Shown here one piece after another: positions 1 through 64,000 of a DNA stretch of 64,000 nt. Both the position numbers and the translations under genes were made by a program. The notes under the pieces are model-generated. The model saw only the letters and a list, made by a program, of their open reading frames with translations. It was not told the DNA's origin and did no database searches. Source of the stretch: Phycisphaeraceae bacterium (GTDB taxonomy: Bacteria; Planctomycetota; Phycisphaerae; Phycisphaerales; Phycisphaeraceae); NCBI GenBank assembly GCA_028277745.1, contig JANQFR010000097.1, forward strand, positions 1-64,000. The letters run 5' to 3'. The stretch's first letter is position 1, and the number at the start of each line of letters is the position of its first letter.

Positions 1-1210
1 GCGTTGGGTTGGGCGGCGGCGTGGAGACCGGCCGGGTGAGCGCCCACGTCAAGGTCGCCAAGGCGCCGACCGTGATCAACAGAACGGCGACGCCCCCCAC
101 CAGGCCGGCGATCATGACGGGCCGAGCGGCCCACGCGGTCCAGCCGGGGGGCCCGGCGGCGGGCGTCATGGCCATGCCGTCGCGGGCGGCGACGAGCGAC
201 GGCCCGGAGGCGTCGTCGTCGGCCGATGGGTCGGCTTTGCCCAGCGCGGCGATCAGGCCGGTGAAGTCCGCCTGGGTTTCATCCCCCACGCTCTTGCGGC
301 CGAGCACCGCTTCGAGGTCGTCGAGCATGTCGCGGGCCGTGGCGTAACGTTGCGACGGCTTCTTGGCCATGGCCTTCTGGATGATCCGGGCGCAGGCCTC
401 GGGGACGTCCTGAGCGATCTGGCGCGGGTCGGGCACGGGCTTGGTGCAGTGGGCGTAGAGGATCTGCATCGTCGTGCCCTCGTCGAACGGCGCCGCCCCG
501 GTGAGCAGGGCGTAGTAGGTCGCGCCCAGGGCGTAAAGATCGGTCCGGCCGTCGACGGTTTCGTTCTGCGCCTGTTCCGGGCTCATGTACTTGGGGGTGC
601 CCAGGACCACATCTTTGTGGGACATGGTCATCTCGCCGGCGGCGTGGAGCTTGGCGAGGCCGAAGTCGGTGAGCTTCACCGTGCCGTCGTTGGCGCGGAG
701 GATGTTGGCGGGCTTGATGTCGCGGTGGATCAGGCCGGCGCCATGGGCGGCGACCAGCGCCCGGCAGGCGTCGGCGACGAAGCCGGTGGCCTCGGCGACG
801 CTTAGCCGCTTGCCGCTGCGGAGGATGTCCTCGCCGCTGACGCCGCGCACCAGCTCCATCGCGATGAAGTAAACCCCGCCCTTGCGGCCGACGTCGTAGA
901 CGGTCACCGCGTTGGGGTGGTTGAGCCGGGCGGCGAGCTGGGCCTCGCGGATGAACCGGGCGAGCGACTGTTTGTCGCCGGTGAGGACCTGGGGCAGGAT
1001 CTTCAGGGCGACGGCGCGGTGCAGGATCGTGTCGGCCGCCTCGTAGACCGCGCCCATCCCGCCGCGGCCGAGCAGGCGCTTAACCTGGTACTTGCCGATC
1101 CGTGTTCCTGAGGGGAGGTCCTGATCGAGCGAGATCGCGCCGCCGCTGCCCGACAGCGACATGATCGTGTTGTCTTCCTGCGGCTGAGCGTGGGGCTCAG
1201 TTGGCTCCAT
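1..1210 (-). CDS. Membrane-anchored Ser/Thr protein kinase (3' end cut by window edge)
   Basis: Eukaryotic-type (PknB-like) kinase read on the minus strand from an ATG at 1210, with GGAG about 8 bases upstream; the C-terminus lies beyond position 1. The visible 403 codons hold a short acidic leader, a complete kinase domain (about residues 40-300) with glycine loop LLGRGGMG, catalytic lysine K70 in VALKIL, HRDIKPAN with D164, DFG at 182-184 and GTPKYMSPEQ in the activation segment, then a linker and one hydrophobic segment near residues 372-395 that probably crosses the membrane. The missing part would be extracytoplasmic. The kinase has every catalytic residue and should be active. It is divergent from the FHA-SpoIIE phosphatase across a 151-base gap, so the two may be co-controlled and work on the same targets (inference). 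Its substrate is unknown. Confidence 0.93.
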   Translation of the reverse strand, partial: MEPTEPHAQPQEDNTIMSLSGSGGAISLDQDLPSGTRIGKYQVKRLLGRGGMGAVYEAADTILHRAVALKILPQVLTGDKQSLARFIREAQLAARLNHPNAVTVYDVGRKGGVYFIAMELVRGVSGEDILRSGKRLSVAEATGFVADACRALVAAHGAGLIHRDIKPANILRANDGTVKLTDFGLAKLHAAGEMTMSHKDVVLGTPKYMSPEQAQNETVDGRTDLYALGATYYALLTGAAPFDEGTTMQILYAHCTKPVPDPRQIAQDVPEACARIIQKAMAKKPSQRYATARDMLDDLEAVLGRKSVGDETQADFTGLIAALGKADPSADDDASGPSLVAARDGMAMTPAAGPPGWTAWAARPVMIAGLVGGVAVLLITVGALATLTWALTRPVSTPPPNPT

Positions 1211-1361
1211 CGTGCGGCTCCGGCGGCGGGAACGGCCCGATCACGGCGCTGACAGGGCCGACCCGTATCGCCTGAAAAGCGTAACGCCTCAAGCGGTTTT
1301 CTATTACAGGTACTATACCCCCACACGATCCGCGGTTCGGCCGCCGCTGCCTGGAACGCCC

Positions 1362-3020
1362 ATGACCGATCAAGCTGAATGGACCATCGAGATCCGAGAC
1401 GAGTTGGGGCTCGTGCGGCGGTTCGCGGCCGACAAGGACGAACTGGTGCTCGGCCGGTCGACCCAGGCGGACATCCAGCTGGAGCTGCCGACGGTTTCGC
1501 GCAAGCACGCCCGGCTGACGCGGACCGCCGGGAGTTGGAAGATCCGCGACCTGGGCAGCATGTCGGGCCTGCTGGTCAATGGCCAGAAGAGCACCGAGGC
1601 CGAGGTCGGTCCGGAGGACCTCATCGAGATCAGCCGGTTCCAGGTGCGCCTGAGTCAGGGCCGGGGTTCGTCCGTCAGTCCGGCGGCCGGGGCGACGTTG
1701 ATCAGCCGCGACGAACGCGAGCACGAGCGCCCGGACATCAGCGTGCTGACGCACGTGAGCCCGCCGAAGCTGGATATCTCGTTCATCTCGGCGCTCAATG
1801 ACTTCGGCCACGAGCTGGCGGAGATCGAGTCGGCGCCGGCGCGCCTGGAGCGGTTGTGCGACATCATGGGCGGCGAGATCATCCGGGCCAAGTGGGCGAT
1901 GGCCCTGCGCGTCGACGCCGAGGACCCGACCCACCCCATCGAGCAGTTGGCCGTGTTCCGCCAGCCGTCGCTGGACCGCGAGGACCTGCATCTCTCGCGG
2001 ACCACGATCCGGGCGATGCAGGAGTCCGGCTCGCCCGTGCTGGCCAACAATTTCAAGCAGGACAGCGGGGTGGTGGAGATGTCGATCGTGTCGCAGGCGC
2101 CCGCGGCGGCGGCGGTGGCGTGCCCGCTGACCGACGAGCAGCCGCCGATGGAACTGCTGTACGTCAGCCTCCCGCCGATGTTCGGCTCGACCGAGTGGCT
2201 GGCGCTGATCGCGCTGGCCGCGAAACAGTACCAGCAGGCCGAGGCGCTGTGGAAGGTCCGCGACGCGGCCGAGGCAAGGGCGGCGATCGAGCGGGACTTG
2301 GCCAACGCCCGCCAGATCCAGCGGTCGATCCTCCCCGCCCACGTCGAGCCGGACGGGATGGAGGTCGCCTGGCACTTCGAGCCGTGCGACGCGGTCGGCG
2401 GCGACCTGGTCGACGTCGTCGCCATGCCCGACGGTCGCTGGGCCCTCGTGATCGCCGACGTCACCGGGCACGGCCTGTCGGCGGCGTTGGCGACCCTGGC
2501 GGTCCACAGCATCGTGCAGACCGGCCTGCGCAGCGGCATGCCCCTGCCCCGCATGATGACCATGCTCAACAATCACCTCTGCGACTACCTGCCCGAGGAC
2601 CGCTTCGTCACGATGATCTGCGCCGCGGTCGACCTGAGCAGCGGCGAGATCGAGTGCATCAACGCGGGGCACCACGCCGCCCTGGTGTTCGACGCCGCCG
2701 GCGAGACCCGGTCGCTCCAGGAGGCCGAGCACCTGCCGCTGGGGCTCCAGCCGGACGAACTGACGTCCAGCCGCGACCGCCTGGAAATCAACGAATTGCT
2801 GTTCCTGTCGACCGACGGGCTGACCGAGCTGCCCGTCGACGGCGGCAAGCTCCTCGGCGCCGACGGGGTGAAAGACCTGGTGCTCCAGGCCGGCGGCGGA
2901 GACGACGCCGTCTCGATGCTGGCCGAGCATCTTGTGGACGAGTTGGAGCGCCTCCGCGGCGAGCACCCGCGCACCGACGACCAGACCTTTCTTATGGCGC
3001 GGCGCCGACCGGCTGATTGA
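1362..3020 (+). CDS. FHA domain-SpoIIE-type PP2C serine phosphatase
   Basis: 552-residue cytoplasmic signalling protein. N-terminal FHA domain (about 5-100), shown by LGRSTQADIQL, SRKHARL and the closing LLVNGQ strand, which in this family binds phosphothreonine peptides. A middle region (about 135-330) has the size and pattern of a GAF-like sensor. A coiled segment with ARQIQRSILP leads into the SpoIIE/RsbU phosphatase domain (about 340-550) with metal-binding GGDLVDVV and IADVTGHG. The ATG at 1362 puts the FHA domain at the start; an open frame runs upstream to 1212 but that part has no domain character. It lies divergent from a transmembrane Ser/Thr kinase, so a kinase/phosphothreonine-reader/phosphatase pairing is likely (inference). 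SpoIIE phosphatases often act on anti-sigma antagonists; no such partner is nearby. Confidence 0.92.
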   Translation: MTDQAEWTIEIRDELGLVRRFAADKDELVLGRSTQADIQLELPTVSRKHARLTRTAGSWKIRDLGSMSGLLVNGQKSTEAEVGPEDLIEISRFQVRLSQGRGSSVSPAAGATLISRDEREHERPDISVLTHVSPPKLDISFISALNDFGHELAEIESAPARLERLCDIMGGEIIRAKWAMALRVDAEDPTHPIEQLAVFRQPSLDREDLHLSRTTIRAMQESGSPVLANNFKQDSGVVEMSIVSQAPAAAAVACPLTDEQPPMELLYVSLPPMFGSTEWLALIALAAKQYQQAEALWKVRDAAEARAAIERDLANARQIQRSILPAHVEPDGMEVAWHFEPCDAVGGDLVDVVAMPDGRWALVIADVTGHGLSAALATLAVHSIVQTGLRSGMPLPRMMTMLNNHLCDYLPEDRFVTMICAAVDLSSGEIECINAGHHAALVFDAAGETRSLQEAEHLPLGLQPDELTSSRDRLEINELLFLSTDGLTELPVDGGKLLGADGVKDLVLQAGGGDDAVSMLAEHLVDELERLRGEHPRTDDQTFLMARRRPAD

Positions 3021-3031
3021 CTTGAGGCAAA

Positions 3032-3072
3032 AAGCCGGTCCTGAGGACGCCGCAGGCGGCCGAAGGTCCGGA
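3032..3072. repeat. Family A intergenic repeat, degenerate single arm
   Basis: Follows the stop of the FHA-phosphatase gene. It begins AAGCCGGTCCTGAGG and ends CCGAAGGTCCGGAT, as do the left arms of the complete family A hairpins at 14493, 16779 and 41629, but the second arm is missing. It is probably a decayed copy at a gene 3' end. Confidence 0.6.
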
Positions 3073-3107
3073 TCTGGATAGATCTGCGTCCCTCGCATCC
3101 ACGCGAC

Positions 3108-3131
3108 AGCCCGGCCCCGCGGGCCGACGCT
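3108..3131. repeat. Family C short palindromic repeat, copy 1
   Basis: Hairpin-forming sequence AGC-CCGGCCC-CGCGGGCCG-A-CGCT followed by GAACGAT. A near-identical copy lies at 49189-49212, also intergenic and followed by AAACGAT. Resembles REP-type elements in size and symmetry; no function can be read from it. Confidence 0.55.
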
Positions 3132-3156
3132 GAACGATCATATTCAAGAAAAACGC

Positions 3157-3185
3157 TTGAATAGTTAGTTGGCTAATTATATGCT
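3157..3185 (+). promoter_or_regulatory. Probable promoter of the MarR-family gene
   Basis: TTGAAT at 3157-3162 and TATGCT at 3180-3185 are separated by 17 bases. The MarR operator core (3165-3176) sits exactly in the spacer, the classic place for repression. A perfect inverted repeat ATTCAAG/CTTGAAT (3142-3148 and 3156-3162) overlaps the -35. A start about 7 bases past the -10 would fall on or near the ATG at 3192, and no Shine-Dalgarno sequence is visible there, so the mRNA may be leaderless (inference). Confidence 0.5.
3165..3176. promoter_or_regulatory. MarR-type operator, site 1
   Basis: Core TTAG-TTGG-CTAA inside a wider ATAGTTAG...CTAAT frame. The same frame with a different centre recurs at 3728-3739 in front of the next gene. 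Two matching palindromes flanking a MarR gene are the usual sign of autoregulation plus control of the neighbour. Confidence 0.65.
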
Positions 3186-3191
3186 TGCATC

Positions 3192-3689
3192 ATGGCCTTC
3201 CTGCTCCGCGACATCCCCGGCTCTGCGATCTTCAATCAGTTCGCCAAACGCTACCCGGGGCTCGACCCGCTCGCCACGGAAGCGTTCCTGCGTTTGATGC
3301 GGGTCGGCAGCGACTATCTCGATTTCCTCGATCGCCTGCTTCGGGAACACGGGCTGCTCCACGGCCGATGGATCACCCTGATCCTCCTGATGCGCGAGCC
3401 GGACCGGGCCGCGCGGCCATCGGTGCTTGCCCAGAAGCAGGGGGTCAGCCGGCCGACCATGACCGGTTTGTTGGAAGGCCTGACCCGGGACGGGCTGGTC
3501 GAGTGCCTCGATGATCCCTCCGATGGGCGAACGTCTCAGGCGAGGCTGACCCCCAAAGGGGTTGCCAAGCTCGACAAAATCATGCCGGGATACTACGCGG
3601 CGGTCTCCGAACTGTTGGAGGACTACAGCCCGCGTGAGTTGGAGCAACTGCTCAAACTTTTGCGTAAGGCGCCCGAACCGGCGTGGTGA
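3192..3689 (+). CDS. MarR-family transcriptional regulator
   Basis: 165-residue winged-helix repressor. Helical dimer segment at the N-terminus (about 10-50), then a wing-helix DNA-binding core (about 55-125) with the recognition-helix stretch VSRPTMTGLLEGL, and the wing LDDPSDGRTSQARLT typical of MarR proteins (D-x-R-D/S-x-R class). C-terminal helix LEQLLKLLRK closes the dimer. Ligand unknown; no redox cysteine is present, so a small-molecule effector is more likely than direct thiol oxidation. It lies 95 bases upstream of a co-directional AhpD/CMD-family gene and both have the same palindrome in front, so this regulator probably controls itself and that gene. The start at ATG 3192 lacks a Shine-Dalgarno sequence. 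Confidence 0.9.
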   Translation: MAFLLRDIPGSAIFNQFAKRYPGLDPLATEAFLRLMRVGSDYLDFLDRLLREHGLLHGRWITLILLMREPDRAARPSVLAQKQGVSRPTMTGLLEGLTRDGLVECLDDPSDGRTSQARLTPKGVAKLDKIMPGYYAAVSELLEDYSPRELEQLLKLLRKAPEPAW

Positions 3690-3727
3690 GCCCAGTGGCC
3701 GCGTAATCCCATGCCCCGCCCACATAG

Positions 3728-3739
3728 TTAGCCTGCTAA
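3728..3739. promoter_or_regulatory. MarR-type operator, site 2
   Basis: TTAGC-CT-GCTAA, a perfect inverted repeat in the 95-base gap between the MarR gene and the CMD-family gene. With its flanks (ATAGTTAG before, CTAAT after) it matches site 1 at every outer position, so it is probably bound by the same regulator. Confidence 0.65.
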
Positions 3740-3784
3740 TCACATAGGCCGCCCGTGAGGCGCATGACTGAAAGGACAAACACC

Positions 3785-4354
3785 ATGTCGAAACCATCGC
3801 AACCCCCCCAGGACATCCCCCCGCGACGGGCGTTTTTCATGAAAGGAGCCGCTTTGACAGGGATCTCCATGGCCGGCCTGGCCGGCCTGTCCGCCCGGGG
3901 CGACGCGCCCGGGGCTTCCTCACCGCCGACCCAAACCACGCAAGGAGCCGCGCCCATCATGCCCCCCGCCTCTTCCTCCACCCGCCGCGAACGCGGCCTC
4001 GCCGCGTTGAACCGCCTGACCGGAGCGACCGGCGAGGCGGTTCTCGAAAGCCTTCAGGAGATCGCCCCCGACATAGGTGACTGGATCATCGATTTCGCCT
4101 ATGGCGACGTCTTCGCCCGTCCCGGGCTGGACCTGCGATCACGGCAGTTCGCCACGATTGCCGCCCTCACCGCCATGGGCACGGCCGCGCCGCAACTCAA
4201 GGTGCACATCCACGGCGGGCTCAATGTCGGCTGCCAGCCGCAGGAAATCATCGAGGTGATGCTGCAGATGGCGGTTTACGCGGGGTTCCCCGCGGCGATC
4301 AATGGCATTATGGTCGCCAAAGAGGTGTTCGAGGAGAGGGACCTCACGCCTTGA
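3785..4354 (+). CDS. Carboxymuconolactone decarboxylase-family protein with Tat-like signal
   Basis: 189 residues. The N-terminus carries RRAFFMKG followed by a hydrophobic stretch (GAALTGISMAGLAGL), a twin-arginine-type signal, then a Pro/Ser/Thr-rich linker to about residue 65. The rest is a CMD fold with LRSRQFATIAALTAMG, HIHGGLNVG and EVMLQMAVYAGFPAAINGI, all landmarks of the 4-carboxymuconolactone decarboxylase/AhpD family. The family's CxxC thioredoxin-like motif is absent, so alkylhydroperoxidase activity is unlikely; a decarboxylase-like role or an unknown periplasmic reaction is more plausible. The ATG at 3785 is chosen for its AAGGA about 9 bases upstream; a GTG at 3755 is also in frame. 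Controlled by the upstream MarR gene by operator context. Tat export of a CMD protein is unusual. Confidence 0.85.
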   Translation: MSKPSQPPQDIPPRRAFFMKGAALTGISMAGLAGLSARGDAPGASSPPTQTTQGAAPIMPPASSSTRRERGLAALNRLTGATGEAVLESLQEIAPDIGDWIIDFAYGDVFARPGLDLRSRQFATIAALTAMGTAAPQLKVHIHGGLNVGCQPQEIIEVMLQMAVYAGFPAAINGIMVAKEVFEERDLTP

Positions 4355-4438
4355 GCCAGATGGTTCGTTAAATGAGCGGCTTCCGCAGGCCCTTGCGTAA
4401 TTTGTCGGACCTTGCGGCCCGAGGCCGATAAGAGAGGC

Positions 4439-5605
4439 ATGTTGCGGTCCGCGCATATCCTGCAGTTGTGTGTGCTGGCGCTGCTGGGCATCGGGGTGCT
4501 GATGGTGCGTTCGGCGGGCATGCGGGTGGGCGTGGAAGGCGGCGGGAGCGGGATCGCCGGCATCCTGGGGAGTCGGACCACGATCTACGCGCTGCTCGCG
4601 GCGGCGGCGTGCCTGGCGATGTCGCGGCTGGACCTGCGGGGGGTGTACGCGACGCGGGGGTGGCGCAACCCGTTGCCGTGGGCGATGGCCGTGGCGGTGG
4701 GGCTGTGCGCGCTGACGCTGGTGCCGGGGGTCGGCCGGAGCGTGAACGGGGCGAGCCGATGGCTCCAGGTCGGGCCGGTGAGCTTCCAGCCCAGCGAGTT
4801 GGTGAAGTGGATGATGGTGATCACGCTGGCATGGTGGTGCGCCCGGCGGCGGGGCGTGATGGGGCGGTTCGGGTGGGGGCTGATGCCGGCGATCGTCGTG
4901 CTGGGGGTGGGCTGCGGGGTGGTGGTGGTCGAGGACCTGGGCACCGCGGTGCTGATCGCGGCGGTGGGGGCCTGCGTGCTCCTGGCGGGCGGGGCGAGAT
5001 GGTGGCAGTTGGGCGGGCTCGGGTTCGCGGCCGCCGCGGGCTTCGCGGCCCTGATCTACCGCAGCCCGTACCGTTGGCAGCGGCTCACCGCGTTCATGGA
5101 CCCCTGGGCCGACCCGGCGGGCAGCGGGTATCACCCGATCCAGTCGATGGTGGCGATCGCCCAGGGCGGCCTGGCCGGGCGCGGGCTGGGCAACGGCCTT
5201 CAGAAATTCGGGTATCTTCCCGAGGACACGACCGACTTCATTTTCGCCATCATCTGTGAGGAGTTGGGCGTCGCGGGGGCGGCGGCGGTGGTGATGCTGT
5301 ACCTGGTGCTGCTGTGGGTGGGGCTGGGCGTGGTCAAGCGCAGCCGCGACGGTTTCAGCCGGCTGGTGGGGCTGGGTGTGCTGCTGACGCTGGGGCTGCA
5401 GGCGGCGATCAACCTCGCGGTGGTCGCGGTGGTCGTGCCGACCAAGGGGATCGCGCTGCCGCTGGTGTCGTCGGGGGGCACGGGCTGGGTAATGACGGCC
5501 GCGGCGCTGGGGCTGGTCGCGGCGATCGACAACGCCAACGCGTTGGAAGAGCAGGGCGTCTCATTGATGGATGCGAACGCCGCGCTGCCGGTGGGGTCGG
5601 GTTGA
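4439..5605 (+). CDS. ftsW: SEDS-family peptidoglycan glycosyltransferase FtsW
   Basis: 388-residue polytopic membrane protein of the FtsW/RodA/SpoVE family, which polymerises lipid II at the septum. Family landmarks: NGASRWLQVGPVSFQPSELVK, DLGTAVLI, GLGNGLQKFGYLPEDTTDFIFAIICEELG and KGIALPLVSSGGTG. About ten hydrophobic helices can be seen. It is called FtsW and not RodA because murG follows immediately (16-base gap), as in dcw clusters, while a second SEDS gene here (31177) is paired with a PBP2 gene. ATG at 4439 follows AGAGAGGC; an earlier in-frame GTG at 4412 would add nine polar residues. No ftsQ, ftsZ or mur ligases flank it, so the dcw cluster is fragmented. Confidence 0.93.
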   Translation: MLRSAHILQLCVLALLGIGVLMVRSAGMRVGVEGGGSGIAGILGSRTTIYALLAAAACLAMSRLDLRGVYATRGWRNPLPWAMAVAVGLCALTLVPGVGRSVNGASRWLQVGPVSFQPSELVKWMMVITLAWWCARRRGVMGRFGWGLMPAIVVLGVGCGVVVVEDLGTAVLIAAVGACVLLAGGARWWQLGGLGFAAAAGFAALIYRSPYRWQRLTAFMDPWADPAGSGYHPIQSMVAIAQGGLAGRGLGNGLQKFGYLPEDTTDFIFAIICEELGVAGAAAVVMLYLVLLWVGLGVVKRSRDGFSRLVGLGVLLTLGLQAAINLAVVAVVVPTKGIALPLVSSGGTGWVMTAAALGLVAAIDNANALEEQGVSLMDANAALPVGSG

Positions 5606-5621
5606 GCGGAGGGGCGAGCAC

Positions 5622-6728
5622 ATGAGCACGGTCCTGTTCGCGGGTGGGGGGTCGGGGGGGCACATTTTCCCCAACGCGGCGGTGGTTGAGCGGCTCCGCG
5701 AGCAGGGGGCGGCGGTCCGGCCCCACTTCGTGGTGTCGCAACGCGACATCGATCGGCGGATCATGGACAAGCTGGGCGAAGACTTCACCGCGCTGCCCGC
5801 GGCGCCGTTGGTGATGAGTCCGAAGGGGCTGTGGCGGTTTTATCAGGGGATGAAGGCGAGCGAGGCGGTCATCCGCCGGCTGGTGAAGCAGACGGGGGCG
5901 CGGGCGTGCGTGAGCACGGGCGGCTTTGTGTCGGGGCCGACGATGCGGGCCTGCGCGCGCCTGGGGTTGGCGGCGGCGCTGGTCAACCTGGACGCGGTGC
6001 CGGGCAAGGCCAACCGGATGGGCGTGCGGTGGGCCCGCGAGGTGTTCACGGTCTATCCGCAGGCCAACCTGCCGCGGGCCCGGACGATCGGCCTGCCGCT
6101 GCGCCACTCGGTGTTGGGGACGATCAAACCGAGCAAGGCCCGGTGGGACCTGGGGCTGCGGCCGGACCTGGAGACGATCGTGGTGACGGCCGGGTCGCAG
6201 GGCGCAGCGTCGATCAACCAGATGATGATGGAACTGGTGTCGCGGACCCGGATGCGGCGTGAGCTGGCCGAGTGGCAGGTGATTCACCTCAGCGGGGCCG
6301 GACAGCGCGACGAGGTCGCCGCGGCGTACGAGGCGGCCGGGGTGCGGGCGCGGGTCGAGGCGTTCTGCAACCAGATGGGGCTGGTCTGGAGCGCCGCGAC
6401 CCTGGCGATCACCCGCGCTGGGGCCGGGAGCGTGGCCGAGGTGTGGGCCAACCGGGTCCCGGCGATCTTTCTGCCCTATCCCTATCACAAGGATGAGCAC
6501 CAGAAATTCAACTGCGAGGCCCTGGTCAACGGCGGGGCGGCGATGCTGGTCAAGGATCAGGTCGACCCGATCGCCAACGTGGCGCAGCTCTCGGGCCCGC
6601 TGGTGGAACTGCTCAGCAACGACAACCGTCGGGAGGGGATGCGGCAGGTCATGGCCCGCACCGCGCCGCCCGACGGCGCAGCCGCGATCGCCGGTTGGCT
6701 CGCCACCACGCTGAGGCTGACAGGTTAG
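5622..6728 (+). CDS. murG: UDP-GlcNAc:lipid I N-acetylglucosaminyltransferase MurG
   Basis: 368-residue GT28 enzyme that adds GlcNAc to lipid I to make lipid II on the inner face of the membrane. N-terminal glycine loop FAGGGSGGHIFPN (residues 5-17) corresponds to the family's GGTGGH loop. STGGFVSGP and the C-terminal ITRAGAGSVAEVWANRVPAIFLPYPYHKDEHQ (nucleotide-sugar site; here named only by its key residues RAG-S-E and P-P) are present, along with TAGSQGAASIN in the second Rossmann domain. It follows ftsW by 16 bases and shares its transcript. The start at ATG 5622 places the glycine loop at the usual distance; the frame is open upstream into ftsW. Confidence 0.93.
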   Translation: MSTVLFAGGGSGGHIFPNAAVVERLREQGAAVRPHFVVSQRDIDRRIMDKLGEDFTALPAAPLVMSPKGLWRFYQGMKASEAVIRRLVKQTGARACVSTGGFVSGPTMRACARLGLAAALVNLDAVPGKANRMGVRWAREVFTVYPQANLPRARTIGLPLRHSVLGTIKPSKARWDLGLRPDLETIVVTAGSQGAASINQMMMELVSRTRMRRELAEWQVIHLSGAGQRDEVAAAYEAAGVRARVEAFCNQMGLVWSAATLAITRAGAGSVAEVWANRVPAIFLPYPYHKDEHQKFNCEALVNGGAAMLVKDQVDPIANVAQLSGPLVELLSNDNRREGMRQVMARTAPPDGAAAIAGWLATTLRLTG

Positions 6729-6740
6729 CCGGGGCAGGCA

Positions 6741-6772
6741 ATGGCGGATGTGAGATGGCCGATGGCGGATGG
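6741..6772. repeat. Family D ATGGCNGATGG short repeats, copy 1
   Basis: ATGGCGGATG-TGAG-ATGGCCG-ATGGCGGATGG: reiterated 10-11 base units just after murG. The reverse-complement version (CCATCTGCCAT, CCATCCGCCAT) occurs at 49239-49271. Both are intergenic. Confidence 0.5.
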
Positions 6773-6878
6773 GGTGTTTTGCGGGGGTCCACAGAGCCGG
6801 GCTGGGGTTCAAGCCGCTAAACGATCGGGGGTGGTATAATGCGGGGCTGGTACCTGCGTTGGTTCCTTGAGGATATAT

Positions 6879-7781
6879 ATGGCTGGTTCTACGACAGACG
6901 CCAAGGCGTTTGACCTTGCGGCGATGACGGCGCCCGTGAAGGCGGTTGAAGGCTTTGTCGCCGATTTTCTGGAAGCCCGTCCGATGCCCGCGAATCTCCG
7001 CGAGGCGGTGGAGTACGCGTTGCTGGGCGGCGGCAAGCGGCTGAGGCCGATCCTGGTCGTGCGGTCGTGCGAGGCCGTGGGCGGGGCGGCCGAGCAGGCC
7101 CTGGCGCCGGCGGCGGCGATCGAGATGATCCACGCTTTCTCGCTGGTTCACGACGACCTGCCCGCGATGGACGACGATGACCTGCGGCGCGGCCGGCCGA
7201 CACTGCACAAGCACACGTCCGAGGCGATGGCGATCCTGGCGGGCGACGCGCTGGTGAGCCTCGCCTTTGAGCTGGTCGCCACCCGCGTCAAGGACGCGAA
7301 CCTGATCGCCGCGATCTGCCGGGAGCTGTCGATCGGGACCAACGACATGATCGCCGGCCAGGTCTGCGACACCCTGCCCGACTGGGACGAGAGCCTCGAG
7401 CCGATCGAGCGGCTGGAGATCGTCCACAAGCACAAGACCGCGGCCCTGCTGCGGGCGTCGTGCCGGATGGGCGGGATCTGCGGCGGCGCCGACGCCAAGC
7501 AACTCAACGCCCTCACCCGCTACGCCGAGGCGATCGGGCTGATGTTCCAGGTCGTCGACGATGTGCTCGACGTCACCCAGTCCACCGAGCACCTGGGCAA
7601 GACCGCGGGCAAGGACGAGGCCCAGGACAAGCTGACGTACCCCGCGATTCTCGGGCTGGACGCCAGCCGGGAAGAGGTGGAGCGGCTTCGGATCGCCGCC
7701 ATGAAGGCGATCGAGCCGCTCGGCCCGGCCGCCGAGCCCCTCCGCGAGCTGTGCCAGTTCATGGCGGTGCGGGATAAATAA
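6879..7781 (+). CDS. ispA: Polyprenyl (farnesyl/geranylgeranyl) diphosphate synthase
   Basis: 300-residue trans-isoprenyl diphosphate synthase that condenses isopentenyl diphosphate with allylic diphosphates in the cytoplasm. Signatures: GGGKRLRP (substrate binding), first aspartate-rich motif DDLPAMDDDD (about 91-100) with RRGRPT after it, GQVCD, and the second aspartate motif DDVLD. The residues before DDLPAMDD (HAFSLVH) fit a short-chain (C15/C20) synthase of the IspA type, but product length cannot be fixed by eye. ATG 6879 has GAGGA 6-10 bases upstream; an earlier TTG at 6867 is weaker. dxs follows 289 bases downstream, a familiar isoprenoid pairing. A TATAAT lies at 6835-6840 without a well-placed -35. 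Confidence 0.9.
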   Translation: MAGSTTDAKAFDLAAMTAPVKAVEGFVADFLEARPMPANLREAVEYALLGGGKRLRPILVVRSCEAVGGAAEQALAPAAAIEMIHAFSLVHDDLPAMDDDDLRRGRPTLHKHTSEAMAILAGDALVSLAFELVATRVKDANLIAAICRELSIGTNDMIAGQVCDTLPDWDESLEPIERLEIVHKHKTAALLRASCRMGGICGGADAKQLNALTRYAEAIGLMFQVVDDVLDVTQSTEHLGKTAGKDEAQDKLTYPAILGLDASREEVERLRIAAMKAIEPLGPAAEPLRELCQFMAVRDK

Positions 7782-7785
7782 AGCC

Positions 7786-7814
7786 TTGACAACGCGCTAG
7801 AACCGACGTTTTAT
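7786..7814 (+). promoter_or_regulatory. Probable sigma-70-type promoter of dxs
   Basis: Consensus TTGACA at 7786-7791, then 17 bases, then TTTTAT at 7809-7814, beginning five bases after the ispA stop. It gives a leader of about 250 bases before the dxs ATG. The leader holds no recognised riboswitch or gene. dxs is therefore likely to be transcribed on its own as well as from ispA. Confidence 0.5.
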
Positions 7815-8070
7815 TACAATCGTGTGAACCTCGGTCAGGGTGTCCCAGCGCTGTGCCGCCCGCCTGAGTGAAGCCCGTTGGCTGACCCAACGATCAACCA
7901 TGAATCCCACCCCGAACGATCCAACCCGACCCGCCGGCCGCTTCGCCGTCTGTGAGGCTCGGGGACGGTCGCGTGTGGTGAAAGGAAAAGCCGCCCGCTG
8001 GATCCGCGTCTCCACCGCGGCCTGACCCCGGACGGTGCAAGGAAGCACGAATCACGAAAGGCCCACGGCT

Positions 8071-10038
8071 ATGCCGCATGACCTCCTCCGCTCGATTCAC
8101 GGACCCCAGGACCTCAAGAAGCTCTCGATCGATCAGCTCACGCAGGTCGCCGACGAACTGCGGGGCATGATCCTCGACCAGATCACCCGCACCGGGGGCC
8201 ATTTCGCCTCCAACCTCGGCGTGATCGAGCTCACCATCGCCCTCCACTACGTCTACGACTTCGCCTACGACCGGCTCATCTTCGACGTCGGGCATCAGTG
8301 CTATCCCCATAAGCTACTCACCGGCCGGCAGGACCTGTTCCCCAACCTCAAGCAGAAGGGCGGCATGGCCGGGTTCCCCGAGCCGCGCGAGAGCGAGTAC
8401 GACCTTTTCAGCGTCGGGCACGCCGGCACGTCCATCTCCTGCGCCACGGGTCTGGCGATGGGCGACCACATGAAGGGGGAGGACGACCGCCACGTCGTCA
8501 ACGTCATCGGCGACTCGTCGATCGTCAACGGCCTGGCGATGGAGGGCCTCAACTTCGCCGGCACCCTCAAGCGGCAGTTTCTGACCGTCCTCAACGACAA
8601 CGGCCGGGCGATCGGCGACCCGCAGGGCGCCATGGCCCAGTACTTCGACCGGGTCCGTGTCAGCCATACCCTCGGCGACATCAAGAAGGCCGCCAAGAAC
8701 GTGCTCGACCGCATCCCGGGCGGGGGCGTGCTCGAGGAGGTCTACCACGCCGGCGGCCGAATCCTCAAGACCGCCATCGCCACCGACCACATGTTTGAGC
8801 ACTTCGGCCATGTCTGCATCGGCCCGGTCGACGGCCACGACCTGCCCTACCTCGTCGACATCCTCACCGAGATCCGCGACATCGATCGGCCGATCCTCCT
8901 CCACGTCAAGACCGTCAAGGGCAAGGGGTTCGCCCCCTCGGAGCAGGACCCGTTCCGGTTCCACGCGCCCAAGCCGTCGCAGTTCAAGCAGACGCTGCCT
9001 GATGAGATGGAGGTCAGCGACTGCCGGATCGAGAAGAAGACCGCCGGCAAGAGCTTCACCAACGCGTTCAGCGACGCGATGATCGATCTGATGCGGAAGG
9101 ACGAGAAGATCGTTGCGATCACCGCCGCGATGCCCGACGGCACCGGGCTGGACAAGGTCGCCCCGAAATTCCCCGATCGCACGATCGACTGCGGCCTCTG
9201 CGAGTCGCACGGCATGGACATGGCCGCCGGCATGGCCAAGGCGGGGATCAAGCCGTTCTACGCGGTCTATTCCACCTTCAGCCAGCGGGCGCTGGACCAG
9301 ACGTTCCAGGAGGTCGCCCTGCAGGACCTGCCGGTGCGGATCTGCATGGACCGGGCGGGCTATGTCGGCGGGGACGGGGCGCCGATGCACGGGTTCATGG
9401 ACATCGCGATGAACAAGGTGTTCCCCAAGGCCGTGATGCTCGCCGCCAGCGACGAGCCGAACCTGCGGGCCGGGCTCGAGTTCATGCGGCGGTACGAGGA
9501 CAACGCCTCGTTGATCCGCTACCCGCGCGACACCGTCCCCACGCCCGTGCAGGAAGACGTCCCGCCGTTCGAGTTGGGCAAGGCCAACCTCGTTCGGCCG
9601 GGCCTCTCCAGCACGCCCGACCTGGCGATCCTGGCGTACGGTTTCACGGTCTACACCGCGATCGACGCCGCCCGCCAGCTCGAGAGCCAGGGGTACGACA
9701 TCGCGGTGTACGACGCCCGGTTCGCCAAACCGGTGGACCTGGAGCTGGTGCGCGACCTGACCGAACGGGGCGTCAAGCTCATGACGATCGAAGACCACGC
9801 CCGGATCGGCGGGTTCGGCTCGTCCGTCCTGGAGGCCTGTAACGATCATGGCCTGCCGACCGACCACATCCGTCGCCTGGGCCACCCCGAGCAGTGGGTC
9901 CGCCACGCCAGCCGGGCCGACCAGTTGGCCGAGGTCGGCCTCGACGTCCCCGGCGTGGTCCGCTCCATCCGGGCCTACCTCGACAGCGGAGTGAGCCTGC
10001 CCGCCTCGCCTTCGATCAATTCCGCCGCCGCGACCTGA
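8071..10038 (+). CDS. dxs: 1-deoxy-D-xylulose-5-phosphate synthase, divergent form
   Basis: 655-residue thiamine-diphosphate enzyme that joins pyruvate and glyceraldehyde 3-phosphate in the first step of the MEP pathway. It has the family order: GGHFASNLG (His that matches E. coli H49), VGHQCYPHK, GHAGTSIS, GPVDGHD, the Glu of ESHGM (E370 equivalent), YSTFSQRALDQ, DRAG, and the C-terminal transketolase domain. Two sites depart from the family: the GDG that coordinates Mg-ThDP reads GDSS, and the DGxTHQG loop reads DGAPMHGF, putting Met where the catalytic His (H431 in E. coli) is expected and His one place later. ATG 8071 has GAAAGG about 9 bases upstream. Most likely a functional but diverged DXS; a paralogue with changed chemistry is possible. 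Confidence 0.85.
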   Translation: MPHDLLRSIHGPQDLKKLSIDQLTQVADELRGMILDQITRTGGHFASNLGVIELTIALHYVYDFAYDRLIFDVGHQCYPHKLLTGRQDLFPNLKQKGGMAGFPEPRESEYDLFSVGHAGTSISCATGLAMGDHMKGEDDRHVVNVIGDSSIVNGLAMEGLNFAGTLKRQFLTVLNDNGRAIGDPQGAMAQYFDRVRVSHTLGDIKKAAKNVLDRIPGGGVLEEVYHAGGRILKTAIATDHMFEHFGHVCIGPVDGHDLPYLVDILTEIRDIDRPILLHVKTVKGKGFAPSEQDPFRFHAPKPSQFKQTLPDEMEVSDCRIEKKTAGKSFTNAFSDAMIDLMRKDEKIVAITAAMPDGTGLDKVAPKFPDRTIDCGLCESHGMDMAAGMAKAGIKPFYAVYSTFSQRALDQTFQEVALQDLPVRICMDRAGYVGGDGAPMHGFMDIAMNKVFPKAVMLAASDEPNLRAGLEFMRRYEDNASLIRYPRDTVPTPVQEDVPPFELGKANLVRPGLSSTPDLAILAYGFTVYTAIDAARQLESQGYDIAVYDARFAKPVDLELVRDLTERGVKLMTIEDHARIGGFGSSVLEACNDHGLPTDHIRRLGHPEQWVRHASRADQLAEVGLDVPGVVRSIRAYLDSGVSLPASPSINSAAAT

Positions 10039-10197
10039 TCTCCAAAGCCCATACACTCCGATTCCGACGTCGGCAGCAGGGCGCTTCAAGAGGCGTCCTT
10101 GGAAAAATGGTTTCATCGCTCCGTCTGAACCTGTAGACGTCGGCGTCAACCATGGCGTCGGATTCAGCGTAACGGGGTCCAAGGGGGCAGTCGCTTG

Positions 10198-12237
10198 ATG
10201 AATAAGTTCTTGATCGTATTGATGTTGGTTATTCCAACCTCTGGGGCTTGTGCACAGTTGGAGCCGGGCGAGCCCTGGAAACCCAGCGGCACTGAATGGG
10301 TGGACGCGTGGTGGTCCTGGCTTCATTGGTGGGAGGCCAACCGCCACGTTTATCTCGGGCATGAGGATGATGAACGCGACCGCGAGGCCAGACCTGTTCG
10401 ACGTCAAACGGCGCCTCCGGAAGTCGTCGCTGCGCTTGTCGAAGCGACCCGCGCAAAGTCGCCTCAGGTGCGGGCCGCCGCGGCGCTGGCGTTAGGCCGG
10501 ACGGGCGCGCAAACCCAGACCGACCGGTTGGTGCAGCTCGTCTCCGACTCTTCCCGCGACGTCCGGCAAGCCGCGTGGTTGGCGTTGGCGATGATCGGGG
10601 GCGACCAGGCCCGGGATTTCCTGCTTCAAGCCCATCAAGGGCTGGGCGAAGACGAGACGATCGGCTGGCTTGTCGGCATCGCCCTGATGGACGATCCGTC
10701 CGACAGCGTTTACGACAACGTGCGGCGCCTGCTGACCCAAAGCCGCTCCGTCGATGTCCGAGAGATGGCGGTCTGGCTGATCCGTCACCGCAGGCCCGCC
10801 GGCTATCTCCCGTTGATGCGAAAGATCGTTCGGGAGTCGCCCGACGCTCAAGCGGTAAGCCAGGCCGTGCTGGCGTTGGGCGAGCATGCAGACCCGGAAG
10901 ATGTGAAGTTGTTGAGCAATCTTTATCACCAGTCAGGCGACTGGCACCGCAACCCCGCTCTGAGTGAAGCGTGGGGACGTTATACGGGGCCAGGTTGGAT
11001 CATGGCGTGGCAATGGGTCGATGCCGTTGGGATCCGGACCGCGGCGGGGATCGCATTGGGCCACTATCGCGGCGATTTTGATCGTCGTAAGCCCTCGCTG
11101 GCGGTCCGTGCGTTGAACCGGGCTTACAAGATGATCCAGGTCGGCCAGTACCAGAAACGTTATCGGCTTGATCTCGGTTGGATTCACCAAGGGCCCGGCA
11201 GCGACGCCGGCCAACTGAATGATCCAGCGCATCTTGAGCTGCGCGTCGGCCTGATATCGCTGGGCCGGGTGGGCCGGTTGAATGAAGCCGAACTGCTCGC
11301 CGAGGTCATGGAAGGGCGGCATGAGTTATTGCATGGCAGGCGGCGGCCCACGGTGGTAGATCACGGGGCTTTTTCACCCAGCCGAGGGTTCGCGGCGTTA
11401 GGCTTGGGGGTGCTTCTGCGGCGTTGGCATGAGGCGGCTCAGGCCGGCGTCAGGCCCAATGAATACGAGCGGGTCCGCCGTCGGATGACCCGACGGCTGA
11501 GGGCCATCATCGCTGACGATGAGAATCCGAGCGTGCGCGCCGCCGCGTTGACGGCGTTGGGCATCAGTGGCGACGAAAAGAATATCGAGACCTTACGTGA
11601 AACCGCCAGAGACTGGTCTAAAGATGCGACGCTCGCCGGCTACGGCATCATGGCGCTGGGGATGCTCGGCGCCCCCGACACCGCTGCTCTCGCGGGCCGA
11701 TACCTCGGCCACCCCCTCCCCAAGACCCGCCCCGGCCAGCCTCAAACCGATCCCTTCCAGGATGCCGAGCCGCGGCCCGCGATCGATATGGACCAGGAAT
11801 GGTCGCTCTTACAGACCCTGGGCCGTCGCGCCGCCATCATCGGCGTCAACCAGGTGGCCGATCGCAGCGCCCGGTGGGTCCTCCTCAACGAGTTCGGCCA
11901 CAACCGTATCCTCACCATGGAAATGATGGCCGGCCTCCGCCGTTCGGGCGACGATCTCGCCACGCCGTTGCTGGTCGACGCACTCGGGGAACAACACAGC
12001 CCCGATCACCGTGCATTTGCCGCGTGGTGTCTCGGCGAGCGTTTCGCTTCTGAAGACATCTCCCCGCTCACCCGCGTCCTGCTCACCAAGGAGGACTTTA
12101 CCCGCCCCAACCCCAAGGTGAATGGTCTTGAACAGATGAAGCTTCGGTCCGCGATCTACCGCCTGCGCCTGCACGCTCACGACTTTCTGTATCGCGTCCT
12201 GGTTCCGTATAAACCTAACTCCATGGTGAGATATTGA
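10198..12237 (+). CDS. Exported HEAT-repeat protein
   Basis: 679 residues. Residues 1-20 are a signal peptide (MNKFLIVLMLVIPTSGACA, probable cleavage after ACA). The mature part contains HEAT-like helical pairs, clearest at about 65-145 (VRAAAALALGRTGAQ, VRQAAWLALAMIGG) and again near 440-500 (VRAAALTALGISGDE) and 580-640. There is a long middle section without obvious repeats. Such proteins are scaffolds and no catalytic motif is visible. The upstream AAGGGGG fits a ribosome site. It stands alone, with dxs 159 bases upstream and an antisense tRNA gene downstream. Function unknown; probably periplasmic protein-protein interaction. Confidence 0.85.
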   Translation: MNKFLIVLMLVIPTSGACAQLEPGEPWKPSGTEWVDAWWSWLHWWEANRHVYLGHEDDERDREARPVRRQTAPPEVVAALVEATRAKSPQVRAAAALALGRTGAQTQTDRLVQLVSDSSRDVRQAAWLALAMIGGDQARDFLLQAHQGLGEDETIGWLVGIALMDDPSDSVYDNVRRLLTQSRSVDVREMAVWLIRHRRPAGYLPLMRKIVRESPDAQAVSQAVLALGEHADPEDVKLLSNLYHQSGDWHRNPALSEAWGRYTGPGWIMAWQWVDAVGIRTAAGIALGHYRGDFDRRKPSLAVRALNRAYKMIQVGQYQKRYRLDLGWIHQGPGSDAGQLNDPAHLELRVGLISLGRVGRLNEAELLAEVMEGRHELLHGRRRPTVVDHGAFSPSRGFAALGLGVLLRRWHEAAQAGVRPNEYERVRRRMTRRLRAIIADDENPSVRAAALTALGISGDEKNIETLRETARDWSKDATLAGYGIMALGMLGAPDTAALAGRYLGHPLPKTRPGQPQTDPFQDAEPRPAIDMDQEWSLLQTLGRRAAIIGVNQVADRSARWVLLNEFGHNRILTMEMMAGLRRSGDDLATPLLVDALGEQHSPDHRAFAAWCLGERFASEDISPLTRVLLTKEDFTRPNPKVNGLEQMKLRSAIYRLRLHAHDFLYRVLVPYKPNSMVRY

Positions 12238-12270
12238 GTTAGCGGGACACCGGCGGCCCTTTGACGGAAA

Positions 12271-12343
12271 TGGGAATGCTCGGATTCGAACCGAGGACCG
12301 AGGCATTATGAGTGCCCTGCTCTAACCGCTGAGCTACATTCCC
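12271..12343 (-). tRNA. tRNA with anticodon CAT (Met elongator or Ile2)
   Basis: The minus strand reads as a complete 73-base cloverleaf: acceptor GGGAATG/CATTCCC, D arm AGCTCAGCGGTTAGAGC, anticodon stem GGGCA/TGCCT with loop CTCATAA, T arm CTCGG-TTCGAAT-CCGAG, discriminator A. CCA is not encoded. The short D loop and the loop sequence are shared by Ile2 (k2C-modified CAU) and elongator Met tRNAs; the D-arm and anticodon-stem layout looks slightly more like Ile2, but the call stays open. It is not the initiator: the anticodon stem lacks the GGG/CCC triple. The gene is antisense to the flanking protein genes. Confidence 0.93.
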
Positions 12344-12368
12344 GAACCCTGATTTTACAGAGTTTGGA

Positions 12369-12390
12369 GCCCCGCATGCGCAGGCGGGGC
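12369..12390. terminator. GC-rich hairpin between tRNA and sppA-like gene
   Basis: GCCCCGC, 8-base loop, GCGGGGC, then TTCGTT. On the plus strand it could end read-through from the HEAT-repeat gene before the lipoprotein gene at 12444; the U-run is weak. Confidence 0.4.
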
Positions 12391-12443
12391 TTCGTTGAAG
12401 TGGGCCCGTATCTTTGGCCCCGGGATGCGGCTACGATACCGTG

Positions 12444-13442
12444 ATGCGTCGATCAGGATGGGCATGGATGTTGATGGCGGCCGCCACGCTCGCGGGTTGC
12501 GGGCCGGTGACGTTCGTGGTCGGGGTCGACCCCGGCGACCAGAAGCTGAAAAAGACCGTGATCGATAAGGCCGAGGGGACCCGCGACCAGGTGGCGATCG
12601 TTGATGTGAGCGGGATGCTGCTCAATGGCCGCCGCCCGGGGCTGATCCGTGAGGGGGACCACCCCGTCAGCGATTTTCAGGAGACGCTCGTCGCCGTGCG
12701 CGACGACCGGCGCGTCAAGGCGGTGATCCTGCGGATCAACTCCCCGGGGGGAACGGTCACCGCGAGCGACGTGATGTATCGTGAGGTGTTGCGGTTCAGG
12801 CAGGAGTCGGGCAAGCCGGTGGTCGCCTTGCTGATGGACGTGGCCGCGAGCGGGGGCTACTACGTGGCGTGCGGCGCCGACCGGATCGTCGCTTACCCCA
12901 CGTCGATCACCGGCAGCATCGGCGTCATCGTTCAGACCATCAGCGTCAAGCCGGCGCTGTCGCGGATCGGCGTGCAGACCGACGCGATCGTTTCCGGGCC
13001 CAACAAGGACGCGGGTTCGCCGCTGAGCGTGATGACGCCCGATCAACGGCAAACGCTCGAAGCCCTGGTGGTGGAGTTTTACGACCAGTTCAAGACGGTG
13101 GTCCACGCCGCCCGGCCGCAGATCGCGGAAAGCGATTGGTCGGCGGTGACCGACGGCCGGGTGCTCAGCGGCGCCGACGCGGCGAAGCTCGGCCTGGTCG
13201 ACGCCGCGGGCGATCTGTATGACGCGCTGGACGCCGCCAACGAGTTGGCGGGCATCGAGGCCGCGAGCCTGGTGATCTACCACCGCCCGCTGCGCTACGT
13301 CGGCTCGGCCTACGCCGCGAGCCCGAGCCCCGGCGGGCCGACCACGCAGGTCAATCTCGCCCAGATCAACATGGACGGCGGCCTGCCCGGGTTCGATACG
13401 CCGGTGGGCGTGTACTATCTTTGGGCTCCGCAGGCGGACTGA
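12444..13442 (+). CDS. sppA: SppA-like S49 peptidase, lipoprotein
   Basis: 332 residues. Starts with a lipoprotein signal ending LAGC (Cys19), so it is probably anchored to the membrane outside the cytoplasm. The rest is one S49 protease domain: RINSPGGTV, then VAASGGYYVACGADRIVA with the nucleophile serine in ASGGYY and the strand TSITGSIGV that follows in SppA proteins. It is the short, single-domain form (E. coli SppA is about twice as long). It would cleave remnant signal peptides or membrane-protein fragments. An in-frame GTG precedes the ATG at 12441; the ATG is preferred. The next gene starts 49 bases on and may share the transcript. Confidence 0.87.
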   Translation: MRRSGWAWMLMAAATLAGCGPVTFVVGVDPGDQKLKKTVIDKAEGTRDQVAIVDVSGMLLNGRRPGLIREGDHPVSDFQETLVAVRDDRRVKAVILRINSPGGTVTASDVMYREVLRFRQESGKPVVALLMDVAASGGYYVACGADRIVAYPTSITGSIGVIVQTISVKPALSRIGVQTDAIVSGPNKDAGSPLSVMTPDQRQTLEALVVEFYDQFKTVVHAARPQIAESDWSAVTDGRVLSGADAAKLGLVDAAGDLYDALDAANELAGIEAASLVIYHRPLRYVGSAYAASPSPGGPTTQVNLAQINMDGGLPGFDTPVGVYYLWAPQAD

Positions 13443-13491
13443 GCCGACGTTTTCTTCATCCGATCCGTCTGAACCCACCCGAGGCCCGACC

Positions 13492-14493
13492 ATGGCGATG
13501 CTGGAATTGGAATGTCCGTCGTGCGGCGCGGTGCTCGAGCTCGACTCGGGTTTCGCCGGCGGCGTCTGCCGCTGTTCGAACTGTTCGACCCTCATGACCG
13601 TGCCTGCCTTGCCTAAGCCGTCCGGGGGCCGCCCCGCGCGTCCCGATGCGCCCGGCGGCCGACCGCAGACGCCGACCTCGTCCCGGCCCGCGACCCCGAT
13701 GAAAGCCCAGGTCATCCCGAAGGACGCCGAGAGCGTCACCACCGCCGACGGCCGCACCGTCCGGCTCCGCGACACCGATATCCCCACCGCGCGCGGCAAA
13801 CGCGCCGGCGTGCGCGTCGCCACCGCACTCGTCTTCTTCGCCGTCATCGCCGCCGTGCTCGCGATCTGCCTCTTCGCCGTCTACATGCTCGTCACCGGCC
13901 CCACCGGGCCCGCCCCCAGCCAGGCGGTCGTCCAGGAGTTCGGCTACGACCCGGACATCAACCCATACCTGCTTGAGAAACCCAACGTGGTCGGCCTGCC
14001 GCTGGGCCGCAAGACGGTCATCCTCGTGGACGCTTCGGCCAGCTCGCGCGAATGGCTCGGCCCCGTTCAGGACATGCTCGCCAAAGGCCTGACGCGAGGC
14101 CCGGCGGGGTCGGTGCAGCTGATCTACGCCACCGAATCCAAGCCACGGCTCTACCCCGAGCAAATGACGCCCACCGCTGAGCTTTCGGCGTCCGGGCTCG
14201 ACACGTTCCAGCAGCAGATCACCGCGCGCGGCGAAGCGCCGCTCCAGCCGTCGCTGGCCGAGTCGGCGAAGGCCGCGCCCGACACCCTGATCCTGATCAC
14301 GGGGCACGATCTGCGCCGCAACGACGTGGAGGCCGTTACCCAGACACTCGACCAGATCCCCGACGCACGATTCGACGCCGTGTTGATCGGCGCGGATGCG
14401 TTCGACCTCGAGGACTTGGCGGCCGCCCGCGACGGTCACTACCTTTCGCTCGGCGTGGAGCAGATCGCCCGCTGGTACCGCGACGCGCAGTAA
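13492..14493 (+). CDS. Zinc-ribbon, single-pass membrane protein with VWA-like C-terminus
   Basis: 333 residues. Residues 1-40 form a zinc ribbon with two Cys pairs (CPSC and CSNC, with a further Cys just before the second). A Pro/Arg-rich linker follows to about 95, then one hydrophobic helix (ATALVFFAVIAAVLAICLFAVYML, here indicated by its ends, about 105-130). The remainder resembles a von Willebrand A fold: TVILVDASASSREW has the D-x-S-x-S arrangement of a metal site, followed by alternating strands and helices (VQLIYATES, DTLILITGHD). With the ribbon first, the N-terminus is probably cytoplasmic. Function unknown. It may be co-transcribed with the sppA-like gene. Confidence 0.8.
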   Translation: MAMLELECPSCGAVLELDSGFAGGVCRCSNCSTLMTVPALPKPSGGRPARPDAPGGRPQTPTSSRPATPMKAQVIPKDAESVTTADGRTVRLRDTDIPTARGKRAGVRVATALVFFAVIAAVLAICLFAVYMLVTGPTGPAPSQAVVQEFGYDPDINPYLLEKPNVVGLPLGRKTVILVDASASSREWLGPVQDMLAKGLTRGPAGSVQLIYATESKPRLYPEQMTPTAELSASGLDTFQQQITARGEAPLQPSLAESAKAAPDTLILITGHDLRRNDVEAVTQTLDQIPDARFDAVLIGADAFDLEDLAAARDGHYLSLGVEQIARWYRDAQ

Positions 14494-14572
14494 AGCCGGA
14501 CCTGAGCGAAGCGAAGGTCCGGATGTTTTTCGCCGGCGCGATCCGGACCTTCGCTGCGCTCAGGGCCGGCTT
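14493..14572. repeat. Family A long inverted repeat, bidirectional terminator-like
   Basis: Arms of about 32 bases (AAGCCGGACCTGAGCG... and its near-complement ending ...CGGCTT) around a short loop with a T5 run. It begins inside the TAA stop of the zinc-ribbon gene and ends 3 bases before the recG stop, so it lies exactly between two convergent genes. Copies at 16779 and 41629 show it is a dispersed family. Confidence 0.75.
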
Positions 14573-14575
14573 CCA

Positions 14576-16708
14576 TCACCCCACATCGATCAGCCCCAAC
14601 GCTTCGCCGTGGTGCTGCAGCAGGACTTTTCGCAGCAGCAGGTGGTCGTCGTGCGTGAGGTAAGGATCGGCGTCGACCATCTTCTGGGCGTCGCGCCGGG
14701 CCAGGAGCAGCAGGTCCATGTCGTCGGGGATCGCCGCGACCTTCAGCGGCGCCGCGCCTGATTGCCGGGTGCCGAAGAAATCGCCCATGCCCCGGATCTG
14801 CAGGTCCATCTCGGCGATCTTGAACCCGTCGTTGCTCGACGCGATCGCATCCATGCGTTTCCGCCCGTCTTCGGTGGTCGGCTCGGCGATGAAGACGCAG
14901 AGGCTCCGTCGCCCGTCGTCGCCGCGCCCCACGCGCCCGCGGAGCTGATGGAGTTGGGCCAGCCCGAACCGCTCGGCGTGCTCGATGATCATCACCGACG
15001 CGTTGGGCACGTCGACGCCGACCTCGATCACCGTGGTCGCGACCAGGACGTGGACCTCGCCGCGGCGGAACCGGTCCATGATCCGCTGCCGGGTCTCGCG
15101 TTTGAGTCGGCCGTGCACCGCCGCGACCTTGAACCCGCCGCAGTACTTGTCCTGAATCAGCTTCGCCAGCTCGTTGACGCTCTTGAGTTGCTGGGCCGTT
15201 TCGTGCCCGGCGGCGTCGATCGTGGGGACGACGATGTACGCTTGCTCGCCGCGCTCCAGGCGGGTGTTGAGGTAGCGGTAGACCTCGTCGGACTTGTCCT
15301 GTCCCACCACGCGGTTGGTCACCGGGATACGGCCGGGCGGGAGGGTGTCGATGGTGGAGACGTCGAGGTCGCCGAACACCGTCAGGCTCAGGGTGCGCGG
15401 GATCGGCGTGGCGGTCATCACCAGGTGGTGGGGCACGCGGCGGATCGGCGCGTCTTTCGGCCCCATGCGGAACGCGGCCCGCTGCATCACGCCGAAACGG
15501 TGCTGCTCGTCGATCACCATCAACGCCAGGTCGTGAAACGCCACGGTGTCGGACAGCAGGGCGTGGGTGCCGACGACGATGTCGACCTCGCCGGCCTTGA
15601 TCGCGTCGAGCGTCTCCGCCCGCTCGCCGTTGCGGGCGCCGGTGAACAGGGCGAGGCGGATGCTGGACCCTTCGAGCATCGCGCTGATCGACGCGAAGTG
15701 CTGCTCGGCGAGCAGCTCGGTCGGCGCCATGAGGGCGCCCTGCTTGCGGTCCAGCACCGCCATCAGCAGGCCGTACAACGCCACCACGGTCTTCCCCGCG
15801 CCCACGTCGCCCTGCACCAGCCGGTTCATCGGCCTGGTCTTGGACAGGTCGTCCGCGACCTCGCCGACCACTTTCTTCTGAGCCGGCGTCAGCTCGAACG
15901 GGAACCGTTCCCGGATATGCTCATCGATCGCCGCGTTGTGCGGCAGCGGCGGGGCGGTCAGCCGGTCCTGCACGAACCGGCGTTTCATCGCGATGCCCAA
16001 CTGCAACAGCAGCAGTTCATTGAACGCCAGCCGCCGCCTCGCCTCGGCCGCTTCATCCATATGCGCCGGCTGGTGCATCATGCGATACGCCTCGTCCAGC
16101 GCGGGCATGTTGTGATGGTGCAGCAACTCGGCGGGCAACGGATCGGCCACCAGGGGCAGCGCCCGCGGCGCGGTCTGCTCCACCACCTTCTCGATAACGC
16201 GTGACGGCAGGTCCTCGGCGGCGGGGTAGATCGGCCGCACCCGTTCGGCCGCCTCGGGCGGCTCATCGTCGTCGAGCGCTTCCCACTTGGGGTTGACGAT
16301 CTGCGGATACCCGTTGTACGGCTTGTTCTTCCCCTGGACCCGCAGCACCATCCCCGGGTGCAGCTTGTCCTGCAGGTAGCGGGCATTGAACCACGTCAGG
16401 CTCACCGTCTGGCCCTGCGCATCGCGCAGCGTCGCCTCGAACCGGCCTTTCTTGCCGAACCCCATGGATGGCACGAAACGCGCCGCCACGATCGTCCCGC
16501 GCACCGACCCGACCGCGCCGACCGGCAGGTCGTCGACGCCGCCTTCCGCCGCCTCGAATTCGTGGCGCATCGGCAGGTGGCGCAGCAGGTCGCCGACCGT
16601 GCGCACACCCAGACGCTCGAACAGCCGGGCCCGCGCCGGCCCGACACCGGGCGCGTCCTCGATCGGCGAGTTCAACCGCAATGTATCGGCGTGGGCGGCT
16701 TTGGCCAT
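14576..16708 (-). CDS. recG: ATP-dependent DNA helicase RecG
   Basis: 710-residue superfamily 2 helicase that remodels stalled forks and branch-migrates Holliday junctions. N-terminal wedge with an OB fold (about 50-160; VSLTWFNARYLQ matches the RecG wedge), helicase motif I GDVGAGKT, motif II as DEQH (VIDEQHRFG), motif III TATPIPRTL, then VVPTID, motif V VATTVIEVGVDVPNA and motif VI QLRGRVGRG. The length and all motifs are standard. Start at ATG 16708 keeps the short helical leader before SPIEDAPGVGP. Family A hairpins stand on both sides, the upstream one between this gene and the prepilin-like gene, so recG is probably a single transcription unit. Confidence 0.96.
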   Translation of the reverse strand: MAKAAHADTLRLNSPIEDAPGVGPARARLFERLGVRTVGDLLRHLPMRHEFEAAEGGVDDLPVGAVGSVRGTIVAARFVPSMGFGKKGRFEATLRDAQGQTVSLTWFNARYLQDKLHPGMVLRVQGKNKPYNGYPQIVNPKWEALDDDEPPEAAERVRPIYPAAEDLPSRVIEKVVEQTAPRALPLVADPLPAELLHHHNMPALDEAYRMMHQPAHMDEAAEARRRLAFNELLLLQLGIAMKRRFVQDRLTAPPLPHNAAIDEHIRERFPFELTPAQKKVVGEVADDLSKTRPMNRLVQGDVGAGKTVVALYGLLMAVLDRKQGALMAPTELLAEQHFASISAMLEGSSIRLALFTGARNGERAETLDAIKAGEVDIVVGTHALLSDTVAFHDLALMVIDEQHRFGVMQRAAFRMGPKDAPIRRVPHHLVMTATPIPRTLSLTVFGDLDVSTIDTLPPGRIPVTNRVVGQDKSDEVYRYLNTRLERGEQAYIVVPTIDAAGHETAQQLKSVNELAKLIQDKYCGGFKVAAVHGRLKRETRQRIMDRFRRGEVHVLVATTVIEVGVDVPNASVMIIEHAERFGLAQLHQLRGRVGRGDDGRRSLCVFIAEPTTEDGRKRMDAIASSNDGFKIAEMDLQIRGMGDFFGTRQSGAAPLKVAAIPDDMDLLLLARRDAQKMVDADPYLTHDDHLLLRKVLLQHHGEALGLIDVG

Positions 16709-16778
16709 CCATCAATTTTACGTTCCCGGCGATCCGCGTTGGGACGGATTCGGCAAAACCGTCAAACAGCGGCATGAG

Positions 16779-16858
16779 AAGCCGGCCCTGAGCGCAGCGA
16801 AGGTCCGGATCGCGTCGGTGAAAACCATCCGGACCTTCGCTGCGCTCAGGACCGGCTT
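16779..16858. repeat. Family A long inverted repeat
   Basis: Two 32-base arms, from AAGCCGGCCCTGAGCG to ...GGACCGGCTT, around a 16-base loop. It lies 16 bases past the stop of the prepilin-like gene (minus strand) and upstream of recG. Arms differ from the copy at 14493 by only a few bases. Confidence 0.75.
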
Positions 16859-16874
16859 GCCTGCTGACGTGGGG

Positions 16875-17678
16875 CTATGGCTGCCAGTCCGGGTCGCCCG
16901 CCTCGGCCGCGGCGTTGGACCAGCGCGTCATGTCACGCAGGTCGTCCACGCTCAGCATCTCGGCGTGGCCGTCAAGGTGCGCCGCCACGGCACGGTCGTC
17001 CCATCGCGGGTCGACGTTGCCGGTCAGGAACGATCCGCCTCCGTACGTGTAGGCCACGTTCGGCCAGCCATAGATGCTGTCGTTGGGCGAAGCGATGCGG
17101 AAGCCCCCGGGCGTATATTGCCCCGGCGTCATGGTGTCTGTGCGGGCCGAAGCGAACACGATCATCCGGCTGGGGGCCGCCGCGTCATCCAGCCGATGGA
17201 TGATGCCCACCTGGTTAAAGGCGGTATTGTCGGTGTTGCCGCCGAGGTGGTGGTAGTTGAGCCCTAAGCTCGGCTCCACGCTGACCGCGTACCACCAGCC
17301 CGGTTCGGTCATCCCCGCGGGCCGTTTGGCGAGCCTGTCGGCTTGTTCGTTGACGAGCACCGAGCCGTTGATGCCGTGGTCGAGGTGCTCGACCAGCCGC
17401 CAGGGATAGCGGAACGCGGCCTCGCCGGGGATCGTGTTGCCGTTGCCATCGGTGGCCGGCTCGGTCCTGGTGTAGCCGACCAGCAACTCGCCGTCGCGCG
17501 ACAACGCCCGGCCGAGGTACGCCTTGCCCAGCGTCCGCGCCGCGGCCAGCTCGGCCACGCGTTCGGCGTTGTCGCGGCCGCGGCCGAGGACCGGCAGGAG
17601 AATCCCGATGAGGATCGAGATGATGCCGATGACCACGAGCAGTTCGATCAGGGTGAAAGCGCGCAATGTTTTGCCCAT
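16875..17678 (-). CDS. Type IV prepilin-like protein (pseudopilin)
   Basis: 267 residues. Starts [25 protein letters not shown], an N-methylation signal with the conserved F-T-L-I-E-L and Glu5, cut by prepilin peptidase after the residue before Phe. The single helix is followed by a globular extracellular part and near the end HLDGHAEML, the short form of the H-x9-DG tail common in planctomycete pseudopilins. The ATG at 17678 follows GGAG; an upstream in-frame ATG at 17708 would add ten residues. In planctomycetes these proteins occur in large families often beside PEP-CTERM genes, as here; the exact assembly they join is unknown. Confidence 0.88.
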   Translation of the reverse strand: MGKTLRAFTLIELLVVIGIISILIGILLPVLGRGRDNAERVAELAAARTLGKAYLGRALSRDGELLVGYTRTEPATDGNGNTIPGEAAFRYPWRLVEHLDHGINGSVLVNEQADRLAKRPAGMTEPGWWYAVSVEPSLGLNYHHLGGNTDNTAFNQVGIIHRLDDAAAPSRMIVFASARTDTMTPGQYTPGGFRIASPNDSIYGWPNVAYTYGGGSFLTGNVDPRWDDRAVAAHLDGHAEMLSVDDLRDMTRWSNAAAEAGDPDWQP

Positions 17679-17700
17679 GGCGTGTTCACTCCGTCTATGA

Positions 17701-17735
17701 AAAGGCATCGGCCGGCGTGTCCGCCGGCCAATGCT
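17701..17735 (-). terminator. Rho-independent terminator after the PEP-CTERM gene
   Basis: On the minus strand: stem GCATTGGCCGGC / GCCGGCCGATGC with a 6-base loop, then C and TTTTC. It lies 64 bases after the stop of the PEP-CTERM gene and just before the start region of the prepilin-like gene. Confidence 0.6.
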
Positions 17736-17798
17736 TTCAACGCCTGGTCCCCTGTCTCGCTAACCCGGCGGGTCGTGAGAGAGAGGATTGGGCTGGAC

Positions 17799-18548
17799 CT
17801 ATCGCCGTGAACGCCGAACCCTCGCGGATCCGAGGGTCAGCAGCGCAGCCGACATGAGGATGGCGGAGCCGGGTTCGGGGATGACGCGGGCGAACGTGTC
17901 GCCCACATCCACCTGCAGTTCATAAGTCTGGGAATGGGAGTGAGTGGTCCATTGGATTTCGTAGTCCGTTACGGCTCCGAGGCCGCTCAGGTCCCACTGG
18001 TACTGAAAGATGGTCGTCGTCCCCGTTTCCGTGGGGTTGACAGGGTTGGTGAAGGGGTAACTCCCGGACGCGGTGGCCGTGTAATCCGCCGCAAGCGACT
18101 GAGTGCCGCCGTTGTAGCTGAGGGTTGGCGCCGCGTCGAAGAAGTTGCCGCCATCACCCGGGCCGATATCGATCTGGAAGACGACCGTCTCGATATCACT
18201 CAGGCTGAACGTGTCCGTGTTTTCGATTTCAAAGACCGAACTGGTAAACGGGGCGTAAAGGGAGGAGCCGGATGGAAACCCGTTCCCCGACACTTTGTTG
18301 AAGCCCGCGTTGCCGGCCGACCCGGACTCGTTCGGAGCGATGGCGTTCGGCCACGGGCTGGCGCCCGGGAAGGTTCCATACGACGCTCCAAGCCGGGTTA
18401 TGGTCATGTCGGACCAGCCTTCGTACTCCGAGGCGCCGGGCAACGAGGGATTGAGAAACGCCGCTTGGGCGTGGCCCGCGATCCCCGCCAGAGCGGCGGC
18501 GACGGCGAGCGCGAACACATGATTCCGCAGCCTGTGGTGCATGATCAT
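17799..18548 (-). CDS. PEP-CTERM exported protein
   Basis: 249 residues. Signal peptide about 1-29 (ending GHAQA), a beta-rich extracellular body with many Gly, Ser and Thr residues (about 30-220), and a C-terminal sorting tail of VIPEPGSA, a hydrophobic helix and an Arg-rich end (ARVRRSRR). The tail is recognised by exosortase, which cuts near PEP and transfers the protein to the cell surface. No enzyme motif is visible. ATG 18548 has AAGGAAA about 8 bases before it. A terminator-like hairpin follows. The 5' region holds a 17-base palindrome at 18668-18684. Confidence 0.85.
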   Translation of the reverse strand: MIMHHRLRNHVFALAVAAALAGIAGHAQAAFLNPSLPGASEYEGWSDMTITRLGASYGTFPGASPWPNAIAPNESGSAGNAGFNKVSGNGFPSGSSLYAPFTSSVFEIENTDTFSLSDIETVVFQIDIGPGDGGNFFDAAPTLSYNGGTQSLAADYTATASGSYPFTNPVNPTETGTTTIFQYQWDLSGLGAVTDYEIQWTTHSHSQTYELQVDVGDTFARVIPEPGSAILMSAALLTLGSARVRRSRR

Positions 18549-18667
18549 GGTGGATTTCCTTTTCTTGAGGATTGAGTTCCGCTTTAAAGCAGAGTGGGTG
18601 GTGTTGGGACTCTGTGTTTGGGCTTAAGGGGGTTGTTTTCCTTTCGACCCACCTGCCAATTAATTTA

Positions 18668-18684
18668 TTGAGACACATTCTCAA
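18668..18684. promoter_or_regulatory. Palindrome TTGAGA-N5-TCTCAA, Fur-box-like
   Basis: Perfect 6-bp arms, 120 bases upstream of the PEP-CTERM start. Read as 7-1-7 on the minus strand it gives TGAGAAT-G-TGTCTCA, close to the TGAGAAT-N-ATTCTCA Fur variant. It could equally be a site for another dimeric regulator. Confidence 0.35.
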
Positions 18685-18924
18685 TCTTAACGGCGATTAA
18701 AAATACGCCTCGTGGCGTAATGCGTCAAGCTTGGGTTTTCGAAGATCACACTTCCCCGACCCGCCCCGGAATAGCATGTGGCGTGGTTTCCTGTCGCATT
18801 GTTGGGCGGGGTTTCGGTCCGTGGGTCGGCGATAACGGGTAGCCGGGACGCGACCGCAGCGCCTCAACAAACGCTGATCACATTCGTCCGGATTTGCCAG
18901 GCGCAGCCGTTCCTTTCTAAAAGC

Positions 18925-19003
18925 GTCGGACGGCGGCCGCCGCTCCCCAGTGGCGGCATGCCGCTGCCGGGCGGCGAACCCGGCAGGCGGTTCGCCGTCC
19001 GAC
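18925..19003. other. Predicted three-way-junction element (79 bases)
   Basis: Outer 11-bp stem GTCGGACGGCG (18925-18935) with CGCCGTCCGAC (18993-19003). Inside it are hairpin 1, GCCGCC/GGCGGC with a 10-base loop, and hairpin 2, CTGCCGGG/CCCGGCAG with a 7-base loop and a possible CCGC/GCGG extension. CACGTTTT... follows. It is not a tRNA (no anticodon arm or T loop). It could be a structured RNA, a mobile-element end or a dispersed repeat. Confidence 0.5.
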
Positions 19004-19152
19004 ACGTTTTGAGCAGCCGGTGGGGGAGTGCTTTGCAGCAGGACGATGCGGAAACGATACGCTCGCTCCGCGGCGGCCTTCACCGGTTGCCATAACCCAG
19101 GTGGCCGGGCGGTCTTGCACTGTCGACCTGGTCACCACCCTTTCCATTCGCA

Positions 19153-19176
19153 GAATCGCAAATAAAACTGCGATTC
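19153..19176. repeat. Perfect 8-bp inverted repeat GAATCGCA-N8-TGCGATTC
   Basis: The loop is AATAAAAC. It lies 80 bases before the IS3-family transposase remnant; could be a terminator, an operator or a leftover element end. Confidence 0.5.
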
Positions 19177-19255
19177 AATCTCATTTCAAGAGCTTAACGC
19201 AAGGATCCCCGGCCGTCAACATTGCCGTCTTGGCAGAGTTGGGGCGTCGATTGCG

Positions 19256-19445
19256 ATGTCGGCTCAGCGTTTCCGGATGCTGACCGTGATCGATGAGTTC
19301 GCGCGGGAATGCGTGGCGATCGACGCGGGGCGTGCCGGGGCGCCTCCGGTCGGACAACGCCGGCGAGTTCACGGCCAAGGCGGTGCGGGGCTGACCGGCC
19401 CGTGTGGGTGTGAGGACGCTGTACACCGAGCCGGGCTCCACCCGC
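19256..19445 (+). pseudogene. Decayed IS3-family transposase (orfB) fragment
   Basis: Three separate pieces of an IS3-group DDE transposase can be read in order: FRMLTVIDEFARECVAIDAG (first Asp region), then after a deletion and a frame change LRSDNAGEFTAKAVRG followed by a stop, then VGVRTLYTEPGS. In intact IS3 enzymes these blocks are joined with more sequence between them and are followed by W-E-N-G. The catalytic core is internally deleted, the frame is broken and no terminal Glu block remains, so it cannot be active. It marks past transposition at the edge of the low-GC island. Confidence 0.75.
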
Positions 19446-19451
19446 CTCTTC

Positions 19452-19476
19452 AATCCAGGGGACAGACCCTTGGATT
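19452..19476. repeat. Hairpin AATCCAGGGG-ACAGA-CCCTTGGATT
   Basis: Near-perfect 10-bp arms with a 5-base loop directly after the transposase remnant. The GGGGACAGACCC core is often seen next to IS or REP-associated transposase genes (recalled, not searched). Confidence 0.5.
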
Positions 19477-19498
19477 AACATAGTGATTGGTATGAACC

Positions 19499-20026
19499 GT
19501 GAGGGTAATAGGTCAATTGGCGAAGGCCTACTCCAAACACGGCTCCACTCCCTGTATTGAAGGATCGGGATTGATCTGCCTGCTTAGAGATTGGGACAAA
19601 CACGACTCGTGTATTCGCTTTGATGCGAGGCGCCTGTTGGTTGTCGATCGCTTTGCATGCAATAACGAGACGGCGAATGGCTATTATCGCCAGAATGACG
19701 TACTATCGGCGGTGTTCTGTCTTGACGGCGACTTGCGGCTGGCTGTTGACGCGAATAGCTGGAGCTTTGAGCGGGATGGAATTCTTGTCCGAAGACGTAG
19801 GCGGTGGTTTCAGAGAAATACATGTAACGTAACCATCCGCACTCAGAGAGGCGAGTTGTATTCACTCAGTTACTATTGTGATGACACCCCCACACATTCG
19901 CAGGTGCTTGAAGCGGGTATCGATCAAGAGTGTGGTGATTGGTGGTTATGGATATCCAGAAATCTTGGGAGGCGAGAGTTCCGTGCTGCGCTATGTGATA
20001 GATGGTCAAAGGGCGCGGCTGCATGA
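19499..20026 (+). CDS. Hypothetical protein in accessory island
   Basis: 175 residues; family not recognised. The sequence reads as a real soluble alpha/beta protein, with varied composition and buried-strand patterns such as RRLLVVDRF, AVFCLDGDLRLAV and GDWWLWISR, five tryptophans and several cysteines; no signal peptide or membrane helix. Base use is clearly lower in GC than surrounding genes, a sign of transfer. The start is a GTG at 19499 without a clear ribosome site, so the first residues are uncertain. A small membrane protein gene follows 43 bases on, probably in the same transcript. The setting beside Rhs-like scraps suggests an immunity or accessory gene left by a toxin locus, but that is inference only. 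Confidence 0.55.
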   Translation: MRVIGQLAKAYSKHGSTPCIEGSGLICLLRDWDKHDSCIRFDARRLLVVDRFACNNETANGYYRQNDVLSAVFCLDGDLRLAVDANSWSFERDGILVRRRRRWFQRNTCNVTIRTQRGELYSLSYYCDDTPTHSQVLEAGIDQECGDWWLWISRNLGRREFRAALCDRWSKGAAA

Positions 20027-20069
20027 TGAACTTCAGTACATAGGCCTTTTCCCGCCTGACTGATGTGGT

Positions 20070-20522
20070 ATGGTAAAACTCGCAAGATCACTAAAGATTG
20101 CGCTGCCACAATTCTTGGCGTTGAACACGTGGTTCTTGTTGTCCGTCAGTTGCGTCTGGGGATTTTACGTTGTCATTGGCGTCGTTTTCATTGGCGTCTA
20201 CGGCAATGTCGATTACTTGCCATACACGGAACTGCTCTGTCCCATGTCTATAGTTCCGTTGCTTGCAGCGGGTTCCTACACTGCCACACATTTGAAGAAG
20301 ATTGCAGGGGTCTACACCGCGGTCGTGATTTACATTTGCATCATTACAGCTAGTGTGATTGGATTAATAATGTGGGCTCAATACTTGGCTTCAGATACAA
20401 CGAAAATAAATAGCGAAGCGCTCTTTTCATGCTTGGTTTCACTTGCGATTTTGTTCTATTCATCGCTTGCAGCTGCGGCGATGGCGCATTTCATGAAAAC
20501 TTTGAGAAAGCAAGGGCTGTAA
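20070..20522 (+). CDS. Small four-helix membrane protein, unknown function
   Basis: 150 residues with about four transmembrane helices: near 15-42 (FLALNTWFLLSV...), 55-72, 80-105 (AVVIYICIITASVIGLIMW) and 118-140. Short polar loops and a basic C-terminus (MKTLRKQGL). The family is not recognised. Codon use is AT-rich compared with the rest of the window, like the genes on both sides. An AACAAG/CTTGTT terminator follows at 20559. It could be a membrane-located immunity protein against a pore-forming toxin; there is no direct evidence. Confidence 0.6.
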   Translation: MVKLARSLKIALPQFLALNTWFLLSVSCVWGFYVVIGVVFIGVYGNVDYLPYTELLCPMSIVPLLAAGSYTATHLKKIAGVYTAVVIYICIITASVIGLIMWAQYLASDTTKINSEALFSCLVSLAILFYSSLAAAAMAHFMKTLRKQGL

Positions 20523-20558
20523 TTCCCCCGTCTTGAGCGTATTTAAAAGTAGAGGATT

Positions 20559-20576
20559 AACAAGTCCCCTTGTTTT
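20559..20576 (+). terminator. Terminator after the membrane protein gene
   Basis: AACAAG-TCCC-CTTGTT followed by further T residues, 37 bases past the stop at 20522. Confidence 0.5.
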
Positions 20577-20584
20577 TCCCGCTT

Positions 20585-20725
20585 GGCTGGGGCCGCAGCC
20601 CGAACGGAGGAGGCAGCCAACCGGACGCGGGTTTGTTCATGCCGGGCACGGTAACTACCGGCGCCGATGGCTCAACTGACAACACTATCACCTATACCTA
20701 CGATGCCGACTGCAATCTGAGGTAG
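20585..20725 (+). pseudogene. Rhs/YD-repeat protein fragment
   Basis: An uninterrupted frame reads ...GRSPNGGGSQPDAG...VTTGADGSTDNTITYTYDADCNLR and then stops. TYTYDADxNLR is the signature of Rhs/YD repeats (the usual G is C here). There is no start and no further repeat. It looks like one repeat left from a large Rhs-type gene, lying 62 bases before a small low-GC gene. Confidence 0.55.
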
Positions 20726-20786
20726 CGAGTGATATGTCGCTACATGGATTCCAAAGATACTGGTGTAGATCGTTAAAGTATTGAAT

Positions 20787-21239
20787 ATGGCAAAAAAGAC
20801 AAGCAATCGCACAACACAATTGGTGAAGGCCGTGTTGCTCGCAGAGAGTCTGTCCAATCGGGGCAGTTTTACTTTTAATACAGCGTCAGAGCAACTTGAG
20901 GTAGAGTCTCCCCCGGATATGCTAGATGCTTTGGAGATCTGCTTGAGTGAGATCGAAGATCCAAGCATATTTGGAGGATTTGATGATTGCTGTGTAATAT
21001 ATATTAGTAAATCCATTGATGACGCGAAACGCATTTCTTCCTTCATGGATCGAATGCCAAGGAAAACGCTTGTCCAATTTTCTCGAAATATTGTATTTTA
21101 TTGGACATCTGTTGCAGGGGGACATCAAGGAAACCTGCCAGTCCAGATTCGGGATTCATTGATTCGGATTGCAGACAGTCTTGACAGTAATCAAAAATTG
21201 GCAAATGTGCTTAGATCCTTTGTTTCGAATTTTAACTAA
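20787..21239 (+). CDS. Hypothetical small protein downstream of Rhs fragment
   Basis: 150 residues, no recognised family. Mixed alpha/beta pattern: basic N-terminal helix (MAKKTSNRTTQLVKAVLLAE), acidic middle (LEVESPPDMLDALEICLSEIED), then CCVIYISKSIDDAKRISSFM and a C-terminal helical half ending LANVLRSFVSNFN. It has no signal or membrane helix, so is cytoplasmic. The AT-rich codon use differs sharply from the core genes. ATG 20787 is chosen over a TTG two codons earlier. Its size, acidic character and place right after a truncated Rhs repeat fit an orphan immunity protein, but no toxin domain is left beside it. Confidence 0.6.
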   Translation: MAKKTSNRTTQLVKAVLLAESLSNRGSFTFNTASEQLEVESPPDMLDALEICLSEIEDPSIFGGFDDCCVIYISKSIDDAKRISSFMDRMPRKTLVQFSRNIVFYWTSVAGGHQGNLPVQIRDSLIRIADSLDSNQKLANVLRSFVSNFN

Positions 21240-21807
21240 AAGTGTTTAGATGATCCTAGGGCAGATTCATAGGCTCTATGTCATCCATGAGTAAGCCAAT
21301 GTCAAGGGCACGAGACCGACGCGGCGTTCGACCCCGCAATGCGTGTCGCAGATGCCCGTCGCCGACTGGCGGGTCTCTCAGACGATCTACGATGACCAGG
21401 GTCGGCGCCCCACAGTGTCCGGGTGATGGGCGTCGCGATCACCTTCGGCGGCTCGGCGACGCTGTGTCGGACGGCGGCGCCCACAGAATGCAGACGCGGC
21501 CAACCCGGCCGGCGGCAAGCTTGCCTGATTTGAGGGGAGTTGTCGCGATCGGCCGTGTACAGGGAGGCCAGAAAGAGGCCACCTGTCATGCCGCGGTTTG
21601 CCAAGTATACTGCAAGCGGACATCGGAACCTTAGTGAAACCCCCAGGCGCAATGGTTCGGCTATCTTTGCTCCACGGGATCGAAGACGGTTGACGCATCC
21701 ATTTCGGAGCCCCCGAACTCCAGATCAGGAAGTACGCCTTAAGCCGGCCATCACGCGATAACCTCATTCTTTTTCGCGCTTTTTGCGCCTTGATGCAGCG
21801 AAACACA
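21240..21807. other. Non-coding or decayed stretch before serA
   Basis: About 570 bases with no convincing intact gene. Apart from a short Rhs-like scrap (21352-21426), the open frames are Arg-rich and lack starts with ribosome sites. GC rises back to the core level across this stretch, so it is probably the right edge of the accessory island. Confidence 0.5.
21352..21426 (+). pseudogene. Second Rhs-like scrap
   Basis: The frame reads PVADWRVSQTIYDDQGRRPTV and then a stop. WRVxxTxYDxxGRP is a common Rhs/YD-repeat pattern. It is too short for certainty; the match is by eye. Confidence 0.35.
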
Positions 21808-23448
21808 ATGCCTCCAACCCGACCAACCTTCAGGATCCTCGCCGCCGACAAGCTCGCCCAGGAGGGCCTGGCGTTTATTGAGTCTCAGCCCGACGCCGAG
21901 CTGGTGAACAAGCCCGGGCTCAGTGAGGACGAGTACGCGGCGATCGTCGGCGAGCACGACGCCATGATCGTCCGCTCGGGCATCCAGGTGACCGAAAAGA
22001 TCCTCGCCAACCCCGGCCGGCTCAAGGTGATCGCCCGGGCCGGCGTGGGCGTGGACAACATCGACCTCAAGGCCGCCACCGCCCAGGGCATCCTCGTGGT
22101 GAACACCGCCGAGGCGTCGACCATCACCACGGCTGAGCACGCGTTCGCGCTGATGATGGCGTTGCTGCGCAACATCGGGCCCGCCCACGGGACGATGGCC
22201 GCCGGCGGGTGGGACCGCGGCAAGTACCAGGGCCGGCAACTCTGCGGCAAGACGCTGGGCGTCATCGGGTTCGGCCGGATCGGCCAGACCGTCGCCGAGC
22301 GCGCCCTCGCGTTCGGGATGGAGGTCGTGGCGTTCGACCCATTTATCAACGCCGAGACCATGCTCGACGGCCGGGTCAGGATGTTCACCGATTTCGCGGA
22401 GATGGTCCCGCACGCCGACGTGCTGACGTTCCACGTCCCCCTCAACGACGCGACCCGCGGCATGCTCAACGCCCAGACCTTCGCCCTCTGCCGCGACGGG
22501 GTCTACGTCGTCAACGCGGCCCGCGGCGGGGTGGTCGACGAGAGCGATCTGATGCGGGCCCTCGAGAGCGGCAAGTGCGCCGGCGCCGCGCTCGACGTGT
22601 TCACCGCCGAGCCCCCCCCCGCCGACAGCCCGCTACGGAAACACCCGCACCTGCTGACCACCCCGCACCTCGGCGCCTCGACCAGGGAGGCCCAGCAGGC
22701 GGTCAGCGTCGACGCCGCGGCGGCGTGCCTGGCGTACCTCCGCGGCGAGGGCATCCAGGGCGCGGTCAACGCTGGGGGCCTCAAGATCGACCTCACCCCG
22801 ATGCAGGGCCGCTACGTCGACCTCGCCCGCCGCATGGCCCGGCTCATCAGCCCGATGATCACCCGCGGCATCGCATGCGTCACCATCGAGGTCGTCGGCA
22901 AGGACCTGGCCGGCGGCGCGAGCATGATCGAGCGCCAGGCGCTGGTTTGCCTGCTCCAGGATTACCTGAGCGACCCGGTCAATATCATCAACGTCAACGA
23001 GGTCGCCGAGCGGCGCGGCATCAAGGTGCGCACCGTTCAGAGCGAGGACGACAAGCTCCCGGGCGGCCAGCTCACGGTCGAGGTCACCGGCCCCGCCGGC
23101 GCGACCGACCCGACCACCCCCGCCGCCGACCAGACCCGCCGGATCGTCGGCCGGGTGTATGACGATCACCAGCCCCGCGTCATCGAGATCAACCGGTACC
23201 ACATGGACATGGTCCCCACCGGCCACATGGCGTTCGTGCTCAACGAGGACCGCCCCGGCATGATCGGCATCGTCGGCGCGGAGTTCGGCGAGGCAGGCGT
23301 CAACATCGCCGACATGACCATCAGCCGGCGGGACGACACCGCGATGATGGTGCTCAAGCTCGACGCCGAGGCCCCTGAGGCGCTGCTCAACCGCCTCAAG
23401 GCCCGCCCCGGCATCCTCAAGGCGGCAGCGGTTCAGTTGGGGGATTGA
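21808..23448 (+). CDS. serA: D-3-phosphoglycerate dehydrogenase SerA
   Basis: 546 residues, the long form. It oxidises 3-phosphoglycerate to 3-phosphohydroxypyruvate, the first step of serine synthesis. D-2-hydroxyacid dehydrogenase catalytic domain with ARAGVGVDNID and NTAEASTITTAEHAFALM, Rossmann motif GVIGFGRIGQ (about 147-156), catalytic Arg/Glu/His in NAARGGVVDE, the Glu of TAEPPP and TPHLGAST. Then the intervening regulatory domain (about 320-450) and a C-terminal ACT domain (MAFVLNEDRPGMIGIVG, about 470-546), which binds serine in related enzymes. ATG 21808 puts FRILAAD at the usual place; an ATG at 21793 is also in frame and neither has a strong ribosome site. It ends directly at a long inverted repeat. 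Confidence 0.95.
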   Translation: MPPTRPTFRILAADKLAQEGLAFIESQPDAELVNKPGLSEDEYAAIVGEHDAMIVRSGIQVTEKILANPGRLKVIARAGVGVDNIDLKAATAQGILVVNTAEASTITTAEHAFALMMALLRNIGPAHGTMAAGGWDRGKYQGRQLCGKTLGVIGFGRIGQTVAERALAFGMEVVAFDPFINAETMLDGRVRMFTDFAEMVPHADVLTFHVPLNDATRGMLNAQTFALCRDGVYVVNAARGGVVDESDLMRALESGKCAGAALDVFTAEPPPADSPLRKHPHLLTTPHLGASTREAQQAVSVDAAAACLAYLRGEGIQGAVNAGGLKIDLTPMQGRYVDLARRMARLISPMITRGIACVTIEVVGKDLAGGASMIERQALVCLLQDYLSDPVNIINVNEVAERRGIKVRTVQSEDDKLPGGQLTVEVTGPAGATDPTTPAADQTRRIVGRVYDDHQPRVIEINRYHMDMVPTGHMAFVLNEDRPGMIGIVGAEFGEAGVNIADMTISRRDDTAMMVLKLDAEAPEALLNRLKARPGILKAAAVQLGD

Positions 23449-23570
23449 AAAAGCAGGAAAACAGGAAATATAGAAAGCAGAAAATAAAAGGCATCTGAGA
23501 GCAAAGCCATTGTCGGCCGCTGCTCATCTTCATTTCCTGCTTTCTGTATTTCCTGTTTTCCTGCTTTTCT
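23449..23570. repeat. Long imperfect inverted repeat between serA and Rrf2 gene
   Basis: The left arm (about 23450-23485, AAAGCAGGAAAACAGGAAAT...) is nearly the exact complement of the right arm (about 23531-23569). Both are purine/pyrimidine-skewed with the unit GCAGGAAA. The loop is about 45 bases. It fills the gap between two convergent genes and can act as a terminator in both directions. Confidence 0.7.
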
Positions 23571-24045
23571 ACCGCCGCCGCACCGGCTTGCTCTTGCTGG
23601 CGAGCACCGGCAGGGGTTCGCCGAGGGTGTTGAGCTTGTTTTCGAGCGTCTCGCTCATCTGGTCGAGCGTGGTGCGGGCGAGGAAGACTTTGAGCTGGTC
23701 GCGGATCGGCTTCCAGTTGTCGTGGAGGGGGCAGGGCTGGTTGTCGTCGCACTTGGCGTTGCCGACGACGCAGGCGTCGAGGTCTTCGGTGCCGTCGACG
23801 ATGGCGACGATGTCGTAAAGCGTGATCTTATCGGGCTTGCGGGCCAGGGCGAACCCCCCGCCGCGGCCCTTGGCGGAGGTGAGCAGGCCCTTGCGGACCA
23901 GGTCCTGGAAGATCTTGGCGACGAAGTGACGCGGCAGGTCCGAGCCCTCACACAACTCGTCGAGCAGGACATATCCATCCGGGCGGAGCATCGCCAGGCG
24001 GGAGAGGGCGCGGATCGCGTAGGCACAGGCGTTGGAATAGATCAT
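23569..24045 (-). CDS. Rrf2-family transcriptional regulator, probable Fe-S sensor
   Basis: 158 residues. The N-terminal winged helix (MIYSNACAYAIRALSRLA; recognition region DLPRHFVAKIFQDLVRKGLL; wing SAKGRGGGFALA) is typical of Rrf2 proteins such as IscR, NsrR and RirA. Three cysteines C92, C99 and C105 lie in the loop where the family binds an iron-sulfur cluster. The spacing (6 then 5) differs by one from the C-x5-C-x5-C of IscR, so the exact signal (cluster level, NO or iron) cannot be told. It is divergent from purA with a 198-base gap and convergent with serA. No isc or suf genes are nearby, so the targets are elsewhere. Confidence 0.9.
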   Translation of the reverse strand: MIYSNACAYAIRALSRLAMLRPDGYVLLDELCEGSDLPRHFVAKIFQDLVRKGLLTSAKGRGGGFALARKPDKITLYDIVAIVDGTEDLDACVVGNAKCDDNQPCPLHDNWKPIRDQLKVFLARTTLDQMSETLENKLNTLGEPLPVLASKSKPVRRR

Positions 24046-24243
24046 GCGTTCGGCTCAGGACACTGGAGTCTGCAGTTTTTATACCAGCGCCACGGCCGAA
24101 CACAAGCCTTTTTCATCTCAATGGCTGATGTTGCGGTTCTGAAGCGGTTAGCCTTTGTGTTACAATGAAAAGTCTTGTGCCGCCGGCGGCCGCCGGTCGG
24201 CCCGCCCCCGACCGAGTCCCCGTGCCATAGGAAAGTAGAAACG

Positions 24244-25638
24244 ATGCCGTCAGATGCTCAGGCCGTGGCCGCGCCCACCGCGGGCCCCGGCGACCTGCTG
24301 GAACGCCTGGGGATCGCCGCGGGCCATGCCGCGGTGGTCGGCTTGCAATGGGGCGATGAGGGCAAGGGCCAGCTCGTCGACCTGCTCACCGCGCGGTACG
24401 ACGCGGTCGTCCGCTACAACGGCGGCAACAACGCGGGCCACTCGGTCCACATCGGCGACCAGAAGTTCGCCCTCCACCTGTTGCCCTCGGGCATCCTCTA
24501 CCCTGACAAGCTCAACGTGATCGGCAACGGCGTGGTGATCGATCCCTCGCTCGAAACCGGCATCCTCAAGGAGATCACCGGCCTGCGCGAGCGGGGGGTT
24601 CAGGTCGGCGACAACCTCCGCATCAGCGACCGGGCCCACGTGGTCCTGCCGTATCACAAGGTGCAGGACGCCCTGTACGACGGCGCCGTGGCGCAGGCCT
24701 GGGAGTCGAACGCCGCCATCGGCACGACCGGCCGGGGGATCGGGCCGTGCTACGCCGACAAGGCGCTGCGGTCGACCGCGGTCCGCATGGGGGAATTGCT
24801 CGAGCCGGACAAGCTGCGGTCGAAGCTCCAGCGGGTCGTGTCGATCAAGAACGGGCTGCTCAAGGCGTTGGCCGACCAGTGCGGCCAGCCGTTCGAGCCG
24901 TTCGACCCCGGCGTCATTTTTGAACAGGCCGCGGCTCAGGGCGAGGCGCTTCGCCCCTTCATTACCGACACGTTCCGCCTCCTGCACGACACGATCGACG
25001 GCGGCAAGCGGGTGCTGTTCGAGGGCGCCAACGCCGCGCTGCTGGACGTGGATCACGGCACGTACCCGTTCGTGACTTCCAGCAGCACCTCGGCCCTCGG
25101 GGTGGGGTCCGGCACGGGGCTGCCCGGCCGCTGCCTCAATCACGTGGTGGGGGTGGCGAAGATGTACACCTCGCGCGTCGGCGGCGGGCCGCACCCGACC
25201 GAGCTGAACGACGCAATCGGAGAGCACATCCGCAATAACGGCAATGAGTTCGGCACCACCACCGGCCGGCCGCGGCGCTGCGGCTGGCTGGACCTGACCG
25301 CCGTGCGGTACTCGGCGCAGCTCAACGGCGCCACCGCGCTGTGCTGCACCGGCCTGAGCGTCCTGTCGGGTCTGGAAGAGCTGAAGGTCTGCGTCGGCTA
25401 CGACCACCGGGGTCGGCGGCTTGAGCACTTCCCGCCTGATGCGGACGTGCTGGCCGAGGCGACGCCGGTTTACGAAACCCTGCCCGGTTTTTCGGAACAG
25501 ATCGGGGACGCGCGCGATTTTGACGAACTGCCCGGGGCCGCCAAACGTTACATTGAACGGGTCGAAGCGTTCGTGGGGACGCCGGTGCGGGTTGTCTGCG
25601 TCGGCCCCCGTCGAGACCAGGCGTTGCCCCGGGGGTAG
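24244..25638 (+). CDS. purA: Adenylosuccinate synthetase PurA
   Basis: 464 residues. It joins IMP and aspartate with GTP to form adenylosuccinate in AMP synthesis. Signatures: QWGDEGKGQLVD (P-loop-like, about 36-47), NGGNNAGHSV, LLPSGIL, GTTGRGIGPCYADK, LFEGANAALLDVDHGTYPFVTSS (a longer block, key GAN and TYPFVTSS), GPHPTEL and TTGRPRRCGWLD. An N-terminal extension of about 30 residues precedes the core. ATG 24244 follows AGGAAAG. Possible promoter TTCTGA-18-TACAAT around 24137-24166. uppS follows 49 bases downstream. Confidence 0.96.
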   Translation: MPSDAQAVAAPTAGPGDLLERLGIAAGHAAVVGLQWGDEGKGQLVDLLTARYDAVVRYNGGNNAGHSVHIGDQKFALHLLPSGILYPDKLNVIGNGVVIDPSLETGILKEITGLRERGVQVGDNLRISDRAHVVLPYHKVQDALYDGAVAQAWESNAAIGTTGRGIGPCYADKALRSTAVRMGELLEPDKLRSKLQRVVSIKNGLLKALADQCGQPFEPFDPGVIFEQAAAQGEALRPFITDTFRLLHDTIDGGKRVLFEGANAALLDVDHGTYPFVTSSSTSALGVGSGTGLPGRCLNHVVGVAKMYTSRVGGGPHPTELNDAIGEHIRNNGNEFGTTTGRPRRCGWLDLTAVRYSAQLNGATALCCTGLSVLSGLEELKVCVGYDHRGRRLEHFPPDADVLAEATPVYETLPGFSEQIGDARDFDELPGAAKRYIERVEAFVGTPVRVVCVGPRRDQALPRG

Positions 25639-25687
25639 CGGCCGCCCCGCAAGGACCGGCGCCGCGCGACTACAATGGGCGAAACGC

Positions 25688-26446
25688 ATGAGTCCGACCA
25701 CCACGCCACAGCCTGAGACATCGCTGGACCTGGCCGTCCCCGCCGATCGGCTGCCGCGCCATGTGGCGATCATCATGGATGGCAACGGACGCTGGGCCGA
25801 AGCCCGGGGCCGCGGCCGGACCTACGGCCACCGCAAGGGCGCCGAGGCCGTGCGCGACGTCGTCACCGAGTCCGCCCGCCTCGGTCTGCAGGCCCTCACC
25901 CTCTACAGCTTCTCGACCGAGAACTGGTCACGCTCCCCCGAAGAGGTCGAGTGCCTCATGGAGCTGTACGTCGAATACCTCATCAAAGAGCGTTCGACGA
26001 TGGTTGACAACAACATCCGGTTCCGGCAGATCGGCCAGCGTGAGGGGCTGCCCCCCGCGGTGCTCAACGAACTCGACCAGACCACCGCCCTGACCGGCGG
26101 CTGCACCGGCATGCACCTGGTGCTGGCGATCAACTACGGCTCCCGCGCCGAGATCACCGACGCGGTGCGCAGCATCGCCCGACAGGCCCGGGCTGGCGAA
26201 ATCGACCCCGCCGCCATCGATGAGCAAACGATCAGCGATCACCTCTACACCGCGGGCCTGCCCGACCCGGACCTGCTGATCCGCACCGCCGGCGAGCGTC
26301 GGCTGAGCAACTACCTGCTCTGGCAGATCAGCTACGCCGAGATCCACGTCAGCGAGGTCTGCTGGCCCGATTTCAAGGTCCCGCAGTTCCACGACGCGCT
26401 GCGCGACTTCGCCAGCCGCCAGCGGCGGTTCGGCGGGGTGATGTAA
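25688..26446 (+). CDS. uppS: Undecaprenyl diphosphate synthase UppS
   Basis: 252 residues. cis-Prenyltransferase that extends farnesyl diphosphate with IPP to the C55 carrier used by MurG and other envelope enzymes. Motifs: HVAIIMDGNGRWAEARG with catalytic Asp and the Asn and Arg that follow, GHRKGAEAVRD, TLYSFSTENWSR, and the C-terminal DLLIRTAGERRLSNYLLWQ and AEIHVSEVCWPDF. Standard length and all active-site residues. The ATG at 25688 lacks a strong Shine-Dalgarno sequence; the frame is open far upstream inside purA but the family core starts just after this ATG. Confidence 0.96.
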   Translation: MSPTTTPQPETSLDLAVPADRLPRHVAIIMDGNGRWAEARGRGRTYGHRKGAEAVRDVVTESARLGLQALTLYSFSTENWSRSPEEVECLMELYVEYLIKERSTMVDNNIRFRQIGQREGLPPAVLNELDQTTALTGGCTGMHLVLAINYGSRAEITDAVRSIARQARAGEIDPAAIDEQTISDHLYTAGLPDPDLLIRTAGERRLSNYLLWQISYAEIHVSEVCWPDFKVPQFHDALRDFASRQRRFGGVM

Positions 26447-26458
26447 GCGATTCAAACG

Positions 26459-26510
26459 TAGCCGGCTGGGCGACGCCCGCGTGGGCCGGGGCCGCGTAGC
26501 GGCCCGGCTA
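26459..26510. repeat. Family B branched palindromic repeat, inverted copy
   Basis: TAGCCGGC ... CCGGCTA outer arms with two inner hairpins, reverse orientation relative to the copies at 35224 and 39224. It lies in the 73-base gap between the convergent uppS and PEP-CTERM genes. Confidence 0.65.
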
Positions 26511-26519
26511 TCGGTGGGG

Positions 26520-27257
26520 TCATCGTGGTTTGGCCGGCCGGCGGCGGAGCAGGAGCAGTGTCCCCAATCCCAGGACCGCGGCGGTCATCGGCTCGGGCAC
26601 GACGGCGATATTGTTCGCCAGAAGCTCGGAAGATAACAGGAACGTTTCGGAGAATGCGAATAGATCAGGGGAAGGCTCGATCGGGCCGCTCGATGCGAAT
26701 AGGACGCCGCCGGCGACGTAATCGTCTCGTAGATAATCCTCGGTGACCCCGTACGTCTCCTCGACCGCGTCGAGGTATTCGTCATTGGTCAGCCCGGCGG
26801 GCTCGGAAAACTGGCGCAGGTAATCGTCATACGAGACGTCGCTATACTGCTCCGGGTCGTCCGCACCGACGTGGACGCCGGGGGTCACGCCCGGGACCTG
26901 CAGCCCGCTGGCGGTGGGCGGCGTGTACGGGTTCGGCAGCCCGCTGAAGAAGTCGAAGGGGGGCACGTTCGGGATCAGCGACCCGCTCCCAAAGCTGACG
27001 GCGGTTGAGAACGGGGAACTCCCGCTCGCTGAGGCGATCCCGGGGAGCCCCAGCCCCAGCCTCAGCCACAGGGATGATGTCGTGAGCCCGGTCGGGTCGA
27101 CCTGATCGCGGGGTGTCGATGCCTGCGTCGATGCCTGCATGGACTGGTAAATCTGAGCGTTCGACACGTGAGCGGCCAGTAACACACCCGCCGTCGCTGT
27201 CAGTGTGATCAGGAAACCCCGAACGCTCCCGGACGCCCCGAAAAAGTAGTCAAACAT
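26520..27257 (-). CDS. PEP-CTERM exported protein
   Basis: 245 residues. N-terminal signal (about 1-35, ending VSNA), a Pro/Ser/Gly-rich low-complexity body with acidic tyrosine-rich stretches (YSDVSYDDYLRQF, NDEYLDAVEETYG, EDYLRDDYVAGG) and a C-terminal sorting tail: VVPEPMTA, hydrophobic helix LGLGTLLLL and a basic end RRRPAKPR. An exosortase would process it. No catalytic motif. Upstream are a 9-bp perfect inverted repeat (27296-27319) and an AT-rich block shared with the PEP-CTERM gene at 17799. Confidence 0.83.
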   Translation of the reverse strand: MFDYFFGASGSVRGFLITLTATAGVLLAAHVSNAQIYQSMQASTQASTPRDQVDPTGLTTSSLWLRLGLGLPGIASASGSSPFSTAVSFGSGSLIPNVPPFDFFSGLPNPYTPPTASGLQVPGVTPGVHVGADDPEQYSDVSYDDYLRQFSEPAGLTNDEYLDAVEETYGVTEDYLRDDYVAGGVLFASSGPIEPSPDLFAFSETFLLSSELLANNIAVVPEPMTAAVLGLGTLLLLRRRPAKPR

Positions 27258-27295
27258 GTCTCAAACCGCTCCCGGTCATGTCCCCCGGCGCCGAC

Positions 27296-27319
27296 TGTCC
27301 GAACCCACACGTTCGGACA
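27296..27319. promoter_or_regulatory. Perfect inverted repeat TGTCCGAAC-N6-GTTCGGACA
   Basis: 9-bp arms, 39 bases upstream of the PEP-CTERM start and downstream of the TetR gene stop. There is no T-run on the minus strand, so an operator or 5'-leader hairpin is more likely than a terminator. Confidence 0.45.
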
Positions 27320-27407
27320 TTGAAAAAGACCGACGCCTCCAATTGATTTTAATCTTAGCCAAATGACGTCAGGCGTGCAATTTAGGGTTAACGTCAGCTT
27401 GTCGTGG

Positions 27408-28085
27408 TCAGAGCAGGGTCATGTCTTCGGCGGCAGTGCGGGTCGATGATGGAGTGGGCGGGGTGGACTGGAGGATCACGGGGGTGGGGGAGGTGGGCCG
27501 GGCGGGTGTCGCGGCGGCGTCGTTCAGCGGGCGGCCGAGCATGAGGCAGCCGTGCAGTTGCGACCAGAACCGCTCCGCCCGACGTCGATCCGCCAGGCGG
27601 TTGGCCCAGCCATCGAGGATCTGCTCCACCACCGGCGGCAGGACGGCGGCGGGCTGTCCAACGCTGCTGAGCCAGAACATGAGCCGGTACATCTCCGGCT
27701 CCCGCTCGGCGGCCGCGGTGTAGGCCGTGGCGGTCGCGTCGATCGAGGCGCCGGCTTCGATCTGGCGTACGATCGGCTCGAACAAACGGTGGGTCACGGC
27801 CTGGAGGAGGGTGCGCTTATCGGGAAAGTACCGATAGATCGAGCCCACCGCGCAGCCCAAGCGTTTGGCGATGTTGCGGATCGTCGCGCCGTCGTAGCCG
27901 TTTTCACGCAACGCGTCGAGCGTGGCGTCGAGGATCTGCTCGCGGCCGAGGTTGGGCGACGGCCTGCGCGGGGCCGGGGCGGGCGGGGCCGGGATCGGGA
28001 TCCGGCCGGCGATCTCGGGCACGGGGACGCCGGAAGGGGGGTCGGCGGGGGCGGGAGAGGGCAGTCCATTGCTCATGCTCGTCAT
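27408..28085 (-). CDS. TetR-family transcriptional regulator
   Basis: 225 residues. An unusual Pro/Ala-rich leader of about 40 residues precedes a classical TetR helix-turn-helix (about 48-95: REQILDATLDALRENGYDG, then TIRNIAKRLGCAVGSIYRYFPDKRTLL in the order seen in TetR proteins). The C-terminal ligand domain is helical (about 100-200), followed by a Pro/Thr-rich tail. Ligand unknown. The start at ATG 28085 has a near-perfect AAGGAG, which itself sits in the loop of an inverted repeat (28087-28104) that may be its own operator. It is divergent from pcm. Confidence 0.88.
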   Translation of the reverse strand: MTSMSNGLPSPAPADPPSGVPVPEIAGRIPIPAPPAPAPRRPSPNLGREQILDATLDALRENGYDGATIRNIAKRLGCAVGSIYRYFPDKRTLLQAVTHRLFEPIVRQIEAGASIDATATAYTAAAEREPEMYRLMFWLSSVGQPAAVLPPVVEQILDGWANRLADRRRAERFWSQLHGCLMLGRPLNDAAATPARPTSPTPVILQSTPPTPSSTRTAAEDMTLL

Positions 28086-28086
28086 C

Positions 28087-28104
28087 GTTCACCTCCTTGT
28101 GAAC
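28087..28104. promoter_or_regulatory. Inverted repeat enclosing the TetR Shine-Dalgarno site
   Basis: GTTCAC-N6-GTGAAC, perfect 6-bp arms; on the minus strand the six loop bases are AAGGAG, the ribosome site of the TetR gene. Either an autoregulatory TetR operator overlapping the translation start or an RNA hairpin that displays the ribosome site. Confidence 0.5.
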
Positions 28105-28162
28105 CCATGCAGTGTGTCGCGGCGGGCCCCGGCTGTCAAGGGTTGGGGATAGGATAAAAAGG

Positions 28163-28804
28163 ATGGACGAGCGGCGGCTGCGTGAGTTGATGGTTCGCGA
28201 CCAGATCGAACGCAGGGGCATCCACGACCCGGCGGTGCTCGAGGCCATGCGCCTCATCCCGCGCAGCCGCTTCGTACCTGGGGCGCCGCTCAAGGAAGCC
28301 TATGCCGACAAGGCCCTGCCCACCCGGGACGAGCAGACCATCAGCCAGCCCTACATCGTGGCCAAGATGACGCAGTTGCTGGCGGTGCGGCCGGGGGTGA
28401 AGGTGCTGGAGATCGGGACCGGCAGCGGTTACCAGACCGCGATCCTCGCGGCGATGGGGGCCCGGGTGGTCAGCATCGAGCGGAACGCGTCCCTGGCGGA
28501 GGCGGCCCGGCGGGTCCTGAAGGAGGTCCTGCCCGGCGCGAACCCGGTTATCCGTGTGGGCGACGGCACGCTCGGCGACCCCGCGGAGGCGCCGTTCGAC
28601 CGGGTGCTCGTGACGGCGGGCGCGGCGGAGACACCCCCGCCGCTGCTGGCGCAACTGGCCGAGGGCGGGCGGATGGTCATGCCGATCGGCCCGCCCGGCG
28701 AGCAGGTCCTGACCCTGATCGAGAAGCGGGCCGGTCGGCTTCAGGAGAGCGAACACACGCCGTGCCGTTTCGTACCGCTGATCGGCGAGCATGCTTCAGA
28801 ATGA
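28163..28804 (+). CDS. pcm: Protein-L-isoaspartate O-methyltransferase
   Basis: 213 residues. SAM-dependent repair enzyme that methylates isoaspartyl residues in damaged proteins. Family landmarks: VRDQIERRGI at the N-terminus, TISQPYIVAKM, the SAM loop VLEIGTGSGYQTAIL (about 82-96), the acidic residue of VVSIER and the C-terminal strand GRMVMPIG. Length is normal. ATG 28163 is preceded by AAAAAGG, closer than ideal. Divergent from the TetR gene across 77 bases; mrdA starts 72 bases downstream, after a TAGAAT at 28821. Confidence 0.93.
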   Translation: MDERRLRELMVRDQIERRGIHDPAVLEAMRLIPRSRFVPGAPLKEAYADKALPTRDEQTISQPYIVAKMTQLLAVRPGVKVLEIGTGSGYQTAILAAMGARVVSIERNASLAEAARRVLKEVLPGANPVIRVGDGTLGDPAEAPFDRVLVTAGAAETPPPLLAQLAEGGRMVMPIGPPGEQVLTLIEKRAGRLQESEHTPCRFVPLIGEHASE

Positions 28805-28876
28805 GGCGGGTGATCCCCGATAGAATAAGGGGCTGAAACTGTTTTCAATCCCGCCGTGAGCCATGGAAGGTCGTTG

Positions 28877-31180
28877 ATGCGCAAGGCGTTGCGCCGCCAG
28901 GTCCCCAGCATGTTTCACCGCCGGCTGCTGCTGCTGGCGGCGGTGATGTTATTGGTCGTGGCCGTGCTGGGGCTGCAGACCGCGCGTCTGGCGGTGGGCG
29001 AGGAGCACCGCGAGCGCCGGCTCCGCGCGGAAAACGCGCTGCTGACCGAGCGGCCGATCCCGACCGTGCGCGGCCACATCCTCGACCGCAAGGGCCGGGT
29101 GCTGGCTCACGATGAGCCCGGCTTCGCGGTGGTGGTCGACTACGACGTGATCACCGGCGACTGGGCGTACAACCAGGCCTATCGCGAGGCGAAGCGGGCC
29201 CACCGCGAGACGTGGGGCGAGATGGACCGGACCGAACGCGAGGCGTTGGTCGCCGAGCTTCAGCCGAAGTATGACGAGCAGGCGGAGATGCTCTGGAGCG
29301 TGCTGGCCGAGGTGGGGGCGATCGAGCGAGAGCGGATCGAAGCGCGTCGGGCGACGATCATCCGGCGGGTCCAGCAGATCGGCGCCGGCCACACCCGCCG
29401 CCGCCAGGCGCGCATGGCGGCCGATCTGGAGGAGCCGGTCGCCTGGGCCGACGCGGTCGAGTCGGTGCAGGAAGAGACCTGGAAGCACGCTATCCTCGGA
29501 GACGTCGGCGACGCCACGCGGGGCCTGATCGCGGGCTTCATCGCCGAGGCGGAGGCCGAGGAGGTGCGAGAGACGCAGCGCCGCCTGGAGGAGGGGGGCG
29601 ATTACGTCTCGCAGCAGGCGCTCAAGGTCTGGCTGGAAGTCGAGTTGCTGCGGCCCAAGCAGCGGCGGTATCCGTTCGAGACGCAGACGGTGGTTGTGCC
29701 GACCGATTCGTTGCCTTCGGTGTTGCGGGACCGGTTCGAGGCCCAGCCGCGGGAGATGGCGGCCGAGGGGGTGGGGCTGCACCTGCTGGGGTTGATGCGT
29801 GACATCTGGGCCGAGGATGAGAGTCGCCGGCCGTTCCACAAGGCCCGGGACCGCGGCGGATACCTCGCGGGTGACCGGGCGGGGGGCAGCGGGGTCGAAG
29901 CGGTGTTCGAGGATGTGTTGCGGGGCGTGCGCGGCTGGCAGGTCACGCACCTGGACACCGGCGCCAAAGACATCACCGCGCCCGTCCCGGGCCAGGACGT
30001 GACGTTGTCGATCGACATCGCGCTGCAGGCCCGCATCCAGGCGCTGATGGACCCATCGATCGGGCTGATGCAGAGCCAGCCCTGGCACAGCCGGGAAGAG
30101 GACCACCAGGCGAAGGTGGGCCAGCCGCTCAACGGCGCGGCGGTGGTGCTGGACATCGAAACCGGCGAGGTGCTGGCTGCGGTCAGCAAGCCGGATTTGC
30201 CGTTGCGGGAGCTGCGCGAAAACGCCCGGTCGATCTATCAGAACCAGTACGACCAGCCGTTTCTCAACCGCCCGTTCGTGGTGGCGTATCAGCCCGGCTC
30301 AACGGTCAAGCCGCTCGTGCTGGCCGCGGCGTACACCGACCGCAAGATCGGGCTCGACGAGATCGTCGACGTGCGCGGCTACCTCTGGCCCAACAAGCCC
30401 ACGGTCTATCGCGACTGGATCTTCAAGCAGACGCTGACGCCGTTCGGGCCGATCGACGGCGTGTTCGCGATCAAGCGCAGCTCGAACGTGTTCTTCGGCA
30501 TGATGCAGCAGCGGATGGGCCTCAAGCGGCTGACCTGGTGGTACGAGCAGTTCGGCCTCGGCCGGCCGACGGGGGTCGGCGTCAAGGGTGAGTCGTCGGG
30601 CCGGGTCCTCGACCGGACGGGGCCGATCCTGCCCGCGGACGAGGCGTTTACGGCGATCGGCCAGGGCCCGATCGCTTGGACCGTGATCCAGGGGGCGGCC
30701 GCCCACGCCGTGCTGGCGCGGGAAGGGTGGTATCTGCCGCCCACGATCGTGCGGGGCGGCAACGCCGGGCGGGGTCGGGACCTGAACCTCAGCAGCCGCG
30801 GCCTGACCCGCGTGCTCGAGGGCATGCGGCTGTCGGCCAGCGATTCGCTGGGCACCACCCACCACCTGTCGATGCTCAACCGCGAACCGATCTTCAATGC
30901 CGAGGGCGTGACCGTGATGGCCAAGTCGGGCACGGCCCAGGCGGCGCCGCTGAAGGAGGTGGTCCGGTACGACGAGCAGGGCTACCCCGCCGAGTGGGGC
31001 CGGGTGCTGCGCAGCGGCGACCACGCGTGGGTCATTGCGCTGGTGCAGCCCGACGGCGCGCGGCGGCCGACGCATGTGATCGCGTGCGTGGTCGAGTACG
31101 CCGGCAGCGGCGGCCAGGTCGCCGGGCCGGTCGTGAACCAGATCATCCACGCGTTGCAGGACGAGGGGTACCTGGAGTGA
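28877..31180 (+). CDS. mrdA: Class B penicillin-binding protein 2 (elongation transpeptidase), enlarged
   Basis: 767 residues, longer than the roughly 630 of E. coli PBP2. One N-terminal membrane anchor (about 15-40, RRLLLLAAVMLLVVAVLGL), then the pedestal start PTVRGHILDRKGRVLA. A highly charged helical insertion of about 200 residues (about 95-300) follows, then the transpeptidase domain: S475-T-V-K478 (SxxK), SSN (SxN), and K683-S-G-T (KTG equivalent). It cross-links peptidoglycan during elongation with RodA, whose gene overlaps its stop by four bases (GTGA). ATG 28877 follows GGAAGG at 6 bases; a GTG at 28856 is possible. Confidence 0.93.
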   Translation: MRKALRRQVPSMFHRRLLLLAAVMLLVVAVLGLQTARLAVGEEHRERRLRAENALLTERPIPTVRGHILDRKGRVLAHDEPGFAVVVDYDVITGDWAYNQAYREAKRAHRETWGEMDRTEREALVAELQPKYDEQAEMLWSVLAEVGAIERERIEARRATIIRRVQQIGAGHTRRRQARMAADLEEPVAWADAVESVQEETWKHAILGDVGDATRGLIAGFIAEAEAEEVRETQRRLEEGGDYVSQQALKVWLEVELLRPKQRRYPFETQTVVVPTDSLPSVLRDRFEAQPREMAAEGVGLHLLGLMRDIWAEDESRRPFHKARDRGGYLAGDRAGGSGVEAVFEDVLRGVRGWQVTHLDTGAKDITAPVPGQDVTLSIDIALQARIQALMDPSIGLMQSQPWHSREEDHQAKVGQPLNGAAVVLDIETGEVLAAVSKPDLPLRELRENARSIYQNQYDQPFLNRPFVVAYQPGSTVKPLVLAAAYTDRKIGLDEIVDVRGYLWPNKPTVYRDWIFKQTLTPFGPIDGVFAIKRSSNVFFGMMQQRMGLKRLTWWYEQFGLGRPTGVGVKGESSGRVLDRTGPILPADEAFTAIGQGPIAWTVIQGAAAHAVLAREGWYLPPTIVRGGNAGRGRDLNLSSRGLTRVLEGMRLSASDSLGTTHHLSMLNREPIFNAEGVTVMAKSGTAQAAPLKEVVRYDEQGYPAEWGRVLRSGDHAWVIALVQPDGARRPTHVIACVVEYAGSGGQVAGPVVNQIIHALQDEGYLE

Positions 31181-32376
31181 ATCAGGCGCTGGCCAGCTTG
31201 CGGGGGATCCTTACGCCCAACCCCGGCTGGGTTGCGCTGGCGGCGGCGTTGCTGCTGAGCCTGATCGGCGTCATGGCGATCGGTACGGTCGAACCCGGTT
31301 ACGCCGACAAGCAGGGCGAGCTGTGGCTGCCCGCCGCGTTGATCGTGATGCTCGTCTGCCTGCTTCCCCACCCCCGGATGATCGGGCTGGTGACGTACCC
31401 GATGCTGGTCGGGGTCCTGCTGGTGCTGGTCTACCTGATTATGCCGGGCGCGCCGCTGGTCCCGCGGGTGAACGGGGCGACGTCGTGGATCGACATCCCC
31501 GGGGCGATGCGGGTCCAGCCGAGCGAGCTGGCGAAGGTGGTGTTCGTGCTGGCGCTGGCGCGGTACCTGCGGTTCCGCGACTCGTACCGGACGCTGATCG
31601 GCCTGCTCGTGCCGTTCGTGATCATGTTCATCCCGGTGATGCTGATCCTCAAGCAGCCGGACCTGGGCACGGCGTTGCTCTTCGCGCCGACGCTGTTTGC
31701 GGTGCTGGTCGCGGCGGGGGCGAAGCTGCGCCACCTCTTCTCGCTGCTGGGGCTGGCGGCGGCGGCGGTGGCGGTGGTGGTCGCGATCTGCCTGTGGGCC
31801 CCGCCGTCGATGCAGATCCTCAAGCCGCATCAGCAGAAGCGGATCGTCTCGATGGTCAGCCTCGCCCAGGGCGACACGCGTTACGTGCAGGACGAGGGCT
31901 TCCAGCAGGACAAGGCGATGACGCTGATCGGGGCGGGGGGGCTGACGGGGTACGGCGCCGAGCAGGCGACCGTGATCGTGACCTACAACAAGCTGCCGCA
32001 CGATCACAACGACATGATCTATGCGGTCATCGTCAACCGCTGGGGCCTGCTGGGCGCGTGGGCGGTGATGGGGTTGTACATCGTCCTGGTGGTCTCGATC
32101 CTGCTGGCGGCGGGGCGGAGCCGGGACCCGTTCGCCCGGCTGTCGTGCGTGGGGTTCGCGGCGATGATCTTCACCCAGGCGTCGATCAACATCGGCATGC
32201 ACCTGGGATTGCTGCCGATCACCGGGATCACGCTGCCGTTCATCTCGTACGGCGGCTCGAGCCTGGTGGCCACGTTCATCATGATCGGGCTGGTGATGAA
32301 TTTCGCGTCCCGGCGCCCGGCCCTGCTGTCACGCCCGTCGTTCGAGTTCGACAACGCCGACGCGATTTTTCAGTAG
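31177..32376 (+). CDS. rodA: Rod-shape SEDS glycosyltransferase RodA
   Basis: 399 residues, about ten membrane helices. SEDS glycan polymerase of the elongation machinery. Landmarks: NGATSWIDIPGAMRVQPSELAK, KQPDLGTALLFAPT, TYNKLPHDHNDMIYAVIVNRWG (loop with the functionally important Asp) and ITGITLPFISYGGSS. It begins with a GTG at 31177 that overlaps the mrdA stop codon (GTGA), which implies translational coupling and a fixed ratio to PBP2. The gene order mrdA-rodA is conserved in many bacteria. A short palindrome (32389-32404) follows. Confidence 0.94.
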   Translation: MNQALASLRGILTPNPGWVALAAALLLSLIGVMAIGTVEPGYADKQGELWLPAALIVMLVCLLPHPRMIGLVTYPMLVGVLLVLVYLIMPGAPLVPRVNGATSWIDIPGAMRVQPSELAKVVFVLALARYLRFRDSYRTLIGLLVPFVIMFIPVMLILKQPDLGTALLFAPTLFAVLVAAGAKLRHLFSLLGLAAAAVAVVVAICLWAPPSMQILKPHQQKRIVSMVSLAQGDTRYVQDEGFQQDKAMTLIGAGGLTGYGAEQATVIVTYNKLPHDHNDMIYAVIVNRWGLLGAWAVMGLYIVLVVSILLAAGRSRDPFARLSCVGFAAMIFTQASINIGMHLGLLPITGITLPFISYGGSSLVATFIMIGLVMNFASRRPALLSRPSFEFDNADAIFQ

Positions 32377-32388
32377 TCAAGAAAGTCC

Positions 32389-32404
32389 GGGGACTGCAGT
32401 CCCC
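32389..32404. terminator. Perfect palindrome GGGGACTGCAGTCCCC
   Basis: 16 bases, 13 bases after the rodA stop and 25 before rsmG. It is self-complementary without a loop; it may weaken read-through, but there is no T-run. Confidence 0.3.
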
Positions 32405-32428
32405 AGGCTTGGGCTTTAGACTGCGTCG

Positions 32429-33148
32429 ATGACGATCCCGGATTTTGTGCACGCCGACCTTGAAGCCCTTGGGTTCGACGCGCCCGATCAGACGCTGGAC
32501 CGACTCGCGGCGTTCCTGGGCCTGCTGCTCGACGCCAACGCGCGGATGAACCTGACCGCGGTGCGCGAGCCCGACGCGGCGTGGCGGCGGTTGATCATCG
32601 ACAGCCTGACCGTGCTGCCGGGGCTGGACCACCTGGGGGAGGCGGGGCGGGTGATCGACATCGGGTCGGGCGGGGGGCTGCCGGGGGTTCCGCTGGCGAT
32701 CGCCCGGCCGGACCTGGGTGTGACGCTGCTCGAATCCACCGGCAAAAAGACCGCGTTCCACCGCGAGGCGATCGCGGCGCTGGGTCTGACGAACGTGACG
32801 AGCGTGCAGGAGCGGGCCGAGACGCTGGGGCAGGACCCGACGCATCGCCAGCGGTACGACGCCGCGGTGAGCCGGGCGGTGGGGGCGATGCCCGAGGTGC
32901 TCGAGTACAGCCTGCCGCTGGTGAAGGTCGGCGGGCGGGTGCTGGCGATGAAGGGCCCCAAGGCGGCGGAGGAGCTCGAACGGTCAGGCGACGCGCTGGC
33001 GTTGCTGGGCGCGGGGGACCTTCAGGTGTTCGACGCCTATCCCGAGTCGTTCGACAACGAGCTGGTGATCGTGAGCATCATCAAGGATCGGCCGACGCCG
33101 AAGGCGTATCCGCGGGCGCCGGGGACGCCTCACCGTTGCCCGCTGTAG
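32429..33148 (+). CDS. rsmG: 16S rRNA (guanine-527-N7)-methyltransferase RsmG
   Basis: 239 residues. SAM-dependent enzyme that methylates G527 of 16S rRNA. Motifs: LLDANARMNLTAVREPDAAW, RRLIIDSL, the SAM loop VIDIGSGGGLPGVPLAI (about 75-91), LLESTGKKTAFHREA and YDAAVSRAVGAM. The C-terminal 20 residues (RPTPKAYPRAPGTPHRCPL) include the usual YPR ending and run on a little further. Its last 68 bases overlap the 3' end of the convergent SDR gene, an unusual tail-to-tail overlap. Confidence 0.93.
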   Translation: MTIPDFVHADLEALGFDAPDQTLDRLAAFLGLLLDANARMNLTAVREPDAAWRRLIIDSLTVLPGLDHLGEAGRVIDIGSGGGLPGVPLAIARPDLGVTLLESTGKKTAFHREAIAALGLTNVTSVQERAETLGQDPTHRQRYDAAVSRAVGAMPEVLEYSLPLVKVGGRVLAMKGPKAAEELERSGDALALLGAGDLQVFDAYPESFDNELVIVSIIKDRPTPKAYPRAPGTPHRCPL

Positions 33149-33914
33149 CGCGGCTGGCGCCGGCAAAGAGGCGGTGGGTCGCCCGGGGGGACGCGGCGCG
33201 GAGCAGGTCGATCACGCGGTAGAAGCCGGGCACGCTGACCTCGAGGCGCGGGCGGTCGATCAGGGCTTCGATGGTTTTGGCGACCCGCTCGGGCGCCACA
33301 CCGTGCTTGTCGAGCTGCCGGGCCAGCGGGGCGTAGCGCGGGTCGTCGAAGAACTCGGTCTTGACCAGCCCCGGGTTGACGCAGGAGAAGCGGACGCCGT
33401 CGGCGCCGTGCTCGGCTTCGAGGGTCTGGCTCAGGGCCAGCAGCGCGCTCTTGCTCGCGCAATACGCGGCGTGGCCCCAGGTCGCCATGCGCGTCGTGAT
33501 CGAGCAGACATTGATGACGTGCCCCTTGCCCTGCTGGAGCATGCCCGGCAACGCGGCGCGGATCAGCTCGGCGGGCGCGAAGTAGTTCACGTTCATCACG
33601 CGGCGGTGGTCGTCGGCCGACTGCTCGAGGTAGGGCGTGTACTGCCCGACGCCGGCGTTGTTGACCAGCACCCGCACCGGCCCGTTGGCGGCGACCCAGC
33701 CCGTCAGCCAGGCCCCGGCGGCCCCGGGGGACGCCAGGTCGAGCGTCGCGGCCTCGCTGGGGGCGTGCTGCCGCAACTGCTCGGCCAGTGTTTCGAGCCG
33801 CGGGGTCCGGCGGGCGACGAGCACGGTCCGCATGCCCCGACGCGCCAGGCGCAGCGCGGTCTCGCGGCCGATCCCGCTCGAAGCCCCGGTGATAATGGCG
33901 ATCGCTGGATCCAT
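33081..33914 (-). CDS. Short-chain dehydrogenase/reductase
   Basis: 277 residues. Classical SDR: TGASSGIGRETALRLA (NAD(P) loop, about 10-25), NNAGVGQY, catalytic Ser in NVCSITTRM and YCASK (Tyr-x3-Lys). An Arg two places after the loop region (VARRTPRLE) favours NADP. Substrate unknown; the best general match is to the broad DltE/YqjQ-like group of SDRs. ATG 33914 gives MDPAIAIITGASSG. The C-terminal Ala/Pro-rich tail is encoded in the overlap with rsmG (33081-33148), so the tail may be a recent extension. Confidence 0.88.
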   Translation of the reverse strand: MDPAIAIITGASSGIGRETALRLARRGMRTVLVARRTPRLETLAEQLRQHAPSEAATLDLASPGAAGAWLTGWVAANGPVRVLVNNAGVGQYTPYLEQSADDHRRVMNVNYFAPAELIRAALPGMLQQGKGHVINVCSITTRMATWGHAAYCASKSALLALSQTLEAEHGADGVRFSCVNPGLVKTEFFDDPRYAPLARQLDKHGVAPERVAKTIEALIDRPRLEVSVPGFYRVIDLLRAASPRATHRLFAGASRATAGNGEASPAPADTPSASADP

Positions 33915-34025
33915 AGAAGGATAAGGCGGCGGTAGGCCGCGACAGGCGCCCGTCAGGCCGCCTATCATAAACCAATTCATGTAAACCATTGATGAACGCT
34001 TCTCAAAAGCGTTTCGAGAAGGGCG

Positions 34026-35207
34026 ATGCAGCACCAATACGGCCCCTACGACGGCCAGCCATTCCTCGGCCCGGACGACCTGTTCCCCGAGCCCAAGGTC
34101 ATGCAGTTCATTATGATGCACGGCCAGGACGCTCTCGACGCGATGGAGCAGATCGACGGCGACGACGAGCGGGACTACATCCAGCAGCTCATCGACGCCG
34201 GCCTGCTGGAGCGCACGGAGGACGAGGAGGGCGGCGGCAAGCTGCGGCTGACCCCCAAGATGCTCCGGGGCCTGGAGCACCGGGCGTTCCTGGAGATCTT
34301 CGAGAACCTCCAGAAGGGCGCCAAGGACGGACACCGCACCGACGCCGCCGGCCGGACCAACGAGCGGACCGACGGCACGAAACCCTACGAGTTCGGCGAC
34401 CCGCTCAGCGAGATCGACCTCGCCGCCACCATGCGTAACGCCGTGCGCCGCCAACCCGACGGGCCAAAGCTGCCGATCAACATCAACCTCAACGACTTCG
34501 AGCTCCACCAGACCGAGGGCAGCGCCGACTGCGCCACCGTGGTGCTGATCGACCAGTCCGGCTCGATGATGCGCTACGGACGGTTCCACCAGGCCAAGCG
34601 CGTCGCGCTGGGGATGGCGGCGATGGTGCGGCGGATGTTCCCGCAGGACAGCATCGACTACGCCGGCTTCTATTCGCTGGCCGACCCGATCCACGAGCAC
34701 GAGCTGCCGCTGGTGATGCCCAAACCGGTGACGATCCGCGACTACCAGGTCCGCCTCCGCGTGCCGATGGACCAGGCCCGGCGGCAGATGGACCGCCTGC
34801 CGCTCCACTTCACGAACCTGCAGCTGGGCCTGCGCACCGCCCGGCAGATCCTCGCCCGCAAGGGGGCGGCCAACAAACAGGTCTTCATCATCACCGACGG
34901 CCAGCCCACCGCTCACGTCGAGCCCAACGCCGCCGGCGAGGGCGAGATGCTTTACCTGCTGTACCCGCCCGACGAACGCACCAGCGACATCACGCTGCGT
35001 GAAGCCGTGCGTTGCCAGCAGGCCGGCATCCGGCTCGCCAGCTTCGCGCTCATCGAGGATTACTGGGGCATGGACTGGGTCAGCTTCATCGACCAGATGA
35101 CCCGGCTCACTCGCGGCATCAGCTACTACTGCACCAGCAACGACCTGTCCTCGACCGTGATCGAGTCCTACCTCACCGGGCGCAAGAAAAAATCGTTCAT
35201 CGGGTAG
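34026..35207 (+). CDS. VWA-domain protein (MoxR-partner-like)
   Basis: 393 residues, no signal peptide. The N-terminal helical half (about 1-150) has acidic and Gly-rich linkers. A von Willebrand A domain (about 165-380) has the metal motif D-Q-S-G-S (VVLIDQSGSMMRYG), and later QVFIITDGQPT with the conserved Asp. It resembles VWA proteins that pair with MoxR-type AAA+ ATPases in metal insertion or complex assembly, but no MoxR gene lies next to it here. ATG 34026 follows AGAAGGG. It is divergent from the SDR gene. Function unknown. Confidence 0.82.
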   Translation: MQHQYGPYDGQPFLGPDDLFPEPKVMQFIMMHGQDALDAMEQIDGDDERDYIQQLIDAGLLERTEDEEGGGKLRLTPKMLRGLEHRAFLEIFENLQKGAKDGHRTDAAGRTNERTDGTKPYEFGDPLSEIDLAATMRNAVRRQPDGPKLPININLNDFELHQTEGSADCATVVLIDQSGSMMRYGRFHQAKRVALGMAAMVRRMFPQDSIDYAGFYSLADPIHEHELPLVMPKPVTIRDYQVRLRVPMDQARRQMDRLPLHFTNLQLGLRTARQILARKGAANKQVFIITDGQPTAHVEPNAAGEGEMLYLLYPPDERTSDITLREAVRCQQAGIRLASFALIEDYWGMDWVSFIDQMTRLTRGISYYCTSNDLSSTVIESYLTGRKKKSFIG

Positions 35208-35223
35208 GTATCGCTTTCCCCCC

Positions 35224-35274
35224 TAGCCGGGCCGCTACGCGGCCCCGGACCAGGCGGGCGTAGCCCGCCGGCTA
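35224..35274. repeat. Family B branched palindromic repeat
   Basis: 51 bases: outer TAGCC/GGCTA, hairpin 1 GGGCCGC-TAC-GCGGCCC, linker CGGACCA, hairpin 2 GGCGGGC-GTA-GCCCGCC. It starts 16 bases after the stop of the VWA gene. The copy at 39224 differs by one base. Confidence 0.75.
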
Positions 35275-35296
35275 TTGTGAAAAAATGATCGATTGA

Positions 35297-39187
<3,891 letters not shown>

Positions 39188-39223
39188 GAACGCCTCCCGC
39201 TTATGGAGCGGAAAGGGCGGGCT

Positions 39224-39274
39224 TAGCCGGGCCGCTACGCGGCCCCGGACCAGGCGGGCATAGCCCGCCGGCTA
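39224..39274. repeat. Family B branched palindromic repeat
   Basis: Same 51-base structure as at 35224 with one change, in the second hairpin's loop (GCATAGC instead of GCGTAGC), which leaves the stems intact. Located 37 bases after the GH2 stop. Confidence 0.75.
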
Positions 39275-39398
39275 AGGTGGCAAGGCGATCGACTGAAAGT
39301 TGATCTTCTCCTTCCGGGCCGGACGGAGGTTATACTGTTTGTTGAGCATGGAGGTATGCTTACGATCATCTCGGTTCACCACCTTTGAGGGGCTTTAG

Positions 39399-39911
39399 AT
39401 GACTAGATTCTTGTGGGTGGCGTCGGCGGGCGTATTGCTGCTGGGGTTCAGCGGCTGCACCTCGAAGCAGACGCCTCACACGACCGGTGTTCTTTCCACG
39501 ATCCAGCAGGAAACGCTTACGAACGCGACCGATGAAGCGATCGCCAACGCGGGGCTTCCGGAGAAGAGCTTCAACACCCTTTTCGGCAAGCGTGCGGTCC
39601 ATGTCACCTTCGACCCGATCGCCGACAGCGACCTCGGCCGCAAGCACGTGGCGGGGATCGTGCAGGACCGTGTCCGCACCATGTCGGGCGGGCTCGACCC
39701 CGACGGCAAGCACCTGCACTGCGTGGTGCTGCTCGCCGGCGTGGACGTCTCGGGGACCAACCTGGGCGTGTACCACTCGCGCATCACCAAGGCCGACGTG
39801 CGCCTGCGTCTGGAATATGATGGCAAGCAGTACGAGGGCGAAGGCGACGCCCAGTACGAACAGAAGTGGCTGGTGGGCGCCACGATCAAGGACGAGATGG
39901 GCGAGGAGTGA
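39399..39911 (+). CDS. Small lipoprotein, unknown function
   Basis: 170 residues. Lipoprotein signal MTRFLWVASAGVLLLGFSGC (lipobox FSGC, Cys20). The mature part has a Thr-rich start, then a compact alpha/beta body (RAVHVTFDPIADSDLGRKHVAGIVQDRV, given here by key parts VTFDP and HVAGIV) and strands near the end (ADVRLRLEYDGKQYEGEG). Family not recognised. A GAGGGG ribosome site lies 8-12 bases before ATG 39399. The MBL-fold gene follows 35 bases on, so the two may be co-transcribed. Confidence 0.75.
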   Translation: MTRFLWVASAGVLLLGFSGCTSKQTPHTTGVLSTIQQETLTNATDEAIANAGLPEKSFNTLFGKRAVHVTFDPIADSDLGRKHVAGIVQDRVRTMSGGLDPDGKHLHCVVLLAGVDVSGTNLGVYHSRITKADVRLRLEYDGKQYEGEGDAQYEQKWLVGATIKDEMGEE

Positions 39912-39946
39912 GCCCCCGCCGGGATCGGCGGCGCACACGTTTGAGT

Positions 39947-40585
39947 ATGGCGACAGACCTGACGATCGAACCTTTTTGCCTCGGCGCCTGGCAGACCAAT
40001 TGCTATGTGGTGCATGCTGGCCGTGACTGCTGGGTCATCGACGCGGGTTTCGACCCGGGGCCGATGCTGGATTACCTGTCTCAGCATGGGCTCACGCCAA
40101 GTAAGGTGGTGCTGACCCACGCCCATGTGGACCACATCGCGGGCTTGTCTGACGTGCGGGTCGCCTACCCCGACGTGCCGATCCTGATCCACGAAGACGA
40201 GCGGGGCTGGCTGGGCGACCCGACGCTGAACCTGTCGATCGCATTGGCCGAGCCGTTGACCGCGCCCCCGGCCACGGGCGTGATGCGGCACGGCGATGAA
40301 CTGCAGCTGAGCGGCCTGGCGTTCGAGGTCCGCCACACGCCGGGGCACAGCCCGGGCGGGGTGACGCTCTACCAGCCCGATCACCACGTCGCGCTGGTCG
40401 GCGACGCGTTGTTCGCCGGCTCGGTGGGGCGGGTCGACTTTCCCACGTCGGACCCGGCGACGCTGATCCGCAGCATCCAGGAGCAGCTTTACACCCTGCC
40501 GGACGACACGCGGGTGCTGCCCGGGCACATGGAGGAGACGACGATCGGCCGGGAGAAGGCGACGAACCCGTATGTGCGCGCGTAG
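39947..40585 (+). CDS. MBL-fold metallo-hydrolase (glyoxalase II-like)
   Basis: 212 residues, cytoplasmic. The metal motif THAHVDH (H-x-H-x-D-H) near residues 54-60, a second His in HTPGHSPGG, an Asp in VGDALFAGSVGR and the last His in VLPGH give a complete binuclear site of the hydroxyacylglutathione hydrolase group. The C-terminal substrate domain of true GloB is short here (ends ATNPYVRA), as in YcbL-type proteins, so it is a thioester hydrolase of uncertain substrate. ATG 39947 gives the normal MBL start. Confidence 0.88.
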   Translation: MATDLTIEPFCLGAWQTNCYVVHAGRDCWVIDAGFDPGPMLDYLSQHGLTPSKVVLTHAHVDHIAGLSDVRVAYPDVPILIHEDERGWLGDPTLNLSIALAEPLTAPPATGVMRHGDELQLSGLAFEVRHTPGHSPGGVTLYQPDHHVALVGDALFAGSVGRVDFPTSDPATLIRSIQEQLYTLPDDTRVLPGHMEETTIGREKATNPYVRA

Positions 40586-40590
40586 CTGAA

Positions 40591-40615
40591 CCGGGGCCGC
40601 GTAGCGGCCCGGCTA
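40591..40615. repeat. Family B repeat, half copy
   Basis: CCGGGGCCGC-GTA-GCGGCCCGGCTA, the first hairpin and outer arm of family B in reverse orientation, right after the stop of the MBL-fold gene. The second hairpin is absent. Confidence 0.55.
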
Positions 40616-40634
40616 TCGGCGACATGCTCTGCAG

Positions 40635-41525
40635 CTAAGGCAGGTCGAAGGCGGCGATGACCGGCAGGTGGTCGGACCCCTTGGTGAATTGGTTTTGCGG
40701 CAGCACCTGGGCGGAGCCGGGGACGAGCCGGGGCAGCAGGGCGGGGGTGACGGCGATGTAATCGATCGCGCTGTCGGGGTAGCGGCTGCTGGGGTAGGTG
40801 ATGCGTTGGGAGATCGGGGTGTCGGCCAGCACGTCGAAGAGCACGGGCTTGCCGTCGACGGGGGCGAAGACGGCGGACGCGGCGGGCTCGTTGGGCCGGG
40901 AGTTGAAGTCGCCCATCAATACGCCCAGGGCGTCGGGCTCGCGATGGACCCACGCGCCAATGATGTCGCGGCTGCGGACGGCCTCGGCGGTGCGCCAGGA
41001 CGTGGACTGGGGGTCGCCCGGGCGGCTGGACTTGCTCTTGAAGTGGACCACGAAGACGTCGAGCGTGGTGTCGGGCGTCGCCTGGATCGTGGCGCGCATC
41101 AGGTCGCGGGCGAAGCGGTGGTGCCGGGACTGGCCGGCGTGGGGGATGGTCTGCCATCGGTAACTGGTCACCTTGACGATGGGTTTGCGGCTGATCACCC
41201 CAAGGGTGATGCCGCGGCCGTCGTTGCTCGGCGGGGCGGCGACGTGGTCGTACCCCATCTCGGGCAGGTATTCCTGGACCATCGCCTCGAGCGTCTGCTC
41301 GTTCTCAATCTCCTGAAGGCCGACGATGTCGGCGTCGAGCTGACGGATCACCGCGGCGACGCGCTCGAGATCCACCCGTGGCTTGGGGTCGGTCCCTTCG
41401 TCCTGGGTGTATGGATTGTCGAAGACGTCAAAGAGATTAAGGACGTTATACGTGGCGACGGTGACCCGCTCGGCACGAGCGGTCGGCGCCGTGAGCAAAA
41501 GGAAGATAAGGATGATGATGCGCAA
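40635..41525 (-). CDS. Exported endonuclease/exonuclease/phosphatase-family protein
   Basis: 296 residues. Signal peptide MRIIILIFLLLTAPTARA, then an EEP fold: ATYNVLNLFD with Asn, VGLQEIEN with metal-binding Glu, VHFKSKSSR, GDFNSRPNE, and the end block KGSDHLPVIA with the catalytic Asp-His. All catalytic residues of the DNase I/exonuclease III superfamily are present. As an exported enzyme it could degrade extracellular nucleic acid or act on phosphoesters; the family is too broad to say. Upstream of it lies the family A hairpin that ends the asnB transcript. Confidence 0.88.
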   Translation of the reverse strand: MRIIILIFLLLTAPTARAERVTVATYNVLNLFDVFDNPYTQDEGTDPKPRVDLERVAAVIRQLDADIVGLQEIENEQTLEAMVQEYLPEMGYDHVAAPPSNDGRGITLGVISRKPIVKVTSYRWQTIPHAGQSRHHRFARDLMRATIQATPDTTLDVFVVHFKSKSSRPGDPQSTSWRTAEAVRSRDIIGAWVHREPDALGVLMGDFNSRPNEPAASAVFAPVDGKPVLFDVLADTPISQRITYPSSRYPDSAIDYIAVTPALLPRLVPGSAQVLPQNQFTKGSDHLPVIAAFDLP

Positions 41526-41628
41526 GCGGACGCTCTCCTGTTTTGGGATGGAATCGTAAATCGTATCATGGCATGGTCAGCTCCATGTTAAAAAACCGCT
41601 GCTGCGCATCCATCTCAGAGATGGCTTG

Positions 41629-41709
41629 AAGCCGGACCTGAGCGCAGCGAAGGTCCGGATGGCGTGAGGCCGACCGTATCCGGATCTTCGCTACGCTCAG
41701 GTCCGGCTT
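41629..41709. repeat. Family A long inverted repeat
   Basis: Arms AAGCCGGACCTGAGCGCAGCG... and ...CGCTCAGGTCCGGCTT with a 17-base loop. The right arm ends inside the asnB stop codon (TAA, 41708-41710), just as the copy at 14493 starts inside a TAA stop. Confidence 0.75.
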
Positions 41710-43576
41710 AGAGGCCGTTGAGCCAACGGGCCCAGAAGGCGAGCTGGAGCAGGGCGAAGAGGCGGTGGGTGTGGTCGGCTCTGGAGGCGAGGTGCTCGTC
41801 GAGATAACGCCGGACGTGGGTGGGATCAAGGCCGAGCTGGCTCAGTTCATCGCCTTGTAAACAAGCGGTTAGCGGTTCACGGAGCCGGCCGCGGAACCAC
41901 GACCCGATCGGGACCGCGAACCCCTGCTTGGGACGCTGCACGATGTCGCGGGGCAGGTACTCGGCGGCGAGGGTGCGCAGCAGCCCCTTGGGCCGGCCGC
42001 CCGGCATGAGCACCTTGGCGGGCAGGTGGCCGGCGAGGTCGAGCACCGGCGTGTCGAGCAGCGGGCAGCGGACCTCCAGCGCCACGGCCATCGACGCGCG
42101 GTCCACCTTGCGCAGCAGCTCAAACGGCAGGTAGTGGACCAGGTCCCACCGCATCGCGGCGTGGACCTGGTCGTATTCCTCCGGCCAGTCGGGCAGCGGA
42201 GGCGTATGGTTGAGGCCGGGCGCCAGATCGGGCGCCAGCTCGACGATGTCGGGCTGGGCGAAGAGGCGGATCATCCGCCGGTACTGTGCGGAAGGATCGG
42301 CGCCCGCGCGGGCGGCGTGGACCAGCCGGGCGAGGCGGGCGCCGGCGGACTTGGCGTGGATCGAGTCCAGCAGCGACGCGGGCAGGGCCCGGACCCACCA
42401 GCGGTGCGTCTGGAGCAGCCTCAGGGCGCGGTAGCGGTCGTAGCCGCCGAAGAGCTCGTCGCCGCCGTCCCCGGAGATCGCGGCCTTCACGTGCTGACGC
42501 GCCGCCCGGCAGAGCCAGTGGGTGGGCAGCAGCGAACTGTCGGCGTTCGGCTCGCCGGTGATCGCCATGAGGCGCTCCAGGTCGTCAACCGCGTCGCTGG
42601 GGTCGGCCATGAGGACGGTGTGCTCGGCGTCGATCAGCCGGGCGACGCCGGCGGCGTGCTCCGATTCGTCGTAGGCGATGTCGGGCATGGCGACGCTGAA
42701 GGTCTTGAGCCGCTCGTCGCCGCGCTCCTTCAGGCATTGCTGCGCGATCGCCGCGGTGATGGACGAGTCGATCCCACCGCTGAGAAAACAGCCCAGCGGC
42801 ACGTCGGACTCGAGCCGGCTCTGCACCGCCTCGGTGAGCACCTCGCGCAGCGCGTCGACCGCGCCCAACGCCGTGCTGTGCCGCGAGATCGGTGGGGGCT
42901 GCCAGTAACGCTGGTATTCGATCCGCCCGTCGGCGGCCACGCACATCCAGTTGGCCGCCGGGATCTCGACCACGTTGTCGAACAGCGACTGGCCGAAGGT
43001 GTAGCCCAGCTGCAGGTAGTTGAGCAGGGCGTCGCGGTTGATCGGGGGCTTGTCGGCACCGCCAGCGATCAACGTGCCGATGAGGCTGGCGAAGGCCAAC
43101 TCGTCGCCGTCGCGCCGGACGTACAACGGCTTCTTGCCCGCGCGGTCGCGGGCCATGAACAGCTCGCGCCGGTCCTCGTCCCAGATCGCGAACGCGAACA
43201 TGCCATGCAGGTGCTTGGGGAGGTTGCGGCCCCATTCGCGGTAGCCCAGCAGCAGGACCTCGGTGTCGGAATGGTCGGTGCTGAAGGCGTGTCCGCGCTT
43301 GGTCAGGCGTTTGCGGAGATAGCGGTGGTTGTAGATCTCGCCGTTGAAGACCAGGTGCAGCGGGCCGTGGTCGTCGTGCCGGGCGACGTGCATGGGCTGC
43401 TGACCGCCGAGCAGGTCGATGATCGAGAGGCGGGTGTGGACAAGTCCGCAGCGGGGGTACTCGGCGATGCCGCTGCCGTCGGGGCCGCGGTGGCGGATGT
43501 GGCCGAGCATGCGTTCGAGGCGTTCGCGCTCGATCGGTCGGTCGTCAAAGCGGATGATGCCGGCGATTCCGCACAT
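41708..43576 (-). CDS. asnB: Asparagine synthetase B (glutamine-hydrolysing)
   Basis: 622 residues. Makes asparagine from aspartate with glutamine as nitrogen donor. Cys2 of MCGIAGI is the amidotransferase nucleophile; the glutaminase half (about 1-200) has VHTRLSIID, FNGEIYNHRYLR and DTEVLLLGYREWG. The synthetase half has the PP-loop SGGIDSSI (about 270-277) and GDGGDELFGGYDRY. Start at ATG 43576 is fixed by Cys2; the frame is open a further 57 bases. It lies 114 bases downstream of aspS on the same strand, a natural pairing around aspartate. A family A hairpin overlaps its stop. Confidence 0.95.
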   Translation of the reverse strand: MCGIAGIIRFDDRPIERERLERMLGHIRHRGPDGSGIAEYPRCGLVHTRLSIIDLLGGQQPMHVARHDDHGPLHLVFNGEIYNHRYLRKRLTKRGHAFSTDHSDTEVLLLGYREWGRNLPKHLHGMFAFAIWDEDRRELFMARDRAGKKPLYVRRDGDELAFASLIGTLIAGGADKPPINRDALLNYLQLGYTFGQSLFDNVVEIPAANWMCVAADGRIEYQRYWQPPPISRHSTALGAVDALREVLTEAVQSRLESDVPLGCFLSGGIDSSITAAIAQQCLKERGDERLKTFSVAMPDIAYDESEHAAGVARLIDAEHTVLMADPSDAVDDLERLMAITGEPNADSSLLPTHWLCRAARQHVKAAISGDGGDELFGGYDRYRALRLLQTHRWWVRALPASLLDSIHAKSAGARLARLVHAARAGADPSAQYRRMIRLFAQPDIVELAPDLAPGLNHTPPLPDWPEEYDQVHAAMRWDLVHYLPFELLRKVDRASMAVALEVRCPLLDTPVLDLAGHLPAKVLMPGGRPKGLLRTLAAEYLPRDIVQRPKQGFAVPIGSWFRGRLREPLTACLQGDELSQLGLDPTHVRRYLDEHLASRADHTHRLFALLQLAFWARWLNGL

Positions 43577-43690
43577 ATTGAGGGTCAGGACCAGGTCATC
43601 AGGACGCCCCAGACGCGGCGCAGCGTCTTGCACGATCCACCTTGATCATCGGTCGCTCAAGACGAAATCCCCCAACACCCGGCGGCATGA

Positions 43691-45466
43691 TTACACCTCG
43701 CGGTCGCGGCGGTGGTGGGTCTGGACCCTTAGCGACAGCTCGTTGAGCTGGGTCAGGTCCACGGGCGAGGGCGCCGCGGTCATGACATCGGCGCCGGTCT
43801 GGGTCTTGGGGAACGCGATGACGTCACGGATGTTATCGGTTCGGCAGAGGTGCATCACGACGCGGTCGAGCCCGAACGCGATCCCGCCGTGCGGCGGGGC
43901 GCCGTACTTGAGGGCGTCGAGCAGGAAGCCGAACTTCTCCCGGGCCTCGTCCTCGCCGATGCCCAAAAGGGCGAACACCTTCTGCTGGACCTGGGGCGAG
44001 TGGATACGCACCGACCCGCCGCCGAGCTCGCTGCCGTTGAGCACGAGGTCGTAGGCCTTGGATTTCACGTTTGCCGGGTCGCTCTCGAGCCGGTCGAGGT
44101 CGTCGTCGGCCGGCGCGGTGAACGGGTGGTGCAGGCTGTCCCACCGCTTGTGCTCCTCGCTCCATTCCACCAGCGGGAAGTCGACGATCCAGACCCATTG
44201 CCAGTCGTCCTCGCGGATCAGCTTCAGGTCGTGGGCGAGCTTGACCCGCAGTTCCCCGAGCACGCGGCGGACCACCGCGGGCCGGGCGTCGACGCCGAAG
44301 CAGAGCAGGTCGCCGTCCTCGGCGCCGGTCGCGGCGATCAGGTCCGCCGCGATCGGCTCGATGAACTTGGCGATGCCGGCCGACACCGACCCGCCCTCGA
44401 TCTTCGTCACCGGCAGCCCGCCCGCCCCGAACTGCTTGACCCACTCCGCCAGCGCGTCGGTCTCCTTCCGGCTCATCGTCGCGCCGCCCGGGACCCGGAT
44501 CGCGTTGACACAGCCGCCCTTGCCGATCGCGCCGGTAAACACCTTGAATTCCGTGCGCCCGCAGGGCTCGGTGACGTCGACCAGCTCCATCCCGAACCGC
44601 AGGTCCGGCCGGTCGCTGCCGAACCGGCTCATCGCCTCGGCGTAGCTCATCCGGGGGATCGGCGGCACGTCCACATCCAGCACCTCTTTCCAGATCCGGC
44701 GGACCAGCCCCTCGTTGATCGCCATCACGTCGTCCTGCGTGACGAAGCTCATCTCCAGGTCGAGTTGGGTGAACTCCGCCTGCCGGTCGGCGCGTGGGTC
44801 TTCGTCGCGGAAGCACCGCACGATCTGGCAGTACCGCTCGAAGCCCGACACCATCAGCATCTGCTTGAACAGCTGCGGGCTCTGCGGCAGGGCGTAGAAC
44901 GCCCCCGGCTGCAGCCGCGACGGCACCAGGAAGTCGCGGGCGCCCTCGGGCGTCGACTTGCATAAAAACGGCGTCTCGATCTCGTAGAACCCGTGCTCAT
45001 CGAGGTAGTCGCGCATGATCTTGGTTACGCGGTGACGCGTGCGCAGGATGTCCTGCAGCCTCGGTGAACGCAGATCGATGAAGCGGTAACGCAGCCGCGT
45101 CTCTTCGCCGACCTTGTGCGCGTCGTCCGGCGTGAACGGCGGGGTCTCGGCTTTGTTGAGCACGGTCAGCGACGTTACGTCGACCTCGATCTTGCCGGTC
45201 GGCAGCTTCGGGTTCTCGCCGCCCTCGCGGACGATACACTTGCCGGTGACGGCGATTACGTCTTCGTGCCGCAGCTTCTGGGCCAGCGTGTGGGCGTCGC
45301 CCGCCTCGGGGTGGAACACCACCTGGGTGATGCCCTCGCGGTCGCGCAGGTCGATGAACCGCACCCCGCCGTGGTCGCGGTAATTGTTCACCCAGCCCGC
45401 GAGCGTCACGGTTTGTCCGATGTCGTCTTGCCGCAGCTGGCCGCAGGTGTGGGTGCGTGGGGTCAT
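43691..45466 (-). CDS. aspS: Aspartyl-tRNA synthetase
   Basis: 591 residues, bacterial type. N-terminal OB fold for the anticodon (GWVNNYRDHGGVRFIDLRDREG region), class II core with motif 1 near TKIMRDYLDEHGFYEIETP, motif 2 FRDEDPRADRQAEFTQLD, motif 3 GLAFGLDRVVM-like end (IAFGLDRVVMHLC), and the inserted GAD domain of bacterial AspRS between them. ATG 45466 gives MTPRTHTCGQLR, standard for the family; an earlier in-frame ATG at 45514 overlaps the presumed promoter region. Divergent from ribE. Whether it also charges tRNA-Asn cannot be told from the sequence alone. Confidence 0.96.
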   Translation of the reverse strand: MTPRTHTCGQLRQDDIGQTVTLAGWVNNYRDHGGVRFIDLRDREGITQVVFHPEAGDAHTLAQKLRHEDVIAVTGKCIVREGGENPKLPTGKIEVDVTSLTVLNKAETPPFTPDDAHKVGEETRLRYRFIDLRSPRLQDILRTRHRVTKIMRDYLDEHGFYEIETPFLCKSTPEGARDFLVPSRLQPGAFYALPQSPQLFKQMLMVSGFERYCQIVRCFRDEDPRADRQAEFTQLDLEMSFVTQDDVMAINEGLVRRIWKEVLDVDVPPIPRMSYAEAMSRFGSDRPDLRFGMELVDVTEPCGRTEFKVFTGAIGKGGCVNAIRVPGGATMSRKETDALAEWVKQFGAGGLPVTKIEGGSVSAGIAKFIEPIAADLIAATGAEDGDLLCFGVDARPAVVRRVLGELRVKLAHDLKLIREDDWQWVWIVDFPLVEWSEEHKRWDSLHHPFTAPADDDLDRLESDPANVKSKAYDLVLNGSELGGGSVRIHSPQVQQKVFALLGIGEDEAREKFGFLLDALKYGAPPHGGIAFGLDRVVMHLCRTDNIRDVIAFPKTQTGADVMTAAPSPVDLTQLNELSLRVQTHHRRDREV

Positions 45467-45536
45467 GGTCGGGGCGCTTCTATACCGTGGGTGATCAAAA
45501 GAATCGGGGATCATACCAATCTGCTAGACTCATCGC

Positions 45537-46199
45537 ATGTTCACCGGCATTGTCCAGGCCAAGGCGACCGTCACGGCCGCCGAGCCCAACCCCTTCGGCG
45601 TCCGGCTCACTCTCGACCGCTCGGCGTGGCGGCCCGAGCCCTACACCCCCGCGCCCGGCGACTCCATCTGTGTCTCGGGCGTCTGCCTCACCGTGACCGA
45701 GGCCGACCCGTCGCGGCTCGTGTTCGACGTCATCGCCGAGACCCTTGCCAAGACCACTCTCGGCGATCTCGCGCCCGGCGACCCGGTCAACCTTGAGCCG
45801 CCTGTGACCCCCCACCAACCTCTGGGCGGCCACTTCATGCAGGGCCATGTCGATGCTGTCGGGACCGTGACCGAGGTCTACGACGGCCCCGACGAGTGGC
45901 GCACCACCGTTGCGCCCCCGCCCGAACTGATGGATTACATCGTCCCCAAAGGCTCGATCGCCATCGACGGCGTCAGCCTCACCATCGCCGACGTCGCCGA
46001 CGACGCGTTCACCGTCGCGTTGATCCCGACCACGCTGGAGTTGACCACGCTCTGCGACCGGCGCGCCGGGGCGCGTGTGAACCTGGAGGCCGACATCCTG
46101 ACCAAGACCGTGGTGCACGCCCTGCGCCGCATGCGCGGCGACGCGGCGCCGAAGCTGACCATGGACGCCCTCCGCGACGCCGGTTTCGTCGATTCATAA
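45537..46199 (+). CDS. ribE: Riboflavin synthase alpha chain
   Basis: 220 residues. Converts two lumazines to riboflavin. MFTGIVQ start and two tandem lumazine-binding barrels (about 1-95 and 96-200): first with SICVSGVCLTV and FDVIAETLAKTTLG, second with LGGHFMQGHVDAVGT and IAIDGVSLTIADV. Complete family length. Other rib genes are absent from the window. A bidirectional terminator follows at 46213. Confidence 0.95.
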   Translation: MFTGIVQAKATVTAAEPNPFGVRLTLDRSAWRPEPYTPAPGDSICVSGVCLTVTEADPSRLVFDVIAETLAKTTLGDLAPGDPVNLEPPVTPHQPLGGHFMQGHVDAVGTVTEVYDGPDEWRTTVAPPPELMDYIVPKGSIAIDGVSLTIADVADDAFTVALIPTTLELTTLCDRRAGARVNLEADILTKTVVHALRRMRGDAAPKLTMDALRDAGFVDS

Positions 46200-46212
46200 G
46201 CCCGCACGCAAC

Positions 46213-46244
46213 CGAAGCCCGGGCATTGCAAGCCCCGGGTTTCG
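46213..46244. terminator. Bidirectional terminator between ribE and SpoIIE phosphatase gene
   Basis: CGAAGCCCGGG, 10-base loop, CCCGGGTTTCG (one G-T pair). It starts 14 bases after the ribE stop and ends one base before the convergent gene's stop. Confidence 0.6.
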
Positions 46245-47498
46245 TCACGCCGCTTCCGCCACCACGTCGGTTTCCTCGCCCGCCTCGACGTCGATCCCCA
46301 TGCACATCACGGTCAGGTCGTCACGCTGGTTCAGCGACCCCGCCTGCAGGTCGACCCGCTGCTCCAGTTTCGTCAGGGCTTCGTGCAACTCTCCCTCCCG
46401 TAACGCCTCGAACTCGGTCGCGTATTGCTCGTTGGCGATCCGCTTTTCCTCGCCGGTCTCGGGGAACGCCATCTCGAAGCCGTCGCTGTAGATCAGCAGC
46501 CGATCGCCCCGATGCAGCTGCACGATGTCGGTGTGGAAGACCTCGTTGGGGAACACGCCCAGGAGCCCGCCTTCGGGTTCGAGCATCTGGGTTTCGCCGT
46601 CGGCCCGCAGCAGCATCGGGAAGGGGTGGCCGGCCCGTGCGATCTGGACAGTCAGGTCGCGCGTGTCCACGATCCCGTAGCACGCGGTGGCGAACCGCAC
46701 CTTCCCGGCCTGGCGCTCCACCATGTCACGGTTGAGCCGCTCCAGCGCCTCGCCCGGCTCGTACAGCTGATATCTATCCGACGCGTCGGGGCTCGGCCGC
46801 TTGGTCCGCAGGGCCCGTTTGATGTACATCGTCATCAGCGCCGCCGGCACGCCGTGCCCCACCGCATCGGCCACGAAGAAGCCGATGTGACGCTCGTCCA
46901 GCCGGGCCACGTCGTAGATGTCCCCGCTGACATACCCCGCCGGCCGCCACATCACCTCGAAGTGGATGCCGTTGACCCGCGGCAGCGTGGTCGGCAGGAA
47001 CTCGCGCTGGAGCTGCGCCGCCAGACGCAGTTCTTCGTCGATCTGGCTGATCCGGTCCGCCAGCCCGCCCCGGTGGGCGTTGAGCATGTCCACCTCGGCC
47101 TGCAGCGCCTTCATCACCGCCGACTGGCTCCAAAGCGTCTGAAGCATGACGCACTGGGTCGCTCGGTCCACCCCCGACGGACACGCCACCACCCCTTCCT
47201 GGTGGATCGCCACGTCCTCGCCGGCGTCGTCGTCGCAGCTCAGCATCGCCGGGACACGGCGGTCCTCGATCCGTCCCATCACCTCGAACAGCTCGATCCC
47301 CCGGGCGTCCCGGAACATCAGCCACGCGGCCGCGCCCCGCAGCTTGGCCGGGTTGGCGATGATCGCCGCGGCGTATTCCGCGATCAGCGGCGGACGCTCG
47401 CCGGTGGGCCAGTGCTCCAGCACCCGCGTCGCCTCCGCGGCCGCCTCGTCCAGCGCCTTATCGGAATCCACGATCAATAGCAGGGCGTTGCTTTGCAT
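46245..47498 (-). CDS. SpoIIE/RsbU-type PP2C phosphatase
   Basis: 417 residues. The N-terminal 120 residues have the alternating pattern of a receiver or Rossmann-like domain (ALLLIVDSDKAL start) but no clear phospho-acceptor triad, so it is probably a pseudo-receiver. A coiled linker (about 140-175) leads to AAQLQREFLP and the SpoIIE phosphatase domain (about 180-400) with SGDIYDVARLD and VADAVGHGVPAALMT carrying the metal aspartates, then LLIYSDGF and DDLTVM. It would dephosphorylate a Ser/Thr-phosphorylated partner, usually an anti-sigma antagonist; none is nearby. Second such phosphatase in the window. Confidence 0.9.
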   Translation of the reverse strand: MQSNALLLIVDSDKALDEAAAEATRVLEHWPTGERPPLIAEYAAAIIANPAKLRGAAAWLMFRDARGIELFEVMGRIEDRRVPAMLSCDDDAGEDVAIHQEGVVACPSGVDRATQCVMLQTLWSQSAVMKALQAEVDMLNAHRGGLADRISQIDEELRLAAQLQREFLPTTLPRVNGIHFEVMWRPAGYVSGDIYDVARLDERHIGFFVADAVGHGVPAALMTMYIKRALRTKRPSPDASDRYQLYEPGEALERLNRDMVERQAGKVRFATACYGIVDTRDLTVQIARAGHPFPMLLRADGETQMLEPEGGLLGVFPNEVFHTDIVQLHRGDRLLIYSDGFEMAFPETGEEKRIANEQYATEFEALREGELHEALTKLEQRVDLQAGSLNQRDDLTVMCMGIDVEAGEETDVVAEAA

Positions 47499-47549
47499 AA
47501 GATGATGCCGACCCGGGGAGGCGGGCTCCCCTCCTCCGGCTTCATCGTC

Positions 47550-48035
47550 TCACTGCGCACGGGCCTTGAGGCTTTCCAGGGGCAGATCGATCTTCTGCCC
47601 CTTTTTCAGCCCCAATCCCGGCAATGTCCCGCCCCGAAGCTCGATCGCGAACTGCGCCGGGTACTCGCTGAAATATTCCTTCAACTCGTCCTCGCTCGTC
47701 CCCGGCGGCTCCACCTGCATGGCGTGCATCGCCACCACCCGGCCGTTGGCGCCGAGGAAGATGATATCGATCGGCACCAGGCAACGCCGCATCACGAATT
47801 CCCGAAATTTACTGTCGGGGAACACAAACAGCATGCCCCCGTCCTCCGCGATCGACGCGCGGTCCGACAGCCCCTGATACCGCGCGTCCGCGTCCAGCGC
47901 GAGCTCCAGGTGGAACGTCCGCCCCTGGATCTGGACCCGCTGGGTCATAGCCCCCGGCGCCGTGGTCTGCGAACACCCCGCCGCCGCGAGGACGCAGAGC
48001 CACCCGCCCAGCCATAACCCGATCCTTGTTTTCAT
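47550..48035 (-). CDS. DUF192-family lipoprotein
   Basis: 161 residues. Lipoprotein signal (MKTRIGLWLGGWLCVLAAAGC), then a DUF192 domain: LELALDADARYQGLSDR, MLFVFPDSKFREFVMRRCLVPIDIIFLGANG (key F, M, L-PIDI), VEPPGTS. This family of small beta-rich proteins has no settled function. The ATG at 48035 overlaps the gluQ stop codon (ATGA, 4 bases), which points to translational coupling to gluQ. An alternative ATG four codons earlier would lie inside gluQ and weaken the signal peptide. Confidence 0.85.
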   Translation of the reverse strand: MKTRIGLWLGGWLCVLAAAGCSQTTAPGAMTQRVQIQGRTFHLELALDADARYQGLSDRASIAEDGGMLFVFPDSKFREFVMRRCLVPIDIIFLGANGRVVAMHAMQVEPPGTSEDELKEYFSEYPAQFAIELRGGTLPGLGLKKGQKIDLPLESLKARAQ

Positions 48036-48994
48036 TGCGTCAGCCACGCCTCGTCCTCAGCGGTGAATACGGTCGGCTCCCGCGGCAGTCTATCCGGTCC
48101 GAACCCGGCGGCGAACTCCGCGGCCGTCATCTCCCGCCGTTTATCGGCCACCCCGCACCACGACGCCAGCAGCCCCACCACCCGCTCCGCGCGCACGCCG
48201 CGCTGCCGGTACGTGTCCACCCGCGTGTCGCCGTGCCGTTTCGCCAGCCGCCGGCCGTCGGGGCCCAGCACCAGCGGCACGTGCGTGTACGTCGGTTCGG
48301 GCCGATACTCCAGCAGCCGGTACAGCCACAGCTGCCGCGCGGCCGACGACAACAGGTCGTCGCCCCGCACCACCTCGGTCACGCCTTGGCGATGGTCATC
48401 CACCACCACCGCCAGTTGATACGCCGGCAGCCCCGCCTTGGTCGCCACGATGAAGTCGCCCACCTCCGCCTGCACGTCGAACGCCTGCGGCCCGGCCAAC
48501 GCGTCTTCAAACGCGACCCGGCCTTCCGGGATCGTCACCCGCCACGCCTGCTCGTCCTCTTCGAGCAGGTCCGAGCCGTCCCCCGCGTCCGCCCCGCGCG
48601 AGACGCCGGGGTAACGCAGCTCGCTGCCGGACGCTTCGTCATCCCCGTGCGGCGCCGACCGCGCCGCGGCGATCTCGCTCCGCGTCAGCGTGCACGGGTA
48701 CACCAGGCCCTTGGCGTGCAACGCTTCCAGCGCCGCCCGGTAAGGCGTCAGGTCGGCAAGCTGGTCGTACGGCCCGTAGTCCCAGTCCATCCCCAGCCAC
48801 GCCAGCACCGCCAAGGCCCCCTCCGCCGCGCCCGGCTTCACCCGCGGCCCGTCCAGGTCCTCCATCCGCAGCACGATCTCCCAACCCTGTTGCCGCGCCA
48901 TCGCCCAGTTGATCAGAAACGTCCGCGCGTTGCCCAGGTGCAACGCGCCCGTCGGCGAAGGCGCCAGCCGCGTGATCGGGCGTGCATCGTTCAT
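48032..48994 (-). CDS. gluQ: Glutamyl-Q tRNA(Asp) synthetase
   Basis: About 320 residues. A GluRS catalytic core without an anticodon-binding domain; it attaches glutamate to the queuosine base of tRNA-Asp. RLAPSPTGALHLGNART (HIGH-like HLGN), VLRMEDLDGPR, YPCTLTRSEI (one Cys of the family's zinc site), VVRGDDLLSSAARQ and LAKRHGDTR (KMSK-like). A GluRS proper would be about 470 residues or more. The start could be 48994, 49003, 49015 or 49021; none has a clear ribosome site and 48994 places the PSPTG motif normally. It overlaps the DUF192 lipoprotein gene by 4 bases. Confidence 0.88.
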   Translation of the reverse strand: MNDARPITRLAPSPTGALHLGNARTFLINWAMARQQGWEIVLRMEDLDGPRVKPGAAEGALAVLAWLGMDWDYGPYDQLADLTPYRAALEALHAKGLVYPCTLTRSEIAAARSAPHGDDEASGSELRYPGVSRGADAGDGSDLLEEDEQAWRVTIPEGRVAFEDALAGPQAFDVQAEVGDFIVATKAGLPAYQLAVVVDDHRQGVTEVVRGDDLLSSAARQLWLYRLLEYRPEPTYTHVPLVLGPDGRRLAKRHGDTRVDTYRQRGVRAERVVGLLASWCGVADKRREMTAAEFAAGFGPDRLPREPTVFTAEDEAWLTQ

Positions 48995-49188
48995 CGGCGT
49001 CATCTTAGTTTGCATGGACATTTACAACGCCGTTTTTCCCATGTCCTTCGCGTCGTTTCCAGCCGCGCGTCCTCGTCACAGTCCGCCGCGCCATAAATCA
49101 TACGGCGACACGACCGCGACGAGGACGTCGCGGCTACCACCGCGGCGCAGAGTAAGGCCGGAACGGTTCGTCTTGCGCTTCCAGCGGC

Positions 49189-49212
49189 AGCCCGGCCCTG
49201 CGGGCCGGCGCT
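49189..49212. repeat. Family C short palindromic repeat, copy 2
   Basis: AGC-CCGGCCC-TG-CGGGCCGG-CGCT followed by AAACGAT. Matches the copy at 3108 with a few changes that keep the pairing. Confidence 0.55.
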
Positions 49213-49238
49213 AAACGATATGAACGGGATCTTTCCCA

Positions 49239-49271
49239 CCCATCTGCCATCACCCATCCGCCATCTGCCAT
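49239..49271. repeat. Family D short repeats, copy 2
   Basis: CCCATCTGCCAT-CA-CCCATCCGCCATCTGCCAT, the reverse complement of the units found at 6741, in the gap upstream of purN. Confidence 0.5.
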
Positions 49272-49296
49272 TCCGTCACGTGGTAATCTACCGCTC

Positions 49297-49941
49297 ATGC
49301 CGCTCGACCCGTTTCCCATCACCGGTCGCCCCGCCCGCCTCGCCGTGCTGATCTCCGGCGGCGGGACCACCCTCGCCAACCTCCTCGATCACATCAGGCA
49401 AGGCGAGTTCGACGCGGAGATCCCCGTCGTCATCTGCTCCAACCGCAAGGCCCAGGCCGCCGTGGCCGCGAAGGACCTGGGCCTGCGCGTCGAGCTGGTT
49501 GAACGCAAAACATTCGACAGCACCGAGGCGTTCTCCGAAGCGGTGTTCGCCCACATCCGCGACGCCGGGGCCGACCTGATCTGCCTCGCCGGCTTCCTGA
49601 GCCTGCTCGCGATCCCCGACGACTACGCCCAGCGTATCCTCAACATCCACCCGGCCCTCCTGCCCGCCTTTGGCGGCAAAGGCATGCACGGCCGCCACGT
49701 TCACGAGGCCGTCCTCAACGCCGGCGTCAAGATTACCGGCTGCACCGTCCACTTCGCCGACCAGACCTATGACACCGGCCCGATCGTTCTCCAGCGCATC
49801 TGCGCCGTTCGTGACAACGACACGCCCGACACCCTCGCCGCCCGCGTTTTCGAGCAGGAATGCCTGGCCTACCCCGACGCGGTCCGCCGCGTCCTCGCGG
49901 GCCAGGTGCGGATCGTCGGGCGCGTGACGCGGCAGGCTTGA
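49297..49941 (+). CDS. purN: Phosphoribosylglycinamide formyltransferase PurN
   Basis: 214 residues. Transfers formyl from 10-formyl-THF to GAR in purine synthesis. AVLISGGGTTLANLL (phosphate loop; the family usually has SGxGSNxQ), VVICSNRKAQ, LAGFLSLL, the catalytic block NIHPALLPAFGGKGMHG with Asn and His, GCTVHFADQTYDTGPI with the catalytic Asp. It stands alone; purA lies 24 kb away. The ATG at 49297 is well placed, but no strong ribosome site precedes it. Confidence 0.94.
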   Translation: MPLDPFPITGRPARLAVLISGGGTTLANLLDHIRQGEFDAEIPVVICSNRKAQAAVAAKDLGLRVELVERKTFDSTEAFSEAVFAHIRDAGADLICLAGFLSLLAIPDDYAQRILNIHPALLPAFGGKGMHGRHVHEAVLNAGVKITGCTVHFADQTYDTGPIVLQRICAVRDNDTPDTLAARVFEQECLAYPDAVRRVLAGQVRIVGRVTRQA

Positions 49942-49964
49942 AACGCCAGTCAAACCGGGCGCGG

Positions 49965-52631
49965 TCAGTCGGCCTTGTCGAGCGCTCGGAGCGTCGCGGC
50001 GGCCAGACGGGCCTGCCCACGCCACGACGTGGGTTCGGCGGCCAGCCGCCAGGTGACGACCAGACGGGCGCCGGTTTCATGAGGCCGGAAGCGGACGGTG
50101 TAGACCGCATTAAAGCCGCCCGGCGCGCCCGCCCATGTTTTGCGGGTGCGGTTGCCGTCCCATGTCTCGCTGACGACCGCCGGGGCGGAGTCGTCGCTGA
50201 GGCGGGCCTCGAACCGCCCACGCGCGCCCTCGATGCCCGAGACGTAGACCCGCAATTCACGGAGCTGTGAAGGATCAGCGTCAACCGCAAATGAATAGGT
50301 GTGGTCGACGCCGTTGAGCCAGAGGGCGTCGTGAACGCCCCGGACGGAGGCGGTCGGTTCGCCATCGGTCCAGGTGAAGCGGCTGGGGTGTCCCGCGGTC
50401 GAGCCGAGGTGGCCGCGCCCTTTGTGCGTCAACCGGCCGATCAGATCGGCGCCGGTCTTGCCGTGGACCGCCTCCGCGCTGCGCAGGCCCCAATGCGCCC
50501 AGTCGAGCACCCCCTCTTCCGTGAGGTTGATGTCGAACGGCGCCGGCTTGCTCTCGACTTCCAGCACGCCGGGGCTGGCCCGACCGATCCGCAACGACCG
50601 ATCGATCCGGTTGTTGGTTTCATTGGTCTCGCCCGCGATCCGGTTGATGTCATCGACCTCGGCCGCGAGGAGGTGGACGCCGTCGGTCGCGGTCCAGGTC
50701 CCGTTGCCGTGCCGGCCGCCGCCGTTACTGACCACGCGGCGCGATTCGCCGGGCGCCAGTGGCCGATCGTCGGTGATCCACCCGACCACCCGGCCGTCGA
50801 TGCGGAAGGCGACGCCAATCGGCACATGGTGAGGCGTCCGCCCGGCGCCGATGTTGCGCATCACCGCCGCAAAGCGGACCGGCTCCCCGGGTTGCAGGCC
50901 GTTCCCGCCGGCCACCGGCTCGATCCGGTCAATCACCAGGTCCGGCCGCGCGGCCGGCGTCACCACCACGGCCTCGACGGCCTCGCTGGTGTTGCCCGCC
51001 GTGTCGAACGCCTGCACCGCGTAGCGATACCCCAGCCCGGGCCGGACCCACGCGGTGGCGTCCGCCAGTTCCGTCTGGTCGGGCGGCAGGGTCGCCACGT
51101 GCCGGCCGTTGCGATACACAAACCAACCCGCCCGATCGCCGGCTGTTTCCGCGGATGGCCGCCACCGCAAGGTCACGCCGGCCTCGTCCGCCTCGCCGGT
51201 GACTCGGGCGGCCGGCGCCGGGCGCTCGGCGTCTTCGACCGCGGGCGGCGTCAGCCTGACGATCATGACGGAGGTCGGAACCGACAGCCGCAGGACCCGA
51301 CCGCCTTCTGACGTGTCCGCCGTCTGGCGGTCGTACGTGCCTTGCTCGTTTTGCGTGAGGACCTCGGCCCTGGCTCCGACCGGCCGGGCGAAACGCAGGG
51401 TCACCGGCGTCGGCGCGGGATCGAGGTCGCCGTGTTGGGGGTCGTAGTTGGGCGATTCGTTCCAGATCAGCAGCTGGTAGGCGCCGTCGCTCCGCTGCAG
51501 CGTGAGCGTATGAACGCTGGAGGGGGCGTCGCCCTCGAAAACGAACGGCAAAGCGCGGGGCCTGAAGCCCGGGCGCTCCCATTTCAGCGAATCGGCGTTC
51601 CAGGCGGCGTCCGACAGCTCCGCGATCATCGACCGCAGCGCGTGGTAACTCGGCCGGAGCGTCTTCGAATCGCTTTCCATCAGCCCGTAGCCGTCGGCGT
51701 TATGCAGCGCAAAGAGGAACGTCTTGGGGATGCCATGAGCGAAGTACTCGGCCAGGAGCATCGGCACGTTCCGCGCCTGGGCCCGTCGGCTGCCGGTCCA
51801 GCCTTGTTGATTCGTGCGGTCCTGCTCGACGTTGTACCCGGCCTCGGTGGGGACGAAGGGCTTGATCGTCGCGCCATCGGGCAGGATATGGTTGGCCCGG
51901 GTGATGTTCATCAATAGCGACGATGAAGGGACGCCGTGGCCCTGGTAGCTGTGCATGTTGTTGAAGTCGAAAACGTCGAGCGGGCGGGCCAGGTCGTAGT
52001 CGGTGAAGATCGCGGTGTAGTTCACCACCGGCAGGTCGGCCCAGGCCTCCGACCCGGCCAGGGCCGTGGCGATGTCGCGGGTGAAGGCCGCGCCGGCCGC
52101 CTCGTCGATCAGGCCGGCGTAACGCTGATTCAGCTCCTGCGGCGGGAACTTGTTGTTCACCTCGTTCGGCCCTTCGATGGCCCAGATGCTCCGGGGGTCG
52201 TAGCTCCCCAGATGTTCGAAGACGGCTTCGGGCGTCTTGGTCTTGTGGGGGTCGATCAGCATCAGCGGGCGCACCCCGTGCTCCCGCCAGGCCTGTTGTC
52301 GGCGGTCGGGCGTGTCCTCCTCGACCAATGCGTGGTAGAGCCCGGTGCGGTAATAGCGCACCCCCAAATCCAGAAAAACCTCTGGCTCATAGTGCGTCCC
52401 CGCCCCCGCAAAGGGGCCCTCGGTGTGCACGCCGATGAACGGCGAGGCCGCGAGCCCGATCGAGTCGATGAAGTCATCGGCACGGAACGCGGGCTGCGGC
52501 AGAGGCCGACGGGCGTCGTTCACCTGGGTCTGCGGATCGTCCGCGGCCGCGCCGGGCGCCCAGCCCAGACCCGCGAGCGTCAAGACCAACAGAGGCCGGC
52601 AGTCAGCGACAGCGTTTCGGATCGTCTTCAT
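49965..52631 (-). CDS. Exported clan GH-A-like glycosidase with Fn3 and CARDB-like domains
   Basis: 888 residues. Signal peptide about 1-30 (ends GAAA). A TIM-barrel-like domain (about 50-370) has the GPNE motif (acid/base E157) and a downstream PTEAGYN (nucleophile E263), the clan GH-A pattern seen in GH39 and related families; the exact family is not recognised. Next come a beta domain, an Fn3 domain (about 495-590), a CARDB-like beta sandwich (about 600-710, DLVIDRIEP to NETNN), and a C-terminal carbohydrate-binding-like beta domain. Likely an extracellular polysaccharide hydrolase. The ATG at 52631 is chosen for the signal peptide. It is the last gene of the minus-strand cluster headed by the GntR/LacI-type regulator. 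Confidence 0.82.
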   Translation of the reverse strand: MKTIRNAVADCRPLLVLTLAGLGWAPGAAADDPQTQVNDARRPLPQPAFRADDFIDSIGLAASPFIGVHTEGPFAGAGTHYEPEVFLDLGVRYYRTGLYHALVEEDTPDRRQQAWREHGVRPLMLIDPHKTKTPEAVFEHLGSYDPRSIWAIEGPNEVNNKFPPQELNQRYAGLIDEAAGAAFTRDIATALAGSEAWADLPVVNYTAIFTDYDLARPLDVFDFNNMHSYQGHGVPSSSLLMNITRANHILPDGATIKPFVPTEAGYNVEQDRTNQQGWTGSRRAQARNVPMLLAEYFAHGIPKTFLFALHNADGYGLMESDSKTLRPSYHALRSMIAELSDAAWNADSLKWERPGFRPRALPFVFEGDAPSSVHTLTLQRSDGAYQLLIWNESPNYDPQHGDLDPAPTPVTLRFARPVGARAEVLTQNEQGTYDRQTADTSEGGRVLRLSVPTSVMIVRLTPPAVEDAERPAPAARVTGEADEAGVTLRWRPSAETAGDRAGWFVYRNGRHVATLPPDQTELADATAWVRPGLGYRYAVQAFDTAGNTSEAVEAVVVTPAARPDLVIDRIEPVAGGNGLQPGEPVRFAAVMRNIGAGRTPHHVPIGVAFRIDGRVVGWITDDRPLAPGESRRVVSNGGGRHGNGTWTATDGVHLLAAEVDDINRIAGETNETNNRIDRSLRIGRASPGVLEVESKPAPFDINLTEEGVLDWAHWGLRSAEAVHGKTGADLIGRLTHKGRGHLGSTAGHPSRFTWTDGEPTASVRGVHDALWLNGVDHTYSFAVDADPSQLRELRVYVSGIEGARGRFEARLSDDSAPAVVSETWDGNRTRKTWAGAPGGFNAVYTVRFRPHETGARLVVTWRLAAEPTSWRGQARLAAATLRALDKAD

Positions 52632-52683
52632 GAAATGCGGTGCTCCGGTCCCGACCGCGGCGGCCGCGGGAGGCCATGGTTCG

Positions 52684-53478
52684 TTACAAGCCGATGAACA
52701 ACTCATAGCTGAGGTTCTTGCCGACGGTCGGGTAACGCATCAGCGCCCGGTTGTTCGCGGGGGTCAGGTTGGCGTCGCGGAACCGGGTGGGGTCGAGCGT
52801 GTCCGCGTGGCCGTCGATGAAGGCCGCGTTGGCCCGGCCGGTGGCGCCCGACGCCGCCGGGTTGTAGCCGTCCCACACTGCGGGGATGCCGGTGTCGCCG
52901 TTATGACGGAACGCAACCATCGCCATGTCCTCCCAGACGCCGATATACCACTGGTAGACCCAGGGCAGGCTGTCGCCGAAGAGGATGAACTCGCTGGGGA
53001 CGAGCTCCTCGCCCCGGATGTAATCGTAGTTGCCGAAGTGATCGTTGCTGGCGCTGCTGCTCCAGACGGCCATGGCGTAAGTCGTTGGGCGGTTCGTCCG
53101 GGTCCACGCGGACGCCTTTTCAAGGTCCGCCTCGCCGGCCGGGCACCGGTAGATCGGCGCCTCGGGGTTGGTCGGCGGGTCAAACGACTGCTGCAGGTAG
53201 ATGTTGAGCGAGCGGGTCCAGTCGTCATCCAGGTCGGCGGTGGAATAGCCGGGCAGATAGCCGTTGTGATCGACCCCGTAGGCCGCCGACGCGAGGAGCA
53301 GCTGCCGCTGGTTCGACAGGCACGCGACGTTGCGGGCCGCGTCGCGTGCGCCCTGAAGGGCCGGCAGCAGGATCGCGATGAGCAGCGCAATGATGCTGAT
53401 CACCACTAACAATTCAATCAGGGTGAAGCCGTTGCGGCGTCGAGGTACTGACTTCGGATGACCGTCGTTGTTCTGCAT
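52684..53478 (-). CDS. Type IV prepilin-like protein
   Basis: 264 residues. After a 20-residue basic leader comes [22 protein letters not shown], a prepilin cleavage site (Gly before Phe) and transmembrane helix with Glu5, followed by [11 protein letters not shown], the form typical of planctomycete pseudopilins. The extracellular domain has [11 protein letters not shown] (Asn/Gln motif), a YRCPAGE loop and FIDGHADTL, an H-x-DG-like end. ATG 53478 has GGAG nine bases upstream; a further ATG at 53499 is in frame. It lies 52 bases upstream of the glycosidase gene, in the same direction, and so is probably co-expressed with it. Confidence 0.87.
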
Positions 53479-53547
53479 GGCCGTTGGCTCCATATCCATG
53501 ACGCCGACCGGGCGTCTTGAGCGTGAAGAACGCGGGGCGGGACGGGC

Positions 53548-54177
53548 TTAGGGAACCCGTCGGCATCGCTTGGCGATCAGCAGCCCGCCGAGCCCGACCA
53601 GCGCCAGCGAGGCCGGTTCGGGTACGTCGGTGGCGGTGAATGACTCAAAACTGTAGCCGTCGCCGGCGTCTGCGGTCGCGATGATGCTGATCAGGATGTT
53701 GTACGCCGCGGCGCCCGTCGGAGCGGCGTCGTTGAGGTTAAACGAAAGGTCACCGGTCGCCGCGGAGTCGCCCAGCAGGAGGACTTCGCTCAGGAACTGA
53801 TCCGAGCCGTCAAAGTAGAAGGCCCTAACCGCGATGAACGTGTCGTTCCCGGCGTCCGGGTTGATCTGCTGGGCGTCGACGATCGTAAAGATGCTCTGAT
53901 CGGTCAACGAGAAGGTGTTGCTGGCGGGGTTGAAGCCGTCTGCGTCGATCGAGGCGGCGTCCTCGTAATAGTCGATGTTCGTAAAGCCGGTGACGTTGCG
54001 CGTGGCGATGAGCCGTCCGTTCGTGGCGTTGACCGTCAGGTCGCCGCCGCGCGGCCGGACGTTGCTGGTGTCCGTAAACTCGTCAATGAACGCCGCCGAC
54101 ACGACTGACGACGGGATCAGGACCGCGGCGCCGATGGCGGCGGCCACGGCGTGGCTTCGCAGAAGAGCAGGATACAT
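53548..54177 (-). CDS. PEP-CTERM exported protein
   Basis: 209 residues. Signal peptide about 1-28 (ends VVSAA), a beta-rich body (FIDEFTDTSNVRP, GDLTVNATNG, FTIVDAQQINPDAGNDTFIAVRAF given by parts) and the sorting tail VPEPASLALVGLGGLLIAKRCRRVP. The PEP motif, short hydrophobic helix and basic end are all present. ATG 54177 has GGAGG before it; the frame is open to 54237 but the longer form has no signal. Part of the cluster with the regulator upstream and the prepilin-like and glycosidase genes downstream. It may be a surface or matrix protein for substrate capture (inference). Confidence 0.85.
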   Translation of the reverse strand: MYPALLRSHAVAAAIGAAVLIPSSVVSAAFIDEFTDTSNVRPRGGDLTVNATNGRLIATRNVTGFTNIDYYEDAASIDADGFNPASNTFSLTDQSIFTIVDAQQINPDAGNDTFIAVRAFYFDGSDQFLSEVLLLGDSAATGDLSFNLNDAAPTGAAAYNILISIIATADAGDGYSFESFTATDVPEPASLALVGLGGLLIAKRCRRVP

Positions 54178-54205
54178 GGCAGACCTCCACGGCCATCGGC
54201 CGGAT

Positions 54206-55267
54206 TCAGGATGAGACCGGTGAACCGCTCGATTCACCGCAGAACAATGAAACCTCGTCGGGTTTGAGCGCCAGCGGCCCCGGCCAGTCGCCGGGCTCGC
54301 CCCCTTGGGCGAACCACTGAAGGCAGACCCGCAGGTAGGGCGTCGGGTCCGGCGGCCGCAGGCAGGTGAGCGACGGCGTCAGGTATCGGTTCAGCCCCTG
54401 ATCGTCGACCGCCACGATCGACAGGTCGCGGCCGACCGCAAGGCCGCGCTCGTGACAACACCGCATCGCGGCGACCGCGGCCGGGGTCGTGATGCACAGC
54501 ACCGCGGTCGCGTCGAGCCCAACGCCCCCCAAGCACCGGTTCATCGCGGCGTACGCGGCCTCGGCCGGATCGTCGTACGACTCCACCGGCTCATCGATCA
54601 ACGGACCCTCCACCCGCTGCGCCGCCTTCCACACCGCCCACGCCGCCAGCCGGGCCTGGATGATCTCGTCGCGCGGCTGCGTGTTGAAGCACGCGATGCG
54701 GCGATGCCCCAACCGATACAGATGGTCCAATAGCTGATGGACCTGGCCCGGCGGGCACGTGTCGATGCAGCGGACCCCGTGTTCAGCCAGGTCCCGGTCG
54801 ATCACCACGACCGGGGCGGGCGAGGAACGGAACTTGTCGAGCACGTCGGCGGGGATGGGTTCGGCGGGCGGCTGAATCAGCACGCCGTCAAAACTATCGA
54901 GCGACTGGCCGACGATCGGGTCGTGCCAGTGAACGAATTCGATGGGGCGGACCCGCACGTTCCATTCCGGCCCCAGGCGCGCCAGCAGGTCGAGAATCGG
55001 GGTCGGGACGCCATTGGCCGGCCTGAGGATGGCGACCTGGGTGAGTTCGCTGAGCGGGCCCGAGTCGGTGCGCGGCTCGACCCGTCCGTTGGGCAGCCGC
55101 TGGAGCACCCCGCGGTCGACCAGGCGGGCCAGCGCCTTTCGCGCCGTCATCCGGCTGACGCCGACGTCCCGAGCCAACTCACGCTCGGCAGGGACCCCGG
55201 TCAGGCGGTAGTCGCCCCGCATCAGACGCTGTTCAATCACAGACGCGGCTTTGTCTCCGGCAGCCAT
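54206..55267 (-). CDS. GntR-LacI hybrid transcriptional regulator (AraR-like)
   Basis: 353 residues. N-terminal GntR winged helix (about 5-70; VPAERELARDVGVSRMTARKALARLVDRGVL, here by its key RELA and SRMTARKAL) fused to a LacI-type periplasmic-binding sensor domain (about 78-345; VVVIDRDLAE, HRRIACFNTQ, LSIVAVDD, LTCLRPPDP). This arrangement, as in AraR of Bacillus, senses a free sugar. ATG 55267 is used; an upstream ATG lies at 55285, inside the operator. A perfect ATACCAA-N2-TTGGTAT palindrome starts 12 bases before the gene. It leads a co-directional series of PEP-CTERM, prepilin-like and glycosidase genes, which it probably controls. Confidence 0.9.
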   Translation of the reverse strand: MAAGDKAASVIEQRLMRGDYRLTGVPAERELARDVGVSRMTARKALARLVDRGVLQRLPNGRVEPRTDSGPLSELTQVAILRPANGVPTPILDLLARLGPEWNVRVRPIEFVHWHDPIVGQSLDSFDGVLIQPPAEPIPADVLDKFRSSPAPVVVIDRDLAEHGVRCIDTCPPGQVHQLLDHLYRLGHRRIACFNTQPRDEIIQARLAAWAVWKAAQRVEGPLIDEPVESYDDPAEAAYAAMNRCLGGVGLDATAVLCITTPAAVAAMRCCHERGLAVGRDLSIVAVDDQGLNRYLTPSLTCLRPPDPTPYLRVCLQWFAQGGEPGDWPGPLALKPDEVSLFCGESSGSPVSS

Positions 55268-55278
55268 GTCCGCATAAT

Positions 55279-55294
55279 ATACCAAAATTGGTAT
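55279..55294. promoter_or_regulatory. Operator palindrome ATACCAA-AA-TTGGTAT
   Basis: Perfect 7-bp arms separated by 2 bases, 12 bases upstream of the GntR/LacI-type start codon. AT-rich in a GC-rich genome. The position points to autoregulation by the adjacent gene. Confidence 0.6.
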
Positions 55295-55401
55295 CTGTCA
55301 ATATTTTCAGTCCAATTGTGGATCAATTTTGTGGGGGGCGGCATCCATGACGGCGCAAAATGGCCACGCAGCGGCCTCAATGCGGATTCAACGCACTCTC
55401 T

Positions 55402-56967
55402 TTAAGCTGTGTTTCCGCCCCATCCGCCGCCGCCGGGGGTCTGGATCTCCAGGCCGCCGCCCGCGGGGATGTCGAGGGTGGTTTTGGCGGGCAGGTCTGA
55501 GGTTGAGCCATCGGGGTGAAGCAGCCGGTTGACGCCGGGCCGGCCGGGCCCGCCGCCGGCGAGACCGTAGGGTGGTCGCCGGCGGCGCTCGGTGAGGAGC
55601 GAGACAGTGACCGGGGCGGTGAACCGGTAGCGGCGGACCAGCCCGTCGCCCCCGCGATGCCGGCCTTCGCCGCCTGAGTCGGGCCGGATGGCGTTGGCCT
55701 CGATCAGCATCGGGAAGTGGTGCTCCAGCGCCTCGGCCGGGGTGTTGAGCGTGTTGGTCATGTGGGTCTGCACCGCGTCGCCGCCGTCGGCGTCGGGCCC
55801 GGCGCCCGCGCCGCCGGCGATGGTTTCGTAATACGCGAACGGCGCATGGGCGTCGGGGCGGGCGCCGCCGATGGCGAGGTTGTTCATCGTGCCGCAGGAG
55901 GCCGCGGGCACGCGGTCGGGCACGGCCCGGGCCAGGGCGCCGAAGACCGTGTCGACGATGCGCTGGCTGGTCTCGACGTTGCCCCCGACGACCGCCGCGG
56001 GGTATCGGGCGTCGACGATCGAGCCGGGCCGGGTGAGGATGTCGATCGCGTCGAGCACGCCCGAGTTCGATGGGATGTCGGCCGGGGCCAGGCAGCGGAA
56101 GACGTACATCACCGCCGACAGGGTGATCGCTCGGACCGCGTTGACCGGTCCGGCGGCCTGGTCGTCACTGTCCCGGAAATCGACCGTGGCCGTATCGCCG
56201 CGGACCGTAAGGGTGACGCGGATGGCGATGTCTTCCCGCCCGCGCCCGTCGTCGTCCAGGTAGTCAGTGAAGGCGAAGGAGCCGTCGGGCAGGCCTGCGA
56301 TGATCGAGCGGATGAACCGGGCGGTGTAGGCGCGCAGGGCCGCGCCGGCGTCGGCGATGCGTTCGGGGTTGTGAGCCCGGCACAACTCGTGGAGCCGGGC
56401 GATGCCGGCCTTGAGCGCGGCGCCTTGGGCGAGCAGGTCGCCGCGGCGTTCGTCGGGCGTGCGGGTCTGATGGACGAAGCGCTCGAGCAGGTCGTCGTCG
56501 AACCGGGAGGGCGGGATGCGGACGCCCTCGTCGTCGATGTGGGTCGCGATCGGCAGCGACCCGGGCGCGGCGCCGCCGACGTCGGCGTGGTGGGCTCGGT
56601 TGGCGACGAAAAAGCGGGGACGGTCCGGCGAGTCGATGAACACCGGGGCGACCAGCGTCACATCCGGCAGGTGGGTCCCGCCGGCATAGGGGTCGTTGAC
56701 GATGAAGCGGTCGTCCGGCGCCATGCGGTCGGGCGGGAACGCGTCGAGGATCGCACGGACGCTCATCGGGGCCGAGCCCAGGTGGACCGGGATGTGCGCC
56801 GCCTGGGCGATCATGTTGGCGTCGGGGTCGAAGAGCGCACAGGAGAAGTCGCGGCGTTCCTTGATGTTGGACGAGAAGGCCGAGCGCATCAGCCGCTGGC
56901 CCATCTCCTCGGCGGCCGCGGCGAGCAGGTGCTTGTAGACCTCCAGTTCGACGGCGTTGAAGCTCAT
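55402..56967 (-). CDS. hyuB: Hydantoinase/oxoprolinase B subunit
   Basis: 521 residues of the HyuB family, which with HyuA forms ATP-dependent 5-oxoprolinase or N-methylhydantoinase (also acetone/acetophenone carboxylase relatives). Markers: MSFNAVELEVYKHLLAAAAEEMG start, SSNIKERRDFSCALFD, HIPVHLGSAP, NDPYAGGTHLPDVTL, the AGPVNAVRA stretch and the Gly-rich end GGGGWGG. It needs HyuA for the ATP step. ATG 56967 overlaps the hyuA stop (ATGA), so it is translationally coupled. Substrate not fixed; see HyuA. Confidence 0.9.
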   Translation of the reverse strand: MSFNAVELEVYKHLLAAAAEEMGQRLMRSAFSSNIKERRDFSCALFDPDANMIAQAAHIPVHLGSAPMSVRAILDAFPPDRMAPDDRFIVNDPYAGGTHLPDVTLVAPVFIDSPDRPRFFVANRAHHADVGGAAPGSLPIATHIDDEGVRIPPSRFDDDLLERFVHQTRTPDERRGDLLAQGAALKAGIARLHELCRAHNPERIADAGAALRAYTARFIRSIIAGLPDGSFAFTDYLDDDGRGREDIAIRVTLTVRGDTATVDFRDSDDQAAGPVNAVRAITLSAVMYVFRCLAPADIPSNSGVLDAIDILTRPGSIVDARYPAAVVGGNVETSQRIVDTVFGALARAVPDRVPAASCGTMNNLAIGGARPDAHAPFAYYETIAGGAGAGPDADGGDAVQTHMTNTLNTPAEALEHHFPMLIEANAIRPDSGGEGRHRGGDGLVRRYRFTAPVTVSLLTERRRRPPYGLAGGGPGRPGVNRLLHPDGSTSDLPAKTTLDIPAGGGLEIQTPGGGGWGGNTA

Positions 56968-58943
56968 GAGGCCCCCTCCCGCTGCAGGATGACCGTGCCG
57001 GTGTCGTGGACCCGGCCGCGCCACCCCTCGGGGACCAGCGCGGTGGCGGAGTATTCGACGAGGACCGCCGGCCCGTGGATGACGGCGCCGGCGCCCAGGC
57101 CGGACCGATCGATCCGGCCGGTCAACGGGTCGCCGGTGTGGGCGCCGACCGGCGGGGCTTCAACCGTGGGTGTCGGGCCGTCCGCCATAAGCCGGGCGGT
57201 GACGATTTCGATGGGGCGGCGTCGGTCTTCGTAACCGTAGAGCCGGCGATGTTCCATGTGGAACATCTCAATCACGGATTCGTCCAGCGGCAGCGTGATC
57301 TCGTAGGACTGCCCCTCATAACGCAGGTCGAGGTAAGGCGATAAAACCGCGTTGTCGCCCAGCTCGGCCGCGGTTTGCCGCGAGAGCCGGTCCAGGGCGC
57401 TGCGGATCGCATCCACGTCGTGGATCGGCGCGCCGGGCGGGTGGGTGTGCAGGATGCTTTGCGAGAACATCCGCCGGGGCGGGGCGGTGAGCATCCCCAC
57501 CGCGGAGAGCAGGCCGGGGTGGGGCGGCAGGAGCACCGCGGTGATGCCGAGCTGGTCGGCGAGGCGGCAGGCGTGCAGCCCGCCCGCGCCGCCGAAGGGC
57601 ATGAACGCGAAGTCGCGGGGGTCGTGGCCGCGCTGGAGCGTGACGTGCTGGATGGCGCGGGCCATCGTGGCCTCGGCGACGCGCAGGACGCCCCGCGCGG
57701 TGTCGGGCGGGGTCAGGCCCGCGGCGTCGGCCAGGCGGCGGACCGCGTCGTGCGACGCCTCGGGGTCGAGGCGGATGTCCTGGCCGAGCACGGCGTCGGG
57801 GGCGATGTGGCCGAGGACGACGTGGGCGTCGGTGACCGTGGCGGCCTCGCGCTGCCTGCCGTAGCAGGCGGGGCCGGGGTCGGCGCCGGCGGACCGGGGG
57901 CCGACGCGCAGCGCCCCGCCGGGGTCGAGCCAGCCGATCGACCCGCCGCCCGCGCCGACGGTGTGCATGTCGACCATCGGCAACCGGATGGGCAGGCCGG
58001 CGGCGTCGCCGTTGTACCCGATCGCGGGCTCGGAGCGGATCAACGCCACGTCGGTGCTGGTCCCGCCCATGTCGAGCGTGATGAGGTCGGGATGGCCGCA
58101 GGCGCGCCCGACGTGGGCCGCGCCGAGCACCCCGCCGGCCGGGCCCGAGAGGATGGTGCGGATCGGCTGATCGTTGACGACCGACGGCGGCAGCGTCCCG
58201 CCGTGCGAGGCCATGATCGCCAGGTGCGGCTCGCCCAGTTCATCCGTCAGCCGGCCGAGGTAACGCCGCATGCGCGGGGCGACGACGGCGTTGATCGCGC
58301 ACGCGGCCGACCGCTCGTACTCCCGGTATTCGGGCAGCAGCTCGTGCGAGACGGTCAGGTGGACCTCGGGGCCCAGGCGGCCGCGCAACACCTCGGCGAT
58401 CCGGCGTTCATGGGCCGGGTTCGCGTAGCTGTGCAGGAGGCAGACCGCGACCGCCTCGACGCCGAGTTGATCGAGCCGATCGGCGAGCCGCTCGACCGCG
58501 GCCTCGTCGAGCGGCTCCAGCTCGGCGCCGGTATGGGTCAGCCGGCCGGGGACGCCGAACGAGCGGTCGCGGGGGATCGGCGGGTCGGGCCGGCAGGGGA
58601 CCAGGGCGTAGAGCTCGGGGCGGTTCTGGCGGGCGATGGCGAGGGTGTCCTCGAAGCCCGGCGTGGTGATCAGGGCGGCGTTGGCGTGGGCGCCTTCGAG
58701 CAGGGCGTTGGTGGCGACCGTGGAGCCGTGGACGACCGCGGCGGGGCGCTGGTTTTGAGGCGGCAGGCCCGCTTTTTCGAGGATCGCGTCGATGCCCCGG
58801 AGGACGGCGCCGCTGGGGTCGGCCGGCGTCGAGAGGAGCTTGTGGGTCGCGACGAGCCGCCCGGCCGGGTCGGCCAGGACGAGGTCGGTGAAGGTTCCGC
58901 CGGTGTCGATGCCGATCCGATAGGCGGGGCGCGGGGCGGCCAT
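56964..58943 (-). CDS. hyuA: Hydantoinase/oxoprolinase A subunit
   Basis: 659 residues. ASKHA-fold ATPase subunit: RIGIDTGGTFTDLVL at the N-terminus (phosphate 1 loop), TNALLEGAHANAALITTPGFED, SGPAGGVLGAAHVG, DMGGTSTDVALI (phosphate 2) and ADPGPACYG. The C-terminal FGGAGGLHA block is typical. It activates the ring carbonyl of 5-oxoproline or hydantoins by phosphorylation, with HyuB completing hydrolysis. The ATG at 58943 overlaps the argJ stop by one base (TGATG), so argJ-hyuA-hyuB is one coupled operon. That linkage to arginine/glutamate metabolism favours 5-oxoprolinase activity over hydantoin use (inference). Confidence 0.9.
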   Translation of the reverse strand: MAAPRPAYRIGIDTGGTFTDLVLADPAGRLVATHKLLSTPADPSGAVLRGIDAILEKAGLPPQNQRPAAVVHGSTVATNALLEGAHANAALITTPGFEDTLAIARQNRPELYALVPCRPDPPIPRDRSFGVPGRLTHTGAELEPLDEAAVERLADRLDQLGVEAVAVCLLHSYANPAHERRIAEVLRGRLGPEVHLTVSHELLPEYREYERSAACAINAVVAPRMRRYLGRLTDELGEPHLAIMASHGGTLPPSVVNDQPIRTILSGPAGGVLGAAHVGRACGHPDLITLDMGGTSTDVALIRSEPAIGYNGDAAGLPIRLPMVDMHTVGAGGGSIGWLDPGGALRVGPRSAGADPGPACYGRQREAATVTDAHVVLGHIAPDAVLGQDIRLDPEASHDAVRRLADAAGLTPPDTARGVLRVAEATMARAIQHVTLQRGHDPRDFAFMPFGGAGGLHACRLADQLGITAVLLPPHPGLLSAVGMLTAPPRRMFSQSILHTHPPGAPIHDVDAIRSALDRLSRQTAAELGDNAVLSPYLDLRYEGQSYEITLPLDESVIEMFHMEHRRLYGYEDRRRPIEIVTARLMADGPTPTVEAPPVGAHTGDPLTGRIDRSGLGAGAVIHGPAVLVEYSATALVPEGWRGRVHDTGTVILQREGAS

Positions 58944-60178
58944 CAGGTGGTGTAATCCGCGTTGATCGTGATGTACTGCCGGCTCAGGTCGCACCCCAGC
59001 CACTCGACGCGCGCATCGCCGCGGGAGAACGTGAGCGTGAACGCCACCTCGGGCTGCTTCATGATGCTGTCGAGCTTCTTGAGCGTGGCCTTGGGGTGGT
59101 CGACGGGGGCGCCATGATCAAAGACGCGCACCAGCCGGCCGCGGGGGTCGGAGATGTCCAGGGACAGGCCGTCGGGATTGAACGGCACGCCGCTGTTGGC
59201 GGCGGCGGTGACGATGCGGCCCCAGTTGGGGTCGGCGCCGTGGACCGCGGTCTTGACCAGCGGCGAGTTGATGACCGGGCGCGCGATCCGGTCGGCTTCC
59301 CTCTCGTTCTTCGCGCCGACGACGCGTACGCGGAACACCCGCTCGGCGCCCTCGCCGTCCTTGACGATCTGGTACGCCAGGTCCTGGCACATCGCGGTGA
59401 GGGCGTCGGTGAAGGCGCGGTAGTCGGCGGTCCTGTCGCGCAGCGGCGGGTGGCCGGCGAGCCCGGAGGCGAGGACCAGGACGGTGTCGCTGGGGCTGGT
59501 GTGTTCGTCCACGCTGATGCGGTTGAAGCTCGCGCCGACCGCGCCGGTGAGGGCCTGGCGGAGAAGGTCGGGACCGATCGCGGCGTCGGTGGTGAGGAAG
59601 ACGAGCATCGTGGCCATGTCGGGGGCGATCATGCCGCTGCCCTTGGCGATGCCGCCGAGGTGGACGGTCTGGCCGCTGATGGTCAGCTTGGCGTAAGCCG
59701 ACTTGGGGACCAGGTCGGTGGTCATGATGCCGCGGGCGGCGTCCTGGTCGGCGCGGGGCCCGCGGTCGAGCCGGGGGACGAGGGCGTCGACGCCGGCCTC
59801 GATCCTGTCCATCGGCAGCTGCGGGCCGATCAGGCCGGTGGAGCTGGGGACGACGGCCCCGGGCGGGATGTCGAGGCGGTGGGCGACAAGGCGGGCGGTG
59901 GCGATGGCGTTGTCGACGCCTTGCTGGCCGGTGGCGTCGTTGGCGATCCCGCTGTTGACGATGACGGCCTGGGCGGCGCCGTCCTTGAGGTGGCGTTTGC
60001 CGACGATGACCGGGGCGCCGGGCAGGCGGGAGCGGGTGAAGACCGCGGCGGCGGCGCAGGGCCGGTCGGCGGCGATGAGGGTGAGGTCGGCCTTGCCCGA
60101 CGGCTTGATGCCGCAGGTGGTCGCGGCGGCGCGGAACCCGCGGGGGGTGGTCAGGCCGTGATGGGGTCGCGGGGGCAT
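58943..60178 (-). CDS. argJ: Arginine biosynthesis bifunctional protein ArgJ
   Basis: 411 residues. Transfers acetyl from N-acetylornithine to glutamate and in bifunctional forms also from acetyl-CoA. The Ntn-type self-cleavage site is in APDMATMLVF (nucleophile Thr after Ala), dividing alpha and beta chains. Other markers: FRAAATTCGIKPSGKADL, NSGIANDATG (usual NAN), STGLIGPQLPM, GGIAKGSGMI, SVDEHTSPSDTVL and DPNWGRIVTAAANSGV. ATG 60178 is used; the frame runs to a TTG at 60214. It is first in an operon with hyuA and hyuB and divergent from the aldolase gene. Confidence 0.94.
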   Translation of the reverse strand: MPPRPHHGLTTPRGFRAAATTCGIKPSGKADLTLIAADRPCAAAAVFTRSRLPGAPVIVGKRHLKDGAAQAVIVNSGIANDATGQQGVDNAIATARLVAHRLDIPPGAVVPSSTGLIGPQLPMDRIEAGVDALVPRLDRGPRADQDAARGIMTTDLVPKSAYAKLTISGQTVHLGGIAKGSGMIAPDMATMLVFLTTDAAIGPDLLRQALTGAVGASFNRISVDEHTSPSDTVLVLASGLAGHPPLRDRTADYRAFTDALTAMCQDLAYQIVKDGEGAERVFRVRVVGAKNEREADRIARPVINSPLVKTAVHGADPNWGRIVTAAANSGVPFNPDGLSLDISDPRGRLVRVFDHGAPVDHPKATLKKLDSIMKQPEVAFTLTFSRGDARVEWLGCDLSRQYITINADYTT

Positions 60179-60271
60179 CGGTAAGTTTGTAACGGAAAAG
60201 CCGCGCGTCGCCAACGCGGTCGGGGGCGGGTATGGTAATGGGGCGTTGCTGGCTTCTTTCTGGAGGCGCTT

Positions 60272-61339
60272 ATGCCGTCGATCGAATCATTGCTGGGGTC
60301 CGACGCCGAGGCTCTGTTGAGTTACAAGGCGGAGGGGTTTGACCAATCGACCCTGCACCTGCCGGGGCCGGACTTCGTCGAGCAGGTGCTGGCGCCGACC
60401 GATCGACCGGCGCCGGTGCTGCGGAATTTTCAGACGATCCTCGACCACGGCCGGCTGGGTGGGACCGGCCACGTGTCGATCCTGCCGGTGGACCAGGGCA
60501 TCGAGCACTCGGCGGGCGCCAGCTTCGCGCCCAACCCGCTGTACTTCGACCCCGAGAACATCATCCGGCTCGCCCACGAGGGCGGCTGCAACGCCGTCGC
60601 GTCGACGCTCGGCGTGCTCGGGGCGTGCTCCCGCAAGTGGGCCCACAAGGTCCCGTTCCTGGTCAAGCTCAACCACAACGAGCTGCTGACCTACCCCAAC
60701 ACGTTCGACCAGATCATGTTCGGCCAGGTCGAGCAGGCGTTCGACATGGGCGCGGTCGCGGTCGGGGCGACGATCTATTTCGGCTCCGACGAAGGCGACC
60801 GGCAGATCCAGGAGGTGAGCGAGGCGTTCGCCCGGGCCCATCAACTGGGGATGGTGACCGTGCTGTGGTGCTACCTGCGCAACAGCGGGTTCAAGAAGGA
60901 CGGGGTCGATTACCACGTGTCCGCCGATCTGACGGGGCAGGCGAATCACCTGGGTGTGACGATCCAGGCCGACATCATCAAGCAGAAGCTGCCGGAGAAC
61001 AACGGCGGGTTCAACGCGGTCGGCTTCGGCAAGACGCACCCGAAGGTCTACAGCGACCTGACGCCCAACGAGGGGCAGCCCGGACACGCGATCGAGTTGT
61101 GCCGGTACCAGATCGCCAACTGCTACATGGGCCGGTCGCCGCTGATCAATTCGGGCGGGGCGTCGAGCGGCGCCGGCGACCTGGCGGAGGGGGTGCGGAC
61201 CGCGGTGATCAACAAGCGCGCCGGCGGGATGGGACTGATCTCCGGCCGCAAAGCCTTTCAGCGTCCGATGAGCGAGGGCGTCGAGCTGCTCAACGCCATC
61301 CAGGACGTGTATTTGGACGACAAGATCACCGTCGCCTAG
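60272..61339 (+). CDS. fbaB: Class I fructose-bisphosphate aldolase (DhnA type)
   Basis: 355 residues. Metal-independent aldolase of the FbaB/DhnA group that splits fructose 1,6-bisphosphate. [18 protein letters not shown] near the N-terminus, the strand [13 protein letters not shown] with the Lys region, [29 protein letters not shown] and [12 protein letters not shown] are shared with long bacterial members. The C-terminus [13 protein letters not shown] contains the conserved Arg/Lys loop of the phosphate site. ATG 60272 follows GGAGGC. The gene starts 93 bases from argJ in divergent orientation; hsp20 follows after 9 bases. Confidence 0.93.
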
Positions 61340-61348
61340 GGTTTAGCC

Positions 61349-61756
61349 ATGCCGCGCGACAAACCCGCCGCCGAACCTGCGCCGATCACGGCCCATGTGG
61401 TGTACGACACGTACGCCACGTTCACGGTATCGCGCTCGTGGCAACCCGCGGTGAACATTTACGAGCGGCCGGACGGTTTGCGGGTCTGCGTCGAGCTGGC
61501 GGGCGTCGACAAGCGTCAGATCGACGTACGGGTCGAGCCGGGGCGGCTGACGATCCGCGGGGTGCGCGAGGCCCCCGAACCGAGCCCCCGCGGCGCCGGC
61601 GGGTCGATGCGGATCGTCTGCATGGAGATCGATTACGGCGTGTTTGAACGGGTCATCGCCTTGCCGGATCGGGTGGACCTGGGCGGCGTGACGAGCACTT
61701 ACCGCAGCGGCTGGTTGTGGGTCCACCTGCCGTACCAGGTCAGCGGGAGGCCCTGA
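61349..61756 (+). CDS. Hsp20/alpha-crystallin small heat-shock protein
   Basis: 135 residues. Alpha-crystallin domain about 32-130: PAVNIYERPDGLRVCVELAGVDKRQIDV start (key P-VNIYE and E-PGV-like ELAGVDK), RLTIRGVRE, and the strand FERVIALPDRVD where the family normally has F-R-x-LP. The C-terminal I-x-I anchor is absent, with the protein ending LPYQVSGRP, so oligomer form may differ. ATP-independent holdase that keeps unfolded proteins soluble. It lies 9 bases after the aldolase and 15 bases before lon, which suggests co-expression with the protease. Confidence 0.88.
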   Translation: MPRDKPAAEPAPITAHVVYDTYATFTVSRSWQPAVNIYERPDGLRVCVELAGVDKRQIDVRVEPGRLTIRGVREAPEPSPRGAGGSMRIVCMEIDYGVFERVIALPDRVDLGGVTSTYRSGWLWVHLPYQVSGRP

Positions 61757-61771
61757 CGGGACAGGAATCGA

Positions 61772-64000
61772 TTGGGCAAGAAACGCGCAACCCGACGCAC
61801 GAGCGAACCCGTCGCAGCCGATGCGGATTCATCGCAGGTCGTCATCCCCGACACCCTGCCGATTCTCCCGGTCCGCGGGATGGTGATGCTGCCGGGCACG
61901 ATCACGCCGATCACGATCGGCCGGCCCTCGTCCCGGAAGCTGCTGGATGACTCGTTGCCACAGTCGAAGGTCATCGGCGTGCTCACCCAGCGTGACGAGG
62001 AGCAGGAAGAGCCCGGGATCGAGGAGCTGTTCAACGTCGGGTCGGCCGGGCTCGTGCTCAAGCTCGTCCGTCAGCCGGATGAGACGGTGCAGATCATCGT
62101 GCACGGCCTGAGGCGGGTCGTCGCCGGCGAGGCCGTCCGCGAAAACCCTTACCTCGTGGCCCGGGTCTCCACGCCGGATGAGAAGCCCGGCTCCGGCCGC
62201 GGTTTCGCCGCGGCGGTCAACCAGCTGCGCGACCAGGCGCGGGAGCTGATCGCCATCACCCCCGGCGTGCCCGAGGAAGCGCTGCGGGTCCTCATGAATA
62301 TCGACGACCCCAGCAACCTCGCCGACTTCCTCGTCGCCAACCTGAACCTCGAGGTCGAGCAGAAGCAGGACCTGCTTGAAGAGTTCGACGTGGCCAAGCG
62401 CGTCCGCGCCGTGCACCGCCACGTCTCCACGCAGCTCCAGATCCAGCAACTCCAGCAGAAGATCCAGCAGGACGTGCAGACCTCGATCGGCGACGCCCAG
62501 CGCAAGTTCTTCCTGCGTGAGCAGCTCAAGGCCATCCAGAAAGAACTCGGCGACGACGGGGAGGAGGAGGAGAGCTTCGTCGACCAGATCCGCCAGCGCC
62601 TGGAGGAGGCCGACCCGCCCGAGGCGGTGATGGCTGAGGCCGAGCGCGAGCTGAACCGGCTGGCGACGATCCCGCCGGCGAGCCCCGAGTACTCGGTGAT
62701 CAGCGGCTACCTCGAACTCATCGCCGACCTTCCGTGGAACATCGCCAGCGAGGACGAGCTCGACCTGGTCAAGGCCCGGAAGGTGCTCGACCGGGACCAT
62801 TTCGACCTGGAGAAGGTCAAGCGGCGGCTGATCGAGTACCTGGCGGTGCGCAAGCTCAACCCCGAGGGGCGGGGGCCGATCCTTTGTCTGGTCGGCCCGC
62901 CGGGCGTGGGCAAGACGAGCCTCGGGCAGTCGGTCGCCGACGCGCTGGGGCGGAAGTTCGCCCGGCTGTCGCTGGGCGGGATCCGTGATGAGGCCGAGGT
63001 TCGCGGGCACCGCCGGACCTACATCGGCGCGATGCCGGGCCGGATCATCCAGGAGATCCGCCGGGCCGGGACCAACAACCCGGTCATGATGCTCGACGAG
63101 GTGGACAAGCTCGGCGCCGACTTCCGCGGCGACCCCGCGTCGGCCCTGCTCGAGGTGCTCGACCCGCGGCAGAACATGGCGTTCGTGGACCGCTACCTCG
63201 ACGTGCCGTTCGACCTGTCGCAGGTCCTGTTCATCGCCACCGCCAACTACATGGGCAACATCCCCCCGGCCCTGCTGGACCGGATGGAGCTGATCGACAT
63301 CCCCGGCTACACGGATCACGACAAGCTCGCGATCGCGCGGAAGTATCTCGTGCCGCGCCAGCTCCGGGAGAACGGGCTCAAGGCCGCGCAGTGCAAGGTC
63401 TACGTCTCGGCGGTCAAGACGATCATCGAGCACTACACGCGGGAGGCGGGGGTGCGGGAGCTGGAGCGGCAGATCGGCGCGGTGTGCAGGGGCGTGGCGG
63501 CGACGGTGGCGGCGAAGCGCAACGGGCGGGCCAAGCCGGTCGCCGTGGATGACAAGAAGGTGCGCGAGCTCCTGGGCCCGGAGAAGTTCGTGCGTGAACT
63601 GGACACCCGCACCCGGACGCCCGGGGTGGTCATCGGCCTGGCCTACACGCCCACCGGGGGCGACGTGTTGTTCATCGAGGCGACCGGCTACGCCGGCGCG
63701 GGCAAGGTCCAGATCACCGGCCAGCTCGGCGAGGTGATGAAAGAGTCGGCCGCCGCGGCGCTGTCGCTGTTCAAGAGCCGGGCCGATCAGCTCGGCTACG
63801 ACGCGGCCCAACTCGCCAAGCAGGACATCCATATCCACGTCCCCGCCGGCGCCGTGCCCAAGGACGGCCCGTCGGCGGGCGTCGCGATGTACACCGCCAT
63901 CGCTTCCCTGCTGCTGGGCAGGCCCGTGCGTCAGCGCCTGGCCATGACCGGCGAGATCACCCTCCGCGGCCGCGTCCTGCCGATCGGCGGCGTCAAGGAG
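61772..64000 (+). CDS. lon: ATP-dependent protease Lon (3' end cut by window edge)
   Basis: 743 codons are visible. N-terminal substrate domain ([19 protein letters not shown] near residues 29-47), coiled helical segment, AAA+ module with Walker A G375-PPGVGK-T382, Walker B MMLDEVDK and sensor block, and the protease domain with S701 in [10 protein letters not shown]. The window ends just after K742 of IGGVKE, the catalytic lysine, so the Ser-Lys dyad is complete but the last helices are missing. The only well-placed start in frame is a TTG at 61772 ([10 protein letters not shown]), with AGGA 6-9 bases upstream. It degrades misfolded and regulatory proteins; co-linear with hsp20. Confidence 0.95.

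Follow-up and report, generated by a model that had tools for sequence, protein, structure and literature searches.

In a member of the Phycisphaeraceae, the arginine gene argJ is followed by hyuA and hyuB in a genuine operon, which is limited to one clade and brings known enzymes into a new arrangement. HyuAB is probably a two-subunit, ATP-dependent 5-oxoprolinase of the OplA type, with 5-oxoproline as the substrate best supported, indirectly, by the sequence and genome comparisons described below. The explanation that we propose, and to which we give about even credence, is that the translationally linked operon joins ArgJ to an enzyme that would return cyclized glutamate to the pool on which ArgJ draws.

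Organization of the argJ-hyuA-hyuB Locus

The analyzed window is a stretch of 64,000 nucleotides (contig JANQFR010000097.1, assembly GCA_028277745.1; the genome is referred to as G000), and the features of the locus are collected in Table 1. According to the open reading frames and family profiles, the original prediction was correct in its gene names, in both junctions (TGATG and ATGA), and in calling HyuAB oxoprolinase-type.

Table 1. Features of the argJ-hyuA-hyuB locus and its flanks (positions in the window).
Feature	Position	Strand	Description
argJ	60178..58943	minus	411 aa from ATG at 60178; intact ORF
hyuA	58943..56964	minus	659 aa; intact ORF; ATP-binding subunit, hydantoinase/oxoprolinase-type lactamase
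hyuB	56967..55402	minus	521 aa; intact ORF; metal-binding hydrolytic subunit, OplA-type motifs
argJ stop / hyuA start	58943..58945	minus	TGATG, 1-base overlap, base 58943 in both genes
hyuA stop / hyuB start	56964..56967	minus	ATGA, 4-base overlap; purine-rich stretch just upstream
Class I fructose-bisphosphate aldolase	60272..61339	plus	NF006707, 623 bits (cut-off 327); divergent from argJ, outside the operon
GntR/LacI-type regulator gene	54206..55285	minus	PF00392 and PF13377; downstream, outside the operon

The purine-rich stretch GGGAGGGGG precedes the hyuB ATG, and no purine-rich stretch of this kind was seen upstream of the hyuA start. Judging from this layout, it is plausible that the three genes are translated together, hyuA by coupling, which fits the presence of a purine-rich stretch at hyuB alone. 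Since the downstream regulator gene has a strong promoter-like site of its own (55301-55274, 11/12 match) and the aldolase gene at 60272 is divergent, the operon plausibly comprises just argJ, hyuA, and hyuB; no copy of the regulator gene was found in the other clustered argJ/hyuAB neighborhoods. The promoter-like site overlaps an inverted repeat, ATACCAATTTTGGTAT (55265-55301; repeat read by eye), just upstream of this chimeric GntR/LacI regulator, and the two together are probably its autoregulatory operator.

ArgJ is the single match of its kind in the whole genome, and argC is located elsewhere (contig C47). The protein matches PF01960 (E 3.5e-134) and exceeds both NCBIfam equivalog cut-offs over residues 7/8-411 (NF003802, 453.6 bits with a cut-off of 351; TIGR00120, 412 bits with a cut-off of 298). 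Judged by these scores, it is a glutamate N-acetyltransferase/ornithine acetyltransferase, i.e., the enzyme that ordinarily recycles the acetyl group in arginine synthesis. The autocleavage motif KGSGMIAPDMATML is found at residue 179, and its threonine is presumably the nucleophile of autocleavage.

Family Assignment of HyuA and HyuB

HyuA, the sole HyuA match in the genome, contains the domains Hydantoinase_A (PF01968, E 2.2e-89) and Hydant_A_N (PF05378, E 3.7e-55), and HyuB contains Hydantoinase_B (PF02538, E 5.9e-192). The ATP-site motifs DxGGTxTD, DMGGT, and GxxPGP are described for caprolactamase (PMC8453981); HyuA carries DTGGTFTD at residue 13, DMGGT at 291, and GADPGP at 353. In HyuB, the metal-ligand blocks RRDFSCALFD, GGTHLPD, and RAHHADVGG align with the Asp41/His99/Asp102/His124 regions of CapB.

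For HyuB, 30 HyuB-type sequences were aligned, among them nine fused OplA-type proteins drawn from the class. Identity of HyuB to these nine is 41.6-48.4%, compared with 29.7% to CapB and 32.3% to N-methylhydantoinase. HyuB has the blocks DFSCA, HIPVHLG, HLPD, RAHHA, GTMNN, YYET, and HMTNT in common with most of the nine, and within this alignment the blocks are found neither in CapB nor in N-methylhydantoinase. The eukaryotic-type 5-oxoprolinase OplA/OPLAH thus resembles HyuAB in the order Hydantoinase_A then Hydantoinase_B, in its ATP motifs and metal ligands, and in these motif blocks, the likeness being judged on the fused proteins of the alignment. However, OplA/OPLAH is one chain of ~1250-1300 aa, whereas HyuAB consists of two subunits joined to argJ, and HyuA branches outside the clade of fused OplA proteins (100/100), which counts against OplA identity. 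The nearest solved relative of HyuA, N-methylhydantoinase, counts against the 5-oxoprolinase reading as well. Because of the tree position and this closest structure, the pair is termed OplA-like and not an OplA orthologue. According to a survey cited in PMC13274462, the 5-oxoprolinase type at issue occurs in only 115 of 984 genomes.

Among PDB entries, HyuA (E 3.4e-126) and HyuB (E 5.5e-69) both match N-methylhydantoinase (PDB 7hk5) best, and hydantoinase is also the usual annotation, so that HyuAB might serve to break down scavenged cyclic ureides as a hydantoinase or N-methylhydantoinase. We regard this as very improbable: the known enzyme is a single 1288-aa chain, HyuB shares less than a third of its residues with it and has other motif blocks, and no carbamoylase or ureide gene was found in the subset of neighbors scanned. 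CapAB of Pseudomonas jessenii (PDB 6yra) is similar to HyuAB in its two unfused subunits, with the ATP site in A and an Asp/His/Asp/His metal site in B (PMC8453981). Nevertheless, caprolactamase was rejected: HyuAB scores 433.2 and 210.3 bits with the NCBIfam equivalog models, whose cut-off is 1000, identity to CapB is low, and the vicinal disulfide cysteines of CapB are missing in HyuB, where HMTNTL-type residues align with the CapB segment CCFGAL. Acetone/acetophenone carboxylase was rejected as well (acetophenone carboxylase models, 219.9 vs. 1500, 125 vs. 1250, and 79 vs. 1500).

Genomic Pointers to the Substrate

The reaction proposed for HyuAB, i.e., the conversion of 5-oxoproline with ATP to glutamate, is also that of PxpABC, which belongs to an unrelated protein family; PxpA (PF03746, LamB_YcsF) has 0 matches in G000. 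In a class sample of 248 genomes, PxpA was found in 14 and HyuA (threshold E 1e-20) in 70, with an overlap of 0/14 (chance 0.008). Among the 70 HyuA matches, 13 are weak and partial, mostly covering the N-terminal half, and may represent another family; without them, the number of HyuA genomes is 57 and the chance of no PxpA overlap 0.023. Within the order-level family f2, PxpA occurs in 0/6 HyuA genomes vs. 7/9 of the others (0.006 by genome, 0.03 by genus). In the family of G000 itself (51 genomes), three PxpA genomes and 22 HyuA genomes show zero overlap, which is not significant (0.18). The genome G234 illustrates the pattern at a single locus: pxpB, pxpA, and pxpC adjoin one another away from the argJ locus, where argJ is followed by a zinc-ribbon-like gene (c13) and several further genes ordered as in G254. 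Here, hyuAB is missing where the relatives G078 and G254 have it, and in G254 hyuA-hyuB precede c13.

Pyroglutamyl peptidase releases 5-oxoproline, and its distribution points in the same direction. PF01470 has five matches among the 51 family genomes, four of them good (G260, G261, G131, and G078), and hyuAB is present in 4/4 genomes with an intact pyroglutamyl peptidase (chance 0.002 by genome, 0.03 by genus), a support for 5-oxoproline that comes from two genera. Since the genomes share ancestry and are not independent, the probabilities for both PxpA and pyroglutamyl peptidase are rough. The fifth PF01470 match, in G000 (C33, 125718-125882; L311), is what is left of a broken pyroglutamyl peptidase gene.

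Conservation of the Linkage

The family sample of 51 genomes includes G000 and strain ZRK32 (G283). A HyuA match was found in 22 of these genomes, an ArgJ match in 46, and both in 20, leaving 26 of the 51 with argJ but without any HyuA-type match. The close two-subunit HyuAB group is represented in 12 genomes, and argJ lies directly upstream of hyuAB in five of them (G000, G243, G283, G078, and G072, from genera g1, g4, g5, and g10). In G254, argJ is located at one contig end and a 5'-truncated hyuA begins another contig, which probably makes it a sixth linked genome, split by a contig break. The six unlinked genomes (G131, G263, G261, G260, G262, and G280) have no HyuA within 1.8-7.4 kb downstream of argJ, and in G023, of a sister family, argJ and hyuAB are ~10 kb apart on opposite strands. 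The junctions of the linked genomes overlap in three cases (G000; G072, ATGA; G078, GTGA) and are separated by a short gap in two (G243 and G283). Since G072, G078, G243, and G283 have the three genes in the same order, on one strand, and with a tight junction, the trio is not a product of chance. Conservation beside argJ, which the original prediction proposed as a check, holds for five of the 12 close HyuAB genomes, probably for one more, and breaks down elsewhere: among the best 80 HyuA loci of other genomes, some of them short, argJ adjoins only in the in-family strain ZRK32. A literature search returned no paper on a link between argJ and an oxoprolinase, the matches being incidental by title.

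Outside the linked genomes, the surroundings of hyuAB give no clue to the substrate, since the neighbors of unlinked hyuAB (Hsp70, glucose dehydrogenase, ribonucleotide reductase, amidase, and others) are unrelated. At HyuA loci in other phyla, no recurring, evidently relevant metabolic partner was seen among the neighbors scanned. Among 78 HyuA loci from other genomes (L063-L140), some of them short, 44 showed no HyuB in the examined DNA by tblastn or HMM, and HyuA without an adjacent HyuB seems common in Gemmatimonadota and Chloroflexi. In G284, two tandem hyuB-type genes are followed by a hyuA-type gene (L197, 3099-6560). G193, a single-contig genome from the same genus as the linked G072, is devoid of ArgJ, HyuA, and class II aldolase matches and retains argC; a check for an empty site located one downstream gene and no clean scar.

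The idea that the operon recycles cyclized glutamate into arginine synthesis, as originally predicted, survives in part: 5-oxoproline is the substrate best supported by indirect evidence, but the six close genomes with hyuAB apart from argJ and the 26 genomes with argJ alone indicate that the two functions need not go together. The same distribution bears on the possibility that the substrate of HyuAB arises as a cyclic by-product in arginine synthesis, such as the lactam of ornithine, the product of ArgJ, so that its opening would repair a damaged intermediate. The tight linkage to argJ points to precisely this product, and the six-membered lactam of ornithine would be a plausible substrate on chemical grounds, since the wider family opens valerolactam (six-membered) and caprolactam (seven-membered; PMC8453981). 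We nevertheless consider it improbable, given that HyuB is nearer to the OplA type than to CapB and has no vicinal cysteines of the CapB kind, that hyuAB is unlinked in half of the close genomes and absent from most of the family genomes that have argJ, and that no enzyme for ornithine lactam appeared among the literature matches listed, as judged by titles and the openings of abstracts.

Evolutionary History of argJ and hyuAB

In the large HyuA tree, the five linked sequences and G280 form a clade (100/96), which is weaker in a smaller tree (93/95). Holding the five linked HyuA as one clade was not rejected (AU p 0.138), so that one joining event is enough. On the RpoB tree, the linkage states of the hyuAB carriers could be accounted for by a single gain together with a loss in genus g6. 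A single origin is also what would be expected if the arrangement had no metabolic logic, i.e., if hyuAB had landed behind argJ on one occasion in an ancestral genome and had since been kept for the overlapping junction and the steady argJ promoter. This explanation, which we judge possible but doubtful, agrees with the separation of hyuAB from argJ in genus g6, G280, and G023, and with the complete absence of hyuAB from genomes that keep argJ (g196, g9, G149, and G256, with the exception of G270 of g196, which is 79% complete and has no ArgJ match). However, the junction is kept in four genera, across which HyuA identity is ~51-58%, while the gene after hyuB changes from genus to genus and differs even within one genus, between G243 and G283. 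Retention of the linkage in g1, g4, g5, and g10 next to a changing downstream gene counts in favor of the 5-oxoprolinase explanation.

A second argument against mere inheritance comes from argJ of G000 itself, which looks foreign and yet has hyuAB attached. In the RpoB tree, G000 is sister to G243/G283 (97/95), whereas its ArgJ groups with genus g196 (100/99), which is without hyuAB. Forcing ArgJ together with the RpoB sisters was rejected (p 0.0007), and the same constraint on HyuA came only near rejection (p 0.055); the ArgC tree, taken as a species tree, did not resolve the deep branches. It appears from these trees that argJ of G000 was replaced by a foreign relative with hyuAB still attached, and the simplest reading would be that an aldolase-argJ part was swapped in next to a resident hyuAB. 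The alternative history is an independent insertion of hyuAB after a g196-like argJ. Recombination at the argJ 3' end as the route by which hyuAB entered G000 was not supported, since sliding identity shows no clear switch to G078, G072, or G243. The aldolase gene divergent from argJ is of class I in G000, G280, G273, and G281 and of class II in most relatives, i.e., two unrelated enzymes for one reaction alternate at the site beside argJ. A class II aldolase gene of G000 is located on another contig (C60; L263, 5153-6202).

A Putative Role in Glutamate Repair

Glutamate takes part in both half-reactions of ArgJ, and co-expression with a glutamate-forming enzyme would therefore refill the pool in use. 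In the proposed mechanism, which follows that of caprolactamase (PMC8453981) by analogy, HyuA and HyuB would act as one complex. The lactam ring would be activated by HyuA at the expense of ATP, perhaps by way of carboxyphosphate, and hydrolyzed at the HyuB metal site to glutamate, which would then rejoin the pool used by ArgJ. PMC13274462 names glutamate, glutamine, and glutamyl phosphate as sources of spontaneous 5-oxoproline, and also reports very large bacterial glutamate pools. With pools of this size, a flux gain for arginine is doubtful, and a clean-up tied to biosynthesis is more likely. The benefit would accordingly be one of housekeeping, in which a spontaneous dead-end lactam is cleared and glutamate is regained during amino-acid synthesis, rather than a dedicated flux into arginine.

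A stronger version, which we consider rather unlikely, is that lactam repair is wired into arginine synthesis: hyuAB would be selectively kept beside whichever argJ is present, even a foreign one, so that cyclized glutamate or ornithine lactam is repaired as arginine forms. If true, argJ-hyuA-hyuB would represent a metabolite-repair module inside an amino-acid operon, in which biosynthesis is combined with the repair of a metabolite that is damaged spontaneously.
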